Part shown: positions 1 through 64,000 of the stretch, piece by piece | Position numbering within the stretch: the first letter of the stretch is position 1 | How the letters are laid out: each line of letters starts with the position of its first letter | Source: Glaciihabitans sp. dw_435 | Lineage (GTDB): Bacteria > Actinomycetota > Actinomycetes > Actinomycetales > Microbacteriaceae | DNA: 64,000 bases | Direction: 5' to 3' | Assembly: GCF_018449675.1 (NCBI RefSeq) | Contig: NZ_JAAVUZ010000002.1 | Coordinates: 372,001-436,000 of the forward strand | Position numbers and translations under genes: made by a program | The notes under the pieces: generated by a model | What the model was told of the DNA's origin: nothing | Databases searched by the model: none | Seen by the model: only the letters and a program-made list of their open reading frames with translations

Positions 1-5
1 AACGG

Positions 6-236
6 TCAATTCGCGGGAGGCCTTCGGACCATCGCGACGGTGAGAATGGCGATCAGCATTCCAATTGAAGCCCACGCCCGCGCCAAGTACATCCACACAA
101 CTGCCTCGGCATCGCCCGCTAGCGCTGTTACACCTGCTACAACCAGAAAGCCGATCATCACAAGTAGCCACGTTGCGATGATGGTCTTCAACATCATTGA
201 GACTTTTGGCGATTTGCGTTGTCCACGCTCATTCAT
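6..236 (-). CDS. small two-helix membrane protein, unknown function
   Basis: A 76-residue protein starting with MNERGQRKSPK, followed by two hydrophobic stretches (about residues 17-40 and 48-68), and ending in a short basic tail RRPPAN. I see no family motif. The reading frame stays open upstream to position 386, but that extension has no membrane-protein character, so the ATG at 236 is chosen; ATGs slightly downstream (residues 14-15) are also possible. It lies alone, on the same strand as the tRNA and the TetR gene upstream of it. Function is unknown. Confidence 0.55.
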   Translation of the reverse strand: MNERGQRKSPKVSMMLKTIIATWLLVMIGFLVVAGVTALAGDAEAVVWMYLARAWASIGMLIAILTVAMVRRPPAN

Positions 237-425
237 GAAGCATGTCCGTCCCAAGCAACTAGTGATGCTACACAATGTAGACGTGAATCCGTTGTGACGT
301 ATGTCGCACTGGGCAATGAGCGCGCCCGGGATACGAATGTGGGCGAAATGCGGGTACAGCCGTCTTCTCAGAGTCAGGCAACCCACGCAGCCATCACTGA
401 ATGCTAGTGATCGCGGGGAATCTTG

Positions 426-501
426 TGGAGCCGCCTGTCAGAATCGAACTGACGACCTTCTCATTACGAGTGAGATGCTCTACCAACTGAGCTAAGGCGG
501 C
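426..501 (-). tRNA. tRNA-Thr (anticodon CGT)
   Basis: The minus strand folds as a full cloverleaf: acceptor GCCGCCT pairs with AGGCGGC, the D arm contains AGCTCAGTTGGTAGAGC, the anticodon stem TCTCA/TGAGA encloses the loop CTCGTAA with anticodon CGT, and the T arm holds GTTCGATTC. The discriminator base is T and the 3' CCA is encoded. Length is 76 nt. Confidence 0.97.
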
Positions 502-547
502 GAGTGTCACGGCAAGCCGGGGCACAGTCTGAAAGCATAGCCGAAGA

Positions 548-1186
548 TTAGGGCCGCGCCGAAACGAGGAGCGACTCCAGCTCCGCGAAGGAATCGCGCA
601 TCTGTTCGGGCAGTCCCTCGCTGCTCTCACCGTCGGCCCAGAGGGACCAGGCGTGCCGCAGCGCAGCGATGGCAACCAGCGTGATCAGGCGGGCGCGAGA
701 GGCAAGCGCCTCCGCATCTTGCGCCAGCGCAGGGTCATCCTGAGCCAAACGCTGTTCGACGATCGAGGCGAGCGCGTTCTCGAACTGACGCATGTTGGCC
801 ATGCGCTGGGCGAACAAGTGCGGGTACTGCTTGTGGAGTTCGCGACGTTGGCGGGTCTCCACCCGGTCCTCGAGCGCGGTCTCCACACCCTCGACCATGA
901 GCTCGCGGATGCCATCCATGAGGTCGGCCCCGGGACCGGCGGTGATGAAGCGCTCGACGGACGCGTCGTTCGGCAGGTCGGGCGCATCGCCGATGACGGC
1001 GGCGTCCTTGGACCCGAAGTAGTTGAAGAACGTGCGGGGCGAGACATCCGCTTCCCTGCTGATGTCTTCGATGGTCAGCTGCTCGAGGCCGCGCTCGGAG
1101 GCGAGGCGGAGGACGGCGCGCTGGATGGCACGGCGGGTCGCAATTCGCTTGCGTTCACGGAGGCCGAGGGCGGGTGCGTCAGACAT
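548..1186 (-). CDS. TetR/AcrR family transcriptional regulator
   Basis: 212 residues with an N-terminal TetR helix-turn-helix (about residues 10-65: ATRRAIQRAVLRLA, then ISREADVSPRTFFNYFGSKDA) and an alpha-helical C-terminal ligand-binding half. It is transcribed divergently from the fumarylacetoacetase-family hydrolase that starts at about 1324. The shared intergenic region holds a short palindrome (1206-1219), which suggests autoregulation and control of the hydrolase. The ligand is not predictable from sequence. The ATG at 1186 places the helix-turn-helix at the usual distance from the N-terminus. Confidence 0.9.
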   Translation of the reverse strand: MSDAPALGLRERKRIATRRAIQRAVLRLASERGLEQLTIEDISREADVSPRTFFNYFGSKDAAVIGDAPDLPNDASVERFITAGPGADLMDGIRELMVEGVETALEDRVETRQRRELHKQYPHLFAQRMANMRQFENALASIVEQRLAQDDPALAQDAEALASRARLITLVAIAALRHAWSLWADGESSEGLPEQMRDSFAELESLLVSARP

Positions 1187-1205
1187 GCTTCAATCATTGC
1201 ACAGG

Positions 1206-1219
1206 ATGCAAACTTGCAT
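1206..1219. promoter_or_regulatory. candidate TetR operator
   Basis: ATGCAA-AC-TTGCAT is a perfect inverted repeat (6-bp arms, 2-nt spacer) lying 20 bp upstream of the TetR start and about 100 bp upstream of the divergent hydrolase start. It sits inside a larger imperfect repeat (AGGATGCA ... TGCATTCCT). The position and symmetry fit a repressor site; the assignment to this TetR is inference. Confidence 0.45.
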
Positions 1220-1323
1220 TCCTGCGCTCGCACACGCAGGAATATTCTCGGTCGATTGCGAGGGTTCTCCCGCCGCGGGCGACAGAATGGACGAACCGAC
1301 TACCCCCGATGAATGGATACCAG

Positions 1324-2160
1324 ATGAAGTTGGCACGCCTCGGGGAATCCGGCAGCGAGATCCCCGTACTGGTCGACGGCGACCGCTATCTCGACTTGCG
1401 AGGGGTGATCAAGGACTTCTCCGACATGGCTGGGCTGGAGCGGGTGCGGGCGGCCGTGGCATCCGGTTCCCTGCCGGTGCTGGACGGCGCTGGCGCACTG
1501 CGCGTCGGTGCTCCTGTGCTGCGGCCGAGCGCGATCATCTGCATCGGCATGAACTACGCCGCGCACGCAGCCGAGTCGGGCTCCGCGCCGCCCACCGCGC
1601 CGATCCTGTTTCTCAAGACGCCAAACACCGTCGGCGGGCCGAACGACGATGTCGCCATTCCGCGCAAGAGCCACAAGACCGACTGGGAGGTCGAGCTCGC
1701 GGTGCTCATCGGCCGCAAGGCGCTCTACCTCGACTCGCCCGCCGACTCGGCGGCGCACGTCGCGGGGTACCTGCTCGCCAACGATGTCTCGGAGCGCGAG
1801 TTCCAGATCGAGATCTCGGGCGGCCAGTGGAGCAAGGGAAAGTCGGCGCCCGGCTTCAGCCCCCTCGGGCCCTGGCTCGTCACGCCCGACGAGGTCGACC
1901 CGGGCAACCTGCGTCTGCGCAGCTGGGTGAACGGCGAGCCGCGTCAGGACTCCACGACCGCCGACCTGATTTTCGATGTCGACTTCATCATCTGGAACCT
2001 CAGCCAGTTCATGGCGCTCGAGCCCGGCGATGTCATCATGACGGGGACTCCGGCCGGCGTCGCGCTGTCGGGCAAGTTCCCGTACCTGCGCGCGGGCGAT
2101 GTGGTCGAGCTGGAGATCGAGGGGCTCGGTCGGCAGCGTCAGGTCTACACCCAGGCGTGA
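1324..2160 (+). CDS. fumarylacetoacetate hydrolase family protein
   Basis: 278 residues from MKLARLGESGSE; an ATG five codons upstream (1309) and further in-frame extension are possible, but this start matches the usual beginning of the family. The FAH fold motifs are present: CIGMNYAAHA, the metal-binding DWEVELAVLIG, NDVSEREFQ, GPWLVTPDEV and near the end IMTGTPAGVAL. Members cleave or decarboxylate acylpyruvates and ring-cleavage products such as 2-hydroxyhepta-2,4-diene-1,7-dioate. Divergent from a TetR regulator that probably controls it. The exact substrate cannot be read from the sequence. Confidence 0.88.
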   Translation: MKLARLGESGSEIPVLVDGDRYLDLRGVIKDFSDMAGLERVRAAVASGSLPVLDGAGALRVGAPVLRPSAIICIGMNYAAHAAESGSAPPTAPILFLKTPNTVGGPNDDVAIPRKSHKTDWEVELAVLIGRKALYLDSPADSAAHVAGYLLANDVSEREFQIEISGGQWSKGKSAPGFSPLGPWLVTPDEVDPGNLRLRSWVNGEPRQDSTTADLIFDVDFIIWNLSQFMALEPGDVIMTGTPAGVALSGKFPYLRAGDVVELEIEGLGRQRQVYTQA

Positions 2161-2173
2161 TGGATGCCTCGGA

Positions 2174-3730
2174 CTAGGTAGCGCACTTCGGATCGGCGTC
2201 GGGCACGGTTCCCTTCGTGAAGTAGTTGTCGACCGTGGTGTTCACGCAGCGGGAATCGCCGTTGTACCCGGTGTGCCCTTCGCCATTGTTGGTGACGAGG
2301 TGTGCGCTCTGCAGCTGGTGGGACAACGCGACGCCCCACTGGTACGGCGTGGCCGGGTCGCCCGTGGTCGACACGATGAGGATCGGAGCCGCACCCGCAC
2401 CGGTGACGACCTTCGCCGCGCCACCGCGGTGCTGGAACGGCCAGTTCGCACAGGTCACGTCACCAAGGTCGGAGGTCTGCGCCGTGGTCGGCGATGCTTT
2501 CAGCAGCTCGGCGTTCTCGCGCGCGATCTCTGCCGGGTCGGTGACTGCGGGGTAATCGAGACAGGAGATGGCGACGAACGCCTCGGTCGAGTTGTCCGCG
2601 TAGGTGCCGTCGGTGTCGCGTCCGTAGTAGAAGTCGGACAGGTAGAAGGCTGTCGTCGTCGTTCCCGCCTCCACCTCGGAGAACAGGTCGCTGAGGTACG
2701 GCCAGGATGACTCGTCGTAGAGCGCCATCGACATGGCCGTGTCCAGCACGCCCGCGGTGAGCTTGCGTCCATCGGGCGCCGTGAGCGGCTTCGCGTCGAG
2801 GGTCTCGTAGAGGCCGTGAATCGTGGCGAGGTCGGCCGTCATGTTTCCGGTGAACGGGCAGTCGTCGGTCTTCGGGCACGCGGTCAGATAGTTGCGCAGG
2901 GCCAGTTCGAACCCGGCGGTCTGCGCAAGGGTGACGTCGAAGGAGGTCACGGTGGAATCGGTCGATCCATCGAGCACCATCTTGCCGACCTTGGTGGCGA
3001 ATCGGTCGGCGTAGTACATGCCGATGTCACTGCCGTAGGAGTATCCGAGGTAGTTGAGCGCGGTGTCCCCCACGATCGCGCGCAGCATGTCGAGGTCGCG
3101 CACGGTGCTCTGGGTATCCACGAAATTGAGCAGCTGCCCCGTGTTCTTGAGGCACGCGGCGCCGAAGTCCTTGGAGGCCTGGATGGTCTCCGCGTCGTAC
3201 TCCGGGGTGTCGACGGGGGCCGCCGGAATGTCATAGAGGAAGTCGTCGAGCTGCGCGTCGTCGTAACACTTCACGGCGCTGGAACGGCCGACACCGCGGG
3301 GATCCCAGCCGATCACGTCGTAACTCTTCGCCAGCGCCGGCTGCACAGCGCTGTCGACGTCGTCGTGAACAAAGTCGTAGCCCGAACCGCCCGGCCCGCC
3401 GGGATTGACGAACAGCGACCCCAGTTTCTTTCCGGTGGCAACGTGACGGGTGAGCGCCAGCGAAATGTCGGTGTCCGTCGACGGGTTGTCCCAGTCCATC
3501 GGAGCGATCGCTGTGGTGCACTGCGCTCCGTCGTCGCAGTCCTTCCAGATGAGTGTCTGGTCGTAGTAGCGCTGCACCGCGGCGGTCGGGGCGTCCTCCG
3601 CAACGGGCGTCGACGTCGCGGGTCCGGGAGACGGCAACGAACACGCGGACAGGGGTGCGATGAGCGCCACCACCGCGACCGCGACGGCCCAGCGGACCAC
3701 CCCGCTCCTGCGGGAGCCCTGCCTCAGCAC
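2174..3730 (-). CDS. secreted alpha/beta-hydrolase lipoprotein, tripeptidyl aminopeptidase (SlpD/SlpE-like) family
   Basis: 518 residues starting at a GTG that overlaps the stop of the upstream paralogue by 7 nt. A basic N-terminus and hydrophobic segment end in the lipobox LSAC (about residue 30), so the mature protein is probably a lipoprotein. The oxyanion region NPGGPGGSGYD, the nucleophile elbow GYSYGS, and the TAP-like C-terminal domain with the acid STTGDPATPY and the histidine GEGHTGYN are all visible. Family members remove N-terminal tripeptides outside the cell. Tandem duplicate of the next gene; last member of the topA-tmk-holB transcription unit. Confidence 0.9.
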   Translation of the reverse strand: MLRQGSRRSGVVRWAVAVAVVALIAPLSACSLPSPGPATSTPVAEDAPTAAVQRYYDQTLIWKDCDDGAQCTTAIAPMDWDNPSTDTDISLALTRHVATGKKLGSLFVNPGGPGGSGYDFVHDDVDSAVQPALAKSYDVIGWDPRGVGRSSAVKCYDDAQLDDFLYDIPAAPVDTPEYDAETIQASKDFGAACLKNTGQLLNFVDTQSTVRDLDMLRAIVGDTALNYLGYSYGSDIGMYYADRFATKVGKMVLDGSTDSTVTSFDVTLAQTAGFELALRNYLTACPKTDDCPFTGNMTADLATIHGLYETLDAKPLTAPDGRKLTAGVLDTAMSMALYDESSWPYLSDLFSEVEAGTTTTAFYLSDFYYGRDTDGTYADNSTEAFVAISCLDYPAVTDPAEIARENAELLKASPTTAQTSDLGDVTCANWPFQHRGGAAKVVTGAGAAPILIVSTTGDPATPYQWGVALSHQLQSAHLVTNNGEGHTGYNGDSRCVNTTVDNYFTKGTVPDADPKCAT

Positions 3731-5259
3731 TGGGGGTCGGTCGCGGGAACGGTCCCGGCCAGCAGGTAGTCGTCGACGGTGGTGTTGATGCAGGCGTTGG
3801 ACTTGTTGTACGCGGTGTGACCCTCACCGGTGAAGGTGACGAGGTGGCCGTTCTCGAGCTGGTTGGCGAGACTCTTCGCCCAGACGTATGGCGCGGCCGG
3901 GTCATCCGTCGTCCCGACAACCAGGATGTCCGCCGAGCCCTTCGCGGCGATCGGGTCGACATTGCCCGTCGGAGGGAACGGCCACTTGGCGCAGCTGGTG
4001 CCGCCCCAGGCCATGAGGTGACCGAAGACGGGCGCCTCGGCGTCGAGCTGGGCGGCTTCCGCGCGCATGGTCGCGACGTTGTCGTCGAGCGGGTAGTCCA
4101 GGCAGTTGACGGCGCTGAAGGCCTCCGCCGAGTTGGTGCTGTAGGTGCCATCGGACGAGCGGCTGTAGTACGCGTCGGCGACCTGGAAAGCGGATGACGC
4201 GTCGCCGGCCATCACGGTGGTGAAGACCTGTACCAGGGCGGGCCAGTTGTCCGGGCTGTACAGCGGGTAGACGATGGCCGTGAACATGGTGTTCGCCCCG
4301 AGCTGGCGGCCGTCGCTGTTCTTGAGCGGACTGGCGTCGAGGCTGTCGAGCAGCGCACGGATCTCGGTCATCGATTCGTCGACGGTTCCGCTAAAGGGAC
4401 ATCCGCTCAGGGTCGGGCACTTCGCCAGAAAGGCGCGCAACGAGCTTTCGAAGCCCTTGGCCTGCTCCAGGCTGATATCGAATGCCGTGGCGGTGGGGTC
4501 GACGGCGCCGTCGAGCACCAGCCGGCCGGTCTTCGTCGGGAAGAGGTCGGCGTAGGTCGCGCCGATGAGGGTTCCGTAGGAGTAGCCGAGGTAGTTGAGC
4601 TTGGCGTCTCCGAGCGCGGCGCGAAGCACGTCGAGGTCACGGGCGACGCTGACGGTGTCGACGTGGGCGAGGAGGTCCCCGGTGTGGTCGAGACAGGCTG
4701 CCCCGAACTTGCCGGCGGTCGCGGTGACCTCGGCCAGCCAGGCGTCGGACCCGCGAACTCCCTTGGGGATGTCGAAGTTGATGGCGTCAAACTCGGCCGG
4801 GTCGTCGTAGCAGTCGACGGCGGTGGAGCGGCCGACACCGCGGGGGTCGAAGCCCACGATGTCGTACTGCTTCTGCAGGGCGTCGCTGGTCGCGTAGTCG
4901 ACGCTGTCGTGCACGAAGTCATACCCGGAACCGCCGGGGCCGCCGGGGTTCACCAGCAGGGATCCGATCGCCTTGCCGCTGGTTGCCTGCTGGCGAACGA
5001 GCGCGAGCTTGATGGTGTCACCGGTCGGGTCTGCCCAGTCCAGGGGCGTGGTTAGCGTCGAGCACTGCATGCCGTCGCCGCAGGACTTCCAGCGCAGAAG
5101 CTGGCCATAGAACGGCTCGAGGTCGGCGGCGACCTTCTCTTCTGACGGGGTCGAGGTCGCGTTGGTCGTCGGCGGCAAGAACCAGGCGGAGCATCCACTG
5201 AGCGGGACGAGCACAGCGAGAAGCAGGGCCGTCATGCCGAGGCGGCGGCGTGAAATCAC
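3724..5259 (-). CDS. secreted alpha/beta-hydrolase lipoprotein, tripeptidyl aminopeptidase-like paralogue
   Basis: 511 residues, paralogous along its whole length to the downstream gene. The signal peptide ends in the lipobox LSGC. Catalytic landmarks are NPGGPGGSGYD, GYSYGT (serine nucleophile), GTTDDPAAPY (acid) and GEGHTAYN (histidine). The start is a GTG whose last bases form the stop of holB (4-nt GTGA overlap), so translation is probably coupled. The protein ends DPQC, with a cysteine near the C-terminus that is shared in position with the paralogue (DPKCAT). Likely role: extracellular peptide degradation for nutrition; substrate specificity unknown. Confidence 0.9.
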   Translation of the reverse strand: MISRRRLGMTALLLAVLVPLSGCSAWFLPPTTNATSTPSEEKVAADLEPFYGQLLRWKSCGDGMQCSTLTTPLDWADPTGDTIKLALVRQQATSGKAIGSLLVNPGGPGGSGYDFVHDSVDYATSDALQKQYDIVGFDPRGVGRSTAVDCYDDPAEFDAINFDIPKGVRGSDAWLAEVTATAGKFGAACLDHTGDLLAHVDTVSVARDLDVLRAALGDAKLNYLGYSYGTLIGATYADLFPTKTGRLVLDGAVDPTATAFDISLEQAKGFESSLRAFLAKCPTLSGCPFSGTVDESMTEIRALLDSLDASPLKNSDGRQLGANTMFTAIVYPLYSPDNWPALVQVFTTVMAGDASSAFQVADAYYSRSSDGTYSTNSAEAFSAVNCLDYPLDDNVATMRAEAAQLDAEAPVFGHLMAWGGTSCAKWPFPPTGNVDPIAAKGSADILVVGTTDDPAAPYVWAKSLANQLENGHLVTFTGEGHTAYNKSNACINTTVDDYLLAGTVPATDPQC

Positions 5260-6404
5260 AGAGATACGTCTTTTCTTGTTGCCGAGATGAGCATCGCCTC
5301 CAGGGCGAGCGCCGGGCTCACGTTGCCGTCGATACGGGTTCTCGCGGTGGAGATCGCGTCGAGGGTGGCGAGGGTCTCCGCCGGGGAGGACCGCTCGCTC
5401 GCGAGCACCAGCTCGGAGCGGATGCTGAGGTTGATCGGCTCGATGGTCGCGCCCAGCTGCATCAGCAGCACGTCACGGTAGAGCGACAGCAGGTCGACCA
5501 TGATGCGGTCGAGCCCATCGCGAAGGCTACGGGTCGCGCGGCGCTTCTGGTCTTCTTCGAGGTTCTTGAGTTGGATGCGCAGGGCGGGCGGGATCGTGCC
5601 GCCGGGTTCCACACCGAGGGACCGCATCGCGCTCGCCCGCTCCTCGGCGTCACGCTCTTCGGTGATGGCCTTGGCGTCGTCGCCGGCGAGTTGCAGCATG
5701 GTGGCAGCAGCACGGACGGCATCGGAGACCGAGCGGAGCCCAAGCGCGATGCGCAGGGTCTGCTCACGACGGTTGCGTGCTTCGTCATTGGTGGCGAGGC
5801 GGTGGGCCATGCCGATGTGGCTCTGCGCCTCACGGGCGGCGCGGGTTGCGATTTCGATATCCACGTTGTCACGGCGGGCGATCAGCTGGGCGACCTCGTC
5901 CACACCGGGCACGCGCAGCCGCACGCTGCGCACGCGGGAACGGATGGTGGGAAGCAGGTCGGCCTCGCTGGGAGCGCACAAGATCCAGACAGTGCGGGGC
6001 GGCGGCTCTTCGAGCGCCTTGAGCAACACGTTGGAGCTGCGCTCCGCCATGCGGTCGGCGTCTTCGATCACCATGACGCGGTAGCGACCCACCGACGGGG
6101 AGAACTGCGACGTCTTCACGAGCGCCCGCACCTCGTCGATGCTGATGATGACGCGTTCGGTGCTGAGCACGCCGAGGTCGGGGTGCGTTCGCGCTTCGAC
6201 CTGACGTTGCGTCGCCGCGTCATCCGCCCCATTACTCAGCAGCGCGGCCGCGAAGGCATAGGCGATATTGGAGCGCCCCGAGCCGGGCGGGCCCGTGACC
6301 AGCCACGAGTGGGTCATCGACGAGTCGAGATCTCCGGAGGCGGCAGCAGCGCTGAAGATCGCGATCGCGTCCGCTTGACCGGTCAGTTCGTCCCACACAC
6401 CCAT
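5256..6404 (-). CDS. holB: DNA polymerase III subunit delta prime
   Basis: 382 residues. Clamp-loader AAA+ fold with P-loop GPPGSGRSN (about residues 38-46), the sensor region VMVIEDADRM, the family signature LLKALEEPPPRTVW and TIRSRVRSVRL. It acts in the clamp-loader complex that puts the beta clamp on DNA. Two differences from common delta prime proteins are visible: the cysteine cluster expected between the P-loop and THPD is absent, and the SRC motif reads SRV, with the arginine kept. It lies 41 nt after tmk in a topA-tmk-holB unit, an arrangement widespread in Actinobacteria. Confidence 0.93.
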   Translation of the reverse strand: MGVWDELTGQADAIAIFSAAAASGDLDSSMTHSWLVTGPPGSGRSNIAYAFAAALLSNGADDAATQRQVEARTHPDLGVLSTERVIISIDEVRALVKTSQFSPSVGRYRVMVIEDADRMAERSSNVLLKALEEPPPRTVWILCAPSEADLLPTIRSRVRSVRLRVPGVDEVAQLIARRDNVDIEIATRAAREAQSHIGMAHRLATNDEARNRREQTLRIALGLRSVSDAVRAAATMLQLAGDDAKAITEERDAEERASAMRSLGVEPGGTIPPALRIQLKNLEEDQKRRATRSLRDGLDRIMVDLLSLYRDVLLMQLGATIEPINLSIRSELVLASERSSPAETLATLDAISTARTRIDGNVSPALALEAMLISATRKDVSL

Positions 6405-6445
6405 GCGGTCAGCCTAAGTTACGCAGCTGACAACGCAGGGCGACG

Positions 6446-7066
6446 TTATAGAAGTGTGGCAACCCGCGCACGGATTGCACTGGCGATGGACTCGATGCTG
6501 TCGGCGGCCGGGAGCACCAAAAAGCGCTCCGGTTCGGCGTCGGCAAGCTCGAGGTACGACGCCCGGACGCGGGCGTGGAAGTCCTGCTTTTCGGCTTCCA
6601 AACGGTCGTATTGCGTGCGGGACTGGTCGAGCCTGCTGCGTCCGACGGTCTCGTCGAGGTCGAGCAGGATCGTCAGATCCGGCAGCAGGTCCTCGGCGGC
6701 CCAGAGCGAGAGGTTGCGCACCTCGGTCGGGTCGAGCACACGCCCGGCTCCCTGATAGGCGACGGATGAATCGAGGTAGCGGTCCTGAAGAACGACGTCA
6801 CCGCGTTCCAGCGCCGGCCGGATCTTTGTCGCGATGTTGTGCGCCCTGTCGGCGGCGTACAACAGCGCCTCCGCCCGCGGGGCGATGTAACCCCGTCGGT
6901 GAAGGATGATCTCGCGCAGCTCGACACCCAGCTCGGTCCCGCCGGGCTCGCGGGAGAGCACAATGGTGCGCCCCTGCTCTTCGAGCCAGCTGGCCAGGAG
7001 CGCCGACTGGGTCGACTTTCCCGAACCATCCCCGCCCTCGAGCGTGATGAACAGTCCGCTCATCAC
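6446..7066 (-). CDS. tmk: thymidylate kinase (dTMP kinase)
   Basis: 206 residues. P-loop EGGDGSGKST at residues 10-19, the DR(Y/H) motif in LQDRYLDSSVAYQGAG, and the substrate motif REPGGTELG. It phosphorylates dTMP to dTDP. Two starts are adjacent: GTG at 7066, which overlaps the topA stop by 4 nt, and ATG at 7063, which shares one base with that stop. Either implies translational coupling with topA. The next gene downstream is holB, also a replication gene. Confidence 0.96.
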   Translation of the reverse strand: MMSGLFITLEGGDGSGKSTQSALLASWLEEQGRTIVLSREPGGTELGVELREIILHRRGYIAPRAEALLYAADRAHNIATKIRPALERGDVVLQDRYLDSSVAYQGAGRVLDPTEVRNLSLWAAEDLLPDLTILLDLDETVGRSRLDQSRTQYDRLEAEKQDFHARVRASYLELADAEPERFLVLPAADSIESIASAIRARVATLL

Positions 7067-10000
7067 GCTTCGTTCGCGGGGGCGGCGACCTTCGCTGCTG
7101 CCGGCTTGCGCGCGGCGGGAGCCTTGGCTGTCATGGCCTTCGCGGCCGTGGCAGACACCGTCTTCGACAACGCCGACTTGGCCGCGGTGGACTTGGCCGC
7201 CGTGGTCTTCGTGGTGGTCGCCTTGGCGGTGGTCGACTTCGCAGCCGCTGCCTTGGTCGTCGTGGTCTTCGCCGCGGGGGTCTTCGCTGGGGCACGCTTG
7301 GCCGGTGCACGCTTCGCGGGGGCCTTGCCTCGTGGCTTCGCCGGTCCCTTGGCGCGCTTGTCGGCGAGCATCTCGACGGCACGATCGAAGTCGATGTCCT
7401 CGATCTGCTCACCACGGGGAATCGTCACGTTGGTGACGCCGTCGGTGACGTACGCGCCGAAGCGTCCGTCCTTGATCCGGATGGGCTTGCCGCTCACCGG
7501 GTCCGCGTCGAATTCCTTGAGTGCGCTGCTGGCCTTGCGGGCGCCGTACTTGGGCTGCGCGTACAGGTCAATCGCGCCCTGCAGCTCGATGTCGAAGATC
7601 TGGTCTTCGGTCTCGAGCGAGCGCGTGTCCGCGCCCTTCTTCAAGTAGGGACCGAACTTGCCGTTCTGCGCGAGGATTTCCTCGCCCGTCTCCGGGTCAT
7701 GTCCGACGACGCGCGGGAGCGACAGCAGCTTGAGCGCGGTGTCGAGGTCAACCGTTGCCAGGTCCATCGACTTGAAGATGGAGGCGGTGCGCGGCTTGAC
7801 GGCCACGCCCTTCTTCGCGGCCGGCTTGCGCTTGGGCTTGATCGGAGTTTCTCCGGCGGCAACGGCGGCGGCCGCGACGATGGCAGCTTCCGCCGCAGCG
7901 GCGGCCTCTGCTGCTTCCTTCGCGACTGCTTCGGGGTCGACCTCGGGCTCGGGCTCGAGCTCCGTGATGTACGGACCGAATCGGCCGTCCTTCGCCACGA
8001 TCTGCTTGCCGTTCTCGGGGTTCAGTCCGATCACGCGGTCGCCGACAACGGGAGCGTCGATGAGTTCGCGGGCCTTGGCCGGGGTCAGCTCGTCGGGCGC
8101 CAGGTCCTGCGGGATGTTGATCCGCCGCGGGGTCTCGGGATCGTCACCCGGAGCCTCGAGATAGGGGCCGTACTTACCGATACGCAGGGTGATGTCATCC
8201 GCAATCTTGATCGAGTTGATGTCTTTCGCATCAATCTCTCCGAGGTTGTCGATGACGGTACGCAGTCCCCGGTGGGTCTCGTTACCGAAGTAGAACCCGG
8301 TCAACCACTCGACGCGGTCGGCCTCTCCCCCGGCGATGCGGTCGAGGTCGGCCTCCATGTCGGCGGTGAACTGGTACTCGATGAGGTCGGAGAAGTACTG
8401 CTCAAGCAGACGCACGACCGAGAACGCTATCCAGTTCGGAATCAGCGACGATCCGCGCGGCGTGACATATCCGCGGTCGACGATCGTGGAGATCGTGGCC
8501 GTGTACGTCGACGGGCGACCTATACCCAGCTCTTCCAGCGTCTTGATCAGACTCGCCTCGGTGTAGCGCGGGGGCGGGCTCGTCTCGTGTCCCTTGGCGT
8601 CCACGTCGACGAGAGTCAGAACCTGACCCTCCTTCAGCGGGGGAAGCTTGGCCTCGCTCGGCTCGGCGACCTGGTTGCGGTCCTCGTCCTGGCTCTCCTC
8701 ATAGGCGGCCATGAAGCCGCGGAAGGTGATGACGGTTCCGGTCGACACGAATTCAGCGGCGGTGATGGATGCCACCGCCGGCGTCTCCGCCAGAAGGCCG
8801 GTAGCACGATCCGCCGTGATGACAACAGACGCGGTCAAGCCCTTGGCGTCGGACATCTGCGAGGCGACGGTGCGCTTCCAGATGAGGTCGTAGAGCTTCC
8901 ACTCGTTGCCGCGCAGCGTCGACTGCAGTTCGGAGGGCGTGCGGAACGTCTCACCCGACGGGCGGATAGCCTCGTGGGCTTCCTGCGCGCTCTTGTTCTT
9001 GCCGGTGTAGTAGCGCGGCTTCTCGGGAATCGTGTCCGCGCCGTACAGCAGGGTTGCCTGCTTGCGGGCCGCGGTGATCGCCTGGTCCGACAGGTTCGGC
9101 GAGTCGGTACGCATGTAGGTAATGAAACCGTTTTCGTACAGCGACTGCGCGACGCTCATGGTCTGGCGCGAGGAGAAGCGCAGCTTGCGAGCGGCCTCCT
9201 GCTGCATGGTGGACGTCGTGAAGGGCGCGGCCGGGCGGCGCGTGTAGGGCTTCGACTCCACCGAGGAGACCGTCATGCGAACGCTGTCTTCGGCGAGCGC
9301 TGTCGCGAGGACGGTAGCGGATGCCTCATCCAGCGCCACGACCCTGTCGCGAAGCTTTCCGGTGTCGTCAAAGTCGCGGCCGGTGGCGACGCGGGTGCCG
9401 TTGATGCGCACGAGGCGTGACTCGAAATCGGTGGGGTTGTCACCCGGGGTCAGGTGGGCCGTGAGGTCCCAGTACCCGGCGGCGATAAAGGCGAGGCGTT
9501 CGCGCTCACGGTCGACAACGAGGCGGGTGGCGGCGGACTGCACGCGGCCGGCGGACAGGCCGGGGCCCACCTTGCGCCAGAGCACGGGAGAAATCTCATA
9601 GCCGTAGAGACGGTCGAGGATGCGGCGGGTTTCCTGCGCGTCAACGAGAGCCGTGTCGAGCTCGCGCGTGTTTTCCTTCGCGAGGTTGATGGCGTCCTTG
9701 GTGATCTCGTGGAAGACCATCCGCTTGACAGGAACCTTGGGCTTGAGCACCTGGAGCAGGTGCCACGCGATGGCCTCACCCTCGCGGTCCTCATCAGTTG
9801 CGAGGTAGACCTCGTCGGCATCCTTCAGAGCTCGCTTGAGGTCGGCGACGGTGCGCTTCTTCTCTTCGGACACGACGTAGTACGGCTCGAAGCCGTTCTC
9901 CACGTCGACGGAGAACTTGCCGAGGGATCCCTTTTTCAGTTCCGGCGGCAGGTTCTTGGGCTCAACGAGGTCACGAATGTGACCTACCGAGGCGAGAACC

Positions 10001-10083
10001 TCGTAGCCATCACCCAGGTACTGGCCGATCGTCTTCGCCTTGGCAGGCGACTCGACGATTACCAGCTTGTTCGTGCCGGGCAC
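7063..10083 (-). CDS. topA: DNA topoisomerase I (type IA)
   Basis: 1006 residues. Toprim domain from residue 5 (VIVESPAKAKTI) with the acidic DEDREGEAIAWH; active-site tyrosine near residue 323 in GFITYMRTDSPN. The C-terminal part has four repeated modules of the type 'FGPY' (KYGPYLEAP, RFGPYITE, KFGPYLKKG, RFGAYVTDG), as is usual in actinobacterial enzymes that lack zinc fingers, then a lysine/alanine/proline tail of about 100 residues made of AAK and PAK repeats. Relaxes negative supercoils. The start is a GTG with a good ribosome binding site (AAGAGGAG, 5 nt upstream of the start). Confidence 0.97.
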   Translation of the reverse strand: MPGTNKLVIVESPAKAKTIGQYLGDGYEVLASVGHIRDLVEPKNLPPELKKGSLGKFSVDVENGFEPYYVVSEEKKRTVADLKRALKDADEVYLATDEDREGEAIAWHLLQVLKPKVPVKRMVFHEITKDAINLAKENTRELDTALVDAQETRRILDRLYGYEISPVLWRKVGPGLSAGRVQSAATRLVVDRERERLAFIAAGYWDLTAHLTPGDNPTDFESRLVRINGTRVATGRDFDDTGKLRDRVVALDEASATVLATALAEDSVRMTVSSVESKPYTRRPAAPFTTSTMQQEAARKLRFSSRQTMSVAQSLYENGFITYMRTDSPNLSDQAITAARKQATLLYGADTIPEKPRYYTGKNKSAQEAHEAIRPSGETFRTPSELQSTLRGNEWKLYDLIWKRTVASQMSDAKGLTASVVITADRATGLLAETPAVASITAAEFVSTGTVITFRGFMAAYEESQDEDRNQVAEPSEAKLPPLKEGQVLTLVDVDAKGHETSPPPRYTEASLIKTLEELGIGRPSTYTATISTIVDRGYVTPRGSSLIPNWIAFSVVRLLEQYFSDLIEYQFTADMEADLDRIAGGEADRVEWLTGFYFGNETHRGLRTVIDNLGEIDAKDINSIKIADDITLRIGKYGPYLEAPGDDPETPRRINIPQDLAPDELTPAKARELIDAPVVGDRVIGLNPENGKQIVAKDGRFGPYITELEPEPEVDPEAVAKEAAEAAAAAEAAIVAAAAVAAGETPIKPKRKPAAKKGVAVKPRTASIFKSMDLATVDLDTALKLLSLPRVVGHDPETGEEILAQNGKFGPYLKKGADTRSLETEDQIFDIELQGAIDLYAQPKYGARKASSALKEFDADPVSGKPIRIKDGRFGAYVTDGVTNVTIPRGEQIEDIDFDRAVEMLADKRAKGPAKPRGKAPAKRAPAKRAPAKTPAAKTTTTKAAAAKSTTAKATTTKTTAAKSTAAKSALSKTVSATAAKAMTAKAPAARKPAAAKVAAPANEA

Positions 10084-10167
10084 GGTGCTCCTCTTGTTTA
10101 CGACAGTGAATGGCGGTGCAAAGTGCCACCGTCAGCGACACCATACACAGGTCAACCCGCGTTGCAC

Positions 10168-10557
10168 CTAATTCGATACCAGGTCCGGTGGTCCGGCTGC
10201 CGCGGCGGCCCGCAGACGAATTCCGAGGAAATCACGCTCCGCAACAACCGTGAGGACCAGTCCATCCGCCTCACACCGGTCGATTCGGGCATGGTTTGCA
10301 CCAGCTATTTCCTCAGCAATCGCACAGGGAACGCCCGGCAATCGACCCGACGCGACGTCGGCGGCGCCCAAGGCGGATGCATCGGCCGCGGCGATCACCG
10401 ACTGCCGAATACTCATACCTATATATAGGGGAAGAATTGTGGCCGTTAGGGCTGCGATCGCACCGACCACGGCAACCGCCAGAACTGCCGCAGCCCCCGT
10501 TTCGCGATCACGGGCTCCGCACGATCGCAGCGTCCGTTCTCCGATGTCTGCGCCCAC
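10168..10557 (-). CDS. Rv3654c family TadE-like pseudopilin-like protein
   Basis: 129 residues with one N-terminal hydrophobic helix preceded by RETGAAAVLAVAVVGAI, followed by a short periplasmic-type domain with a cysteine pair (PCAIAEE, IDRCEADG). This matches the TadE-like family found next to Tad secretion genes in Actinobacteria. The start is a GTG 3 nt after the stop of the upstream TadE gene. Last gene of the Tad operon, ending 84 nt before the topA start. Confidence 0.8.
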   Translation of the reverse strand: MGADIGERTLRSCGARDRETGAAAVLAVAVVGAIAALTATILPLYIGMSIRQSVIAAADASALGAADVASGRLPGVPCAIAEEIAGANHARIDRCEADGLVLTVVAERDFLGIRLRAAAAAGPPDLVSN

Positions 10558-10560
10558 GGG

Positions 10561-10935
10561 TCATCCACCCCCGTCCAGCGCACAGGCGGTCGCACGCACC
10601 GTGAGCAGCGAGACTAGCCCGGCACCCGCCGACGAGCGGGCCCGAGCGGTCACGCAGAGCAGGTCGCCGCGGTGCCGCACGGTGAAGCTGGCTCCCGCGA
10701 CCGCCTCAGCCAACCTCCCGGAGGCGTGGCCGGAGCCATCGCCGCGCGCCAACGACCGCGCCGCGTCCGCGGTGGCATCCTGCAGCCGCAACTGTTCACC
10801 TGCAACCTGCATGCATCCCAGCGCCGCGGCCAGAACCAGGATCACCGCGGGAATGACGGCAGCGAACTCGGCCGTGACGCTACCGCGTTCGCTGCCGCCG
10901 GTCGCCCGCAAGTTACGGCGAGTAGGTGAGCGCAT
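10561..10935 (-). CDS. TadE family pilus assembly protein
   Basis: 124 residues with the TadE N-terminal signature ERGSVTAEFAAVIPAVILVLAAALGC: a glycine, then a glutamate five residues into a hydrophobic helix, the typical prepilin-like arrangement. The reading frame overlaps the end of the DUF4244 gene by 23 nt; a TTG at 10911 just past that stop is an alternative start. TadE proteins are minor pilins or assembly factors of Flp pili. No prepilin peptidase is encoded in the window. Confidence 0.82.
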   Translation of the reverse strand: MRSPTRRNLRATGGSERGSVTAEFAAVIPAVILVLAAALGCMQVAGEQLRLQDATADAARSLARGDGSGHASGRLAEAVAGASFTVRHRGDLLCVTARARSSAGAGLVSLLTVRATACALDGGG

Positions 10936-11098
10936 TGCGCACCAGCTCGGTGAGGATGCCGCGGATCTCGTTCGAGCGCATGATCACCACCAGCAGCCCC
11001 GCGAACCCGACGGCCGCCATCGTGGCGATTGCGTACTCCGCCGTCGCCGCTCCTTCCTCGTCTCGTAACTGCCGGAAACGATCTCTCAGTCGTCTCAT
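10913..11098 (-). CDS. DUF4244 protein, putative Flp-type pilin
   Basis: 61 residues beginning MRRLRDRFRQLRDEEGAA, then TAEYAIATMAAVGFAGLLV, and ending RNALTYSP. The short leader, the glycine before the helix, the conserved glutamate (TAEY) and the single hydrophobic helix are the marks of Flp/DUF4244 pilins of Actinobacteria. It lies between the T2SSF gene and tadE, where the pilin is normally found. The gene was read directly because a longer, non-conserved frame covers it. Confidence 0.85.
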   Translation of the reverse strand: MRRLRDRFRQLRDEEGAATAEYAIATMAAVGFAGLLVVIMRSNEIRGILTELVRNALTYSP

Positions 11099-11258
11099 GG
11101 ATGCCTCGTTTTCTTTCTGCGTCGAAACGCGTCTCGGCGGCACGAGTACAACAAGCCTCGCCGCGCCCGGCCCTGCCGTGCGCGGAATGTGGCGATCTGT
11201 GGATGGCCGGTCTTCGACGGCGACTGTGGAGGGCTGGACGCACGGGCGAAACGGGTCC

Positions 11259-12233
11259 TCAGAACGAGCCCACTGTGCTGGTGACCACGGCCACCAGCAG
11301 AGGCAGCACACCGAGCACCATAAAGGCGGGCAGGATGCACAGGCCCAGGGGAAGCATGAGCCGCACCGCGAGCTGCGCTGCACGTTGCTGCACCTCGGCG
11401 CGGGCAGCCCGGCGGGCGTCGTCGGCCTCACTGCGCAAGAGTTCCGCCGCCGGCACTCCCGCGCGTTGGGACAGGTCGAGCACCTCGTCGATTCGTGCGG
11501 CCGATGGGTCTTCCACCAACCCGTACTGGGCGGTGCACCGTCGCACCAGCTCCCGGGCGCGATCGACCGGGCTTCCCCCGGAGACGGCGATAGCCACGAG
11601 GTCGAGGGTGAGTCCGGGCGTGAGATCCCGCGGTTGCGCCGACCGAACCAGCCGGCGATTCCACCCCGCGGCGGCCGCGAGCAGGCCGCCGCCCACGACG
11701 AGGCACACCAGTCCCACCGGGGTCGCGAAGAGCGTCGCGACGGTGTTGAATCCCAACACCATTCCGAACAGCACACCGATGACCGGCAGCACCATGACCA
11801 TGCGTGCCGTGGAGACCGGGGCGGAGAGGGCGACAGCGATGTCGCGTTGAGCTTCTGCAAGCGACCGCAGGGATCGGGCGAAGTCCCGCAGGGTCGGGGC
11901 CAGCGGCGCACCGGCCTCCGACGCCACGGCCCAGGCCGCGGCGAGTCCTCGCCAGGCACCGGCATCGCCGTCCGGACGGCCATCGGCGGCCGCCGCGATG
12001 GCATCGGGGATCGCCTGTCCGGATGCCACTGCCGCCGCAATCTGGCCGGCCGGGCCATCCGCTCGCAGGTATTCCCATGCGCCAGCCGGCGCAACACCCG
12101 CCCGCAGCAGAACCGCCAGACGCTGCACAACGGACGCGACTGCCGCAATGTCGGGTGCCCGCGCGCGCGACCGGGCTCGCCACTTGAAACGTGGCCGCTC
12201 GCGTCCCCTCGCGCGAGTCGCGGCGCCGGTCAC
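11259..12233 (-). CDS. type II secretion system F family protein (TadB/TadC-like)
   Basis: 324 residues with a GspF-type core (about residues 150-290: RDIAVALSAPVSTARMVM followed by several hydrophobic helices) and C-terminal membrane helices ending LPLLVAVVTSTVGSF. Forms the inner-membrane platform of the Tad machine. The GTG start overlaps the ATPase stop by 4 nt (GTGA), which fixes the start well. Actinobacterial Tad loci usually carry two such proteins, TadB and TadC; here only one is present. Confidence 0.88.
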   Translation of the reverse strand: MTGAATRARGRERPRFKWRARSRARAPDIAAVASVVQRLAVLLRAGVAPAGAWEYLRADGPAGQIAAAVASGQAIPDAIAAAADGRPDGDAGAWRGLAAAWAVASEAGAPLAPTLRDFARSLRSLAEAQRDIAVALSAPVSTARMVMVLPVIGVLFGMVLGFNTVATLFATPVGLVCLVVGGGLLAAAAGWNRRLVRSAQPRDLTPGLTLDLVAIAVSGGSPVDRARELVRRCTAQYGLVEDPSAARIDEVLDLSQRAGVPAAELLRSEADDARRAARAEVQQRAAQLAVRLMLPLGLCILPAFMVLGVLPLLVAVVTSTVGSF

Positions 12234-13429
12234 GCCGCCTCCACGGTCAATCGATCATGGCGATCGAGGGCGAACCGCCCCATCTGGGCAAGCCGACGTT
12301 GCGTACCCACGCGTTCCAGGTGCAGCACGGTGCCGATCGCGCTCACCGTCTGGCGGGCAATCGCCACGGCGGACATGCCTGCGAGGGCGCCGAGTGCCTC
12401 CAGCCGGGCGGGAACGTCTTCGAGCGAGTTCGCGTGCAGGGTTCCCGCGCCGCCGTCGTGCCCGGTGTTGAGCGCGGCGAGGAGCTCGCGAATTTCGGCG
12501 CCGCGGCACTCCCCCAGCACAAGTCGGTCGGGCCGCATTCGAAGTGCCTCGCGCACGAGACGTTCGAGGCCCAGCGCACCCGCTCCTTCGAGGTTGGCCT
12601 GCCGCGCCTCGAGCGACACGAAGTGCGGATGGGTGACCCGAAGTTCGCCGACATCCTCGATTGCGACGATGCGTTCGGTCGAGGAGGCTCCACACAGCAT
12701 CGCCGACAAAAACGTCGTCTTACCGCTACCGCCGGCACCGGTGATCAGCATATTTTCTCGCCGGGAAATGAGCTCCTCGATGGTGCCCCGTGCGAAAGAC
12801 CCGAAGAAGCCGACGCCGTCTAGCGTGTCCATGGTGATGATCTGCACGCGAGGGAGGCGTATCGACAGCAGGGTTCCTGCCGGCGAGATGGGAGGGAGCA
12901 CCGCGTGCACGCGGATGCCGTCATCCAGCCGGGCATCGACGCACGGGGTTGCTTCGTCGATGTGACGGCCACCCCGCGACATCAGCCGCACGGCCAACGC
13001 GCGCAATTGCGCCTCGTCCAGCGCAAGGTCGGGCACTGGACTCAGTCCCTCTCCCCTGTCCACCCACACGCCGGCGCCACCGTTGATGAAGACGTCGGTA
13101 ACGCTGGCGTCCGCGACAAGGTGGGCGACCGGTCCGAATTCGGACGGGTACTCCCCGCCGAGAGTTCGACGCGGAAGATCGGATGGCGCAGCGTCTGGGT
13201 CACGAACAGATGCGGCCTGCGGGAGGTCAGCATCGACAAGGTGAAGCGTGGCCGTCGGATCTCGACGGGGCTTCTCGCGAACCGCGACGAACCTTTCGTC
13301 GCGCCGCGCCGCGAGCTGGATGACGGGAGCGATTGCGCGCGATTCATCGATCATGCGACGACGGTAGGTCTCCGGTGTCACCACCGGATCGCGATCGATG
13401 AATCTGGGTAAACGGGAAATTCGTGTCAC
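12230..13429 (-). CDS. TadA/CpaF family secretion ATPase
   Basis: 399 residues. Walker A GAGGSGKTT, Asp box ERIVAIEDVGEL, Walker B region PDRLVLGECRGAE and His box TGHDGGAGTLHANS are clear, giving a complete type II/IV secretion ATPase that drives pilus assembly from the cytoplasm. The first 70 residues are poorly conserved in appearance; GTG at 13429 is used here and ATG at 13354 is an alternative. First gene of the Tad operon. No CpaE/Ssd-type ATPase precedes it, and the RidA gene diverges upstream. Confidence 0.93.
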   Translation of the reverse strand: MTRISRLPRFIDRDPVVTPETYRRRMIDESRAIAPVIQLAARRDERFVAVREKPRRDPTATLHLVDADLPQAASVRDPDAAPSDLPRRTLGGEYPSEFGPVAHLVADASVTDVFINGGAGVWVDRGEGLSPVPDLALDEAQLRALAVRLMSRGGRHIDEATPCVDARLDDGIRVHAVLPPISPAGTLLSIRLPRVQIITMDTLDGVGFFGSFARGTIEELISRRENMLITGAGGSGKTTFLSAMLCGASSTERIVAIEDVGELRVTHPHFVSLEARQANLEGAGALGLERLVREALRMRPDRLVLGECRGAEIRELLAALNTGHDGGAGTLHANSLEDVPARLEALGALAGMSAVAIARQTVSAIGTVLHLERVGTQRRLAQMGRFALDRHDRLTVEAA

Positions 13430-13510
13430 TCTGTGGAGGACACGAGCCAGCCTGTTGTTACCTGGTCGCGGTCCTTCCGGCGGAGCGCTCGCGGGGATAC
13501 CGTCGGGCGT

Positions 13511-13894
13511 ATGGCAAAGCAGATAATCATGACCGCCAACGCGCCGAGTTCGTCGCTCTACAGCCAGGGCGTCAAGGTCGGATCGACGGTATATGTCTCG
13601 GGAATGACCGGAGTTGACCCTGCGACCTCAGAGCTGGCAGGCCCCACGATTGAGCAACAGACGACGCAGGCCCTGCGCAACTGCGAGGCGATCCTCAGAG
13701 CGGGCGGTGGTTCGCTGGATGACGTGGTGCAGGTCACCGTGCTCCTGGCGCACCCCGACGACTTCGCCGGGATGAACGAGAGCTACGCAACGATATTTCC
13801 CTCGGAGCAACCCACCCGCGCGGTCACCAAACTCGGCGTGGATCTGCCGAACGTTCTTGTGTCGGTCATGATGACCGCACATCTTGGTGACTAA
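13511..13894 (+). CDS. RidA/YjgF family protein (enamine/imine deaminase-like)
   Basis: 127 residues from MAKQIIMTANAP. The RidA fold motifs are visible: YSQGVKVGSTVYVSGMTG, QTTQALRNCEAIL, VVQVTVLLAHPDDF, NESYATIF and PTRAVTKLGVDLP. The family removes reactive enamine intermediates, but this copy lacks the standard C-terminal arginine motif in canonical form (it has TRAVTK, with the arginine). An upstream in-frame extension of 26 codons is not RidA-like, so ATG 13511 is chosen. Convergent with the lipoprotein gene at 13906, with only 11 bp between them and no visible terminator. Confidence 0.88.
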   Translation: MAKQIIMTANAPSSSLYSQGVKVGSTVYVSGMTGVDPATSELAGPTIEQQTTQALRNCEAILRAGGGSLDDVVQVTVLLAHPDDFAGMNESYATIFPSEQPTRAVTKLGVDLPNVLVSVMMTAHLGD

Positions 13895-13905
13895 GAGACG
13901 GGGAG

Positions 13906-14736
13906 TTACTGCTCCTGGATGGAGACGCCGTCCGTTGCGGCCGAGGACGCACCGCAGGTGATCGACTGGGCGCCGACCACGATGGGATCGGTGGCCGCGA
14001 GCTTGGTGCCGAGCGTCGTCGTTGCTCCGTTGCTCGCGAGCTTGCCGTTGGCGCTGAGGTTGATCACCGTTTGCGTCACGGTGTAGGTCCTGCCGGTCGC
14101 CGTGGCCTGCAGTCCCACGATTTCGGTGCCCTGGTCCGTCGTGATGCAGCCAACGCCGGTGCCATTGCCGCGAAGGTTCTCCATGTCGAAGGTGTACGCC
14201 TCGCCGCCCGGGTTCAGGGGCTGGACGAAGTTGCATCCGACCAGCACGTGGAGATACGCGCCACGACCGTCGTCGGCGAGGGAGATGATCCGTCCGCCGA
14301 CCATTTTCGCCAGGAATGCGTGGCGTCCGCCGGGCGACGCCGAGTTGACCTCGTACGAGAACATCGCACCCGAGGCGGTCGTCACGCCGAATCGCACGGG
14401 CCCACCGTCATCCGTCGCCCACAAGACGTCCTTTTTTCCGTCGCCATCGACGTCAATCACCTTGCGGGCAACGGCGTCCGCGGGCATCGAGGTGGCGGGA
14501 GTGGGGGCGCATCCGGACGACGCGGTGGTCGTGGTTCCGGGATTAGAGGTGGAGGTACTGGCGGAGGGAGTGTCGGTCGCCGTCGTCGTTGACGGGTGTG
14601 ACGCGCTCGGCTGGGTGACCGAGGCGCTTGCGTCGGGAGTGGTGGAGGCGGACGTGGACGAGCATCCCGCCAGTCCTACCGTCGTCGCCGCAACGAACAC
14701 CAGAAGAATCACCCGGGAACGTGAGAGGACTGTCAT
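13906..14736 (-). CDS. putative lipoprotein with Ser/Thr-rich linker
   Basis: 276 residues from MTVLSRSRVILLVFVAA, with a hydrophobic signal segment ending in the lipobox LAGC (about residue 24). A Ser/Thr/Pro-rich stretch of about 55 residues follows, then a soluble domain containing DVDGDGKKDVLWATDD, which resembles a calcium-binding FG-GAP/VCBS-type DxDxDG element, and LVGCNF and GCITTDQG with cysteines. The frame extends upstream to 14922 without signal-like sequence, so the ATG just before the signal peptide is chosen. A cell-surface protein of unknown role. Confidence 0.75.
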   Translation of the reverse strand: MTVLSRSRVILLVFVAATTVGLAGCSSTSASTTPDASASVTQPSASHPSTTTATDTPSASTSTSNPGTTTTASSGCAPTPATSMPADAVARKVIDVDGDGKKDVLWATDDGGPVRFGVTTASGAMFSYEVNSASPGGRHAFLAKMVGGRIISLADDGRGAYLHVLVGCNFVQPLNPGGEAYTFDMENLRGNGTGVGCITTDQGTEIVGLQATATGRTYTVTQTVINLSANGKLASNGATTTLGTKLAATDPIVVGAQSITCGASSAATDGVSIQEQ

Positions 14737-15092
14737 GCACTTAGCCTCGCATCCGATGCTGCGTAGAGCTGGCGAGAGTGCCGGACGTTGGCTGGCACCC
14801 TGCTGAATGCGAGTGGATGTCACGGCCCGCGGCTTAACGAGAGGGGCGGCGCCTATTGGGGGGAACAGGCGCCGCCACAGCGGCGTCGGATTGGGGGGAA
14901 TCGCTTGACGCCGCGTCGTCAAATTTGCATTTGACGGGTTCGATAGTACCCCTAAAGGAGGACGCGGTGCCAGATGTTTGCACCACGGATATTGCGGATT
15001 CGAAGCCCACTTTCAGGCTCGGTCTAGGATCGGATTATTCAACGAGGAATCGTGCACTTTTGAGGCACGGAGCGAGACAAACAAGGATGACA
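14737..15092. promoter_or_regulatory. acs upstream region with palindrome and hairpin
   Basis: This 356-bp stretch separates the divergent lipoprotein and acs genes. It holds (1) an inverted repeat GGCGGCGCC (14845-14853) / GGCGCCGCC (14868-14876), whose loop contains TTGGGGGGAA; (2) a second TTGGGGGGAA at 14891-14900; (3) the palindrome GTCAAAT-TTGC-ATTTGAC at 14918-14935; and (4) a strong ribosome binding site AAAGGAGG (14954-14961) placed 5 nt before a GTG (14967) in frame with acs. The palindrome looks like a regulator site; no matching regulator gene is adjacent. Confidence 0.5.
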
Positions 15093-17057
15093 ATGCCCAC
15101 GAATTCGATTGACAGCCTGCTACGCGAGACCCGGCGATTTGCGCCCGCAGAGGACTTCAGTTCGAACTCCGTGACTCCCCCGGACATCTACGACCGGGCC
15201 GCGGAAGACCGCGTTGGCTTCTGGGCCGACACCGCCCGCGAACTCCTGCACTGGCACTCCCCCTTCACAGAGACCCTCGACTGGTCAAATCCCCCATTTG
15301 CGAAATGGTTCGCCGACGGCAGCATCAACGTCGCTTATAACTGTCTTGACCGGCACGTGATCGCCGGCAATGGCGATCGCGTCGCACTGTATTGGGAGGG
15401 CGAAAATGGCGATACCGCGCGCATCACCTACGCGGAACTGACCGGGGAGGTCAAGAAGGCCGCGAATCTGCTCACCTCGCTCGGGGTGCAGCAGGGTGAT
15501 CGCGTTGCCATCTATCTGCCGGTGATTCCCGAGGCCGTCATCGCCATGCTCGCGGTTGCCCGCATCGGCGCGGTGCACTCGGTCGTGTTTGGAGGCTTCA
15601 GCTCGGAGAGCCTTCGCTCGCGCATCGATGACGCCAGCGCCAAGCTCGTGATCACCGCGGACGGCGGATGGCGCAAGGGCAAGGTCTTCCCGCTCAAGGC
15701 GGCGGTCGACGGGGCGCTGGCGAACGGCACCTCCACCGTCGAGCACGTACTCGTCGTGCAGCGCGGACACAACGATGTCGAGTGGACCGAGGGTCGCGAC
15801 CTCTGGTGGCACGACGAGATCGTCGCAATGGACGCCGATCACGAGGCGCAGGGGTTCGAGGCGGAAAATCCGCTCTTCATCCTCTACACCTCGGGCACAA
15901 CCGGTAAGCCCAAGGGCATCCTGCACACCAGCGGCGGCTACCTGACCCAGGTCGCGTTCACGCACAAGCACGTGTTCGACCTGCACCCGGAGACCGACGT
16001 GTACTGGTGCACGGCCGACGTGGGCTGGATCACCGGTCACAGCTACGTCGTCTACGGTCCGCTGGCCAACGGTGCGACCCAGGTGCTGTACGAGGGAACC
16101 CCGGACACCCCGCACCAGGGACGCTGGTGGGAGATCGTGCAAAAGTACGGCGTCACGATCTTCTACACGGCACCGACGGCGATCCGCTCGTTCATGAAGA
16201 TCGGACGGCAGATTCCGCAGCAGTTCGACCTGTCGAGCCTGCGCCTGCTCGGGTCGGTGGGCGAGCCGATTAACCCGGAGGCGTGGATCTGGTACCGCGA
16301 CATCATCGGCGGCGGCGAGACGCCCATCGTCGACACGTGGTGGCAGACGGAGACCGGCGCGATCATGATCTCGGCCCTGCCCGGGTTGACGACGCTGAAG
16401 CCGGGTTCGGCGCAGGTTCCCATCCCGGGAATCAAGATCGACATCCTCGGTGAGGATGGCACGCGGGTAGACCCGCCGCACGGAGGACTGCTCGTCGTCT
16501 CCGAGCCGTGGCCGTCGATGTTGCGCGGCATCTGGAATGACCCCGACCGCTTCATCGAGACGTACTGGTCGAAGTTCTCCACGCCCGAGAAGTACAAGTA
16601 CTTCGCCGGCGATGGCGCCCACGTCGATACCGACGGTGACATCGTGCTGCTCGGACGTGTCGACGACGTGATGAACGTCTCCGGTCACCGCCTCTCGACC
16701 CAGGAGATCGAATCGGCCCTCGTGTCCCACCCGATCGTGGCCGAGGCGGCCGTCGTGGGAGCCGAAGACGAAGCCACCGGCCAGGCAGTGGTGGCATTTG
16801 TCATCATCAAGTCGAACCAGCAGGACGCCCAGACGGCAACGGAGGCAAGCGCGCTCCTGCGCCAGCACGTGTCCGAGCAGATCGGCGCGATCGCGAGGCC
16901 CCGCCAGGTCTTCATCGTCGCCGAGCTTCCCAAGACCCGGTCGGGCAAGATCATGCGGCGGCTGCTGCAGGATGTCGCGGAGGGACGCGAAATCGGCGAC
17001 ACCACGACTCTTGCCGACACCTCCGTTATGCAGATCATCAGCGACAAGCTCAAGTAG
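15093..17057 (+). CDS. acs: acetyl-CoA synthetase (acetate-CoA ligase)
   Basis: 654 residues from [10 protein letters not shown] with AAGGA 5 nt upstream. A full-length ANL-family enzyme: AMP-binding motif [11 protein letters not shown], the acetate pocket region [30 protein letters not shown], and the C-terminal [11 protein letters not shown] whose lysine (about residue 618) is the usual acetylation site. Makes acetyl-CoA from acetate, ATP and CoA. A GTG at 14967 with a stronger ribosome binding site would add 42 residues not typical of the family. In Mycobacterium acs also lies between the Tad genes and ponA2. Confidence 0.95.
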
Positions 17058-17133
17058 CCCCGGAAGCCGGCCGAGGGGCGGGGCCGACTACGTAAAGGAC
17101 GGAGACACACCCCTCGGTTCGGCACCCAGCGAC

Positions 17134-17152
17134 GGGGAAACGCGCGTTCCCC
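17134..17152. promoter_or_regulatory. near-palindromic element before the first PBP gene
   Basis: GGGGAA at 17134-17139 and TTCCCC at 17147-17152 flank ACGCGCG, forming a near-perfect inverted repeat 16 bp upstream of the PBP start at 17169. It may be an operator or a hairpin that affects translation. No thymine run follows, so it is not a typical terminator. Confidence 0.25.
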
Positions 17153-17168
17153 GGGTTACCGTCGGTCC

Positions 17169-19745
17169 ATGAGATCTCAACGACCTCGGGGGGTTTGGTC
17201 GGCGATCGGCTCCGTCCTCGGTTTTCTGTTCTTCAGCGTGCTCGCGGGCGGCCTGGTCGCCGTCATGATCGCGCCCGCGGTCGCCGGCGGCAGCCTCGTG
17301 GTGTCGAGCTCCATCGGTGTGTTCGACAGCCTGCCCACGTACATCGAGATCAACGCCCAGGCACAGCAGAACAGGATCTTCGCGACCAAGGGTGGAAAGC
17401 CCGTGCAGATCGCGACCGTCTACAACCAGAACCGTCAGGAAGTCACGCAGGACCAGGTTTCCCAGTTCGCCCTGGATGCCGCGGTCAGCGGCGAGGACAG
17501 CAGGTTCTACGAGACCGGCGGCATCGACGTGCAGGGTCTCGTGCGCGCGGCCGTGCACAACATCGCCACCGGCACCGCGGACGAGGGCGCGTCGACGATC
17601 ACCCAGCAGCTGGTGAAGAACATCCTGATCCAGCAGGCACTCACGCTTCCCACTCCCGAGGCGCGCAAGGCAGCGCTGCACCAGGCAGCCGGCGCGACCC
17701 CCGACCGCAAGCTGCGCGAGATGAAGCTCGCCATCGCGATGGACAAGAAGTACACCAAACCGGAAATCCTGCTGGCGTACCTCAACATCGCCGGATTCGG
17801 CGGCAACACCTACGGCATCCAGGCCGCCGCCGAGCAGTTCTACAACACCGACGCCAAGCACCTCACCGTTGCCCAGTCCGCCAGCCTCATTGCCATCGTG
17901 CAGCACCCCGAGACCCGTAGCCTGGACGACCCCGCCAACTACGTGAACAACCAGACCCGACGCGACTACATCATCACCGCCATGTTCACCGACGGAAAGA
18001 TCACCCAGGCCCAGCGCGACGAAGCGCTCGCCACTCCCGTCGACAAGACCACGGTGACGATCACCGAGCCCCGCAACGGCTGCAGCTACGCCCTCAAGTA
18101 CGCGAAGTACTTCTGCGACTACATCCAGAAGAGCGTCAAGGACCTCACCGCCCTCGGCGCCACCCCCGCCGAGCGCGCCGAGAACTGGCAGCACGGCGGC
18201 TACGACGTGTACACGACCCTCGACTACGACCTGCAGACCGTCGCCCAGCAGACCAGCTGGGCACTGGCGCCTGCCAAGGAAACCAAGCTGAAGCTCGGCA
18301 GTTCCACCGTCTCCGTGGAGGTCGGCACCGGTCGCATCCTCGTGATGGCGCAAAACACGCAGTTCGACGACACCGGGCAGACCTCGGGCCGCTCCGTGAC
18401 ATCCGTCAATTTCTCCACTGACAAGGCGTATGGCGGGTCCGGCGGCTTCCAGCCCGGCTCGACCTACAAGCTCTTCACCCTGATCAACTGGCTGCAAAAC
18501 GGGCACGGCATTAACGAATCGGTGGATGGCTCGCCCCGCACAGTCCCGCAGGCGTCGTTCAAGGATTCCTGCGGGGGCCCGTGGGTGGGTTCCTACAAGT
18601 TCGGCAATGACGAGGCAAGCGAAGTCGGCCAGTTCACGGTGGCGCGCGCCACCCAGAAGTCGATCAACGGTGCGTTCGTCTCGATGGCGCTGGAGCTCGA
18701 CCTCTGCGATATCGCCAACACGGCCCGCTCACTCGGGGTGCACCGCGCCGACGGTGATCCCCTGAAGACCAACCCGTCGTCGGTGCTCGGCATCAACGAG
18801 GTTGCCCCGATCTCGATGTCCGCGGCGTACGCCGGCATCGCCAACAGCGGCACCTTCTGCAGCCCCATCGCGGTCGACAAGATCGTCGGGCCCGGCGGAG
18901 TTGCCCTCCCCGGCCAGAACGCGAACTGCCACACGGCGATCGATTCGGACGTCGCGGACACCGCGGCCTACGCGATGGCCGGCGTGGTCACCGGCGGCAC
19001 CGCCCGCAAGGCCGACCCGCACGATGGCACCGTGCACATCGCCAAGACCGGAACCACCGACGCATCCAACCAAACCTGGATCGTCGGCGCCAGTCGCAAG
19101 GTCTCCACCGCCGTCTGGGTGGGCAACATCTCCGGGTTCGTGCCGCTGCGCAGCACCCTGACGAACGGGGCGTGGGGATCCGACATCCGTCACGACATCT
19201 GGCGCACCACGATGCTCGCGATTGACAAGAAGTACAAGGGTGGCGCCTTCCCGCCGCCGGCGACCGCCCTGCTCAAGGGGTCCGGCGTCACGGTGCCACA
19301 GCTGGCCGGCCAGAAGGTCGAGACCGCCACCGCGCAACTGCAGGTGCTCGGCTTCACCATCACCGTCGCCGGTAAGACCAAGTCGGCGCTGCCCTACGGC
19401 ACTGTGGTGCGCAGCACTCCCGCCGCCGGTGCGCTGGCTTCGCGCGGCGCGGCCATCACCGTCGTCACCAGCGACGGATCCCTCAACACCATGCCGAACC
19501 TGGTCGGATTGAGATTTGCGGATGCCGCGGCGGTGCTCACCTCGGACGGCTTCCTGAACGTCAGCGAGGAGTGCGTGCCCCTGGCCAAGTCGGGTGGGGC
19601 GAAGGATGGGACCGTGGTGTCGTCCAACCCCGCAGCCAGCAACTCCGTGACATCCGCCGACCTTATTGTTCTGCGGGTCGCACGCTCTGTCTGCACACCG
19701 TCAACCGCAACGCCGACGCCACCGACAGCGCCGCCCGCCGGATAA
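17169..19745 (+). CDS. class A penicillin-binding protein with PASTA domains (ponA2-type), copy 1
   Basis: 858 residues. One N-terminal membrane helix (about residues 12-38); GT51 glycosyltransferase domain with SGEDSRFYETGGID, STITQQLVKN and REMKLAIAMDKKYTK; transpeptidase domain with STYK, SIN and KTGT motifs; then two PASTA repeats and a Pro/Thr-rich tail. In GT51 motif 1 (ED-x2-F-x2-H-x-G) the histidine position is threonine, while the catalytic glutamate is kept. A bifunctional cell-wall synthase is expected, but glycosyltransferase activity may be altered. First of three paralogues in the region. Confidence 0.93.
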   Translation: MRSQRPRGVWSAIGSVLGFLFFSVLAGGLVAVMIAPAVAGGSLVVSSSIGVFDSLPTYIEINAQAQQNRIFATKGGKPVQIATVYNQNRQEVTQDQVSQFALDAAVSGEDSRFYETGGIDVQGLVRAAVHNIATGTADEGASTITQQLVKNILIQQALTLPTPEARKAALHQAAGATPDRKLREMKLAIAMDKKYTKPEILLAYLNIAGFGGNTYGIQAAAEQFYNTDAKHLTVAQSASLIAIVQHPETRSLDDPANYVNNQTRRDYIITAMFTDGKITQAQRDEALATPVDKTTVTITEPRNGCSYALKYAKYFCDYIQKSVKDLTALGATPAERAENWQHGGYDVYTTLDYDLQTVAQQTSWALAPAKETKLKLGSSTVSVEVGTGRILVMAQNTQFDDTGQTSGRSVTSVNFSTDKAYGGSGGFQPGSTYKLFTLINWLQNGHGINESVDGSPRTVPQASFKDSCGGPWVGSYKFGNDEASEVGQFTVARATQKSINGAFVSMALELDLCDIANTARSLGVHRADGDPLKTNPSSVLGINEVAPISMSAAYAGIANSGTFCSPIAVDKIVGPGGVALPGQNANCHTAIDSDVADTAAYAMAGVVTGGTARKADPHDGTVHIAKTGTTDASNQTWIVGASRKVSTAVWVGNISGFVPLRSTLTNGAWGSDIRHDIWRTTMLAIDKKYKGGAFPPPATALLKGSGVTVPQLAGQKVETATAQLQVLGFTITVAGKTKSALPYGTVVRSTPAAGALASRGAAITVVTSDGSLNTMPNLVGLRFADAAAVLTSDGFLNVSEECVPLAKSGGAKDGTVVSSNPAASNSVTSADLIVLRVARSVCTPSTATPTPPTAPPAG

Positions 19746-19837
19746 CGTTCCGGCGAGACCATTCGGCCGAGGTATACAACCTGGTCGATATACGTCGCTG
19801 GGATGAGGCGCGGGAGGACGTCACTCACTAGCGTGAA

Positions 19838-22372
19838 GTGATGAAGAACTCTCAACGATCACGTGGTGCCGGGTCGGCGCTTGGCGCGCTGCTGGGGCTG
19901 TCGGTATTCAGCGTGATTGCGGGCGTACTCGTCGCGGTGCTGGTCGCACCCGCGATGGCCGTCAGTAGCGCCGCGGCGTCGAGCACCATCGACATCTTCG
20001 ACAGCCTTCCGTCGTACATCGAGATCAATGCGCAGCCACAGCAGAACCGGATCTTCGCGACGAAGAACGGTAAGCCCGTGCAGATCGCGACGGTTTACGA
20101 CCAGAACCGGCAGGAAGTGGCCTGGGACGAGGTCTCGGAGTTCGCCCTGGACGCCGCGGTCAGCGGTGAGGACCGCCGGTTCTTCGAGACCGGCGGCATC
20201 GACGTGCAGGGTCTGGCGCGCGCAACGATCCACAACCTGGCGACCGGCACCGCCGACGAGGGAGCGTCGTCGATCACGCAGCAGCTGGTGAAGAACATCC
20301 TCATTCAGAAGGCGCTGACGCTGCCCACGAAGGCCGAGCGCAAGGTCGCGCTCCAGCAGGCGGCGGGGCCCACCCCCGACCGCAAGATCCGGGAGGTCAA
20401 ACTCGCGATCTCGATGGACAAGAAGTACACCAAGCATGAGATCCTGCTCGCATACCTCAACATTGCGGGGTTCGGCGGCAACACCTACGGCATCCAGGCG
20501 GCGGCCGAGCAGTTCTACAACACGGACGCGAAGCACCTGACGGCGGCGCAGGCGGCGAGCCTCATTGCGATCGTGCAGCACCCCGAGACCCGCAGCCTCA
20601 ACGACCCCGCGAATTACCCCGAGAACAAGGAACGCCGTGACGTGATCCTCGGCTGGATGCTCGCCGAGGGCAACATCACGCAGGCGCAGCACGATGAGGC
20701 GGTCGCCACACCGGTCGACAAGACCACCGTCACCATCACCGAGCCTCGCAACGGGTGCACCTACGCGAGCAAGTACGCGAAGTACTTCTGCGATTACATC
20801 CAGAAGAGTGTGAAGGACCTCACCGCCCTCGGCGCGGATCCCGAAACCCGGGCCGAGAACTGGAAGCACGGCGGCTACGACGTCTACACGACCCTCGACT
20901 ACGACCTGCAGACGGTCGCGCAGAAGGCGAGTTGGGAGCTGGCGCCCGCCAGCGAGACGCGCCTGCGCCTCGGGAGTTCGACGGTGTCCGTGCAGGTCGG
21001 AACCGGCCGCATCCTCGTGATGGCGCAAAACACGAAGTTCGACGACACCGGCGAGACATCAGGCCGCTCCGTGTCATCCGTCAATTTCTCCACCGACAAG
21101 TCCTACGGCGGGTCCGGCGGTTTCCAGCCGGGCTCGACCTACAAGATCTTCACGCTGCTCAACTGGTTGCAGAACGGCCACGGCATTAATGAATCGGTGG
21201 ATGGCTCGGGGCGCACGGTCTCGCAGTCCACGTTCTCCGACTCCTGCAACGGCCCGTGGACCGGCCCCTACACGTTCGGCAACGACGAGGCCGGGGAAAA
21301 GGGCTCGTACACCGTCGCCGCGGCCACTGCGAAGTCGGTCAACGGTGCCTTCATCTCCATGTCGCTGCAGCTCGACCTCTGCGAGATCGCCAAGACGGCC
21401 AAGTCGCTCGGGGTGCACCGCGCCGACGGCGACCCGCTCGAGACCCGGCCCTCCTCGGTGCTCGGCGTGAACGAGGTTGCCCCGCTCACGATGTCCGCGG
21501 CGTACGCCGGCATCGCCAGCGGCGGAAAGTACTGCAGCCCCATCGCGGTGGACAAGGTCATCGGCCCCGATGGCGCCACCCTCCCCGGCCAGGACGCAAA
21601 GTGCCACCGTGCCCTCGAGTCGAGCGTCGCCAATACCGCCGCCTACGCGATGGCGAGCGTCATGACCGGCGGCACCGGCGGCCAGTCCAACCCCAACGAC
21701 GGCACGCCCCACATCGGCAAGACCGGAACGACCGACGAGTCCAACCAGACCTGGATGGTCGGGGCGAGCCGCAAGGTGGCCACCGCCGTCTGGGTCGGAA
21801 ACGTCTCGGGGCACGTGCCGCTGCGCAGTTACCTCTCGAACGGCTCCTACGGGGCGACGATCCGGCACAATATCTGGCGCACCACGATGCTGGAAGTCGA
21901 CTCGAAGTACCCCGGCGGCGCTTTCCCGCCGGCGGCATCCGCTCTCCTCAAAGGCTCCGGCATCACCGTGCCGAATTTGGCGGGCCTGACGCTTCCCGAA
22001 GCCACCGCGCAGCTCAAGGGCCTCGGCTTCACGCTGACCGTCACCGACCAGATCTCGTCGGCGCTGCCCGCCGGGTCGGTCGTGCGCAGCTCCCCCGGCG
22101 CCGGAACCATCGCCTCCCGCGGCTCCGCTATCAGCGTCGTCACGAGCAACGGCAAGCTGGCAAAGATGCCAAAGGTGGTCGGGTTGCAATTTGCGGATGC
22201 CTCGGGCCGCCTGTCTGCGGCCGGCTTCACCACCATCTCGGAGCTCTGCATCCCCCTCGCGCCCAGCAACGCGGCCCGTGACGGCTATGTCGTCGCGAGC
22301 AGCCCGGGCTCCGGTCGCACCGTGAAGCGCACGGATCACATCGGGCTCAGCGTGGGCCGCACCGCCTGCTAG
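19838..22372 (+). CDS. class A penicillin-binding protein with PASTA domains (ponA2-type), copy 2
   Basis: 844 residues if GTG 19838 is used, 843 from the adjacent ATG 19841. Domain order is the same as in copy 1: membrane helix, GT51 domain, transpeptidase with STYK, SVN and KTGT, and two PASTA repeats. It shares with copy 1 the altered motif SGEDRRFFETGGID, again threonine where the motif-1 histidine is expected, so the change predates the duplication of these two. Only 92 bp separate it from copy 1. A strong terminator follows at 22388. Confidence 0.93.
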   Translation: MMKNSQRSRGAGSALGALLGLSVFSVIAGVLVAVLVAPAMAVSSAAASSTIDIFDSLPSYIEINAQPQQNRIFATKNGKPVQIATVYDQNRQEVAWDEVSEFALDAAVSGEDRRFFETGGIDVQGLARATIHNLATGTADEGASSITQQLVKNILIQKALTLPTKAERKVALQQAAGPTPDRKIREVKLAISMDKKYTKHEILLAYLNIAGFGGNTYGIQAAAEQFYNTDAKHLTAAQAASLIAIVQHPETRSLNDPANYPENKERRDVILGWMLAEGNITQAQHDEAVATPVDKTTVTITEPRNGCTYASKYAKYFCDYIQKSVKDLTALGADPETRAENWKHGGYDVYTTLDYDLQTVAQKASWELAPASETRLRLGSSTVSVQVGTGRILVMAQNTKFDDTGETSGRSVSSVNFSTDKSYGGSGGFQPGSTYKIFTLLNWLQNGHGINESVDGSGRTVSQSTFSDSCNGPWTGPYTFGNDEAGEKGSYTVAAATAKSVNGAFISMSLQLDLCEIAKTAKSLGVHRADGDPLETRPSSVLGVNEVAPLTMSAAYAGIASGGKYCSPIAVDKVIGPDGATLPGQDAKCHRALESSVANTAAYAMASVMTGGTGGQSNPNDGTPHIGKTGTTDESNQTWMVGASRKVATAVWVGNVSGHVPLRSYLSNGSYGATIRHNIWRTTMLEVDSKYPGGAFPPAASALLKGSGITVPNLAGLTLPEATAQLKGLGFTLTVTDQISSALPAGSVVRSSPGAGTIASRGSAISVVTSNGKLAKMPKVVGLQFADASGRLSAAGFTTISELCIPLAPSNAARDGYVVASSPGSGRTVKRTDHIGLSVGRTAC

Positions 22373-22387
22373 CCGTCCGCAGACGCA

Positions 22388-22421
22388 AAAGGCCGGGCCG
22401 CACCACGCGGACCCGGCCTTT
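22388..22421. terminator. bidirectional intrinsic terminator
   Basis: AAAGGCCGGG (22388-22397) and CCCGGCCTTT (22412-22421) form perfect 10-bp arms around a 14-nt loop. A/T bases at both outer edges allow function in both directions. It lies between the convergent second PBP gene and the RidA-family gene. Confidence 0.85.
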
Positions 22422-22433
22422 ACGCAGGGGTTA

Positions 22434-22901
22434 TCAGGCGAATTCGAAGACGAACTCGATCTCGACCGGCGAATCCAGGGGCAGGACGGTCAGCCCCACG
22501 GCGCTGCGGGCGTGCTGGCCCGTCTCCCCGAAGATCTGGCCGAGCAGCTCGGACGCTCCGTTAATAACACCGGGCTGGCCGGTGAAGGACGGGTCGGATG
22601 CCACGAACCCGACGACCTTCACGACGCGGGTGATGCGGTCCAGCGACCCGATGACACTCTTGGCCGCCGCGAGCCCGTTGAGCACGCAGATGGCGGCGAG
22701 GGCTTTCGCGTCCTCGGCGGAGACTCCGTCGGCGGCGCCTACCTTGCCGCTGTGGGAGAGGGCGCCTTTGACGAACGGCAGTTGCCCCGAGGTGAATACG
22801 AGGTTGCCCGTGATGACGGCGGGAACGTACGCGGCGACGGGAGCCGCGACATCCGGCAATTCGATTCCGAGCTCTGCCAGACGCTCATCGATGCGGCTCA
22901 T
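22434..22901 (-). CDS. RidA family protein (YjgF, larger subgroup)
   Basis: 155 residues with VITGNLVFTSGQLPFVKG, a central helix AAICVLNGLAAAKSV, RITRVVKVVGFVASDP and the C-terminal HARSAVGLTVLPLDSPVEIEFVFEFA. The family member keeps an arginine (ARSAVG) at the usual active-site region. Its ATG overlaps the stop of a 54-residue DUF4177-type gene by 4 nt, so the two form an operon. It interrupts the PBP series on the opposite strand; the exact substrate is unknown. Confidence 0.88.
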   Translation of the reverse strand: MSRIDERLAELGIELPDVAAPVAAYVPAVITGNLVFTSGQLPFVKGALSHSGKVGAADGVSAEDAKALAAICVLNGLAAAKSVIGSLDRITRVVKVVGFVASDPSFTGQPGVINGASELLGQIFGETGQHARSAVGLTVLPLDSPVEIEFVFEFA

Positions 22902-23062
22902 GATGCGTCCGCGTTCGTCTGGCGCTTCATGTAGGCGACCAATCCGCCCTCGGGGCCGACGACGATTTGCACCAGTTCCCAGCCCTCGGAGCCCCAGTTA
23001 TTGAGGATGGCTGAGGTCGCGTGAATCATCAGCGGGGTGGTCAAGTATTCCCAGGTGGGCAT
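22898..23062 (-). CDS. DUF4177-like small protein
   Basis: 54 residues read directly from the minus strand: MPTWEYLTTPLMIHAT, then SAILNNWGSEGWELVQIV and VGPEGGLVAYMKRQTNADAS. The pattern W-E-Y ... L-N-x-W-G-x-x-G-W-E-L-V ... AYxKR is the DUF4177 signature. Its stop overlaps the ridA start by 4 nt (ATGA), supporting a real, coupled gene. It is divergent from the third PBP gene, 53 bp away. The function of the family is unknown. Confidence 0.85.
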   Translation of the reverse strand: MPTWEYLTTPLMIHATSAILNNWGSEGWELVQIVVGPEGGLVAYMKRQTNADAS

Positions 23063-23115
23063 TTGTGGGCCTTCATTCAGCTTGAGTTCGGCGTTGATCG
23101 CTTACCCTTGATTCT

Positions 23116-25662
23116 ATGTCTGCCCAAAAACCCCGATCCGGAAGTGTGCTCGCGGCGCTTCTTGGCACCCTCGGCTTCAGCGTTCTTGCCGGTCTTCTGG
23201 TGGCCGTGATGGTCACACCGGCCATCGCCATCACCGGAGCCACGGTCAACAGTTCCATCGGCATCTTCGACAGCCTGCCCAGCTTCATCGAGATCGACCA
23301 GCAGCCTGAGCAGAACCGAATCTTCGCGACGAAGGACGGCAAGCCGTACCAGATCGCCACCATTTTCGACCAGAACCGCGAAGAAGTGACCTGGGACAAC
23401 GTCTCGGATGCAGCGAAGGATGCCGCGGTCAGCGGTGAAGACAAGCGCTTCTACGAGCACGGTGGAGTGGACATCCAGGGCATCATTCGCGCGGGCGTCG
23501 GCAACCTGTCGGGCAAGGAACTGCAGGGTGCATCCACGATCACCCAGCAGGTCGTCAAGAACATCTACGTTCAGCAGGCGCTGGAGAAGGACACGGCCGA
23601 GGAGCGTACGAAGGCGTACAACGAGGCAGTCTCCCCCAGCATCGAGCGCAAGCTGAAGGAAATGAAGCTCGCGATCTCGTTGGAGAAGCAGTACTCCAAG
23701 CAGCAGATTCTGCTGGCATACCTCAACATCGCGTTCTTCGGCGATAACGCATACGGCATCCAGGCAGCTGCCGAGCACTACTTCAGCGTTTCCGCAAAGG
23801 ATCTGACGGTGACCCAGGCCGCGAGCCTCATCGCCATCGTGCAGGAGCCGTCCACGCGAAGCCTGCAGGACCCGGCGAATTACCCCGCAAACCTCGTGCG
23901 CCGTGACTTCATCATCAACTCGATGTACACGGACGGCAAGATCACCGCTGCCGAGCGCGACACCGCCCTCGCCGCCAAGCTCGACAAGACGACGATCAAG
24001 ATCTCGGATCCCCGCAACGGCTGTATCTCGGCGAACAAGTACTCCAAGTTCTTCTGTGATTACGTGCGTCAACTCGTCAAGGACCTGCCCGCCTTCGGCG
24101 CCAATGCCACCGAACGCGCGGCGAACTTCAAGCGCGGTGGGTACGACATCTACACCACGCTTGACGTCAACCTGCAGACCGTGGCCACCAAGGCGAACCA
24201 GAAGTACGCCCCCAATGACTACGCCCAGCTGAAACTGGGTAGCTCGACCGTCTCGGTCGAGGTGGGCACCGGACGCATCCTGGTCATGACCGAGAACAAG
24301 GTCTTCAACGACACCGAAAAGGGTGGCGGCAAGACCGCAACCGCCGTCAACTTCTCCACCGACAAGGCATACGGAGGCTCGAGCGGATTCCAGCCCGGAT
24401 CGACGTACAAGCCCTTCACCCTTCTCACCTGGCTCAAGGCCGGGCACGGCCTGAACGAGTCGGTCAACGGCTCGGGCCGCACCGAGGCTGCCTCCAGCTT
24501 CACCGACTCCTGCACCCCCGGTGGGTGGGGCGGTCCGTTCACCTTCAAGAACGATGACAGCCGCGGCGGACAGATGACCGTCGCCACCGGAACGCAGTAC
24601 TCGGTCAACGGTGTCTTCGTCTCCATGGCGTTGAAGCTCGACCTCTGTGACATCCGCAACACCGCACAGGCGTTTGGCGTCCACCGTGCCGATGGAACCC
24701 CGCTGCAGACCAACCCGTCGTCCGTCCTCGGAACGAACGAGGTCGCCCCGCTGACCATGGCCGCCGCGTACGCCGGCATCGCCAACAGCGGCATGTACTG
24801 CGCACCGATCGCCGTCGACAAGATCATCGGACCCGACGGTAAGGAACTGGCCGGCCAGGCACAGACCTGCAAGCAGGCAATCGATGCGGATGTCGCGAAC
24901 ACCGCAGCCTTCGCGATGCAGAAGGTCATGACGGCCGGTACCGGTACCGCCTCGAACCCGTACGACGGTGTCGAGTACATCGGTAAGACGGGAACCACTG
25001 ACGACTCGGTTCACACGTGGATGGTCGGAGCAAGCCGCAAGGTTGCCACCGCCGTCTGGGTGGGAAACATCTCGGGCAAGGTCCCGCTGCGAAGCGTGTA
25101 CACCGCCTACGGTCAAACCGCCGTCATGCGACACCAGATCTTCAAAACCGTGGCAACGGCCATCGACAAGGTCTCGAAGTACCGGGGCGGCGACTTCCCC
25201 AGTGCCACGGCGTCGATGCTCGTGGGCTCGGGCGTAAAGGTGCCCTCGTTGAGTGGTAAGAGCTACGACTACGCAAAGTCTGTGCTCGAGGCATCCGGCT
25301 TCAAGGTCAAGAATGGTGGCACCGTCACCTCCTCGGTTTCCGAGGGCGACATCGCCAAGAGCAGCCCCTCGTCGGGCACCCTGGTGTCGCGCGGTGACGA
25401 GGTGACGATCTACACCTCCAACGGCCAGCTCACCTCGATGCCGAACATCGTCGGCGACGGGCAGCAATCCGTCGATTCCGCCCAGGCGACGCTCTCGGGA
25501 GCAGGCTTCACCTCGATCAAGACCCAGTGTCAGACGCTCGCCGCGGGCGATGCCGGTCGTGACGGCAAGGTCGTCGGGTCCAACCCCACGGCCGGAAAGT
25601 CGCTGCGATACGACAACAACGTGACGATCTTCTACGGCTCGCTCGACTGCTCCAAGCCGTAA
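23116..25662 (+). CDS. class A penicillin-binding protein with PASTA domains (ponA2-type), copy 3, likely the ancestral one
   Basis: 848 residues. Same architecture as the other two copies, but GT51 motif 1 is canonical (SGEDKRFYEHGGVDIQG, with the histidine). Transpeptidase motifs are STYK, SVN and KTGT; two PASTA-type repeats end in VTIFYGSLDCSKP. The next gene, a metallophosphoesterase, starts within its stop codon, the arrangement known for ponA2 and Rv3683 in Mycobacterium, so this is probably the ancestral copy. It synthesises and cross-links peptidoglycan at the outer face of the membrane. Confidence 0.94.
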   Translation: MSAQKPRSGSVLAALLGTLGFSVLAGLLVAVMVTPAIAITGATVNSSIGIFDSLPSFIEIDQQPEQNRIFATKDGKPYQIATIFDQNREEVTWDNVSDAAKDAAVSGEDKRFYEHGGVDIQGIIRAGVGNLSGKELQGASTITQQVVKNIYVQQALEKDTAEERTKAYNEAVSPSIERKLKEMKLAISLEKQYSKQQILLAYLNIAFFGDNAYGIQAAAEHYFSVSAKDLTVTQAASLIAIVQEPSTRSLQDPANYPANLVRRDFIINSMYTDGKITAAERDTALAAKLDKTTIKISDPRNGCISANKYSKFFCDYVRQLVKDLPAFGANATERAANFKRGGYDIYTTLDVNLQTVATKANQKYAPNDYAQLKLGSSTVSVEVGTGRILVMTENKVFNDTEKGGGKTATAVNFSTDKAYGGSSGFQPGSTYKPFTLLTWLKAGHGLNESVNGSGRTEAASSFTDSCTPGGWGGPFTFKNDDSRGGQMTVATGTQYSVNGVFVSMALKLDLCDIRNTAQAFGVHRADGTPLQTNPSSVLGTNEVAPLTMAAAYAGIANSGMYCAPIAVDKIIGPDGKELAGQAQTCKQAIDADVANTAAFAMQKVMTAGTGTASNPYDGVEYIGKTGTTDDSVHTWMVGASRKVATAVWVGNISGKVPLRSVYTAYGQTAVMRHQIFKTVATAIDKVSKYRGGDFPSATASMLVGSGVKVPSLSGKSYDYAKSVLEASGFKVKNGGTVTSSVSEGDIAKSSPSSGTLVSRGDEVTIYTSNGQLTSMPNIVGDGQQSVDSAQATLSGAGFTSIKTQCQTLAAGDAGRDGKVVGSNPTAGKSLRYDNNVTIFYGSLDCSKP

Positions 25663-26630
25663 TGGCTCACTCCATCGGCAAGGCCGCTGTCTCCACGCTC
25701 GGCGTGGCGGCAGCGGCCGGCGTGGCCGCCTTCGCGTACGGAGCTCTCGTCGAGCGCAAGGCGTTCACGGTGCGACACGAGACCCTTCCCGTGCTCGATC
25801 CCGGCGCACGTCCCCTGACAGTCCTGCACCTCTCCGACCTCCACATGGCACCGTGGCAGGTCGACAAGCAGGAGTGGGTCCGTTCGCTGACGGTTTACGA
25901 GCCCGACCTCATCGTCAACACCGGCGACAACCTCGGCCACGTCGAGGGACTTGCGGGCGTCGAGTACGCCCTCGAGCCCTTCCGTAACGTCCCAGGCGTC
26001 TTCGTGTACGGCTCGAACGACTATTACGGCCCCACGCCCAAGAACCCGCTGAAATACTTCATGGCGCCCAGCTCGCACGCTCCCAAGCAGGCGAAGCTCG
26101 ACGTCGAGGGCCTCACAAGTTTCTTCGAGGACTCCCTCGGCTGGCTCGACCTCAACAACCTCTCCCGCGCGATGCTCATCAAGGGCTCCCGTCTCGAGTT
26201 CTTCGGAACCAATGACGCGCACCGCCAGTGGGACCGTCTCGACCGCCTCCCCGGAGCGATCGACGAGATGCGCGAAAATGTGGCGTGGGTGGATGACACG
26301 GCCGGCCCCGACGTCGTCAGCATCGGTGTTACCCACGCCCCGTACCAGCGCGTTCTCGATGCCTTCGTCACCTACGGCGCCGACGTGATCTTCGCCGGAC
26401 ACACCCACGGTGGACAGGTTCGCGTACCCGGTTTCCCGGCTCTCGTCACCAATTGCGACATTCCGCGCGACCAGGCCCAGGGCCTTTCGCTGTGGAATCA
26501 CGCGCAGAGAACCGCGTATTTGAACGTCTCTGCGGGCCTCGGAACCTCGATCTACGCGCCCGTTCGGTTCGCGGTTCCGCCCGAAGCCGTCGTAGTGACG
26601 TTAACCGCTCGAGATATCAGCTATTCTTGA
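25662..26630 (+). CDS. metallophosphoesterase (YkuE/Rv3683-like)
   Basis: 322 residues. Calcineurin-like motifs in order: LHLSDLHMAP (D-x-H), NTGDNLG (GD), VYGSNDYYGP (the GNHD position reads GSND), GVTHAPYQ and FAGHTHGGQVR. An N-terminal hydrophobic segment (about residues 8-28) suggests membrane anchoring. Start ATG shares its A with the PBP stop TAA (TAATG), so translation is coupled. The conserved pairing with a ponA2-type PBP suggests a role at the cell wall, for example on a lipid-linked phosphate; this is inference. Confidence 0.9.
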   Translation: MAHSIGKAAVSTLGVAAAAGVAAFAYGALVERKAFTVRHETLPVLDPGARPLTVLHLSDLHMAPWQVDKQEWVRSLTVYEPDLIVNTGDNLGHVEGLAGVEYALEPFRNVPGVFVYGSNDYYGPTPKNPLKYFMAPSSHAPKQAKLDVEGLTSFFEDSLGWLDLNNLSRAMLIKGSRLEFFGTNDAHRQWDRLDRLPGAIDEMRENVAWVDDTAGPDVVSIGVTHAPYQRVLDAFVTYGADVIFAGHTHGGQVRVPGFPALVTNCDIPRDQAQGLSLWNHAQRTAYLNVSAGLGTSIYAPVRFAVPPEAVVVTLTARDISYS

Positions 26631-26662
26631 CGAGGTTCGCGCGACATGTCGCGTGAATTGAT

Positions 26663-26736
26663 CGGGGTGTGGCGCAGCTTGGTAGCGCGCCTCGTTCGGG
26701 ACGAGGAGGTCGTGGGTTCGAATCCCGCCACCCCGA
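26663..26736 (+). tRNA. tRNA-Pro (anticodon CGG)
   Basis: Acceptor CGGGGTG pairs with CACCCCG; D arm GGCGCAGCTTGGTAGCGC; anticodon stem CCTCG/CGAGG around loop TTCGGGA, anticodon CGG; T arm GTGGGTTCGAATCCCGC. CCA is not encoded. A terminator follows immediately. Confidence 0.97.
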
Positions 26737-26743
26737 CACACCT

Positions 26744-26773
26744 AAAGGAGCCGCACATTGTGCGGCTCCTTTT
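26744..26773 (+). terminator. intrinsic terminator after tRNA-Pro
   Basis: AAAGGAGCCGCAC (26744-26756) and GTGCGGCTCCTTT (26760-26772) form perfect 13-bp arms with a 3-nt loop followed by T residues. It lies 8 nt after the tRNA. Confidence 0.92.
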
Positions 26774-26908
26774 GTGTTTCCCGGCGCCTCTCGCCGCCCG
26801 CCCTGTGCGCGAGTGCTCATCCCCGGCCCCGAGCCGTCGTCGCCCGCCCCGCGCAGGGGTGCCCGTCGCCGCCTGCGTCCAGGACTTCCCCACCACCCCC
26901 GGCATCAC

Positions 26909-26970
26909 GACGGGCGAGTTAGGCGCTTGCGGGCGAGCGCGCAGGCCCGCTTTGGCCTAACTCACCCGTC
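26909..26970. repeat. intergenic inverted repeat (hairpin)
   Basis: GACGGGCGAGTTAGGC (26909-26924) and GCCTAACTCACCCGTC (26955-26970) pair with one G-T/A-type mismatch over 16 bp. The loop carries a further GCGGGC/GCCCGC pairing. The GGGCGAGTT core is the reverse complement of the AACTCGCCC core found in the direct repeats that follow. Confidence 0.7.
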
Positions 26971-26997
26971 ATTTCTCGGGCGCTTGGGTCTTACGTC

Positions 26998-27205
26998 CGA
27001 ACTCGCCCGGTTTCTCGTGACGAGGCCCGAAATTGCGCCCGGACATACGTGATTTGGCCGCCGCATGCGCCGAACTCGTCCGTGGTGGGACTGCTCCCGG
27101 CGAACGCGCTGCCGAACTCGCCCGCGTTGGACCGCGTCCTATGCACCTGCCGCCGAACTCGCCCGTCTTTCACATCAATGTCGCGCCTGCCGCCGAACTC
27201 GCCCT
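26998..27205 (+). repeat. array of five GCCGAACTCGCCCG-type direct repeats
   Basis: CGAACTCG begins at 26998, 27071, 27113, 27154 and 27194. The last four copies are spaced 42, 41 and 40 bp apart. Copies 4 and 5 share CCTGCCGCCGAACTCGCCC. An 18-bp exact inverted copy of unit 4 (27150-27167) occurs at 38990-39007, so the motif is dispersed in the genome. The sequences between copies are unrelated. No coding function is evident. Confidence 0.65.
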
Positions 27206-27524
27206 GGTGACGGCCACGCGGGCGGGCACAGACAGGCGCACCGCGGGGTGGCGATCGTGCTTCCGGGAGTCGAATTCGGTCGATTTTGGCGAGCGCGGGC
27301 CGAAAATCGTGACGGCCGTTAGGAGGACTAAATAGGGTACAAAATTCTGCGAAAAACGCGATCGAGTGTCTTATTTGACCCTAAAGGGGGCCAAATTCCG
27401 CCAAATTACCCCGTTTTCCGATCGGGCTCGTGGCTAGGTTGGAAAACGTCCGACGGCACCGACGATGAGGCTCACGCGAAGGCGTGACATCACCGCCCGC
27501 GCGGGTCGCGACGCGACTTGACCC

Positions 27525-30029
27525 ATGAGTACAAGCTTCGGAGCTCCCGCGATTATGACCCAGAACATCGGCATGCGCCGGCGCCAATTTGGTGCCGACC
27601 GGACGACCACAGCCCTCCCCTCCGTGCACCCTCGACCGAGCGATGGAAAACTCGTGCGTGGTCGCCTCGCGATCATCCTGACCATCGTTTTCTGGGTGCT
27701 CTATGTCGTCGACACGATCATTCGCCAGTTCTTCAACCCTCAGGGCGTGAACTACACGTTCGCGGTGCAGGCCTTCTCGTACCTCGCGATCGTGACGGTG
27801 CTGATCTTCTCCGCCCTCATGTACCTGATCGCCCGGCAGGGTGCCTTCACCCGGTTCCGCGACCACCACCGCGTTCCGCGTGCGGCCCTCGATCACCACT
27901 TCGGTGCCGGCCACGGCGACCTGACCGTGCTCGTGCCGTCCTACGCCGAGGAGCCGTCCGTCGTCCGCGCAACGCTGTGGTCCGCCGCGCTGCAGGAGTA
28001 CCCGTCCATGCGCGTCGTGCTGCTGCTGGACAACCCGCCGCACCCGACCGACCCCACCGAAATCAGCAAGCTCGCCGAGAGCCGCGGCATCGCCGACGAG
28101 ATCGCCACCGCGATGGCCGTCCCCGAACGACGCTTCCGCGAGGCGATGGAACTCTTCGAACGCGAGATCAACGCCGGCAGCGGCGAGGTGTCCGGCGACG
28201 CCGTGCGCCGCCTCGCCGCGCACTACCGCTGGGCGGCCCGCTGGCTGAGCAGCCAGGCGTACAGCGACGGCGCTCTCGACCACGTCGCAACGTTCTTCGC
28301 CACCGAGGTCGTCGGCGGCCTTGCCGACGAGTTCACCCTCTTCGCCACCGCCCTCGACGCCTCCGCCTGGGACGAGCTCGCCCCCACCCCCAAGCGCATG
28401 CTCGAACTGCACCGCCGCCTGGTCTGGGTCTTCACCGCCGAGATGGACACGTTCGAGCGCAAGGCATTCACCTCGCTCTCCCACGAGGCGAACAAGGCGA
28501 TGAACCTCAACGCCTACATCGGTTTGATGGGCCGCAGCTTCCGCCGGGAAGACGACCGCACCAGCAGCGTGCTGTGGGAAGTGGATGACCCGAGCCAGGC
28601 AAACTTCTCGGTGCCGGATTCCGAGTACCTGCTCACCCTCGACGCCGACTCACTCCTGCTCAAGGACTACTGCCTTCGCCTGATCTACTTCCTCGAGCAG
28701 TCCGAGAACTCCCGCGTTGCCGTCACCCAGACGCCGTACTCCTCGTTCCGCGGGGCGCCCACCCGCATCGAGCGTCTCGCCGGTGCGACCACCGACGTGC
28801 AGCACATCCTCCACCAGGGCATGTCGCACTTCGGTGCTGCCTTCTGGGTCGGGGCCAACGCGGTCATCCGCAAGCGCGCCCTCGAAGACATCGTCGAGAT
28901 CGAGACCGTCGGTGGATTCGAAGTCCGCCGCTACGTACAGGACCGCACCGTCATCGAAGACACCGAGTCGAGCATCGACCTCGGCGTCTACGTACAGGAC
29001 CGCACCGTCATCGAAGACACCGAGTCGAGCATCGACCTCGGCGCCCACGGCTGGAGCCTGATCAACTATCCGGAACGCCTCAGCTACAGCGCGACGCCGC
29101 CGGACTTCGGATCCCTCGTGGTGCAGCGCCGGCGCTGGGCCAACGGTGGCCTGCTGATCCTGCCGAAGCTCATTCGCCAGATCAAGGCCCGCCGCAACAC
29201 CCCGCACCCCGTGACCCTCATGGAGCTCAGCCTCCGGCTGAACTACGTGGCGTCGATCGCGTGGGCAAGCTTCGGCCTCGTACTGCTGCTGGCCTACCCG
29301 TACAACAGCCGCCTGCTCAGCCCGATCGTGCTGCTGGCCTCCCTGCCCTACTTCATCGCAATGGGCAGCGACCTCCGCTACAACGGCTACCAGTTCCGCG
29401 ACATCTTCCGGATCTACGGCTTCAACCTCATCCTGCTTCCGGTCAACCTTGCCGGCGTCGTCAAGTCGCTGCAGCAGGCGATCACCGGCAAGCGCATCCC
29501 GTTCGCCCGCACGCCCAAGGTCGCCAACCGCACGGCGTCCCCGATCCTCTTCGTGGTGGTGCCCCTGGTCATCGTCGCGTTCTCCGGTCTTACCCTGTGG
29601 CGCAACATCGACGCGCAGAACTGGGGCAACGCGTTCTTCGCCGGCTTCAACGCCACCCTGGCGATCATCTCGATCGTCTCCAACATCGGCATCGTCAACA
29701 CCCTCGTGGACATCTGGCTCGGCCTCACCGACTGGCTCTGGGTCGACCGCCGTCGCGACAGCCCGCCCGTGCAGGCCACCCAATCCGTCGCAACGCCGCA
29801 CCTCGACTGGCAGACGGTTCTCTATTACGGCAACGCGAGCTTCACCCCCGAGGGTGCGCAGGCTGTGCTCGAAGTGCCGAAGCGCACCGCCTTCGCCACC
29901 GTCACGCGGCACACCCTCGACTCACCATCCGTGCGCATTACCCCGCCGAGCCCCGATCACCCGAGTTGGACACCATCAGCCTCACACCACGAATCCCAGG
30001 ACGCGACGCACACGGAGGTCAGCGCGTGA
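27525..30029 (+). CDS. membrane GT2 family glycosyltransferase (cellulose/chitin synthase-like)
   Basis: 834 residues. Two N-terminal membrane helices (about residues 46-68 and 80-105), a cytoplasmic GT-A domain with LTVLVPSYAEEP, the D-x-D motif YLLTLDADSLLL, the acceptor motif IEDTESSIDLG and the product-channel motif QRRRWANGG, then about five C-terminal helices. About 170 helical residues are inserted between the first strand and the DxD motif. The ED motif is duplicated: residues 470-488 are repeated at 489-507 by a 57-bp in-frame tandem repeat. Processive synthesis and export of a beta-linked glycan is expected. It is coupled to a GH18-type gene by a 4-nt overlap. ATG 27555 is an alternative start. 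Confidence 0.88.
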   Translation: MSTSFGAPAIMTQNIGMRRRQFGADRTTTALPSVHPRPSDGKLVRGRLAIILTIVFWVLYVVDTIIRQFFNPQGVNYTFAVQAFSYLAIVTVLIFSALMYLIARQGAFTRFRDHHRVPRAALDHHFGAGHGDLTVLVPSYAEEPSVVRATLWSAALQEYPSMRVVLLLDNPPHPTDPTEISKLAESRGIADEIATAMAVPERRFREAMELFEREINAGSGEVSGDAVRRLAAHYRWAARWLSSQAYSDGALDHVATFFATEVVGGLADEFTLFATALDASAWDELAPTPKRMLELHRRLVWVFTAEMDTFERKAFTSLSHEANKAMNLNAYIGLMGRSFRREDDRTSSVLWEVDDPSQANFSVPDSEYLLTLDADSLLLKDYCLRLIYFLEQSENSRVAVTQTPYSSFRGAPTRIERLAGATTDVQHILHQGMSHFGAAFWVGANAVIRKRALEDIVEIETVGGFEVRRYVQDRTVIEDTESSIDLGVYVQDRTVIEDTESSIDLGAHGWSLINYPERLSYSATPPDFGSLVVQRRRWANGGLLILPKLIRQIKARRNTPHPVTLMELSLRLNYVASIAWASFGLVLLLAYPYNSRLLSPIVLLASLPYFIAMGSDLRYNGYQFRDIFRIYGFNLILLPVNLAGVVKSLQQAITGKRIPFARTPKVANRTASPILFVVVPLVIVAFSGLTLWRNIDAQNWGNAFFAGFNATLAIISIVSNIGIVNTLVDIWLGLTDWLWVDRRRDSPPVQATQSVATPHLDWQTVLYYGNASFTPEGAQAVLEVPKRTAFATVTRHTLDSPSVRITPPSPDHPSWTPSASHHESQDATHTEVSA
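28931..29043 (+). repeat. 57-bp tandem duplication inside the GT2 gene
   Basis: Positions 28931-28986 and 28988-29043 are identical over 56 nt, at a period of 57 nt. The unit encodes YVQDRTVIEDTESSIDLGV, so the reading frame is preserved and the catalytic ED motif occurs twice. The complete identity, including third codon positions, implies either a very recent event or an assembly artefact. Confidence 0.95.
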
Positions 30030-31684
30030 GCGAGCTCGCCATCCCCGTGCACCACCCCGATAAACCGCCCGCGCGCGGCCGCAGGCTCTCCCCGCTGCGC
30101 GTCGCCCTCGCCCTGTTCATCGTGGTCATCCTGACCGCCGGCGCATACACGGGATACCAGGTGTGGAACTCCAATCGGGCGGTCGCCTCCTACGACCCGT
30201 GGTTCGCCGGCTACGTCGACGTCACCAGCACCCCCTCGTACGCGTTCGAGAACCCGTCGATCGCCAGCCAGAAGAACGTCGTGCTCTCCTTCGTCGTCGC
30301 GGCAACGGATGACGACTGCGCTCCGTCGTGGGGAACCTTCTACTCGCTCGACAGCGCCGCTGACGGCCTCGACCTCGACCGCCGCATCGCCCGTCTCACC
30401 ACGCTCGGCGGCGCCGCGACCATCTCATTCGGTGGCGCCATCAACAACGAGCTCGCCACCGTCTGCACCGACCCCGACGAGCTCGTCGCCGCCTACGCCT
30501 CCGTCGTCGACCGGTACAAATCCTCGACGATCGACCTCGACATCGAGGGTGACGACCTCACCAACACCGCCGCCGGCGATCGCCGCGCCCTCGCGATCAA
30601 GACCCTGCAGGACAAGCGCACCTCCGACGGCGCGAAGCTCAAAGTGTGGCTGACGCTGCCCGTGTCCCCCACCGGCCTGACCGCCGACGGAACCACCGCC
30701 GTTGCGCAGATGCTCGCCGCGGGCGTCGACCTCGCGGGCGTGAATGCCATGACGATGGACTTCGGTGGCAGCAAGGCCGCGAGCGACTCGATGTCCGTGG
30801 CATCCATCGCCGCATTGAACGCTACCCACGACCAGCTGGCAACGCTCTACACGACCGCGAAGCAGCCGCTGACCAGCGCCGAACTGTGGTCGCGCATCGG
30901 GGCGACGCCGATGATTGGACAGAACGACGTTCCCGGTGAGATTTTTGACCTGAAGGATGCCACGGCGCTGAACACTTTCGCGCAGCAGAAGCAGCTCGGC
31001 CGCATGTCCATGTGGTCGATGAACCGCGACCTCGCGTGCGGGCCGAACTTCGTGGCCGTCGGCACGGTCTCGAATTCGTGCAGCGGCGTCGCGCAGGGCG
31101 GAACGTTCTTCTCCGACGCGCTCAGCACCCGCTTCTCGACGACGACGCCGACCCCGGTGATGCCGCTGGCGACCACGATTCCGACCAAGGGTGCCGCGCC
31201 CGCCGAGTCGCAGATTGTGGATAACCCGATCACCAGCCCCTACGTGGTGTGGGCACCAACCACGGTCTTCCAGAAGGACACGAAGGTCGTCTGGCACGGC
31301 AACGTATTCCAGGCCAAGTGGTGGACCCGAGGCGAGCTGCCGGATGACCCCGCCGCCCTCGGCACCACGACGCCGTGGGTGCTCATCGGGCCGGTGCTGC
31401 CGACCGACAAACCGCGGGTGCAGATCATTCTTCCGGTCGGCACCTACCCCGAGTGGGACCCGACCAAAATCTACGGCGAGAACGATCGGATCATGCTGGG
31501 GAAGGTTCCCTACGAGAACCAGTGGTGGAGCCAGGGCGACAACCCCGAGGCATCCCTCGTCTCACCTGACTCCGGCCCGTGGCGTCTGCTCACCTCGGAC
31601 GAGGTGACGGCGGTCAAGGACGGCAGCTACGCGCGGCCGACGGCGACCCCGACGCCGACGCCCGCTCCCGCTTCCGCGGGGTAG
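30026..31684 (+). CDS. membrane-anchored GH18-like glycoside hydrolase with two chitin-binding-type modules
   Basis: 552 residues from a GTG that overlaps the GT2 stop by 4 nt, with GGAGG 7 nt upstream. An N-terminal membrane helix (about residues 25-47) anchors an extracellular catalytic domain: FAGYVDVTSTPS, then LTTLGGAATISFGG and the GH18 catalytic signature IDLDIEGDD (D-x-D-x-E, glutamate near residue 174), WLTLPVSPTGL and VNAMTMDFGG. C-terminally lie two aromatic ChiC/CBM5-12-like modules (VVWHGNVFQAKWWTRGE and KVPYENQWWSQGDNP), then a Thr/Pro tail. Probably trims or binds the polymer made by the partner synthase, or environmental chitin. Confidence 0.87.
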   Translation: MSELAIPVHHPDKPPARGRRLSPLRVALALFIVVILTAGAYTGYQVWNSNRAVASYDPWFAGYVDVTSTPSYAFENPSIASQKNVVLSFVVAATDDDCAPSWGTFYSLDSAADGLDLDRRIARLTTLGGAATISFGGAINNELATVCTDPDELVAAYASVVDRYKSSTIDLDIEGDDLTNTAAGDRRALAIKTLQDKRTSDGAKLKVWLTLPVSPTGLTADGTTAVAQMLAAGVDLAGVNAMTMDFGGSKAASDSMSVASIAALNATHDQLATLYTTAKQPLTSAELWSRIGATPMIGQNDVPGEIFDLKDATALNTFAQQKQLGRMSMWSMNRDLACGPNFVAVGTVSNSCSGVAQGGTFFSDALSTRFSTTTPTPVMPLATTIPTKGAAPAESQIVDNPITSPYVVWAPTTVFQKDTKVVWHGNVFQAKWWTRGELPDDPAALGTTTPWVLIGPVLPTDKPRVQIILPVGTYPEWDPTKIYGENDRIMLGKVPYENQWWSQGDNPEASLVSPDSGPWRLLTSDEVTAVKDGSYARPTATPTPTPAPASAG

Positions 31685-31722
31685 CGCGGACCGAGGCATC
31701 CGCCCCACCCCATCTTCTCCGC

Positions 31723-31813
31723 GCCGTTTGGCCAGATAAGGATTTCTGGTCCGAATGCGCCTTCTGGAGGACCCCGGGTCCTTTCGTGGCAAAACTTCCG
31801 CAGCTAGAGAAAA
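31723..31813 (+). repeat. 91-bp direct repeat, copy 1
   Basis: Runs from GCCGTTTGGCCAGATAAGG to CTAGAGAAAA. It differs from copy 2 (31870-31960) at 6 positions, all in the first half; the last 47 nt are identical. It contains the internal inverted repeat GGACC-CCG-GGTCC and the 10-mer CAGATAAGGA, also present at 34772 in another intergenic element. Confidence 0.85.
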
Positions 31814-31869
31814 GACCACCGCGGTCAGCCGGGCTCGGCCCATCGGGGCGACTGCCGTCATCTGGTCGT

Positions 31870-31960
31870 GCCGTTTGGCTAGATACGGAATTCTGGTACG
31901 AATGCCCCTTCCGGAGGACCCCGGGTCCTTTCGTGGCAAAACTTCCGCAGCTAGAGAAAA
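31870..31960 (+). repeat. 91-bp direct repeat, copy 2
   Basis: Second copy, 147 bp downstream of the first, with equal length and about 93% identity. The identical 3' half (GGAGGACCCCGGGTCC to GCTAGAGAAAA) suggests that this half is the constrained or most recently copied part. Confidence 0.85.
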
Positions 31961-32065
31961 TGGGGCGGCTCGGTCTGGGCGTCAGTCGGCTCGCGGCTCG
32001 GTGCTGGGCCTAACTCGGGCTCGCGGCGCTGCCGGGCATCAGTTGGCCCGCGGCGCCGCCGGACG

Positions 32066-33409
32066 CTACTCGGGCTCGCCGCGCACCAGCTCGCCGTTCT
32101 TCATGATGGCGACGAGCGACGTCTGCGGGGTGGCCAGGAGCGAGAGGTCTTCGAGCGGGTTGCCGTCCACCAGCAGCAGGTCGGCGAGCGCGCCGGTGGC
32201 CACCACCCCGAGGCGACCTGGATACGGATTGCGTTCCCGGCTGAGGGCCAGCAGCTTCGCGTTCTCCGAGGTGGCCATCCGCAGCGTTTCGGCCGGAGTG
32301 AACCACCGCGTCATCTTCGCGAGCTGCGCACCCTGCCGCGTTGCCAGGTGCGGGTCGAAGAGGGTGTCGGTACCCCAGGCCAGGTTCACGCCGTACTTTA
32401 TTGCCAGCTCATAGGCCCGGTCGGTGCCCCGCATGATGAGCGCACCATTCGCCCGCGCGGACTCGCCCGATGTCCTGATTGCGTCCTCGTCGTTGAGGAA
32501 TGGCTGCGGGCTCCACCAGACATCCGCTTGCCTCATCATTTCGACGGTCTCATCGTCGAGCAGATGCCCGTGCTCGATACAGCGCACCCCAGCGCGCAGA
32601 GCCCGCTGCACCGCGCGCGGCGTGTACGCGTGCACCATCACGTAGGTGCCCCAGTCGGCGGCGGCGTCGACCCCGGCCTGCAGTTCGGCGAGCGTATATT
32701 GCGTCGAGTCGATGGGGTCGTAAGCGGATGACACGCCCCCGCCGGCCATCATCTTGATCTGACTCGCTCCCAGCATCAACTGCTCGCGCACCGCACGCAG
32801 CACCTCATCGACGCCATCGGCGATGATGGCCGCCCGCACGACCTCGGTATGCGTGAGGTGTCCGGCGATGCCGCGGGGCACCTCGGTCGGCAGGCGGAAA
32901 TCCCCGTGGCCGGACGTTTGCGAGATGAACGCGCCCGCCGGGAAGATGCGTGGGCCCTGCACGGTTCCCTCGTCGATCGCGAGCTTGAGGCCAAACACCG
33001 GCCCGCCGGCATCCCGAACCGTCGTAAACCCACGCTGCAGCATGTCCGCGGCGGCAACGGCGGCGTGGATGCTGATGTAGCCGACGTCGGCGGAGACCAG
33101 GGCCGAGACCGGCACGGTGGCGAAGGCCACGTGCGCGTGCGCGTCGATGAGGCCGGGCATGAGCACGCGGCCGTGTCCGCGGATGATGCGGGCGAGCCCC
33201 CAGCCGTCGGGCGGGCGTTCGTCGGTGATCGCGGTGATGAGGTTAGCGGTGACGACGACGTTGGTCGGCGGGCTGAGGGTGTCCGCGACGCCGTCGAACA
33301 CCCGTACCTGCTCGAAGACGGTTTGGTCGGCGCCTGCCAGGGGTGCATGGTTCTGGGTCCCGCCGGTCAGCTCTGCGCCCGCCTGCTCTGCGCCCGTCTG
33401 CTCTGACAT
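32066..33409 (-). CDS. metal-dependent amidohydrolase (imidazolonepropionase-like)
   Basis: 447 residues. Amidohydrolase-superfamily signatures: PGLIDAHAHVAF (H-x-H metal ligands, about residue 90), VMVHAYTPRAVQRAL, CIEHGHLLDDE and LAWGTDTLFDP (metal-binding aspartate). The C-terminal beta-sandwich ends with ATGALADLLLVDGNPLEDLSLL. Family members hydrolyse cyclic amides, dipeptides (Xaa-Pro) or organophosphates; the substrate is not predictable. The N-terminal 25 residues (SEQTGAEQAGAELTGG) are repetitive and could be trimmed by a later start. Confidence 0.88.
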   Translation of the reverse strand: MSEQTGAEQAGAELTGGTQNHAPLAGADQTVFEQVRVFDGVADTLSPPTNVVVTANLITAITDERPPDGWGLARIIRGHGRVLMPGLIDAHAHVAFATVPVSALVSADVGYISIHAAVAAADMLQRGFTTVRDAGGPVFGLKLAIDEGTVQGPRIFPAGAFISQTSGHGDFRLPTEVPRGIAGHLTHTEVVRAAIIADGVDEVLRAVREQLMLGASQIKMMAGGGVSSAYDPIDSTQYTLAELQAGVDAAADWGTYVMVHAYTPRAVQRALRAGVRCIEHGHLLDDETVEMMRQADVWWSPQPFLNDEDAIRTSGESARANGALIMRGTDRAYELAIKYGVNLAWGTDTLFDPHLATRQGAQLAKMTRWFTPAETLRMATSENAKLLALSRERNPYPGRLGVVATGALADLLLVDGNPLEDLSLLATPQTSLVAIMKNGELVRGEPE

Positions 33410-33854
33410 AGATGCCTCCGCTTCACTCGCGTCCCGCGCTCACCCCTCCCGGGCCGGCGCTCCGGTCCCTGCGATTCTGCTCCGGTCTTGGGGCGCGCAA
33501 CAGGGTCGATCCGGGGGGGCGTCGCCCCGTGACATCCCCGTCTGGCGATGACCTCGGAGCCGAGACATCCGGCCGCCGCCCGCTTTTTTGCTCAGGGAGG
33601 AAATTCGGTCAGTTCGGCCCGAATAGAACCGTTCAGCTACCGAATCTCCTCCGCAACTAAAATTCGGCGGGCAAAACCCGTTCGATCGACGCTCTTTCGC
33701 CGTCTGATCTGCGCGAAGTGCGCGTTAACGCAGTTTTTCACTCGCTTTCGGCGCCTCCCCGCTCGGGTCGACGCCCCGGTCCCTGCGATTCTGCTCCGGT
33801 CGCGGGGCGGGCAGCAGGGTGCATCCGTGGGGTGCTCGCAGCAGAATGGGGATC
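33410..33854. other. non-coding stretch with hairpin, before methyltransferase gene
   Basis: About 445 bp. A GCTCGGGTCGACGCCCCGGTCC-type phrase (33460s and 33760s: CCGG..GCTCC/GTCCCTGCGATTCTGCTCCGGTC) occurs twice as a direct repeat: GTCCCTGCGATTCTGCTCCG at 33466 and 33779 is the same in both. A hairpin lies at 33596-33652. No convincing gene was seen. Confidence 0.55.
33596..33652. repeat. intergenic inverted repeat (14-bp arms)
   Basis: GGAGGAAATTCGGT (33596-33609) pairs with ACCGAATCTCCTCC (33639-33652) at 13 of 14 positions. The loop has its own GTTCGGCCCGAA pairing. No thymine run follows on either strand. Confidence 0.65.
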
Positions 33855-34673
33855 ATGGATGCCACGGACAACCTCACCCCGGCCACCGACGTGCCACCTC
33901 CCGCCCGCCGGGCCGACGGCAGCGCGGGCGACGCTGACTACGGCGCCATCGGGTCGAACTACGCCGCGTACCGCCAGCCCGACCCGCACTTCGAGGCGGC
34001 AATTCTCGCCGCCCTCGGAGCCGCCGACCGCATCCTCAACGTCGGCGCCGGCGCGGGTTCGTACGAGCCGCGGGGACGCAACGTCACCGCGGTCGAGCCC
34101 AGCGCCTCGATGCGGGCGCAGCGTCCGTCCGATCTCGCGGTCGCGATCGACGCCACCGCCGAGCACCTCCCCTTCGAGGACGACACCTTCGACGCCGCGA
34201 TGGCCACCTTCACCGTGCACCAGTGGCCCGACCTCGCCGCCGGCCTGCGCGAGCTGCGCCGGGTGACCGCCGGGCCCGTCGTCATCCTCACCTGCGACCC
34301 CGCCGAACTCGACCGATTCTGGCTCGTCGACTACGCGCCCGAGGTCATCGAGACCGAGTCGCGCCGCTACCCGGCACCGGCGGAAATCGCGCGGCTGCTG
34401 GGTGGGACAGTGGATGTCTCGGTGCTACCCATCCCGCTGGACTGCACCGACGGCTTCGGCGAGGCGTACTACGGCCGCCCCGAATCGCTCCTGGATCCCG
34501 GCGCGCGGCTCGCCAACTCGGCATGGAGTTTCGTCAGCCCGGCAGTGGAGCCGAGGTTCGACGCGGCACTGCGGCGAGACCTCGAATCGGGCGCGTGGGA
34601 CGCGAAATACGGCGGCCTGCGCACCCAGCCCGAGTTCGAGGGGTCGCTGCGGCTGATCGTGGGGCGTCCGTAG
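33855..34673 (+). CDS. SAM-dependent methyltransferase (type 11)
   Basis: 272 residues from ATG 33855; ATG 33846 and 33819 are alternatives. Rossmann motif I reads ILNVGAGAGSYEP, motif II VTAVEPSASM, then AEHLPFEDDTFDAAMATFTVHQWPD, typical of class I methyltransferases of the UbiE/COQ5 type. The first 40 residues are low-complexity Ala/Pro. The acceptor substrate is unknown. A 7-bp tandem repeat lies directly after its stop. Confidence 0.85.
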   Translation: MDATDNLTPATDVPPPARRADGSAGDADYGAIGSNYAAYRQPDPHFEAAILAALGAADRILNVGAGAGSYEPRGRNVTAVEPSASMRAQRPSDLAVAIDATAEHLPFEDDTFDAAMATFTVHQWPDLAAGLRELRRVTAGPVVILTCDPAELDRFWLVDYAPEVIETESRRYPAPAEIARLLGGTVDVSVLPIPLDCTDGFGEAYYGRPESLLDPGARLANSAWSFVSPAVEPRFDAALRRDLESGAWDAKYGGLRTQPEFEGSLRLIVGRP

Positions 34674-34681
34674 GGGCGCGA

Positions 34682-34723
34682 GCGTCCGGCGTCCGGCGTC
34701 CGGCGTCCGGCGTCCGGCGTCCG
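34682..34723 (+). repeat. 7-bp tandem repeat, six copies of GCGTCCG
   Basis: Six exact consecutive GCGTCCG units, starting 8 nt after the methyltransferase stop codon. The unit length is not a multiple of three and the region is non-coding. Confidence 0.95.
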
Positions 34724-34771
34724 TCGGGCTCGAGCCATTGCGCTCGAGTTCGTAGGGCTCGAGCCGTTGCG

Positions 34772-34855
34772 CAGATAAGGACTTTGCGGGAAATTTCGTC
34801 TTCGTGAGGAACCTCGGCCCCCTCCGGGGCACAATTTCCTAATCTGGCGAAGACG
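34772..34855. repeat. intergenic fold-back element
   Basis: Contains several pairings over 84 nt: CAGATAAGGA (34772) with TCCTAATCTG (34837), one mismatch; GGAAATT (34789) with AATTTCC (34833); CGTCTTCG (34797) with CGAAGACG (34848); GCCCC with GGGGC inside. Some are mutually exclusive, allowing alternative folds. It ends 6 bp before the stop of the membrane protein gene at 34861 and could also act as its terminator. Confidence 0.55.
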
Positions 34856-34860
34856 TTAGC

Positions 34861-35361
34861 TCAGCTTGCCCGTCCGGCGCGGCGGCGAGCGAGCTTCGGC
34901 ACCTGGTCAAGGGAAATCGCGCCCGCAAAGATAGCGGCGATGCCGAGAATTGCCACCACGAGCGAAGTCCCCGCCGACATGTCGCCGTCGCTCGTGACAT
35001 CCGCTATCCCATTCGCAATGTTGAGCACAGCGAAACCCGGGATCACAATCGAAATGACCGCAGCAATCGCGTAGGCGACGCGCGCCTTCGTGCGCACCAG
35101 AGCGATCGCGATGGCCGCGACTATTGCCGCGACGACGGTGACGATCAGTCCGACAACGGACAGCACGCCGGTGTCGACCGAGACGGCCAGGGTCGGGCCG
35201 CGTCCGGGAATTGCGAATTGCAGGATGTCCCCGACCGCTGGGGCGATCACGACGGTGAAGACCACTTGCAGGGCCAGGCCCAGAAGCGCCCATCCCAGGG
35301 CGACTCGGGTCACCAGGCGGATCGTGGCGTTATCGGGTACTTCTGCGCGGGCGGAGGTCAT
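34861..35361 (-). CDS. four-helix membrane protein, unknown function
   Basis: 166 residues from MTSARAEVPDN. Four hydrophobic segments (about residues 15-38, 55-80, 88-108 and 130-150) and a basic C-terminus RRRAGRAS. No family was recognised. The frame extends upstream through the neighbouring gene without membrane character, so the ATG at 35361, 4 nt after the upstream stop, is chosen; ATG 35379 would overlap that gene. It probably forms an operon with the two membrane proteins upstream. Confidence 0.7.
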   Translation of the reverse strand: MTSARAEVPDNATIRLVTRVALGWALLGLALQVVFTVVIAPAVGDILQFAIPGRGPTLAVSVDTGVLSVVGLIVTVVAAIVAAIAIALVRTKARVAYAIAAVISIVIPGFAVLNIANGIADVTSDGDMSAGTSLVVAILGIAAIFAGAISLDQVPKLARRRAGRAS

Positions 35362-35365
35362 GTGC

Positions 35366-35800
35366 TCATAGTGCCGCATCGCGGGTCCGGCGAGGGATTC
35401 GGCTGCGCGCGCCCATGGCCCTGACAGCCACCACTGTTCCGGCCACCGCGGCCAGCAGTGCGCCGTACGTTCCCACGCTCGCCGACCAATCGGTTGACCG
35501 CTCCACGACCACTTTGTCGTCGCCGACCATCCATACGCAGTCGATGCCGAGCGGCAGATACCCCGCGCGGATGTAGTACGTCTCGGGGGTGGCACCGGGC
35601 GGAGGCGGCGCACCCGTCCCGCAGTCGGCGACGCCGCTACTCACATTCCAGGTGACTGCAAACATCCCCAGGAGAAAAAGGACGAAGCCGACGGCGGCGA
35701 CGATAAAACCAAGGGCGATACGACTCGTGAGTTGGTCGTGCTTGGACAGACGTGGGCCTCTGGCGCTACCACCGGACTGAGCCGGATCAAACAGAGACAT
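35366..35800 (-). CDS. two-helix membrane protein with extracellular Cys-containing domain
   Basis: 144 residues: a cytoplasmic N-terminus, a helix (about 30-52), an extracellular loop with VADCGTG and GYLPLGIDCVWM, and a second helix (about 112-130) followed by basic residues. The loop resembles the last part of the next protein upstream (GYWPLGIECDWT), so the two are paralogous in this part. Two cysteines could form a disulfide bond. The start overlaps the upstream gene by 14 nt. Function unknown. Confidence 0.75.
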   Translation of the reverse strand: MSLFDPAQSGGSARGPRLSKHDQLTSRIALGFIVAAVGFVLFLLGMFAVTWNVSSGVADCGTGAPPPPGATPETYYIRAGYLPLGIDCVWMVGDDKVVVERSTDWSASVGTYGALLAAVAGTVVAVRAMGARSRIPRRTRDAAL

Positions 35801-36536
35801 TGTGCTTCCCTTCCCGGATGCGTTCCCGGGCGCCGCTCGCGGTGAAGCTCACGATGCCCCCGGCGACGGCAACAGCCAGGCCACCGTACGACACGATGGT
35901 CGCCGTCCAGTCGGCGGCGGGCAGACGAACGTCAGCGCCCTCGATGGTCCAGTCGCACTCAATACCGAGGGGCCAATAGCCCGGCGTTCCGCCGGTCTCC
36001 TCGGTCGTTGCCCGCATCGGAACCGGCAGCTCCTGCTGGCACTTCGCGAAGGAACTGCCCGAGGCCGCGTACACCACGACGAGCCCTTGAATCACGAGAA
36101 CGAGGCCGACCGCAACAGCGGCAAGTCCCACGATCATCCGCACCGTCAGTCGGCCGTATCGCTGCGATTGCGCCTCGGTCGACAACTCCACCACCGGAGA
36201 CACGTAGTCGTCGCGGTGAATGCGGCGAGCCCACTTGGTTGCCGTGTAAATGAGTCCGGCTCCGACCAGCAGAGGCCCCAACGCGATCAGTCCACGCGCG
36301 TGAGCTTCACCTTGGCAACTGCCCTCAACTTCGGCAATGACGTCATTGCTGCCGCTGTCCTCAAAGGTCAGGCCGACCAAAATTTGCCCGGTTAGCCCGC
36401 AGCCATGTGAATCGGCGCTTTCGCCGGCGTCGTAGGGGATGTTGATTGGAGAAAGGAGGGTTCCCAGGCCAAAGAGGCACAGAGCCACCCCAAGGAAAAA
36501 CACCACGTGAATCCAGAAGGCATTTAGTCGGCTCAT
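35787..36536 (-). CDS. four-helix membrane protein, two-part, paralogous to its downstream neighbour
   Basis: 249 residues. The N-terminal half has helices at about 8-30 and 85-103 flanking an extracellular loop with cysteines (HGCGLTGQ, GSCQGEAH); the C-terminal half has helices at about 133-157 and 218-238 flanking a loop with AKCQQELP and GYWPLGIECDWT. The C-terminal half corresponds to the whole 144-residue neighbour. Both halves share a helix-loop-helix plan with paired cysteines, which suggests an internal duplication. First gene of a three-gene membrane operon; function unknown. Confidence 0.72.
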   Translation of the reverse strand: MSRLNAFWIHVVFFLGVALCLFGLGTLLSPINIPYDAGESADSHGCGLTGQILVGLTFEDSGSNDVIAEVEGSCQGEAHARGLIALGPLLVGAGLIYTATKWARRIHRDDYVSPVVELSTEAQSQRYGRLTVRMIVGLAAVAVGLVLVIQGLVVVYAASGSSFAKCQQELPVPMRATTEETGGTPGYWPLGIECDWTIEGADVRLPAADWTATIVSYGGLAVAVAGGIVSFTASGARERIREGKHNVSV

Positions 36537-36730
36537 CGTGGTGCGGTCCGTTCCCTGAGACGACGGGAAGGGAATCCCGTTTCACGAACGTAACGTAGAC
36601 AGGAGGGTCTGCCGTTCAGACGGACCCGAAGCGCCGCGACACCGGTGACCCCAGTTGTGGGGAGCTCTCACCTTTTCTCGGGCTGACGCACGCAGGCGCG
36701 CGGCGACCAGATTCGGCGAGCGAGCGGGGC

Positions 36731-36787
36731 CGGTGAGAGGGAGCGAGAGGAGCCGGTGAGAGGGAGCGAGAGGAGCCGGTGCGAGTA
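36731..36787 (+). repeat. 23-bp tandem repeat, about 2.4 copies
   Basis: GCCGGTGAGAGGGAGCGAG plus AGGA repeats exactly at 36731-36753 and 36754-36776 and then continues as a partial copy GCCGGTGCGAG. It lies just downstream of the lipoprotein gene that ends at 36794. No coding role. Confidence 0.9.
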
Positions 36788-36793
36788 CGGGTG

Positions 36794-37420
36794 CTAGCCC
36801 TTGCCCGGCTTGTCGTTTCCCTTGCCCGGGCCGTTGCCGTTGCCGGGCTTGTCACTGCCGTTACCAGCGCCCGGCCCAGTGTCGTTGCCGTTACCAGCGC
36901 CGGGCCCGGTGTTGTCGCCGTTGCCCGGGCCAGGCACCGTCGGGGTGGGGACGGGCGCCGCCGTGACCGGAGTCACCGTCGGCGACGGGGTCGTCGTCGC
37001 CGTGGGCGTTGCGGCGGCCACGAGGGCGGCCACATCCGCGGTGACCGCGTCTATCGCCGTCTGGATGCGATCCCCGCGCGCCGACGTCACGGTGCCCGCG
37101 GCGATCGCGGCATCGAGCTGCGCCTGCAGCGCCGCCAGCCGGGATGTCGCCGTCGTGTAGTCACCGGCGGCCGCTACATCCGCTATCCCGACGACGGAGG
37201 TCTGCATCGCCGCTGCATCCGTCGGCGACAGCTCTGGCGAGGTCGGCGCGCACGCGCTCAGGAGGGCGAGGCTCAGCGCGGCCACGGCGGCGGCCCGAGC
37301 AACGCGAGATGCGCCGGGGCGCGGCTCGGGCGCGCCAGCCGGTGTGAGACCAGAATCAGCGCGGCGCGGTCCGGGCGCGGCGGCGACGGTCGCGCTGCGG
37401 AAGGGGCGGCGGGATGTCAC
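36794..37420 (-). CDS. putative lipoprotein with Gly/Asn/Pro-rich repetitive tail
   Basis: 208 residues from a GTG that overlaps the kinase stop by 4 nt. After an unusually long basic, Pro/Arg-rich N-terminus (about 38 residues) comes a hydrophobic segment ending in the lipobox LSAC. A helical domain (about residues 60-135) is followed by a Thr/Pro linker and repeats of the type GPGAGNGNDT and GNGPGKGNDKPGKG. It probably is exported and held at the membrane. Coupled translation with a Ser/Thr kinase suggests a partner in the same signal route; this is inference. Confidence 0.72.
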   Translation of the reverse strand: MTSRRPFRSATVAAAPGPRRADSGLTPAGAPEPRPGASRVARAAAVAALSLALLSACAPTSPELSPTDAAAMQTSVVGIADVAAAGDYTTATSRLAALQAQLDAAIAAGTVTSARGDRIQTAIDAVTADVAALVAAATPTATTTPSPTVTPVTAAPVPTPTVPGPGNGDNTGPGAGNGNDTGPGAGNGSDKPGNGNGPGKGNDKPGKG

Positions 37421-38787
37421 GGGGTCACCTCATCCATCAGCTGCTGCAGATCCGTGCCGAGCTGTCCGCTCACGGTCGGCATCGCAGGAGGCGGCGTCGT
37501 CTCGTCCGCCGGGCGCAGCACGTACGTCAGCACTCCTGCCACCACCAGAACGAGGATCACCACGGCCACGATCACCGAGCGACGCAGCTTGCGCGGGGTG
37601 CGGGCGCTATCGGGGCTGGCGCCATCGAGCACCGCGGTCGCGTCATCGTCGCCGGCCACGGGCATCACACGGGTGCCTCCGCCGCGCGGGCTCAGCACGT
37701 CCGTGGCAGCGGTCGGCAGCACGCGGGTGCGGGCGGGTTCCATGCGCGAGGTCGCGTCCGGCGCCATGGCGGTGGGCGTGGGGTTCATCTGCAGGGTCGC
37801 AGCCGGGCCGGACGCGGGCAGCAACTCCGTGGCATCCGCTTGCCCACCAGCATTTTCGTTCTCGGGATGCACCCGCAGCCCCAGGTCGATGTCGCGATCG
37901 GTGCCGAAGTCGGTGCCGACCGAGGCCGTCTGCAGGGTGCGCGCGGCGACGGCGACTTCGACGGCGGTCGGACGGTCTGCGGGATGCCTCGCGGTCATGG
38001 CCCTCAGAAGCTGCACCCATCCGTGGCCGAGCGAGACGGGAATCTCGGGGTCGCGGTTCAGGCGGGCGCCGAGCGACTCGATCATGGTGCCGGGGAATTC
38101 ACGCATCAGGGTCTGCGCCTCCAGCAGCACCAGCCCGAGGGAGTAGATGTCGGTGGCGGGTCCCGGCGGCAAGCCCATCGCCTGCTCGGGGCTGAGGTAG
38201 GCGGCGGTGCCCACCACGGTTCCGGTGGAGGTGAGGCGGGTCGAATCGATGAGGTACGCAATGCCGAAGTCGGCAAGCTTCGCCGTGAACTCGCGGGAGG
38301 GAAAGTCCGAGCGGCTGAGCAGCACGTTCGACGGCTTGATGTCGCGGTGCACGATTCCGCGCGAGTGGACGAGGTGCAGCGCCTCGGCGAGGTCGGCCGC
38401 CATGGTGGCGACATCGACCGTGGCGATGGGGCCCTCGCCAATGCGGTGGCCGAGGTCGGGGCCGTTGATGAGTTCCATCACGAGGATGGTGCGGCCGGGA
38501 TGTCCCGCGACTCCGTCGCCGTTGTCGATACTCGCGTCGAAGAGTGTCACCAGCGCGGGGTGATTGAGTGACGCCAGGAGTTCTACTTCGGCGCGCTCGC
38601 GGGCGACTGCCGAGGCATCCGCATCATTGCCGTCAATGATCTTGACCGCGACGGTGCGACCGAGAACTTCGTCGCGGGCGGAGTAGACGGTGGCGAGGCC
38701 GCCGCGTCCGATGAGCTTGAGGATGCGGTAGCGGGCGGCGACGAGAGTTCCGACGAGGTCGGGGGTGTTCGCGCTGTCGGTAACCAC
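37417..38787 (-). CDS. membrane Ser/Thr protein kinase (PknB-like, without PASTA domains)
   Basis: 456 residues. Kinase domain about 15-270 with the glycine loop IGRGGLATVYSARD, VAVKII lysine, catalytic loop HRDIKPSNVLL, DFGIAYL and YLSPEQAMG. A Pro/Thr-rich juxtamembrane stretch of about 120 residues follows, then one membrane helix (SVIVAVVILVLVVAGVLTYVL) and only about 30 extracellular residues. Unlike PknB there is no PASTA sensor region. Downstream and overlapping by 4 nt is a lipoprotein gene. Targets are unknown; the threonine-rich linker (TRVLPT, TRVMPV) may be autophosphorylated. Confidence 0.93.
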   Translation of the reverse strand: MVTDSANTPDLVGTLVAARYRILKLIGRGGLATVYSARDEVLGRTVAVKIIDGNDADASAVARERAEVELLASLNHPALVTLFDASIDNGDGVAGHPGRTILVMELINGPDLGHRIGEGPIATVDVATMAADLAEALHLVHSRGIVHRDIKPSNVLLSRSDFPSREFTAKLADFGIAYLIDSTRLTSTGTVVGTAAYLSPEQAMGLPPGPATDIYSLGLVLLEAQTLMREFPGTMIESLGARLNRDPEIPVSLGHGWVQLLRAMTARHPADRPTAVEVAVAARTLQTASVGTDFGTDRDIDLGLRVHPENENAGGQADATELLPASGPAATLQMNPTPTAMAPDATSRMEPARTRVLPTAATDVLSPRGGGTRVMPVAGDDDATAVLDGASPDSARTPRKLRRSVIVAVVILVLVVAGVLTYVLRPADETTPPPAMPTVSGQLGTDLQQLMDEVTP

Positions 38788-39140
38788 CGCTCAATGGTAC
38801 GCGGCGGCTGGGGCGGCGGCTGGGCCGGCGGCGGTGCGGCGGTCCTTCGCGACTTCGGCGGTCGCGAGATGCTGCTTGGGGTCCTCGCCAGCGACCTACT
38901 TCGCGAAAACGGGCGAGTTCGCTGAAAACGGGCCAGCGTGCTTGACCGTTTTCAGCGCTTTCGCCCGTTTTCGGGTTGGGAGCGACGAAGACGGGCGAGT
39001 TCGGCGGGTGTAGCTCGCACGGCGGGCGGCGCTTTCGTTAAAGCGGTCCAATCCGGCGGATGCGGGCGTGCGCGCTCACCCGGAAGTGCCTAACTAGCCC
39101 AGATTCACGCGGACGGGTCATCGGTAAATGGACGCGACGG
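38788..39140. other. non-coding stretch with large hairpin between TetR and kinase genes
   Basis: 353 bp upstream of the kinase gene. It carries a 28-bp-arm inverted repeat (38904-38973) and one inverted copy of the CCGCCGAACTCGCCCGTC motif (38990-39007). GCGGCTGG-type short repeats lie near 38805-38830. I saw no gene. Confidence 0.6.
38904..38973. repeat. large intergenic hairpin (28-bp arms)
   Basis: The left arm (38904-38931, starting CGAAAACGGGCGA) and right arm (38946-38973, ending CGCCCGTTTTCG) are complementary at 25 of 28 positions, with a three-base bulge in the middle and a 14-nt loop. No thymine run follows. It could be a terminator for the upstream TetR gene, a cruciform or a mobile repeat. 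Confidence 0.8.
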
Positions 39141-39737
39141 CTAGGTCGTGGAGTCCGCGGGCGCCAGAGAGCCGAACGTGGTGTCGGTGAGAGCGGCGAG
39201 ATCGTCGCTTCCCTCACCCATCACCCAGCTGTCGAAGGCAACCATCAGGCACCCGAGGGCCGCCATCGCTCGCGTGCGCAGTACCAATATGGGCGCGGCA
39301 TCCGCCCCCGCACGCTCTGCCAGCAGATCGGCGATTGCGGGTCGCCAGCTTCCCTGCTTCTCGTGAAGTCGCGACCATAGCGCGGGTGTCTTCCAGACCA
39401 GGCTGATGAGAGCGAGACCGGCGCCGGGATCCCGGGTCAGGAGTTCCACGACGGGGTCGACGGCCCGCCGGAGCGACACCCACTCGTCTTCGTCGGTCGG
39501 CCGCGACGCGAGGACGCCGGAAATAGCGTCACCGAGCGGGTCGAAGACGTAGAGGACGACGTCTTCCTTACTGCCGAAGTGCCGGAGGAACGTGCTGCGG
39601 GAAACACCCGCCGCTGCCGCCAGATCATCGAACGTGACGCTCTCGAAGCCGTCCTCAAAGAAGCGGGGAAGCGCAATCCGCGCCAGCTCGTCCCGCACTG
39701 CCGCGCGTCCGATGGCACGAGTGCTGAGAGCTTCCAT
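39141..39737 (-). CDS. TetR/AcrR family transcriptional regulator
   Basis: 198 residues from MEALSTRAIGR. Helix-turn-helix at about residues 15-60 (ELARIALPRFFEDGF, then LAAAAGVSRSTFLRHFGSKED). The C-terminal half is helical with the acidic insert TDEDEWVSLRRAVDP. The frame extends 15 codons upstream, but this start gives the usual spacing. It is divergent from an enoyl-CoA hydratase family gene, which it probably regulates together with itself. Confidence 0.88.
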   Translation of the reverse strand: MEALSTRAIGRAAVRDELARIALPRFFEDGFESVTFDDLAAAAGVSRSTFLRHFGSKEDVVLYVFDPLGDAISGVLASRPTDEDEWVSLRRAVDPVVELLTRDPGAGLALISLVWKTPALWSRLHEKQGSWRPAIADLLAERAGADAAPILVLRTRAMAALGCLMVAFDSWVMGEGSDDLAALTDTTFGSLAPADSTT

Positions 39738-39767
39738 GACTTCAGGATACGGAAAGTCGAACCGACT

Positions 39768-39817
39768 TGCGTAATTGAACACAGGTACCTATGGTGATAC
39801 TCAGTTTCAGTTACGCA
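39768..39817. promoter_or_regulatory. candidate divergent promoter/operator region
   Basis: Between the TetR and enoyl-CoA hydratase genes TGCGTAA (39768-39774) is repeated inverted as TTACGCA (39811-39817), and the 8-bp palindrome AGGTACCT lies between them (39783-39790). Either may be the operator. The wide arm spacing makes the outer pair less certain. Confidence 0.35.
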
Positions 39818-39886
39818 TCTCGGCTTCATCGATGGCCGACGGCACTGCCCGCACCACTTCCTCAACCCGCACGAAAGAGCACCCCC

Positions 39887-40744
39887 ATGACCTATGACCT
39901 GCCCGCCCTCCACATCACAGTCTCCAATGGAGTCGCCACCGTCACCATCGACAACCCGCCGCTGAACTTCTCGGACGGAGTGCTGCTGCCATCGCTGCGA
40001 CGCTTCGTCGCACAGGTTCGGGATGACGCGGACGTGCGTGTCATCGTGTTCGACAGCGCCGACCCCGACTTCTTCATCGCCCACGGAGATATGCGGTTCA
40101 TCACGGAACCCGACGTGATGGCCGCGGCCGGCGCCGCAACGATGGCGGCAAACCCCGACGCCGAATTTCCGTCGACGCTGAACCTCATGCAGGTGGTGCA
40201 CGAGGAGGTTCGCTCGCTCCCCCAGGTCACCATCGGAAAGCTCACCGGGCTGGCGCGCGGCGGCGGAAACGAGTTCCTCATGGCACTCGACATGCGATTC
40301 GCCGCCATCGGCACCGCCGGCCAGGCGCAGCCGGAAGTACTCATGGGCATCATGCCCGGCGGCGGCGGAACCCAGTACATGTCGTCACTCGTCGGTCGCG
40401 CCCGGGCGCTCGAACTGATTCTTGGCGCTCAGCTCGCCGACGCGGAACTTGCCGAACGGTACGGCCTGGTGAACCGAGCACTGCCCGCCGACGAGATCGA
40501 CGCGTTCGTCGCCGCGCTCGCCCGCCGCATTGGTTCCCTGAGCCCGGACATCATCGCCTCCGTCAAGGGCGCCGTAACAGCCGGCGCGACACCCGTTACC
40601 CGCGAGGGCCTGGCCACGGAAAACGCCCTGCTGACACCGCTGTTCGGACCCGACGCCGCGACCCTCGCTCACGCGCTGCTCGCTGCCGGGATGCAGACGC
40701 GCGACAACGAGCGCGATCTGGAAGGGTTCCTCAGCAGGGACTAA
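39887..40744 (+). CDS. enoyl-CoA hydratase/isomerase family protein
   Basis: 285 residues from MTYDLPALHITVSNG. Crotonase fold: VATVTIDNPPLNFSDG, the oxyanion-hole segment KLTGLARGGGNEFLMALDMRFA, and PEVLMGIMPGGGGTQYM. The usual G-A-x-x-G-G oxyanion segment reads GLARGGG, and the position of the second catalytic glutamate falls in LMGIMPGGGG, where a glutamate is not seen, so hydratase activity is doubtful; another crotonase reaction is possible. Divergent from a TetR regulator. Confidence 0.85.
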   Translation: MTYDLPALHITVSNGVATVTIDNPPLNFSDGVLLPSLRRFVAQVRDDADVRVIVFDSADPDFFIAHGDMRFITEPDVMAAAGAATMAANPDAEFPSTLNLMQVVHEEVRSLPQVTIGKLTGLARGGGNEFLMALDMRFAAIGTAGQAQPEVLMGIMPGGGGTQYMSSLVGRARALELILGAQLADAELAERYGLVNRALPADEIDAFVAALARRIGSLSPDIIASVKGAVTAGATPVTREGLATENALLTPLFGPDAATLAHALLAAGMQTRDNERDLEGFLSRD

Positions 40745-40749
40745 CGGCG

Positions 40750-41097
40750 TTAGTCGCCTCCACCGCCGCCGCCGTCTCCGCTACCACCGCCGTCGCTTCC
40801 ACCGCCGTCGAAGCCGCCATCTCCGCCGGAGTGACCGTGGCCCCCGCCGTCGAAGAAGCCGCCGTGGTGGCCGGGGCCAGAGAGTCCGCTGGACGAGTCC
40901 CCGCCGTAAACGCTGCTGCTGCCGGAGTCCGAGCGGTCGGAGCGGCGGGTCCCCGCGCCGAAACTATGCAGGGCGGGGTCGCCGGCGGTCCGTGCGCTGC
41001 GATCACGCAGGGCACGGACAATCGCCACCACGAGAACGACGAGAAGGGCGACAACTATCAGCGTGGAAACAATGGTGAGAATCAGCACAGCTGTCAT
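40750..41097 (-). CDS. small membrane protein with Gly/His/Asp-rich tail
   Basis: 115 residues from MTAVLILTIVSTLIVV: one membrane helix (about 2-27), a basic RALRDRSARTAG segment, and a long tail rich in Gly, Ser, Asp and His (HHGGFFDGGGHGHSGGDG and GGGSDGGGSGDGGG). The His/Asp-rich tail could bind metal ions; this is inference. An upstream ATG would add 13 residues (MGHSTIRRRKAPP). Convergent with the enoyl-CoA hydratase gene, 5 bp apart. Confidence 0.65.
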   Translation of the reverse strand: MTAVLILTIVSTLIVVALLVVLVVAIVRALRDRSARTAGDPALHSFGAGTRRSDRSDSGSSSVYGGDSSSGLSGPGHHGGFFDGGGHGHSGGDGGFDGGGSDGGGSGDGGGGGGD

Positions 41098-41183
41098 GGG
41101 AGGTGCCTTCCGTCGGCGGATGGTGCTGTGCCCCACGCTAGCGCGACCGTCCCCGCGCCGGCACCGCGCTGCGTCGTGCGCGG

Positions 41184-41297
41184 TCAGCCCGCGGGGTTCT
41201 CCGTGGGAGTTCCGTCGGGATCGGTGCCGGTCTCAGGATCCACGTCTTGCGGGGCGGTCGGCTTGGCGATGGGTTCGTCGTTCTTGGGGTCACTCAT
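41184..41297 (-). CDS. 37-residue acidic, Pro-rich small protein
   Basis: Read directly from the minus strand: MSDPKNDEPIAKPTAPQD, then VDPETGTDPDGTPTENPAG. The start is preceded by a strong ribosome binding site (AGGAGG, 7 nt upstream), which makes it a likely real gene although it is very short. It is acidic, probably unstructured and has no hydrophobic segment. No family was recognised. It lies 86 bp upstream of the Gly-rich membrane protein on the same strand. Confidence 0.6.
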   Translation of the reverse strand: MSDPKNDEPIAKPTAPQDVDPETGTDPDGTPTENPAG

Positions 41298-41641
41298 GGT
41301 GGTTCCTCCTGGCATCGGCTCGAGATCACCCCCAGCGGGTGTCAATGCTGCCATTCAACTCGAAATACCAGATCGCGGATTCGGGCTTGACGGTGCGTGG
41401 GTGCAGCGACAAGAGTGCCGCCCCGGTACAAGCAGGCGGCCGCGCGAGGAACGGGCGGTGGGCGGTGAGCGGTGAGCGGATGACCCTGCCCCGGGGCATC
41501 CACTCGTCCACTCCAATACCTGCATCGGGGTCACGCGGCCCGGCACCTTACGTCACGTGTCGCCCACTGGCAACAGCTATCTGAAATCGGATTCCTCGCG
41601 GAGCCTGTAAGCACACCCATCCACTTTTTCGAGGGGACGCT
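41298..41641. other. intergenic region upstream of the alcohol dehydrogenase gene
   Basis: 344 bp between divergent genes. A short tandem of GGCGGTG/AGCGGTG units lies around 41455-41480. No hairpin terminator or gene was seen. The ribosome binding site GAGGGGA of the dehydrogenase gene is at its end. Confidence 0.5.
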
Positions 41642-42790
41642 ATGCGCGCCATGGAGTACCGCGGACCGTACAAGGTTCGTGTCCAGGAGAAGGACATCCC
41701 GACCATCGAGCATCCGAACGATGCCATCATCCGGGTCACGCTTGCCGCCATCTGCGGGTCCGACCTGCACCTGTACCACGGCATGATGCCGGACACCCGG
41801 GTGGGCCAGACGTTCGGCCACGAGTTCATCGGCATCGTCGAGGAGGTGGGCCCGTCGGTCGAGAACCTGAAGAAGGGCGACCGCGTCATGGTGCCCTTCA
41901 ACGTGTTCTGCGGCTCGTGCTACTTCTGCGTGCGCGGCCTGTACTCGCTGTGCCACAACGTCAACCCGAATGCCACGGCGGTCGGCGGAATCTACGGCTA
42001 CTCGCACACCTGTGGTGGTTACGACGGCGGCCAGTCCGAGTTCGTGCGGGTGCCGTTCGCCGATGTCGGGCCGAGCATCATCCCCGAGTGGCTGTCCGAC
42101 GAAGACGCCCTCCTGATGACCGACGCGCTCGCGACCGGCTACTTCGGTGCGCAGCTTGGCGAGATCGTGCAGGGCGACACCGTGGTCGTGTTCGGCGCCG
42201 GACCGGTCGGCCTGTACGCGGCGAAGTCGGCCTGGCTCATGGGCGCCGGCCGGGTCATCGTGATCGACCACCTCGAGTACCGGCTTGAGAAGGCCCGCAC
42301 CTTCGCGCACGCCGAAACCTTCAACTTCAACGAGTACGACGACATCGTGGTGGCCATGAAGAAGACCACCGACTACCTCGGAGCGGACGTCGTCATCGAC
42401 GCCGTTGGAGCCGAAGCCGACGGCAACCTGCTGCAGCACATCACCTCGGCCAAACTCAAGTTGCAAGGTGGATCCCCCATCGCGCTCAACTGGGCGATCG
42501 ACTCGGTGCGCAAGGGTGGCACCGTTGCGGTCGTGGGTGCATACGGCCCGATGTTCAGTGCCCTGAAGTTCGGCGACGCCATGAACAAGGGCTTGACATT
42601 GCGGATGAACCAGACCCCCGTGAAGCGTCAGTGGCCGAGGTTGCTCGAGCACATCCAGAACGGGTATCTCAAGCCCAGCGAGCTCATCACCCACCGCATC
42701 CCGCTCGAACACATCGCGGAGGGCTATCACATCTTCTCGTCCAAACTCGACAACTGCATCAAGCCGCTCATCATTCCGAGCGCCAGCTAG
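41642..42790 (+). CDS. zinc-dependent alcohol dehydrogenase family protein (formaldehyde-dehydrogenase-like)
   Basis: 382 residues. Medium-chain dehydrogenase: catalytic zinc ligands in AAICGSDLHLYHG (Cys38) and TFGHEFIG, structural zinc site CGSCYFCVRGLYSLC, cofactor-binding VVFGAGPVGLYAAKSAW. The insertion and the GGIYGYSHTCGGYDGGQSEFVRVP stretch are like glutathione-independent formaldehyde dehydrogenase relatives. It oxidises an alcohol or aldehyde with NAD(P); the substrate is unknown. Preceded by GAGGGGA. A hypothetical gene follows after 12 bp and is probably cotranscribed. Confidence 0.92.
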   Translation: MRAMEYRGPYKVRVQEKDIPTIEHPNDAIIRVTLAAICGSDLHLYHGMMPDTRVGQTFGHEFIGIVEEVGPSVENLKKGDRVMVPFNVFCGSCYFCVRGLYSLCHNVNPNATAVGGIYGYSHTCGGYDGGQSEFVRVPFADVGPSIIPEWLSDEDALLMTDALATGYFGAQLGEIVQGDTVVVFGAGPVGLYAAKSAWLMGAGRVIVIDHLEYRLEKARTFAHAETFNFNEYDDIVVAMKKTTDYLGADVVIDAVGAEADGNLLQHITSAKLKLQGGSPIALNWAIDSVRKGGTVAVVGAYGPMFSALKFGDAMNKGLTLRMNQTPVKRQWPRLLEHIQNGYLKPSELITHRIPLEHIAEGYHIFSSKLDNCIKPLIIPSAS

Positions 42791-42802
42791 AAGGGGTCAG
42801 CC

Positions 42803-43378
42803 ATGACGAACACGCCTTACCTCCCGTCCCTTCCCGACGACGACGCGCTGCGCTCCCGCGCCGACGAGCTGCGCGCCCGCATCCCCGGCTGGGGTGCGGA
42901 TCTCGATCCCGCCGACCGGCCCTCCGGCCGCCAGGTGAGCTTCGAGCCGACCGGCGCGCACTGGGACTTTCCGCCCCGCCAGCCCGAGATGGAGTTCCGC
43001 GAGAAGTCCGTCGAGCACTCGATGCTGACCCCCGTGTTTGGCACCTCAGCGCCGCTGCGCGGGCTCGCCGGGGCGCTGCGCCGCTACTCGTACAAGCACT
43101 TCAGCGAGGGTCGCGCCGCGCACTGGCTGATCCTGCTCGGCGCCGACCGGGTCGACGCCATCGAGAACCAAGTGCACTCGTTCGTCACCGCGCGCCCGGA
43201 TAATCCCATCACGCAGACCGGTGTTCTGAGCGAGTTGAAGCCCGGCATCTTCGCTTCGCGCTTCGGCAAGGACCGCGCCGATACCCGTCACACGTGGATC
43301 GACCCGATCATCGTGGCGGGGCCGTGGGTGGTCGCGGGATGGGCCGCGTACCGGGTCATCCGCCGCATCATTCGCTGA
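42803..43378 (+). CDS. hypothetical protein cotranscribed with the alcohol dehydrogenase
   Basis: 191 residues. The N-terminal half is soluble (SGRQVSFEPTGAHWDFPPRQPEMEF), the middle has LRGLAGALRRYSYKHFSEGRAAHWLILLGADRVDAIE, and the C-terminus has one hydrophobic helix (IDPIIVAGPWVVAGWAAYRVIRRIIR). AAGGGG lies upstream of the ATG. I do not recognise a family. The 12-bp gap to the dehydrogenase suggests one transcript. The tail helix suggests membrane attachment. Confidence 0.78.
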   Translation: MTNTPYLPSLPDDDALRSRADELRARIPGWGADLDPADRPSGRQVSFEPTGAHWDFPPRQPEMEFREKSVEHSMLTPVFGTSAPLRGLAGALRRYSYKHFSEGRAAHWLILLGADRVDAIENQVHSFVTARPDNPITQTGVLSELKPGIFASRFGKDRADTRHTWIDPIIVAGPWVVAGWAAYRVIRRIIR

Positions 43379-43392
43379 CGCGAGAAGCGCGG

Positions 43393-43539
43393 CTAGTGGT
43401 TGGCGACTGCCGCCGCCACGAGCACGACGGTGACGACCGCGAGAATCGTGAGTCCAACGTAAGCGGCGATCTTGCCGATAACGGCCCGGCGGCGGCGGCG
43501 CTCGCCTGACCGAAGGCGCTGACGCTTAGTTTTTCTCAT
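43393..43539 (-). CDS. 48-residue basic single-helix membrane protein
   Basis: Read directly: MRKTKRQRLRSGERRRRRAV, then IGKIAAYVGLTILAVVTVVL and VAAAVANH. A strongly basic cytoplasmic N-terminus is followed by one membrane helix. No ribosome binding site is seen before the ATG, but TAACGT lies about 10 nt upstream, so a leaderless transcript is possible. It is convergent with the preceding hypothetical gene. No family was recognised. Confidence 0.55.
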   Translation of the reverse strand: MRKTKRQRLRSGERRRRRAVIGKIAAYVGLTILAVVTVVLVAAAVANH

Positions 43540-43619
43540 GCGAAAACGTTAGGGCAGTGTCAGCCGTTCCGTGGACAGTTTTGTACCCCGAATTGTAAAT
43601 TCGTGATGAACAGTTACGT

Positions 43620-44033
43620 TTAGCCGACCGACGCGGGCAGGATGTGCGCGAGCAGCGCCTGAACCCGCACCTTGATGTCATCGCGGATGGGCCGCACCTC
43701 GTCGAGCGACTTGTCCGCCGGGTCGGTGAGTTCCCAGTCCTCGTAGCGCTTACCCGGGAAGATCGGGCACACGTCGCCGCATCCCATGGTGATCACCACG
43801 TCGGACGCGCGCACCGCCTCGGTCGTCATCAGCTGCGGCACGCCCTGCGAGATGTCGATGCCCTCTTCGGCCATGGCCGCAATGGCGATCGGATTGATCT
43901 CGTTACCCGGCTCGGACCCACCCGAGCGCACCTCGACGGCACCGCCCGACAGCTCCCGCATGAAGCCGGCCGCCATCTGCGAGCGCCCCGCGTTATGGAT
44001 ACACACGAACAGAACCACGGGCTTGTCAGTCAT
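43620..44033 (-). CDS. arsenate reductase-like low-molecular-weight phosphatase family protein
   Basis: 137 residues from MTDKPVVLFVCIHNAGRSQM. The P-loop C-I-H-N-A-G-R-S (C-x5-R) is intact, followed by RSGGSEPGNEINP and the pair MGCGDVCP with two cysteines, as in thioredoxin- or mycothiol-linked arsenate reductases of the ArsC/LMW-PTP class, and YEDWELTDPADKSLDEVR with the catalytic DP aspartate. It reduces arsenate to arsenite. No ArsR regulator or arsenite exporter is nearby. An upstream in-frame ATG would add 14 residues. Confidence 0.88.
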   Translation of the reverse strand: MTDKPVVLFVCIHNAGRSQMAAGFMRELSGGAVEVRSGGSEPGNEINPIAIAAMAEEGIDISQGVPQLMTTEAVRASDVVITMGCGDVCPIFPGKRYEDWELTDPADKSLDEVRPIRDDIKVRVQALLAHILPASVG

Positions 44034-44355
44034 AACCGCACTGTACGACATGTGCGTTAACGCGAGTACGCACAAGAGGGAGGTCTGCCGAGCGCGAATT
44101 GTCGATCGCTGGCAGTTGCCCCCGCTTGGGGGGCGACGTTTTCACAAGCCTCCGGGTAGCCTCTCCGTATGCGGTTCAGTTCGGGTACTGACCGTGCGCG
44201 GGGGGTGTCTAAGCGCTTTGCCCCTCGCTCGGCCCGGCCTAAGGCGGGGGCCATAGGCCGGGCCATTCTCATCCGCAGTATTGGGGCTACTGAGGTGTTA
44301 CTGCTCCTGTAAATTCCGCTAGGTGCTGGAGCCCGCGCCCGGTAGCGTCACGCGT
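44034..44355. other. intergenic region between divergent arsenate reductase-like and TetR-like genes
   Basis: 322 bp. It contains a perfect 10-bp-arm hairpin, GGCCCGGCCT (44231-44240) and AGGCCGGGCC (44255-44264), with no thymine run. Because the flanking genes point away from each other, it is not an obvious terminator. No gene was seen. Confidence 0.5.
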
Positions 44356-44907
44356 ATGACCGATCCTCGAGTGATGCGCACCAACGACCACGTCTTTCGC
44401 AGCGTGCTCGATCTGCTCCTCACCACGGACATTATGCCCATCACCTACGCGGCCATCGCGACGCAGTGCGAGGTCTCCCGGCGTACCCTGTACACGCACT
44501 GGGCGACGTTGCCCGAGTTCTGGAACGACATGTTCATGCACTTCTACCTCCCCATGAGCGGTGCGGTGACCCTCCCCACGGTCGAAGGTCGCATGGAGCA
44601 GGGGCTCCTGCACATTCGCGACTGGCTCTCCACGCCCGTTGGACGGGCCGCACTGCTCGCACCCGATGAAACGGGCGCCACCCGTCGCGGGATCATCGAG
44701 ATGTGGCGGGCCGAGCTCAGCACCACAGTCGTGAGAGTTGACGACCACACCTTCAGCCGCCTGGTTGGTCCGCTCTGCTTTGACGCGCTATTCCTCGGCG
44801 AGCGCACACTGGATGCGGCGGTTCGCGACCTCGCCAGGCTCACGTTAATCTCGGACATCCTTACGCGCGCAAGCGACCTTGACGTGGATGAACCCGAGCC
44901 GCAGTAA
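44356..44907 (+). CDS. TetR-like transcriptional regulator
   Basis: 183 residues from MTDPRVMRTNDHV. The N-terminus has a TetR-like helix-turn-helix (VFRSVLDLLL, then YAAIATQCEVSRRTLYTHWATLPEF); the rest is helical (RMEQGLLHIRDWLSTPVGRAALLAPDE). There is no adjacent target apart from the divergent arsenate reductase-like gene. It is convergent with the desaturase gene, with a 26-bp palindrome between. Confidence 0.82.
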   Translation: MTDPRVMRTNDHVFRSVLDLLLTTDIMPITYAAIATQCEVSRRTLYTHWATLPEFWNDMFMHFYLPMSGAVTLPTVEGRMEQGLLHIRDWLSTPVGRAALLAPDETGATRRGIIEMWRAELSTTVVRVDDHTFSRLVGPLCFDALFLGERTLDAAVRDLARLTLISDILTRASDLDVDEPEPQ

Positions 44908-45100
44908 CATGCGGGGCGCCCCATCCCCGTTGCGCGGGCACCCCGAGGTAACGACTCGCCCAACGAGAACGTCCGGCGCCGCCTTTACAGGCAGCACCGG
45001 ACTCTGTTCTCACGCGAGACAGCTAGTTCGGGTAGCCATCTCGCGAAACGCATCGGTGCGCGCAGGGGGGGTTGCGTACCGATCCAAAAAATCTATCAGC

Positions 45101-45126
45101 CCGTGTCCTCCATATGGAGGACACGG
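45101..45126. terminator. 26-bp perfect palindrome, probable terminator hairpin
   Basis: CCGTGTCCTCCAT at 45101-45113 is followed without a gap by its exact reverse complement (45114-45126). It lies between the convergent TetR-like and desaturase genes. On the minus strand, reading out of the desaturase gene, a run of six T follows about 10 nt later. A terminator is the simplest reading; the spacer-free symmetry would also suit a protein-binding site. Confidence 0.6.
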
Positions 45127-45158
45127 CGCACCCAAAAACGGGGGCGCGGGTCATCCGC

Positions 45159-46280
45159 TCACCGACCAAACGCCGTGGCGGCCGGGCAATCGAAAGGGTC
45201 CCCGCCGGCGGAGAGCCCGACGCGGTTGAGGTAGCGGATCACGATGCCGTACGACTGTGCGAGCGACGTCTCGGTGTAGACGATGTCGTTGGTGCGGCAG
45301 TACTCCTTGGCGATGACCTGGGCCTTGCGCAAGTGCGGGCGGGGCATGTTCGGAAAGAGGTGGTGCTCGACCTGGTAGTTGAGTCCGCCCATGTACAGGT
45401 CGGTCAGCCAGGTGCTGCGGATGTTGCGCGAGGTCAGCACCTGGCGGCGCAGGAAGTCGACCTTCGCATCCCGCGGCAGCAACGGCATGCCCTTGTGATT
45501 AGGCGCGAACGATGCACCCATGTAGACGCCGAACACCGCGAGCTGCACACCGAGGAACGCGGCGGCCATGCCGAGCGGCAGGAACCAGAAGATGATCGCC
45601 ACGTAGATCACGATGCGCGCCGTGAGCATGCTGATTTCGAGCCAGCGCTTGTCGACCTTGCCGCGGCCGAACACGGTACGGAACCCGTGGATGTGCAGAT
45701 TCAGCCCTTCGAACATGAGCACAGGGAAGAACGCATATCCCTGGCGCTTGGTGAACCACGCGTACAGGCCGCGCGAGCGGGCGGCATCCTCGGTCGTGAA
45801 CGAGATCAGGTCACGCGCGATGTCGGGATCCTTGCCGAGCACGTTCGGGTTGGCGTGGTGACGCGAGTGCTTCGTCATCCACCACGAATAGCTGATGCCG
45901 ACGAACAAGTTCGCGATGGTGCGGCCGACAACGTCGTTCGCCTTGCCCGACTCGAAAACCTGACGATGGGATGCCTCGTGCGCGAGAAACGCAAACTGCG
46001 TGAGGATTACCCCGAGCCCGCCGGCGATGAGCAACTGCAACCACGAGTCGCCCAGCAGGATGAACCCCGCCACCAGCCCTAGCAAGCCGGCGACGACCAC
46101 GCCGAACATCCCGAAGTAGTAGCCGGTGCGACGTCGAAGCAAACCGGCATCGCGCACGGTGTGCAGCAGCGCCGAATACTCGGACGTCGGGTGCGTGCGG
46201 CCCTCGCGCGGCTTCGTTCGAAGGATCCGCACGGGGGCAGAGGAGGAGGGGCTGGTCACGATGAGCCTCGCTTGCGTCAT
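45159..46280 (-). CDS. membrane fatty acid desaturase
   Basis: 373 residues from MTQARLIVTSPSSS. Three histidine boxes are intact: AHEASH, HSRHHANPN (H-x2-HH) and QVEHHLFPNMPRPHL (Q-x2-HH). Hydrophobic segments lie at about 55-95 and 195-235. The Q-x2-HH third box is that of acyl-lipid or front-end type diiron desaturases. It introduces double bonds into membrane fatty acids, which often serves cold adaptation. The frame extends upstream, but this ATG gives the family length. No dedicated electron donor is adjacent. Confidence 0.92.
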   Translation of the reverse strand: MTQARLIVTSPSSSAPVRILRTKPREGRTHPTSEYSALLHTVRDAGLLRRRTGYYFGMFGVVVAGLLGLVAGFILLGDSWLQLLIAGGLGVILTQFAFLAHEASHRQVFESGKANDVVGRTIANLFVGISYSWWMTKHSRHHANPNVLGKDPDIARDLISFTTEDAARSRGLYAWFTKRQGYAFFPVLMFEGLNLHIHGFRTVFGRGKVDKRWLEISMLTARIVIYVAIIFWFLPLGMAAAFLGVQLAVFGVYMGASFAPNHKGMPLLPRDAKVDFLRRQVLTSRNIRSTWLTDLYMGGLNYQVEHHLFPNMPRPHLRKAQVIAKEYCRTNDIVYTETSLAQSYGIVIRYLNRVGLSAGGDPFDCPAATAFGR

Positions 46281-47023
46281 GGCCACACGGCCGGGTGTGT
46301 GCGAGAACTCCAGCACCTGACGACGTTGGCTCGCTATCTGCTCCGAACGAATTCCGTTCGGGATCTCAGCGACCACGGTCCAGGGCAACTTCTAGTGACG
46401 CTACCCGCGGGATGGGCGCGGCGCACTAGGCGGGTTCCCAGTAATGATGCGGCGGCCAGAACTCGGTGTCGGGGCCGATTGCGCAGATCAGTTGCGGTGT
46501 GATCGTGCCCAACGGAAGACTCTGGGTACCTCCGTACGCGAAATCGGCGGCAGTTCAGATGCGCTCGTGGCAGGGCAATCCGCTCGCCATTGTTTCACGC
46601 ACGGAGGAGATCCGGTGATGTTGGGGCACATGAGAGGTCGAAATGATCAAATCTCCGCCTCTGCTGGAGCGAGCTCGGGCGGTGGAAGCCGTCCGGGGAG
46701 ACAAGCGGGCTGAAGAGAAGGGCTCGGGCGGGCATCGGGGCGACGTTTGCTGCGCTGGTGGGGCTGTGGGCGAGGAATCGCTCGGCGTGGTTGGCTGGGG
46801 CGTGATCTTCAGCCAAGTATTTGCGTCGTGTGCGGTGGGCTACTCCGATTGCGACGACACCGCCTCCAGCAACGTACAGATGTCGACGGTTGGAATCGTG
46901 GTGCTGGTGGTCGCCATCGTGCTGGTGACTGCCTTCGCGCTGATCCGAAATCGGCGGCGACGCCAGTAGTCGCAGGGTCGCCATCGGTTGCACGACGTTC
47001 GAAGATATGTTCGAATGGGCTGC
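46281..47023. other. gene-poor stretch with a possible gene remnant
   Basis: 743 bp. On the minus strand a stop-bounded frame 46426-46554 reads ... SLPLGTITPQLICAIGPD, then TEFWPPHHYWEPA, which looks protein-like but has no ATG or GTG start and only an unsuitable TTG; it may be a remnant. The plus-strand 29-codon frame at 46880 is listed separately. The rest shows no convincing gene. Confidence 0.4.
46880..46969 (+). CDS. possible 29-residue single-helix membrane peptide
   Basis: MSTVGIVVLVVAIVLVTAFA followed by LIRNRRRRQ: a short N-terminus, one long hydrophobic helix and a basic cytoplasmic end, the layout of small membrane proteins. The frame is open upstream to 46643, but that part is not protein-like. 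No ribosome binding site is visible, so the call is tentative. Confidence 0.35.
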   Translation: MSTVGIVVLVVAIVLVTAFALIRNRRRRQ

Positions 47024-48055
47024 ATGCGATGGAACCAGCAGGAACTGACCACGCCGACGGTGCAGGCCCTTCCGGGGCTGGCGCGGCTGAACAATCTTGT
47101 CCGCACGGTGCGAACGCCGGACTTCGCCGGGGTCACGTTTCACGAGATTCTCGCGAAGACCGCCCTGAACCACGTGCCGGGAGCGAGCCAGGCGATGCCG
47201 CACGCATGGACGATCAACCCGTATCGCGGTTGCCAGCATGCGTGCACGTACTGCTTCGCCCGCAACACCCACACCTACCTGGACCTCGACGCCGGCAAGG
47301 ATTTTGATTCCGAGATCATCGTCAAGGTGAACGTGGCAGAGGTCGTGGCCAAGGAGCTTCGTACAAAGGGCGATCAGGTTCCGGCGGTCAGCCTGGGGAC
47401 GAACACGGATCCCTACCAGCGGGCTGAGGGCCGTTACAAGCTGATGCCCGGGATCATCGACGCGCTCGTGAAGGCGCGGAAGCCCCTGTCAATCCTGACC
47501 AAGGGCACATTGCTTCGGCGGGATCTCGATCTGCTGGCCAGCGCGAGTAGAGAAGTGCCCGTAGACATCGCCATGTCCATCGCCATCTACGACGACGCGC
47601 TGCAGCAGTCCGTCGAGCCGGGCACCCCGAGCACCACGGCGAGACTCGCCACAGTCAAGGCCGTGCGCGATCACAACATGGACTGCACGGTCTTCCTCAT
47701 GCCCGTGCTGCCGTACATCACCGACACCAAGGAACACCTCGACCACGCGCTCGCGCTGGTCAAGGAGTCCGGCGCGAGCTCGGTGATCTACACAGCACTC
47801 CATCTGCGCCCCGGCGCCAAGGAGTGGTACATGCTGTGGCTGCAGCAGGAACGCCCGGAGCTCGTCGCCAAGTACGAGGAGATGTACGCCAAGAGTGCCT
47901 ACGGCCCGGTGGGCTACCGCAAGTGGCTCGCCGCTCGCATCGAGCCGCTCATCCGCGCACACGGACTCCACAAGGGAATCGAAAACCCCGCGACCGGCGG
48001 CGTGCGAAACAGCGCCGTCGCGAGCGTCGCGTCACCGCAGCCAATGCTGTTCTAG
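47024..48055 (+). CDS. radical SAM protein, Rv2578c family
   Basis: 343 residues from MRWNQQELTTPTVQALPGL; an ATG three codons upstream is possible. The 4Fe-4S cluster motif reads RGCQHACTYCFARNTHTYLDLD (C-x3-C-x2-C). SLGTNTDPYQRAEG, KPLSILTKGTLLRRDLDLLA and VFLMPVLPYITD are typical of the Rv2578c/SPL-related group. The reaction is unknown for this family; relation to spore photoproduct lyase-type enzymes has been noted. It stands alone. Confidence 0.9.
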   Translation: MRWNQQELTTPTVQALPGLARLNNLVRTVRTPDFAGVTFHEILAKTALNHVPGASQAMPHAWTINPYRGCQHACTYCFARNTHTYLDLDAGKDFDSEIIVKVNVAEVVAKELRTKGDQVPAVSLGTNTDPYQRAEGRYKLMPGIIDALVKARKPLSILTKGTLLRRDLDLLASASREVPVDIAMSIAIYDDALQQSVEPGTPSTTARLATVKAVRDHNMDCTVFLMPVLPYITDTKEHLDHALALVKESGASSVIYTALHLRPGAKEWYMLWLQQERPELVAKYEEMYAKSAYGPVGYRKWLAARIEPLIRAHGLHKGIENPATGGVRNSAVASVASPQPMLF

Positions 48056-48141
48056 AGGCCAAGCGCTGAAGCCGATTCCGCGGAGTCACGCGGGTGCCGG
48101 GTAAGGCGGTTACGCGGCGCCGGTCGAGCCGAGGGCTCACT

Positions 48142-48816
48142 TCACTGAGTCTGCCGCGGTAGGGCTTTCATCCCCCGGAGGATGATGTCGATGCCATCCA
48201 TGAACTGCTGACGATCGTCGTGGGCACCAAGCTCGGATGCAATCTCGAGCACAACCGCATCGTCGTCGACGGCGGACCACGCCTCGCCCAAGTCTTTCAG
48301 AAAGGCGTCACGGTCCTTACCGTCTGCGACCCGCGCCGGGCCGGCCGCGTACTGAGCCGCGGCGCCAAGGATGAAGTTCGCAAGAGTCGACCCCGCGCTC
48401 ATGGCGGCCGGTCCCCCGAGGCCGAGCCGACGAAGCTGCAGTCCAATCGTCTTCCAGATCAGCACAACCGCCGGCTGGAAGGGCTTCCGCGTCAACTGCG
48501 CGCCAACCCACGGATGGGCTCCGATCGAATCAAATATCCCCAGACCAACGAGACGCAGGGCTTCATCCGCGTCCAGGTCACTTGGGATGTCAGCCAGAGC
48601 ACCGCGCAACACTTCATCCGCGGCTGCAGCGCGCAGTTCGTCCATGTTCGCCACGTGGTGGTAAATGGCACCCGATCCGGTCGAGAGCTGCGTCATCACA
48701 GATCGCAGCGTCAGCTCGCCAGCACCAGAGTTCTCTGCGTCGAGGATTCCGATCGCCGCTTCCACGATGCGGATCTTCGACAGGGCTTCCGAGCGTCGCG
48801 GGGTTGCGGGTTTCAT
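48142..48816 (-). CDS. TetR family repressor, divergent from TetX-like monooxygenase
   Basis: 224 residues from MKPATPRRSEALSK. Helix-turn-helix about residues 14-65 (IVEAAIGILDAENSG, then LRSVMTQLSTGSGAIYHHVANMDEL). The C-terminal domain is helical with WVGAQLTRKPFQPAVVLIWKTIG, resembling TetR_C-type regulators of drug-response genes. Two identical-core operators lie directly upstream (48836-48850, 48857-48871), so it probably represses itself and the flavoprotein. An ATG nine codons upstream would fall on the operator. Confidence 0.9.
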   Translation of the reverse strand: MKPATPRRSEALSKIRIVEAAIGILDAENSGAGELTLRSVMTQLSTGSGAIYHHVANMDELRAAAADEVLRGALADIPSDLDADEALRLVGLGIFDSIGAHPWVGAQLTRKPFQPAVVLIWKTIGLQLRRLGLGGPAAMSAGSTLANFILGAAAQYAAGPARVADGKDRDAFLKDLGEAWSAVDDDAVVLEIASELGAHDDRQQFMDGIDIILRGMKALPRQTQ

Positions 48817-48835
48817 GCACCCATCTTGACATAGT

Positions 48836-48871
48836 TGGAGCAACGCTCCAAACTAATGGAGCACTGCTCCA
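48836..48871. promoter_or_regulatory. two tandem 15-bp operators between TetR and TetX-like genes
   Basis: TGGAGC-AAC-GCTCCA (48836-48850) and TGGAGC-ACT-GCTCCA (48857-48871) are perfect inverted repeats with 6-bp arms and 3-bp spacers. Their centres are 21 bp apart, two helical turns, so two repressor dimers could sit on the same face of the DNA. They occupy the divergent promoter between the TetR and flavoprotein starts. Confidence 0.85.
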
Positions 48872-48891
48872 ACTTACTCAGAACGGACCCC

Positions 48892-50031
48892 ATGAACTCC
48901 CCCATCGTCACCATCGTCGGCGCCGGCCTCGGCGGCCTCACGCTCGCTCGCGTCCTCCACCTCCACGGCATCCAAGCAACGGTCTATGAAGCGGATGCCT
49001 CGGACCACGCCCGCCCGCAGGGTGGCCAGATCGACCTCCATGAGCACAACGGTCAACTGGCTCTGAAGATCGCCGGACTCAGCGAGGAGTTCCGGTCCAT
49101 CGTGCATCTCGGCGGAGCAGCAGCCCGGGTGGTCGATCGTCACGGAGTTGTGCTCGCCGAGCTGCCCGACGACGGGTCGATGGAAAATCCCGAGGCGCTT
49201 CGCGGGGACATCCGCCGCATCCTGCTTGAATCGCTGCCGGCGGCAACCGTGCACTGGGGCAAAAAGCTGAAGACTGTCACGCCGCTCGGCGACGGACAGC
49301 ACGAGCTGACATTCGCGGATGGCTCGACCGTCACCGCGCAGATCCTGGTGGGAGCGGACGGCGTGTGGTCGAAGGTGCGCCCGCTGCTGTCGGCAGCCAC
49401 GCCCGCTTACTCCGGCATGAGCTACATCGACACGTACCTGCACGACGTCGACGTGCGTCACCCCGCGGTCGCGCGTCTCGTCGGCGACGGCGCGATGTAT
49501 GCGCTCGAGTCCGGCAAGGGTTTTCTCGCGCATCGCGAGCCGGGCGATCGCATCCACAACTACCTGGTCGTCAACAGGCAGCCCGCGTGGTTTGAATCGC
49601 TCGACTTCACGGACCGCACCGCGACGGCGGTTCGTCTCGCGGCCGAGTTCGAGGGGTGGGATGACACGCTGCGGGCGCTGATAGCGGACAGCGACAGTGA
49701 TCCGATCCTGCGCATGATCCATGAACTCCCCGACAACCACCGCTGGCACCGGTCGCCGGGGCTGACGCTACTCGGGGACGCTGCCCACGCAACGGTGCCG
49801 GGCGGTGACGGTGCGAACAACGCCATGCTCGACGGCGCCAGGCTTGCACAGGCGATCGTCGCGCAGCCCGACGACGTCGAAGCCGCGCTCGAGGAGTACG
49901 AGCAGGAGATGTTCGAACGCTCCGCGGCCGAAGCAGAAGCCGCGCACGAGAGCGCCGAGCTGATCTTCGGCGCACACGCACCTCACGCGCTGGCAAACCT
50001 CTTCAACGGAGTAACCCCAGAGCCCGCCTGA
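48892..50031 (+). CDS. FAD-dependent monooxygenase, TetX-like
   Basis: 379 residues from MNSPIVTIVGAGLGGLTLARV. FAD-binding GxGxxG fold at the N-terminus, then QGGQIDLHEHNGQLALKIAGL, ENPEALRGDIRRILLESLP and VHWGKKL, each close in pattern to TetX (GGTLDLH..GQEAM, DNPEINRNDLRAIL), then LVGADGVWSKVR and LLGDAAHATVPGGDGANNAMLDG. The last motif differs from the usual GQGVN. The class hydroxylates aromatic compounds, and TetX-type members inactivate tetracyclines. Control by the divergent TetR fits a response to a small toxic molecule. The upstream in-frame ATG at 48835 lies in the operators. Confidence 0.9.
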   Translation: MNSPIVTIVGAGLGGLTLARVLHLHGIQATVYEADASDHARPQGGQIDLHEHNGQLALKIAGLSEEFRSIVHLGGAAARVVDRHGVVLAELPDDGSMENPEALRGDIRRILLESLPAATVHWGKKLKTVTPLGDGQHELTFADGSTVTAQILVGADGVWSKVRPLLSAATPAYSGMSYIDTYLHDVDVRHPAVARLVGDGAMYALESGKGFLAHREPGDRIHNYLVVNRQPAWFESLDFTDRTATAVRLAAEFEGWDDTLRALIADSDSDPILRMIHELPDNHRWHRSPGLTLLGDAAHATVPGGDGANNAMLDGARLAQAIVAQPDDVEAALEEYEQEMFERSAAEAEAAHESAELIFGAHAPHALANLFNGVTPEPA

Positions 50032-50069
50032 CCGAATCAATGGAGCGGGCGACTACACGCGGAGGAACG

Positions 50070-51569
50070 TTAGGCGCCGAACCGACCGGTCAGTCGCTGG
50101 TGAAAGCCGGTGCTGCGCGCGTCGAGACCGGTGAACGTGACCGCTGCGCCGTGGTGGGCGTATTTGGTCTCGATCGAGTCGAGGGCTGCGACGGTCGAGG
50201 CATCCCAAATCTGCGCCTGACTGAGATCAATGGTCACGAGCGCGGGGTCGTCGGCATACGCAAACCTGTCGACGAGATCGTTGCTGCTGCCGAAGAAGAG
50301 CGGCCCGCTCACCAGGTAGGCGACGTGATCTCCGGCGGCATCGAGGGCACGCTCGACCGAGATGACGTGCGCCACGCGCCGGGCGAAGAGCACCATGGCG
50401 AGAATCACACCGACGATGACGCCAAGCGCGAGGTTGTTTGTTGCGACCACGACGACAACCGTGACGACCATCACCAGGGTCTCCGGAATCGGCATTCTCC
50501 TCAGCGTCGACGGCGTGAGGCTGTGCCAGTCGACGGTGGTGATGGCGACGATCATCATCACGGCGGCGAGGGCGACCATCGGGATTTGCCCCATGATCGA
50601 GCTCAGGGCGGTAACCAGGAAGAGCAGGAACACGCCCGCAACGACCGTGGAGATGCGGGTACGGGCGCCGCCGGTCTTAACGTTCAGCACGGTCTGTCCG
50701 ATCATCGCGCAGCCGGCGATGCCGCCGTAGAAGCCGGCCAGGATGTTGGAGACCCCGAGTGCCCACGACTCACGGCCCTTGTGCGAGGAGCTATCCGTCA
50801 TCTCGTCGACGAGCTTCGCGGTCAACAACGTCTCCATCAGGCCGACAAACGCGACGCTCAGCGCGGTGGGGAGAATGATCCGCAGTGTCTCGAGGTTCAG
50901 CGGCACCAGGAACGGGGTGATGCCGGGCAGCTGCCCGGTCAGCGGTCCCTCGTCGGCGACGTTCGGCACTGTGAGGTTCGCGATGATGACGATCGCGGTC
51001 ACCACGACGATCGCGACCAGCGGGGACGGCACCGCCTTGGTAAATCGGGGCAACACGAAGATGATCGCGAGGGTCACCGCGAACAGCACGTAGGCCAGCC
51101 CCGGCACGTTCACGACGTGGGGAACCTGGGCCACGAAGATGAGGATGCCCAGGGCGTTGACGAATCCGATCATGACCGAGCGCGGGATGAACCGCATCAG
51201 CCGGGCAAGTCCGGCGAAGCCGAAGACGATCTGGATGAGCCCGGCAACGATCACCGTCGGCAACACGTATTCCACGCCACGGTCGTGAACGAGTGGGGCA
51301 ATGACGAGGGCAACGGAGCCGGCCGCGGCGGTGATGACGCCGGGACGTCCGCCGAGGATCGACATCGTGAGGGCGAGCACGATCGAGGCGACGAGGGACA
51401 CCATCGGGTCAACACCGGCGACGATCGAGAAGGAGATAACCTCCGGCACCAGCGCGAGCGTGGTGACCATGCCGGCGAGCACCTCACGGGAGAGCTGGCG
51501 CGGCGAGCGAAGGGCTGACAGCACGGTGATCGGGTTGCGAATCAGCGGCGGGCGTGCGGTATCGGACAT
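50070..51569 (-). CDS. SulP family anion permease with STAS domain
   Basis: 499 residues. About ten to twelve membrane helices (LAGMVTTLALVPEVISFSIVAGVDP, FIPRSVMIGFVNALGILIF, GCAMIGQTVLNVKTGG) and a C-terminal STAS domain (LVTIDLSQAQIWDASTVAALDSIE). SulP proteins move sulfate, bicarbonate or other anions across the membrane; the substrate cannot be told here. The short STAS domain and the SulP signature favour a bicarbonate- or sulfate-type carrier. No sulfate assimilation genes are nearby. Convergent with the flavoprotein gene. Confidence 0.92.
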   Translation of the reverse strand: MSDTARPPLIRNPITVLSALRSPRQLSREVLAGMVTTLALVPEVISFSIVAGVDPMVSLVASIVLALTMSILGGRPGVITAAAGSVALVIAPLVHDRGVEYVLPTVIVAGLIQIVFGFAGLARLMRFIPRSVMIGFVNALGILIFVAQVPHVVNVPGLAYVLFAVTLAIIFVLPRFTKAVPSPLVAIVVVTAIVIIANLTVPNVADEGPLTGQLPGITPFLVPLNLETLRIILPTALSVAFVGLMETLLTAKLVDEMTDSSSHKGRESWALGVSNILAGFYGGIAGCAMIGQTVLNVKTGGARTRISTVVAGVFLLFLVTALSSIMGQIPMVALAAVMMIVAITTVDWHSLTPSTLRRMPIPETLVMVVTVVVVVATNNLALGVIVGVILAMVLFARRVAHVISVERALDAAGDHVAYLVSGPLFFGSSNDLVDRFAYADDPALVTIDLSQAQIWDASTVAALDSIETKYAHHGAAVTFTGLDARSTGFHQRLTGRFGA

Positions 51570-51599
51570 GGATGACTCCGGGTGCGGAGACTTAGCCGG

Positions 51600-52265
51600 T
51601 TACGCGAAGTCGGGGTCGGGCGAGGACGCGTAGGCAACGTCGACGCGGGGGCGCCAGCCGTTGTTCAGGATTCCGCCGGACTCTTCGAGGTAGCAGGCAC
51701 CGCAGAGCGATTCGTAGGTGACGTCGACGCCATCGATCGCGACCTGGTCGCCATCGAAGATGTACACTCCGTCGACGGTGCGCGCGTTGAAGACTGCCTT
51801 GCGTCCGCAGCGGCAGATCGTCTTGAGTTCTTCGAGCGAGTGCGAGACCTCGAGCAGACGACGGCTGCCGGGAAACGCGACAGTCTGGAAGTCCGTGCGG
51901 ATGCCATACGCAAGCACGGGAACACCCTCAAGAATCGCGATGCGCAGCAGGTCGTCTACCTGGGATTCGGTGAGGAACTGCGCCTCGTCGACCAGCAGGC
52001 ACGAGACATCCACCCCCGTCTCGCGCTTGACGCGGGCACGCTCGACGTTGAACGCCTCGAGAATGTCGTCGGTCGGTGAGACGGTGAAATCGACGGGGCG
52101 CGAGACCCCGAGACGGGAGACGATGAGCGACTCACCCTTGGTATCCACGGAGGGCTTGGCCAGCAACACCTGCTGGTTGCGTTCCTCATAGTTATACGCG
52201 GCCTGCAGCAGCGCCGTGCTCTTGCCGCTGTTCATGGCGCCGTAGCGGAAGTAAAGCTTCGACAC
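51600..52265 (-). CDS. tdk: thymidine kinase
   Basis: 221 residues from a GTG placed directly after the stop codon of the response-regulator gene. P-loop GAMNSGKST, Walker B CLLVDEAQFL, lid AYGIRTDFQTVAFPGS, zinc-binding ICRCGRKA and SLCGACYLEE, and FDGDQVAIDG are all present: a complete type II thymidine kinase for the dTMP salvage pathway. The zero-nucleotide junction with the regulator suggests coupled translation, which is an odd partnership. Confidence 0.95.
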   Translation of the reverse strand: MSKLYFRYGAMNSGKSTALLQAAYNYEERNQQVLLAKPSVDTKGESLIVSRLGVSRPVDFTVSPTDDILEAFNVERARVKRETGVDVSCLLVDEAQFLTESQVDDLLRIAILEGVPVLAYGIRTDFQTVAFPGSRRLLEVSHSLEELKTICRCGRKAVFNARTVDGVYIFDGDQVAIDGVDVTYESLCGACYLEESGGILNNGWRPRVDVAYASSPDPDFA

Positions 52266-52976
52266 TTATCTGAGGTACCCGTCTTCTGCGGCTCGCCTGA
52301 TCAGGTCTGCCTTTTTGCTGGCCGGCCGGTTGGCCTTTGCGTACTTCTCGCGCACGCGCCGCAGGTAGGTCTTCGCAGTCTCGTACTGGACGTTCATCTG
52401 CGAGGCAACCTCTGTGGTGCTGAAGCCCGAGACATACAGTTTAAAGGCTTCAACCTCCCCCGCGCTGAGCTTGGGCCGCACCTGCTGCGGCATCGCTCCC
52501 CCGGGCAGCGGGCGCCAGTCGCGCTGCAGCGTTGCGTCGTGGGCGATGCCCATCACGGTGCGTGCAGAGTCCATGACCTCGCGCATCGACATGGACTTGG
52601 TCAAAAAAGCGGATGCCCCTGCCGCCATGGCCCGGTCGTGCGACTCCTGCGTATCCAGGCTGGTCAGCACGATCACCTTGGCACCGGCGGCGCGGCACGT
52701 GCGCACGCGGGCCTCGATCGAGACCGATTCCTTCAGCTGGAAGTCGATGAACACCAGGTCCGTCGGAAACTGATCGCTGTGGACGAGTTGCAACCACGTG
52801 CTGGCGCTCAGCACCAGGTCGAAGTCGGGCGCGTTCGCCGCGATCCAGCTGGAGAGGCTATCGAGCAGCACCTCGTGGTCGTCGAGGATCGCGAGGCGAA
52901 CCCGAGTGACTGGCGTGCTGACTACCCCCGGCTGCGCCCCCGACGCCGCTGGCGTCCGCGCCTCGCTACTGCTCAT
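52266..52976 (-). CDS. LuxR/NarL family response regulator
   Basis: 236 residues. Receiver domain about 24-150 with acidic pocket LAILDDHE, phospho-acceptor aspartate in DLVFIDFQLKE, ILTSLD and the lysine FLTKS; LuxR-type DNA-binding domain about 165-236 with KLSAGEVEAFKLYVSGFSTTEVASQMNVQYETAKTYLRRVREKY. Cognate of the histidine kinase two genes upstream; the intermediate gene overlaps it by 11 nt. The DNA-binding domain ends GYLR. Confidence 0.92.
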   Translation of the reverse strand: MSSSEARTPAASGAQPGVVSTPVTRVRLAILDDHEVLLDSLSSWIAANAPDFDLVLSASTWLQLVHSDQFPTDLVFIDFQLKESVSIEARVRTCRAAGAKVIVLTSLDTQESHDRAMAAGASAFLTKSMSMREVMDSARTVMGIAHDATLQRDWRPLPGGAMPQQVRPKLSAGEVEAFKLYVSGFSTTEVASQMNVQYETAKTYLRRVREKYAKANRPASKKADLIRRAAEDGYLR

Positions 52977-54132
52977 ACGAGAACCTTAGTGTCAGATGTG
53001 TCTTATTGGTCGCTACACGCATGTGGGGAAACACCACCCGAACAGCGGCGAAATACGGTCGTAAATGCGCGTGCATCGCCCGCGGTTTTTTCGTCTGGGC
53101 GGTGATCACCATATCGGTGCTTTTCATGTCTCCCGTGACAACGGCCGAGAACCCCGCGGGTGTCAGCGACGATTCCGCGAACAGGGCCACGAGCAGCGCG
53201 CGTACCGAGACACGTTGTTCGTAGGTAAGGAGGTCGGCCAGCCGCGCGTCATCCCGAACCGCTGTCACCGCGTGGAGCTCGTAGCCGGCCTTGTGCGCCG
53301 ACTCCTCGGCGGCGTCGGCCAGCCAGCCGCTGTTGACGTCCGCGATCATGATCGCGCGGAAGGCCTCGGAGATCGAGCGCGCATGCTCGAGGTCGGCGTC
53401 GGTGACCTGCTCGCTGCTGAGAAGATCACTGAAGAATGGCACGACCTCCTGATTGAGCACCGTCACGCGGTCCTGCTGCACCGAGCGGGCGAAGGCGGGC
53501 TTGAGCAGTGAGGCAAGTTCGAGGGACGCGGATGCCGCGTGCGCCTGCCACCGCTCGCGGGCGGTCACCGCGGCGTTCGCAAACTCGATACCGGCGGAGG
53601 TCAGGGCCACGACGGGCAGGATCCCGATGATGATCAGCACCGCCAGCGGAATAGGCAGGTTGAATCGGGCGGACTCGGCCGCGATGAGCACTACGAGAAA
53701 GCCGCCCGCGGCGAGGCCCACCATCGCCAGAGACCGGGCCGACCGGTACGGCGTGGCCGCTACCAGCAGGATGCCGAGGGTGATCATGCCCCACTGGTCC
53801 CGCAGCGTCATGTCGGTTGCCGTCTGCGCGAGCGAGCCGAACAGCGCGGCCAGGGCGCCGAGGCCCGCGACGGTCCAGTGGATACGCCCGGTGAAGGGCG
53901 CCCGCATCGGACTGGTGGCGTACACGAGAAGAGCGGATGCCACGATCAGGCAGAGAATCGCGAGCACCGTGAACACCGGCCGCTCGGTCTGCTCCCATCG
54001 GGCCAGCCCGAGGAGCAGGCCTATGACCGGCGCGGCAATGGCGGCGATATGCGTGAGGGGCAGCGCGCCGAGGGTGCCGAGCGGATCCAGCTGTTGGAGG
54101 CTGCGTTCCCGGAGGCCTGACCTGGTGCTCAT
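52966..54132 (-). CDS. membrane sensor-like protein, possible pseudo-kinase partner
   Basis: 388 residues from MSTRSGLRERSL. Six or so hydrophobic helices (about 28-185), then a cytoplasmic helical region (SASLELASLLKPAFARSVQQDR) and a C-terminal domain ending MRVATNKTHLTLRFSYEQ. The layout is that of a membrane histidine kinase, but no HD motif, N box or glycine boxes are present. It is overlapped by 4 nt with the kinase upstream and 11 nt with the regulator downstream. It may be a degenerate kinase or a regulatory subunit of the pair; that is inference. Confidence 0.8.
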   Translation of the reverse strand: MSTRSGLRERSLQQLDPLGTLGALPLTHIAAIAAPVIGLLLGLARWEQTERPVFTVLAILCLIVASALLVYATSPMRAPFTGRIHWTVAGLGALAALFGSLAQTATDMTLRDQWGMITLGILLVAATPYRSARSLAMVGLAAGGFLVVLIAAESARFNLPIPLAVLIIIGILPVVALTSAGIEFANAAVTARERWQAHAASASLELASLLKPAFARSVQQDRVTVLNQEVVPFFSDLLSSEQVTDADLEHARSISEAFRAIMIADVNSGWLADAAEESAHKAGYELHAVTAVRDDARLADLLTYEQRVSVRALLVALFAESSLTPAGFSAVVTGDMKSTDMVITAQTKKPRAMHAHLRPYFAAVRVVFPHMRVATNKTHLTLRFSYEQ

Positions 54133-55322
54133 GCGGACTCCTGCGGGCCAGCAGGCACGGTGAGGAGCACCGCAGTGCCGTTGCCCGGGGTACTCCAGAT
54201 TTGCGCGGTGCCGCCGGACTGGGTCATCCGCCCCGTCACCGACTGCCGCAGGCCCAGCCGATCGGCGCGCGTGGACTTCGGATCGAACCCCTTGCCGCTG
54301 TCGAGCACCATGACCGAGACGGCCGTCGGGGTGCTGGAGACGATGACGTCCGCGCGGGTGGTGCCGGAGTGCTTGAGCACGTTGATGAGCAGTTGCTCGG
54401 TGGCGAGGGCGAGCGACTGGCGGCGGTCCGCGACCACTCGGATGAGGTCGTCGAACGCGCCGGACGTCTCGACCGTGAGTCCCTGTTCGCGCACCGCCTG
54501 GATTACCTGCACGACCTCGCACTTCGAAGGAGAGCCGAAGATCGGGTCTTCCTCCTCGGGTTCGGCGAGCCATTCCTGGCCGATCAGCACCACGAGGTCC
54601 TTCTCGAGGGTGCGGCGCACGAACGGATCGATGGCGCCGGCGGTTCCGCCGGCGACGAGCGAGAGGTGTCCGAGCACGGTGTCGTGCAGGAGAGCCGCGG
54701 CTCGGCTCTCGACCCGGGAGCGCACAACGGCGAATTGCTCGTCCCTGGCGGCCCGGTGAAGGCCCGCCTGGCCACGCGCAGCTTTGCGGCGGGCGGATCC
54801 CGCAACCACGCGAATGATCACGATCACGACGAGTGCGGCGAGGGACCCCATGTCGACCCCGGTGTGCATGCCGATGACCGCGGTGGAGATCTGGGCGGAG
54901 AGGGCTCCCGTAACGAATCCCGCGACGGGCCAGACGATCGATTCGGCAACCGTGCGCGCGGGGCCGCTCGTCATGACGAGAGCCACCAGCGGGAGATTGA
55001 GCAGGAACAGACCGTTGAGCACGGCCGCGGGCATCTGCTCGACCAGCACGACCGTATACACGGCGACGGCCACCCCGCTGACCGCCAGATAGAGAATCGC
55101 GTTCAGCCGTGTGGACCGCTGGTTCAGAACGGCGAGGAAGAACCCCATGGGCGCGAGGGCGATGAGCGCTGGCCACAGCGGCCGGTCCAAATAGACGAAC
55201 TGGTACGCCACAACCAACAGAAAAGCCCCGGCCAGCACCACCGTCGCAATCGCGTGCAATGCGCGGGATAGCGATCGGTGGGTACTGATCGGGGCCAAAT
55301 GGCTAGGGAGCCCAAGCGTCAT
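54129..55322 (-). CDS. sensor histidine kinase (HisKA_3-type)
   Basis: 397 residues. Five or six N-terminal membrane helices (about 22-175), then RAAALLHDTVLGHLSLV with the candidate phospho-acceptor histidine, and a HATPase domain with N box EQLLINVLKHSG, G1 box LDSGKGFDP, G2 GLRQSVTGRM and GNGTAVLLTVP. It is the first gene of a three-gene operon with a membrane protein and a LuxR-type regulator. No extracellular sensing domain is visible, so it probably senses within the membrane. Confidence 0.9.
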   Translation of the reverse strand: MTLGLPSHLAPISTHRSLSRALHAIATVVLAGAFLLVVAYQFVYLDRPLWPALIALAPMGFFLAVLNQRSTRLNAILYLAVSGVAVAVYTVVLVEQMPAAVLNGLFLLNLPLVALVMTSGPARTVAESIVWPVAGFVTGALSAQISTAVIGMHTGVDMGSLAALVVIVIIRVVAGSARRKAARGQAGLHRAARDEQFAVVRSRVESRAAALLHDTVLGHLSLVAGGTAGAIDPFVRRTLEKDLVVLIGQEWLAEPEEEDPIFGSPSKCEVVQVIQAVREQGLTVETSGAFDDLIRVVADRRQSLALATEQLLINVLKHSGTTRADVIVSSTPTAVSVMVLDSGKGFDPKSTRADRLGLRQSVTGRMTQSGGTAQIWSTPGNGTAVLLTVPAGPQESA

Positions 55323-55353
55323 GCCTGGACTCCCTAGATCACGATGAAGCTAT

Positions 55354-55926
55354 TTACGCCTGAGTGCCGTGCGAGCGGTTGCGACGAACGATGGTCATCG
55401 CGGTGATGAAGCCAGCACCGATGACGAGCAGTCCGCCACCGAACCAGAAGTACGGAAGCGAGTCGGTACCGGTCTCAGCGAGTCCATCCGTGGTTCCGTC
55501 AGCGGCGTCAGCGGCCGTGTCAGCCGGAACGGCGGCGACGGTCAGCGTCTGGGTCTGGTTGAAGCTGGCGCCAACTCCGTCATCGGCCGAGACCGCGAGG
55601 GTGTAGGTGCTGCCGGGAGCAGCGTTGGTGGGGAGGCTCACGTCGAAGGTGAGCGAACCGTCAGCGGCAACCGCGACGGTGCTGGTGAGAGTTGAAGCTG
55701 CGGTGATGGTCGCCTCTTCGGCGGCCAGGTCACCCGTGAGCGAGATGTTCGCGGGGGTTCCGGGAGCCTCACCGGTCTCGGGTGCCGAGAACGTGATGTC
55801 TGCACCGGGAGCAGCGGTGTTGGCGCTGATGTCGCTCGGGTAGGTCTCGTCAGCGTTGGCTGCGGTCGTTGCGGTCAGTGCGAGTGCGGCTGCGAGAACG
55901 GCAACTGCTGCGATACGTGTCTTCAC
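55354..55926 (-). CDS. LAXTG-type cell-wall-anchored surface protein
   Basis: 190 residues from a GTG with AAGGGGG 8 nt upstream. The signal peptide (VKTRIAAVAVLAAALALTATTAANA) is followed by a secreted domain of about 110 residues with Ig-like strands (TYTLAVSADDGVGASFNQTQTLTV), an Ala/Asp/Thr linker, the sorting motif LAETG, a hydrophobic helix and the basic tail RRNRSHGTQA. LAXTG is the recognition form of class E sortases in Actinobacteria. No sortase gene is in the window. It lies beside DUF4012 and glycan genes. Confidence 0.85.
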   Translation of the reverse strand: MKTRIAAVAVLAAALALTATTAANADETYPSDISANTAAPGADITFSAPETGEAPGTPANISLTGDLAAEEATITAASTLTSTVAVAADGSLTFDVSLPTNAAPGSTYTLAVSADDGVGASFNQTQTLTVAAVPADTAADAADGTTDGLAETGTDSLPYFWFGGGLLVIGAGFITAMTIVRRNRSHGTQA

Positions 55927-56088
55927 GATGGTTTCCCCCTTGGAAAAATTTGGGACGACGGTCAGGAATTCGGGTGCCGCCCCAGAAGATTGTGATGAGT
56001 CTACTTGGCGTATTCCGAAATTAGTACAGGTTGTCACGTTACGAAAGAGTAAACATTCGCTGTGACCCCATAGTGGGGCGCACGGCCC

Positions 56089-57969
56089 CTACTTGGCAAG
56101 AGCGAAAACTACTGGGTTCTCGTCCGCTTGGGCCGTCGTGTCTCCGCCTGGAGCCGTCGTGGTGGTGTCGCAGTCCAGGTAATTGTCGAGAGCTGTCGAG
56201 ACAGGCCCTGCCATCGGCGTGTGTTCCAACGTCGCGGTTGTCGACGCGCCGACAGGACCAACGAAGCTAAAGGAGACCTCGGTGGACTCACCGGGAGCGA
56301 GCTGCACTTGGACCCCCGAGACTGCCAATCCATCGTGTTCGCTGTTCACGAAGGCCTTGGACTTGCCCCCAACGACAACTCCTGTGGCCGTTGATCCGGC
56401 GGGCGCATAGACGTAGATGCTTGTTTTGACATCTCCCATCTTCACGCCGTACGCACCGTCCCCGGTGACATACTTCGGGAGCGAGGTGGCGGCGTCCGCC
56501 GGCGCGGTGGAACGAAGCCGCACGCGAACGTCGAAATTGGGACGCTGGTCCGCCCGGCAGACGGCAGCCGAGATACCGATCGAGCTCTGGACGTAATAGT
56601 CCATCTTCGCGCCAGTGGCGTCGTTGAAATAAACACCGAACCCCGACGCATTCTTACTGCTCGTGGGGAGCGGACCCGCGAGGGTGGACGCGACCATTTG
56701 GGTCTGCTCCTCGGGGTGAGCGCTCCAAATGTGAATGCGGTGTTCGGCAGACGCATCACTCAAAGCGCTCAGCAGGGCGCCACTGTCCGTGGTTCCCTTC
56801 GTGAGTAGCCCGAAGATCTGGCTCGTCACCTGCGAGAAGAATTTGTCCTGATCATCGGGATCCGGAAACTTCGAGTACACCGTACTGAGAAGCGTCTCTG
56901 CTGCGTTGTCCGAAGTAAGGGTCACGCCCGACGATGTATCAACGGGGCCAGTCGCTTTCAGAATGTATCCGAGCGCAACCGGATCCACCGAGATCACGCC
57001 GTCGAGGGTCTGCCCAGTTTTCTGCTTCCACATTGCAGCCGCCAGTTCGCCCGACCGAGCGAAGTCCGGCGTGAACGTGACGTCCTGCATGTAGGTACCG
57101 AGAATGTTCTTGTAGAGAGTCTTCTCTTCTGTTGTCAGCGTCAAGACCGGCTTGGGGAACTGGCCTAAAGCGGTGGCGGACGACCGTGCGCCGAGGCTCA
57201 GCGCGCCGTCGTTCGCCTTGACGACCGCCAGTGCTCCGGGGATCCCGCCAGTCGCCCGCAGCTCGGAATTGTTCAATGACAGCAGTAGGTAGGTTCGAGG
57301 AGAGTCTCCACCCATCATGGACGGAAGCACCTGCGCGGCCGTTGCCAGCCCGTCGACAGTTTCCGACGTTGAGTCGACAACGCCGATGAGCTGATCGATG
57401 GCTTCACCCACCTGAGGAACAGTGTCTCGGGTATTAATCGCCTGCGCCTGCACGGTGGCACTGTCAAGCGCGTCACGCGCAGAAGCAAGCAGTGGAGCCG
57501 CAGTGGTGAAGATACTCAGGTCGATCTTGCCGTCTTTTGGAGAAAGACTGTCGACTGAAAAGGTCTTGGCCAATTCAGCAAGAGGCGGCAGGGCTTCGTC
57601 AGCTACCCCGTGGATCATTGCTGCGGCTTCGCGGAACGCTGTGAGATTTGCCCCCACGATGGGCAGTACTTCCGTAGCTCGCCAAATTGGATCCGAAGTT
57701 AGACTCTCCGCCTTAGCCGCGCGCTCTCTCAACTCGGCGACGCCGGAGGCGATCCCTGCCGAGTCTCCAGATACCGCATCGTCACTGATCGAGTGAACGA
57801 GCGGCACAGCGCCCAGCAGCTGATCACGCGCGATGAGCGCCCGGATCGCAACCCACAAGACCACAAAGAGCACAATTGCGACGACTGCCGCAACAATCCA
57901 GAGGATCAGACGACGTCGTGGCGACGGATTGGCGCGTCGGCCGCGGCGACTATGCGACGTGGTCGACAT
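56089..57969 (-). CDS. DUF4012 domain-containing membrane protein
   Basis: 626 residues. A basic N-terminus SRRGRRANPSPRRR, one membrane helix (about 21-47), then a long extracellular region with the DUF4012 features LLSLNNSELRATGGIPGA, VTFTPDFARSGELAAAMWKQKTGQTLDGVISVDPVALGYILKATGP and DNYLDCDTTTT at the end. The function is not known; the family is often found near exopolysaccharide genes in Actinobacteria. It lies between ugd and the LAETG surface protein. Confidence 0.9.
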   Translation of the reverse strand: MSTTSHSRRGRRANPSPRRRLILWIVAAVVAIVLFVVLWVAIRALIARDQLLGAVPLVHSISDDAVSGDSAGIASGVAELRERAAKAESLTSDPIWRATEVLPIVGANLTAFREAAAMIHGVADEALPPLAELAKTFSVDSLSPKDGKIDLSIFTTAAPLLASARDALDSATVQAQAINTRDTVPQVGEAIDQLIGVVDSTSETVDGLATAAQVLPSMMGGDSPRTYLLLSLNNSELRATGGIPGALAVVKANDGALSLGARSSATALGQFPKPVLTLTTEEKTLYKNILGTYMQDVTFTPDFARSGELAAAMWKQKTGQTLDGVISVDPVALGYILKATGPVDTSSGVTLTSDNAAETLLSTVYSKFPDPDDQDKFFSQVTSQIFGLLTKGTTDSGALLSALSDASAEHRIHIWSAHPEEQTQMVASTLAGPLPTSSKNASGFGVYFNDATGAKMDYYVQSSIGISAAVCRADQRPNFDVRVRLRSTAPADAATSLPKYVTGDGAYGVKMGDVKTSIYVYAPAGSTATGVVVGGKSKAFVNSEHDGLAVSGVQVQLAPGESTEVSFSFVGPVGASTTATLEHTPMAGPVSTALDNYLDCDTTTTAPGGDTTAQADENPVVFALAK

Positions 57970-58058
57970 GCTCTCTCAATTCCCCTAGTTCGATTCCCTG
58001 AAATCGACGGACTTCGAGACTAATGCAGCAAAGCCTACGATTCGTCACGTGTAAAACC

Positions 58059-59369
58059 CTACGGGCGACCAAGTCCGCGGTAGGTCCAGCCCGCGTCCCG
58101 CCATGCGGCCGCGTCGAGGCAGTTCCGCCCATCAATAACAATCGCGCCGCGAGCCACCGCGGCGACAGCCACGGGATCGAGTTCGCGGAATTCTTTCCAC
58201 TCCGTCACGACAACGACTACGTCGGCACCCTCGAGCGCCTCCATCGTATCTTCGGTGAGGGAGAGCTGTGGATGGAGACGACGAGCGGGAACCGTGGCTT
58301 CGGGGTCCGTCGAAGTCACATCAGCACCAAGTCCGTGGAGTCGCACTGCAACGTCCAGTGCCGGCGAGTCCCGGATGTCGTCCGAGTTCGGCTTGAAAGC
58401 CAACCCCAGGACCGCGACCTTCTTTTGATAGACGTTGCCGCCGAGCGCATCTACGACAAGCTGCACGACCCGGTCGCGCTGACGAAGGTTGATCGCGTCG
58501 ACCTCTTTCAAGAAGGCCACCGACTCTCCGCGCCCGAGCTCTTCGGCACGCGCGGTGAACGCACGGATGTCCTTGGGAAGGCAACCACCGCCAAATCCAA
58601 CTCCGGCGTTCAGGAACTTGCGGCCGATACGCGCGTCAAACCCAATGGCGTCTGCCAGCTGGGTGACATCAGCGCCAGTAACCTCGGCAATCTCTGCCAT
58701 CGCGTTGATGAAGGAGATCTTGGTCGCAAGAAAAGCGTTGGCCGAGACCTTTACTAGCTCGGCAGTGGCGTAATCGGTGACGACGAGAGGCGTGTCCTTG
58801 GAGAGCGCTGTGGCGTACACCTCGTCCAGAAGCGCCTTGGCGTGCGAGCCAGCGTCGCCGGACGGAATGCCGTAGACCAGGCGATCAGGAGCGATCGTGT
58901 CTTGCACGGCGAAGCCCTCACGCAGAAACTCGGGATTCCACGCCAGGAGGGCGCCCGATCCAGCTGAAATCTTCTCGGCAAGGCGGGCGGCCGTACCTAC
59001 AGGCACCGTCGACTTGCCAGCGACGAGATCGCCATCGGAAAGGAACGGGATGAGTCCGTCGATCGCCGCATTGACGTACGTCAGGTCCGCAGCCTGCTCA
59101 CCCTTGCGCTGCGGAGTACCCACCGCAATGAAATGAACTTGAGAACCCTGAGCGTCAGCCATATCTGTGCTGAAGCGCAGTCGACCGGTCGCGATTGACG
59201 ACGTCAGGATCTCGGGCAGCCCCGGCTCGAAGAACGGCGCCTCTCCACGAGAAAGCATTGCGATCTTCGCCGCGTCGACGTCGATCCCCACGACGTCATG
59301 ACCGAGTTCCGCCATACTCGCAGCGTGGACGGCGCCGAGGTAGCCGCAACCAATTACAGACATCTTCAT
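58059..59369 (-). CDS. UDP-glucose 6-dehydrogenase
   Basis: 436 residues from MKMSVIGCGYLGAVHAASMA. NAD-binding GCGYLG motif, AVGTPQRKG, KSTVPVGTA, EFLREGFAVQD, catalytic cysteine FGGGCLPKDI, and AVLGLAFKPNSDDIRDSP. Oxidises UDP-glucose to UDP-glucuronate, a precursor of acidic exopolysaccharide or cell-wall polymers. A second ATG two codons later (MSVIGCGY) is equally possible. The gene is in the glycan cluster downstream of rmlCD. Confidence 0.94.
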   Translation of the reverse strand: MKMSVIGCGYLGAVHAASMAELGHDVVGIDVDAAKIAMLSRGEAPFFEPGLPEILTSSIATGRLRFSTDMADAQGSQVHFIAVGTPQRKGEQAADLTYVNAAIDGLIPFLSDGDLVAGKSTVPVGTAARLAEKISAGSGALLAWNPEFLREGFAVQDTIAPDRLVYGIPSGDAGSHAKALLDEVYATALSKDTPLVVTDYATAELVKVSANAFLATKISFINAMAEIAEVTGADVTQLADAIGFDARIGRKFLNAGVGFGGGCLPKDIRAFTARAEELGRGESVAFLKEVDAINLRQRDRVVQLVVDALGGNVYQKKVAVLGLAFKPNSDDIRDSPALDVAVRLHGLGADVTSTDPEATVPARRLHPQLSLTEDTMEALEGADVVVVVTEWKEFRELDPVAVAAVARGAIVIDGRNCLDAAAWRDAGWTYRGLGRP

Positions 59370-59483
59370 AGGTTCAATGCTTTCGTTCGGGTAAGTCGGC
59401 AATCGCTGATCCGCCGAAGCGAAGGTGTGAGCCGCGAATTGAGAATACCGGTTCAGTCCTGAATCGGTGATTTCTGAACGCGG

Positions 59484-60875
59484 CTACGCGAGATACTCCC
59501 GAAGGGCTTCTTTCGCGTCTCGAGGGACAAATCCAGTCGCGCGAATCTTGTCCAACACGAGAACACTGTTCAGTGGACGCGGCGCGATGGCTTTGCCAGC
59601 GAAGTATTCCGCCGTGGTTACGCCAGTGACGCGATCCGGATCGGCGCCGGTGAGACTGAAGACATCGCGAGCAATATCCGCCCAGGTAACCGTCTCGCCC
59701 TCGTTTGTCAGGTTGTAAACACCGTACGGCGATTTCGATGCAAGCAAATGATGGATGCCCTCAGCGATGTCGTCGGCAAAAGATAACCGCCCCACCTGAT
59801 CTTCGACCACGCTCGGGTTGATACCTCGCTGGGCGAGGGACGCCATCGTTCGCACAAAGTTTGCGCCGTCCCCGACGACCCAGCTAGTACGCACGATGTA
59901 ATGACGTGGCACCGTCGCCACGATCGAATCGGCCGCAGCCTTCGACTGCGCATACACGCCAAGCGGAGTGTGCGGCTCGTCTTCACCGTGCGATTCCAAC
60001 TCGCCATCAAAAACGTAATCAGTCGAGATGTGAACGAGGGTCAGTCGATTTGCGGTAGCTACTCGTGCCATCTGAGAAGTAGCAGTGACGTTCGTCGCCC
60101 ACGCACGGCGGCGACCATCTAGAGTTTCGGCTTCGTCGACGGCAGTGTAGGCAGCGGCGTTTATGAGCGTGTCGTACAAGGTCCATTCGACCGTGTCGTA
60201 GTCGGACGGATTTGTGATGTCGAATTCTGCATGTCCGAACGCGTCGGCGTCGGGGAACAGTTCGCGGAGCGCGCGTCCCACTTGACCGTTCGCTCCGAGA
60301 ATCAGCGTCTTTTTCGAGGGCATCGGCGCTATCTCCGACAGCCGCGGGTGATTTAGATCCTTCTGCGAGAGTTCGGATTCAGACAGTGGAATCGGCCAGT
60401 CGATGGCTACCGTCTCGTCAGCGAGGTTGAGGAACGTGTACAGCGACTGAGACTCTGCATTCCAGTGCTCGTTGACCAAGTAGGTGTAGGTCGTTTGCGG
60501 TTCGAGAGTCTGGAACGAGTTCCCCACCCCACGCGGGATAAATATCGCAACCGAGGGATCCAGCTCAGCGGTAAACACCGCGCCGAACGAATCACCTTCT
60601 CGCAGATCAACCCATGCTCCGAAAACACGACCGTGGCCGATTGAGATGAACTTGTCCCACGGCTCTGCGTGAATTCCCCGTGTAGTTCCTACCGACTCGT
60701 TGAACGAGATGCTGTTTTGAACCGGGCCAAAGTCAGGCAGACCGGCGGCCAGCATTTTTGCACGCTGCCAATTCTCTTTGAACCACCCGCGGCTGTCACC
60801 GAAAACTGGAATGTCGAAGATCAGCACGCCAGGGATGGGGGTCGTGCGCATAGCCAGAGGCTTGTCTGCCTGCAT
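59484..60875 (-). CDS. bifunctional dTDP-4-dehydrorhamnose 3,5-epimerase/reductase (RmlC-RmlD fusion)
   Basis: 463 residues from MQADKPLAMRTTP, 5 nt after the rmlB stop. N-terminal RmlC cupin (about 1-190) with TRGIHAEPWDK and SIGHGRVFGAWVDLREGDSFG; C-terminal RmlD (about 195-463) with GANGQVGRAL, STDYVFDG and the YAQSK catalytic Tyr/Lys. Carries out the last two steps of dTDP-L-rhamnose synthesis after RmlB. Such fusions are known from Actinobacteria. RmlA, the first step, is not in the window. Confidence 0.95.
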   Translation of the reverse strand: MQADKPLAMRTTPIPGVLIFDIPVFGDSRGWFKENWQRAKMLAAGLPDFGPVQNSISFNESVGTTRGIHAEPWDKFISIGHGRVFGAWVDLREGDSFGAVFTAELDPSVAIFIPRGVGNSFQTLEPQTTYTYLVNEHWNAESQSLYTFLNLADETVAIDWPIPLSESELSQKDLNHPRLSEIAPMPSKKTLILGANGQVGRALRELFPDADAFGHAEFDITNPSDYDTVEWTLYDTLINAAAYTAVDEAETLDGRRRAWATNVTATSQMARVATANRLTLVHISTDYVFDGELESHGEDEPHTPLGVYAQSKAAADSIVATVPRHYIVRTSWVVGDGANFVRTMASLAQRGINPSVVEDQVGRLSFADDIAEGIHHLLASKSPYGVYNLTNEGETVTWADIARDVFSLTGADPDRVTGVTTAEYFAGKAIAPRPLNSVLVLDKIRATGFVPRDAKEALREYLA

Positions 60876-60880
60876 CAGTT

Positions 60881-61885
<1,005 letters not shown>

Positions 61886-61942
61886 TTACTTCCTCGCTCG
61901 GCATAAGCCATATCGTCGAACATGCGCAAATTTTTACGCTAA

Positions 61943-63439
61943 TTAGTACGCGCCATCCCGTGCGACAACTGCCTTCAGCGTGCGCCACAGGATGACGAAA
62001 TCTCCGGTCATCGACCAATTCTCAACGTAGTACAGGTCCAACCGCACACTGTCTTCCCACGACAGATTTGATCGCCCACTCACCTGCCACAAGCCGGTGA
62101 TTCCTGGTTTGACGAGGAATCTGCGGTGTACGTGGTTTTCGTACTCCTGAACTTCTCGTTCCAACGGCGGCCTCGGCCCAACGAGTGACATTGAACCTGA
62201 CAAGACGTTGAACAACTGGGGTAGTTCGTCAAGGCTGAATCGCCGGAGGAAGGCTCCTACTGGAGTGACGCGCGGATCATTCTTCATCTTGAACATCACC
62301 GCGTTGCCTTCGATCGTCTGGAACGGGCGCACCTCATCAAGGCGCTGCTCGGCGTCCATTGCCATCGAACGGAATTTCAGCATTTCAAACTGTTTGCCAT
62401 CGAGTCCGACCCGACGCTGACGGAAGAACACCTGGCCGGGCGTGCTCAATCGCACACACATCCCGATGATCACCAGGACCGGTGACAAGATCAAGAGCAG
62501 CAGCGCAGACGCAGCGATGTCGAAGGTCCGCTTCGAGAACCGCTTAAGGCCCTCGTAGCTCGGGGTCTCCACGTGGATGAGCGGCAGACCCGCTACTGGC
62601 CGCATGTGAATACGCGGTCCACCGACGTCGGTGAGGCTTGGCACCAGCACGAGGTGCTGACGACCGGGCTCTAACGACCAGCTCAGCTCACGGATGCGTT
62701 CAGGGGGAAGCTCGTCGCTGCTCGTGACAACAACCGTGTCGGCGCCGTTTTGCTTCATGATCGCCTGAATGTCGTCAAGGTTGTTTTGCACCGGGATTCC
62801 ACCGCGAAGAGTCCCCCCGAACGTATCTCCCGGAACGCACGCAGCGACAACGAGGTAGCCGGCATAGGGCGCACGAGCCAGATCGCGAGCGATCGCCGCG
62901 ACGCTGTCGCGAGTCCCCAACAGAAGAACACGAGACGAATACAGGCCGCGCTCTCGCTGGCCGCTCAACCACTGGCGCCAGATCCATCGACTGGCGAGGA
63001 GAGCAAGTACGCCGACAGGCAGAGACATGAGAATGTACCCGCGCGCGAGGTCGAGCTGAAAGAGGAAGGCAACGATTGCCACAACTCCGAAGAGGCGCAC
63101 GGTCGCATCCACGACCCGCTTGTATTCGGTAGGGCCAATTCCGATTACTCGAACGTCTCGGGTAGCGAAGGCGGCCAGAACAACCACCCAGCTGGCAATG
63201 AGGATGATCGAGATAAGGGTATAGCTCAGCCCAAAGCCTCCTCGATATTTCTCTATGTTGAGGCTCGAGTCCAATGTGCCAAACCACGCGATTTGAGTAC
63301 CGACGACTGCCCAGGTAATCACGATCATGTCGGTGATCGCGACGCGCATCGCATACGACTTGGCCCAGTCGCGGTCCTGAGCCCAAGCTCCTCGACTGGA
63401 TTCTCCGGCGCTCTGATCCACGTGGACGCCCGCCGTCAT
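61943..63439 (-). CDS. polyprenyl glycosylphosphotransferase (priming sugar transferase, WbaP/CpsE-like)
   Basis: 498 residues. Five N-terminal membrane helices, a Rossmann-like middle domain (LYSSRVLLLGTRDSVAAIARD), and the C-terminal bacterial sugar transferase domain (KRTFDIAASALLLLILSPVLVIIG, FFRQRRVGLDGKQFEMLKFRSM, FSLDELPQLFNVLSGSMSLVGPRPPL, RFLVKPGITGLWQVSGRSNLSW). It starts exopolysaccharide repeat units by placing a sugar phosphate on undecaprenyl phosphate. The ATG overlaps the stop of the phosphatase gene by 4 nt. Confidence 0.95.
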   Translation of the reverse strand: MTAGVHVDQSAGESSRGAWAQDRDWAKSYAMRVAITDMIVITWAVVGTQIAWFGTLDSSLNIEKYRGGFGLSYTLISIILIASWVVVLAAFATRDVRVIGIGPTEYKRVVDATVRLFGVVAIVAFLFQLDLARGYILMSLPVGVLALLASRWIWRQWLSGQRERGLYSSRVLLLGTRDSVAAIARDLARAPYAGYLVVAACVPGDTFGGTLRGGIPVQNNLDDIQAIMKQNGADTVVVTSSDELPPERIRELSWSLEPGRQHLVLVPSLTDVGGPRIHMRPVAGLPLIHVETPSYEGLKRFSKRTFDIAASALLLLILSPVLVIIGMCVRLSTPGQVFFRQRRVGLDGKQFEMLKFRSMAMDAEQRLDEVRPFQTIEGNAVMFKMKNDPRVTPVGAFLRRFSLDELPQLFNVLSGSMSLVGPRPPLEREVQEYENHVHRRFLVKPGITGLWQVSGRSNLSWEDSVRLDLYYVENWSMTGDFVILWRTLKAVVARDGAY

Positions 63440-64000
63440 CGCCTGACGCCCGCGAGGCGTGAAATGGATGCTTCGATTTGGGCGACTGCGTTACCGATCT
63501 GCTGTTCGCACAAGTCGTAAATCTCCTGCGACTGCCGGAACGGGTCAATGACGTCATCGTCAACTGCAGATTCGGGCTGCTCTGCGTACCCACGTTGTGC
63601 AGCTACGAGTGGAACGTAGGAACGAAGGATGTCGACTAGAGACGAAGACTCGACTGGTGCGCCAGCATCTGGATCGTTGACGAAACTCGCAAGAACACGT
63701 GCCAATTCACGCAGCGTGAATGCCGAGCGGCCGGCACGGGGAAGCGTTCGCACAATCTCACTGCGGTGCGCGCGGGTAAGCGCTATGACGACATCGGCGT
63801 CAGCCACCAGGTCTCGAGTCAGACGTTGAGCTACGTGACCGTCATCGTCGCCACCGAGATGATGGGACGCCGCCTGCGCCTGAACTGGCATCGCCATACC
63901 GATTAATGCGCCGACGCCGGCGCTGGAAAATTCAATATTCGCACTGCCAAAGCGAGTTCGGAACACTTGCTCTGCGATGCGTGATCGGCAGATATTTCCT
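63436..64000 (-). CDS. low-molecular-weight protein tyrosine phosphatase (Wzb-like), 5' end cut by the window edge
   Basis: The frame is open to the window edge. The visible N-terminal part reads GNICRSRIAEQVFRTRFG, which is the end of the P-loop C-x-G-N-x-C-R-S of LMW phosphatases, so the first catalytic cysteine lies beyond the window. The catalytic aspartate is in DDDVIDPF. The family dephosphorylates bacterial tyrosine kinases that control exopolysaccharide export. It overlaps the sugar transferase gene by 4 nt. A GTG at 63966 is a later in-frame start but would lose the P-loop. Confidence 0.88.
   Translation of the reverse strand, partial: GNICRSRIAEQVFRTRFGSANIEFSSAGVGALIGMAMPVQAQAASHHLGGDDDGHVAQRLTRDLVADADVVIALTRAHRSEIVRTLPRAGRSAFTLRELARVLASFVNDPDAGAPVESSSLVDILRSYVPLVAAQRGYAEQPESAVDDDVIDPFRQSQEIYDLCEQQIGNAVAQIEASISRLAGVRR

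Follow-up and report, generated by a model that had tools for sequence, protein, structure and literature searches.

The motif-1 histidine of the glycosyltransferase (GT) domain is a consensus but not a universal feature of class A PBPs, and the GT motifs of these enzymes were reportedly the subject of a mutational study by Terrak et al. in 2008. In the accessible part of a report on S. aureus MGT (PMC6053601), the histidine is listed as a conserved residue of the peptidoglycan glycosyltransferase pocket; the deep conserved pocket of MGT is lined by His107 together with Asp101, Gly109, Asp111, Lys153 and residues of motif II (Thr133 and Gln136 among them), a phosphate group of bound moenomycin is held at His107-Leu112 by motif I backbone atoms, and Asp101Asn and Gln136Glu are cited as abolishing polymerisation. 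Neither a mutant of the motif-1 histidine nor a reported assay of a Thr-type GT51 enzyme was found in the literature searched for them, as far as the accessible text of those sources extends. Thr, Asn, Asp or Glu is found at this position in other class A PBPs.

The window analysed here is a 64,000-nucleotide stretch of the genome of Glaciihabitans sp. dw_435, in which three class A PBP genes are arranged with their neighbours as follows.

14856..17057, plus strand: acetyl-CoA synthetase (acs), marking the left end of the interval that contains copies 1 and 2
17169..19745, plus strand: copy 1, class A PBP (GT51, transpeptidase and two PASTA stretches), 858 aa, motif 1 EDSRFYETGG
17514..17516, plus strand: Thr codon ACC of copy 1 (residue 116) at the motif-1 His position
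19838..22372, plus strand: copy 2, class A PBP with PASTA, 844 aa, motif 1 EDRRFFETGG, motif 2 GASSITQQ
20189..20191, plus strand: Thr codon ACC of copy 2 at the motif-1 His position
20270..20272, plus strand: Ser codon TCG of copy 2 replacing the motif-2 Thr
22434..22901, minus strand: RidA/YjgF family gene separating copies 2 and 3; it is the upstream gene conserved at the resident PBP locus
23116..25662, plus strand: copy 3, class A PBP with PASTA, 848 aa, motif 1 in its canonical form EDKRFYEHGG, occupying the conserved locus of the family
23458..23460, plus strand: His codon CAC of copy 3 in motif 1
25662..26630, plus strand: metallophosphoesterase, the conserved gene next downstream of copy 3

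The original prediction had described three tandem PBPs, the first two with Thr and the third with His in motif 1. The three genes are present and the residues were confirmed by the open reading frames and by the codons ACC, ACC and CAC, but the array is not strictly tandem, the minus-strand RidA gene lying between copies 2 and 3. The reading frame of copy 2 starts with GTG followed by ATG. Copies 1 and 2 are 74% identical and share ACC, which is two base changes from CAC, and the same residue is found in independent genomes; a sequencing error is very unlikely given this divergence and the recurrence of Thr in other species, and an origin of the Thr in sequencing, assembly or alignment can be given next to no credence.

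PF00912 (GT51) and PF00905 (transpeptidase) were detected in all three copies by Pfam scan, each with two C-terminal stretches of PASTA (PF03793). In a 22-sequence alignment, the catalytic motif-1 Glu (E109), which the original prediction had said to be kept, is invariant together with its Asp, the second motif-2 Gln, the motif-3 Lys and the motif-3 Glu (E184). The transpeptidase motifs SxxK, SxN and KTG (S431/K434, S498/N500 and K626-G628) are likewise invariant, and thus intact as predicted. The source genome (3.71 Mb, 50 contigs, 99.99% complete) was found to encode three GT51 proteins, which are copies 1-3, five proteins with transpeptidase domains including these three, and two SEDS proteins. 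A scan of 16900-23300 for promoters and terminators gave no promoter and one terminator-like site, against 3.6 expected.

All three genes probably encode functional, bifunctional, PASTA-bearing class A PBPs of the ponA2 type, copies 1 and 2 being descended from an old Thr paralogue in which the motif-1 variant would be tolerated. The observed basis of this reading comprises the sequence, the locus, a phylogeny of modest weight against the alternative, the constraint seen on the GT domain when copies 1 and 2 are compared, and the recurrence of the substitution. The GT activity of copies 1 and 2 may be non-essential, since two SEDS polymerases are present.

The GT domains were compared at the sites that are near-invariant in 40 His-type Microbacteriaceae PBPs. 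Copies 1 and 2 deviate non-conservatively only at the motif-1 histidine, and copy 2 also carries the motif-2 change T to S (GASSITQQ instead of GASTITQQ), which the original prediction had missed. The conservative changes (copy-1 numbering) are L191M, Y224F and L269I, the last occurring in copies 1 and 3 and not in copy 2. Counted from the catalytic Glu, the residue matching the motif-1 His position is His107 of S. aureus MGT; the equivalents of Asp101, Gly109 and Asp111 are kept in copies 1 and 2, and copy 2 changes the equivalents of both His107 and Thr133. Pfam GT51 scores were 162 and 156 bits for copies 1 and 2 and 178 for copy 3, a drop that extends beyond the GT domain, since the transpeptidase scores were lower too (57 and 58, against 81 for copy 3). 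For copy 1, an AlphaFold model (mean pLDDT 72.6; 84 for residues 111-120) was matched by Foldseek to S. aureus PBP2 in its moenomycin-bound form (2olv; TM 0.68, by target length) and to E. coli PBP1b, these being whole-protein matches that carry no local geometry at the Thr.

Substitution rates were estimated by Nei-Gojobori counts, with GC bias making all dS values rough. Between copies 1 and 2, a comparison that leaves out the stem branch on which the His changed, the GT domain is under stronger constraint (identity 0.81, dN/dS 0.19) than the transpeptidase (TP) domain (identity 0.76, dN/dS 0.34). The dN/dS values for copy 1 against copy 3 were 0.37 (GT) and 0.33 (TP), and those for copy 2 against copy 3 were 0.57 (GT) and 0.37 (TP); the latter comparison, which rests on a low dS (0.56), goes against the preferred reading of working enzymes. 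For reference, copy 3 gave GT 0.31/TP 0.37 and GT 0.34/TP 0.27 against its two syntenic genus-mates, and against one genus-mate copy 1 gave GT 0.43/TP 0.47 and copy 2 gave GT 0.41/TP 0.41. Five His-type pairs (four of genus-mates, one a tandem pair of another genus) ranged over 0.06-0.26 (GT) and 0.09-0.25 (TP), and three Thr pairs of Curtobacterium gave GT 0.12/TP 0.25, GT 0.18/TP 0.17 and GT 0.38/TP 0.36.

These values bear on a rival reading: GT activity would be weak or absent in copies 1 and 2, whose main role, alongside copy 3 and the SEDS polymerases, would be that of transpeptidases or scaffolds. This reading would be in keeping with the GT dN/dS of copy 2 against copy 3 (0.57), with the two SEDS proteins, with the presence of His in 119 of the 126 sampled Actinomycetota GT51 stretches described below, and with the altered motif-2 Thr of copy 2, whose equivalent lines the same pocket in S. 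aureus MGT, two other residues of that pocket being reported as needed for activity in the accessible text of PMC6053601. Against this, the remaining near-invariant GT sites are either unchanged or conservatively changed, the GT domain is the more constrained one between copies 1 and 2, and other lineages retain Thr together with the GT motifs, so that weak or absent polymerase activity is regarded as improbable. Decay of the GT domain was rejected as a candidate on the retained sites and the copy 1-copy 2 dN/dS, and the reduced activity suggested in the original prediction is unsupported on these grounds and by the replacement of the histidine elsewhere.

The constancy of the histidine was surveyed at several scales. 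In a set of 50 distinct Microbacteriaceae rows, most of them best matches to copy 1 and so not a random draw, His was read in 43 (copy 3 included) and Thr in six, one row being unreadable; the six Thr rows are the two window copies and four of the genus Curtobacterium (g32). In 49 other Actinomycetota genomes, 126 GT51 stretches, including a few contig-end fragments and two rows of one genome that are possibly one gene counted twice (L293 and L307, both His), gave His 119 times, Asn three times, Asp three times, Glu once and Thr not at all. The claim that the histidine is nearly constant thus stands for the family sample and for Actinomycetota, but not for the Lactococcus genomes examined. The pattern F[FY]xTGG[IV]D was matched in nine of 398 family genomes, in PBPs of the window genome and of four genomes of g32; in the other four (G012, G272, G313 and G375; L043 and L049-L051) no match lay in a PBP.

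A scan with ED..F[FY].T.G.D of one genome per species across 84,980 GTDB species, from which the records of the window's own genome were possibly left out, gave 109 stretches, in 50 of which a simple regular expression found motif 2 in frame. A home-made profile assigned 59 of the 109 as Thr-type GT51 rows, of which L084 was dropped (no recognisable motif 2 or 3) to leave 58, and L057, which ends after motif 1, was retained, its motif 1 being that of L121. The 58 rows comprise Curtobacterium (15), Lactococcus (11, plus two related bins), Chloroflexota (14), Levyibacteriota (five), bins of other candidate phyla (three), other Actinomycetota (four) and rows of doubtful or scattered label (four), and are a lower bound because the scan pattern requires the remainder of motif 1. 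Row L159, labelled Bordetella parapertussis, is of doubtful label, since it comes from a metagenome bin and its motifs are almost those of the Acidobacteriota row L127; row L103, labelled 'Proteobacteria', is similar to L115 and L141, both actinomycete rows. A rough tree of the GT domain, built after thinning the family rows, weakly supported outside the main groups and holding few His-type outgroups from other phyla, gave at least seven changes between Thr and other states. Judged from these sequences, Thr has arisen repeatedly in place of the motif-1 His in enzymes that appear otherwise intact. The existence of many active class A PBPs with Thr, which the original prediction had named as evidence against itself, is approached by the recurrence of Thr, Asn, Asp and Glu in other, putatively active class A PBPs.

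At the locus, the order RidA (opposite strand), PBP and metallophosphoesterase was found in 13 of 20 family loci, with acs within 1.5 kb of RidA in 11 of those 13; the remaining seven comprise three Thr copies of Curtobacterium and four additional copies in the genus-mates. The resident gene of this conserved acs-RidA-PBP-metallophosphoesterase locus is copy 3, which keeps its ancestral neighbour, as had been claimed. In the two genus-mates the acs-RidA interval measures approximately 7.0 kb and 4.2 kb and contains other DNA, with no PBP match; it is short in most relatives and filled by unrelated open reading frames in both genus-mates (L163:5721-12697; L166:228-4398), for which reason it looks like a variable spot. 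Tandem PBP pairs located after RidA and before the metallophosphoesterase were seen in three genomes of other genera (L169, L175 and L176), with His in all copies. Two further observations were made nearby. A second protein that looks RidA-like by its sequence is encoded upstream of acs (13433-13894), and a gene for a family 2 glycosyltransferase (27525-30029) contains a 57-bp tandem unit in nearly two full exact copies (28931-29043; 100% matches, in frame) repeating YVQDRTVIEDTESSIDLG, which is either a real microduplication or an assembly artefact.

A tree of 52 proteins was computed with the motif-1 residue masked. Copies 1 and 2 are sisters (support 100/100), copy 3 groups with PBPs of the genus-mates (96/95) and all ten are joined at 98/98, the split of copies 1 and 2 from copy 3 preceding the divergence of the genus-mates' PBPs. 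A single clade for the three window copies was modestly rejected (AU p = 0.025). On this tree the Thr state requires two changes, one in the window lineage and one in Curtobacterium, across whose species Thr is kept, and a single derived His-to-Thr change shared by copies 1 and 2 is supported. From the topology and the AU test, these copies look like an old paralogous lineage that was later duplicated, with modest support against the alternative. They had been proposed as derived duplicates: their Thr is shared and derived, but the tree and the AU test argue against recent offshoots of copy 3, and the same modest evidence counts against a recent duplication of copy 3 as their source. Transfer of a Thr copy from Curtobacterium was rejected on its 46-48% identity to all three copies and on its separate branch. 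In the genus sample of three genomes (the window genome and two genus-mates), the genus-mates showed only His among GT51 genes with readable motif 1 (eight read, one unreadable).

Under the preferred reading of functional enzymes with a tolerated variant, an old paralogue between acs and RidA would have changed its motif-1 His to Thr once and would then have been duplicated in tandem to give copies 1 and 2. At the motif-1 turn a phosphate group would be held by the backbone, so that Thr (elsewhere Asn, Asp or Glu) could take the place of His, and the chemistry would be left to the catalytic Glu and the other residues of motifs 1-3. A small polar side chain should be tolerated here if the backbone accounts for most of the binding. 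The Thr enzymes would then polymerise lipid II, and the extra copies may serve a dosage or condition-specific role.

In Curtobacterium, seven genomes were read, each with one Thr-type PBP; a His-type was readable in all seven and a Glu-type in six. The third, Glu-type class A PBP (L328-L333) carries EDPRFYDEGG and similar in motif 1 and GGSSITQQ in motif 2. The His-type PBP of Curtobacterium flaccumfaciens Sample7_18 (G451; L334/L336) is found in two pieces in different frames, through either a frameshift or an assembly error. The Thr-type PBP (15 named records) resembles the window copies in having ETGG in an extra paralogue beside a His-type PBP. It differs from them in its independent origin on the tree, in its sequence (44-48% identity to the window copies), in its motif 2, which is mostly GGSTLTMQ, in having no PASTA columns aligned in the four proteins checked, and in its position, which adjoins neither acs, RidA nor the metallophosphoesterase in the three loci checked.

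Lactococcus PBP1A is like copies 1 and 2 in carrying Thr at the motif-1 position of a class A PBP, but is 22-24% identical to the window copies and has strep_PBP1A as its best NCBIfam model, below cut-off. In a draft L. cremoris genome (G447), for which completeness is not given and a fourth GT51 is possible, three GT51 proteins were found, none with His: PBP1A has Thr, and PBP2A and PBP1B have Asn (L317, L308 and L327; named by best NCBIfam models, each below its curated cut-off). Three of the four GT51 proteins of L. garvieae were readable, as Thr, Asn and Asn, and pneumococcal PBP1b (PDB) has His at the matching position. Strain NZ3900, an MG1363 derivative, is taken here to belong to L. 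cremoris. Bocillin labels all six PBPs of this strain (as L. lactis NZ3900), PBP1a included, which therefore binds penicillin (accessible part of PMC5965867).

Both genera bear on the further reading that Thr retunes the motif-1 pyrophosphate-binding pocket (for substrate form, processivity, control or moenomycin binding), copies 1 and 2 being specialised polymerases beside a His-type copy. It would fit the occurrence of both Microbacteriaceae Thr lineages, in the window and in Curtobacterium, as extra paralogues in genomes that also have a His-type PBP, the presence of a g32 genome with His at the conserved locus (L180), and the location of the residue in the moenomycin-contacting pocket of S. 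aureus MGT (accessible text of PMC6053601). In the L. cremoris genome, however, no His-type partner was found for the Thr-bearing PBP1A, and no non-conservative co-varying GT change was found; such specialisation is considered unlikely. A broader proposal, also of low probability in our estimation, is that replacement of the motif-1 His by Thr, Asn, Asp or Glu defines a recurrent natural GT51 class with a retuned pyrophosphate pocket, found in Microbacteriaceae in duplicated PBPs beside a His-type partner, and which in Lactococcus may have taken every class A PBP. If this were true, the 'conserved' histidine would be a control or specificity residue and not part of the catalytic core. Natural enzymes without the His, with the L. 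cremoris genome (0/3 found with His), offer a direct way to ask the purpose of the residue, and the window provides a clean pair-plus-outgroup in one genome, with two Thr copies and one His copy. The interest lies in these natural enzymes, able to test the job of the histidine, more than in the array itself.

Of the described systems, the actinobacterial ponA2-type class A PBP has the domain order and the catalytic motifs of the window copies. Its neighbours RidA and metallophosphoesterase, as seen in the family, are found at copy 3 only; copies 1 and 2, between acs and RidA, differ from this type by Thr for the motif-1 His and by their position across RidA.
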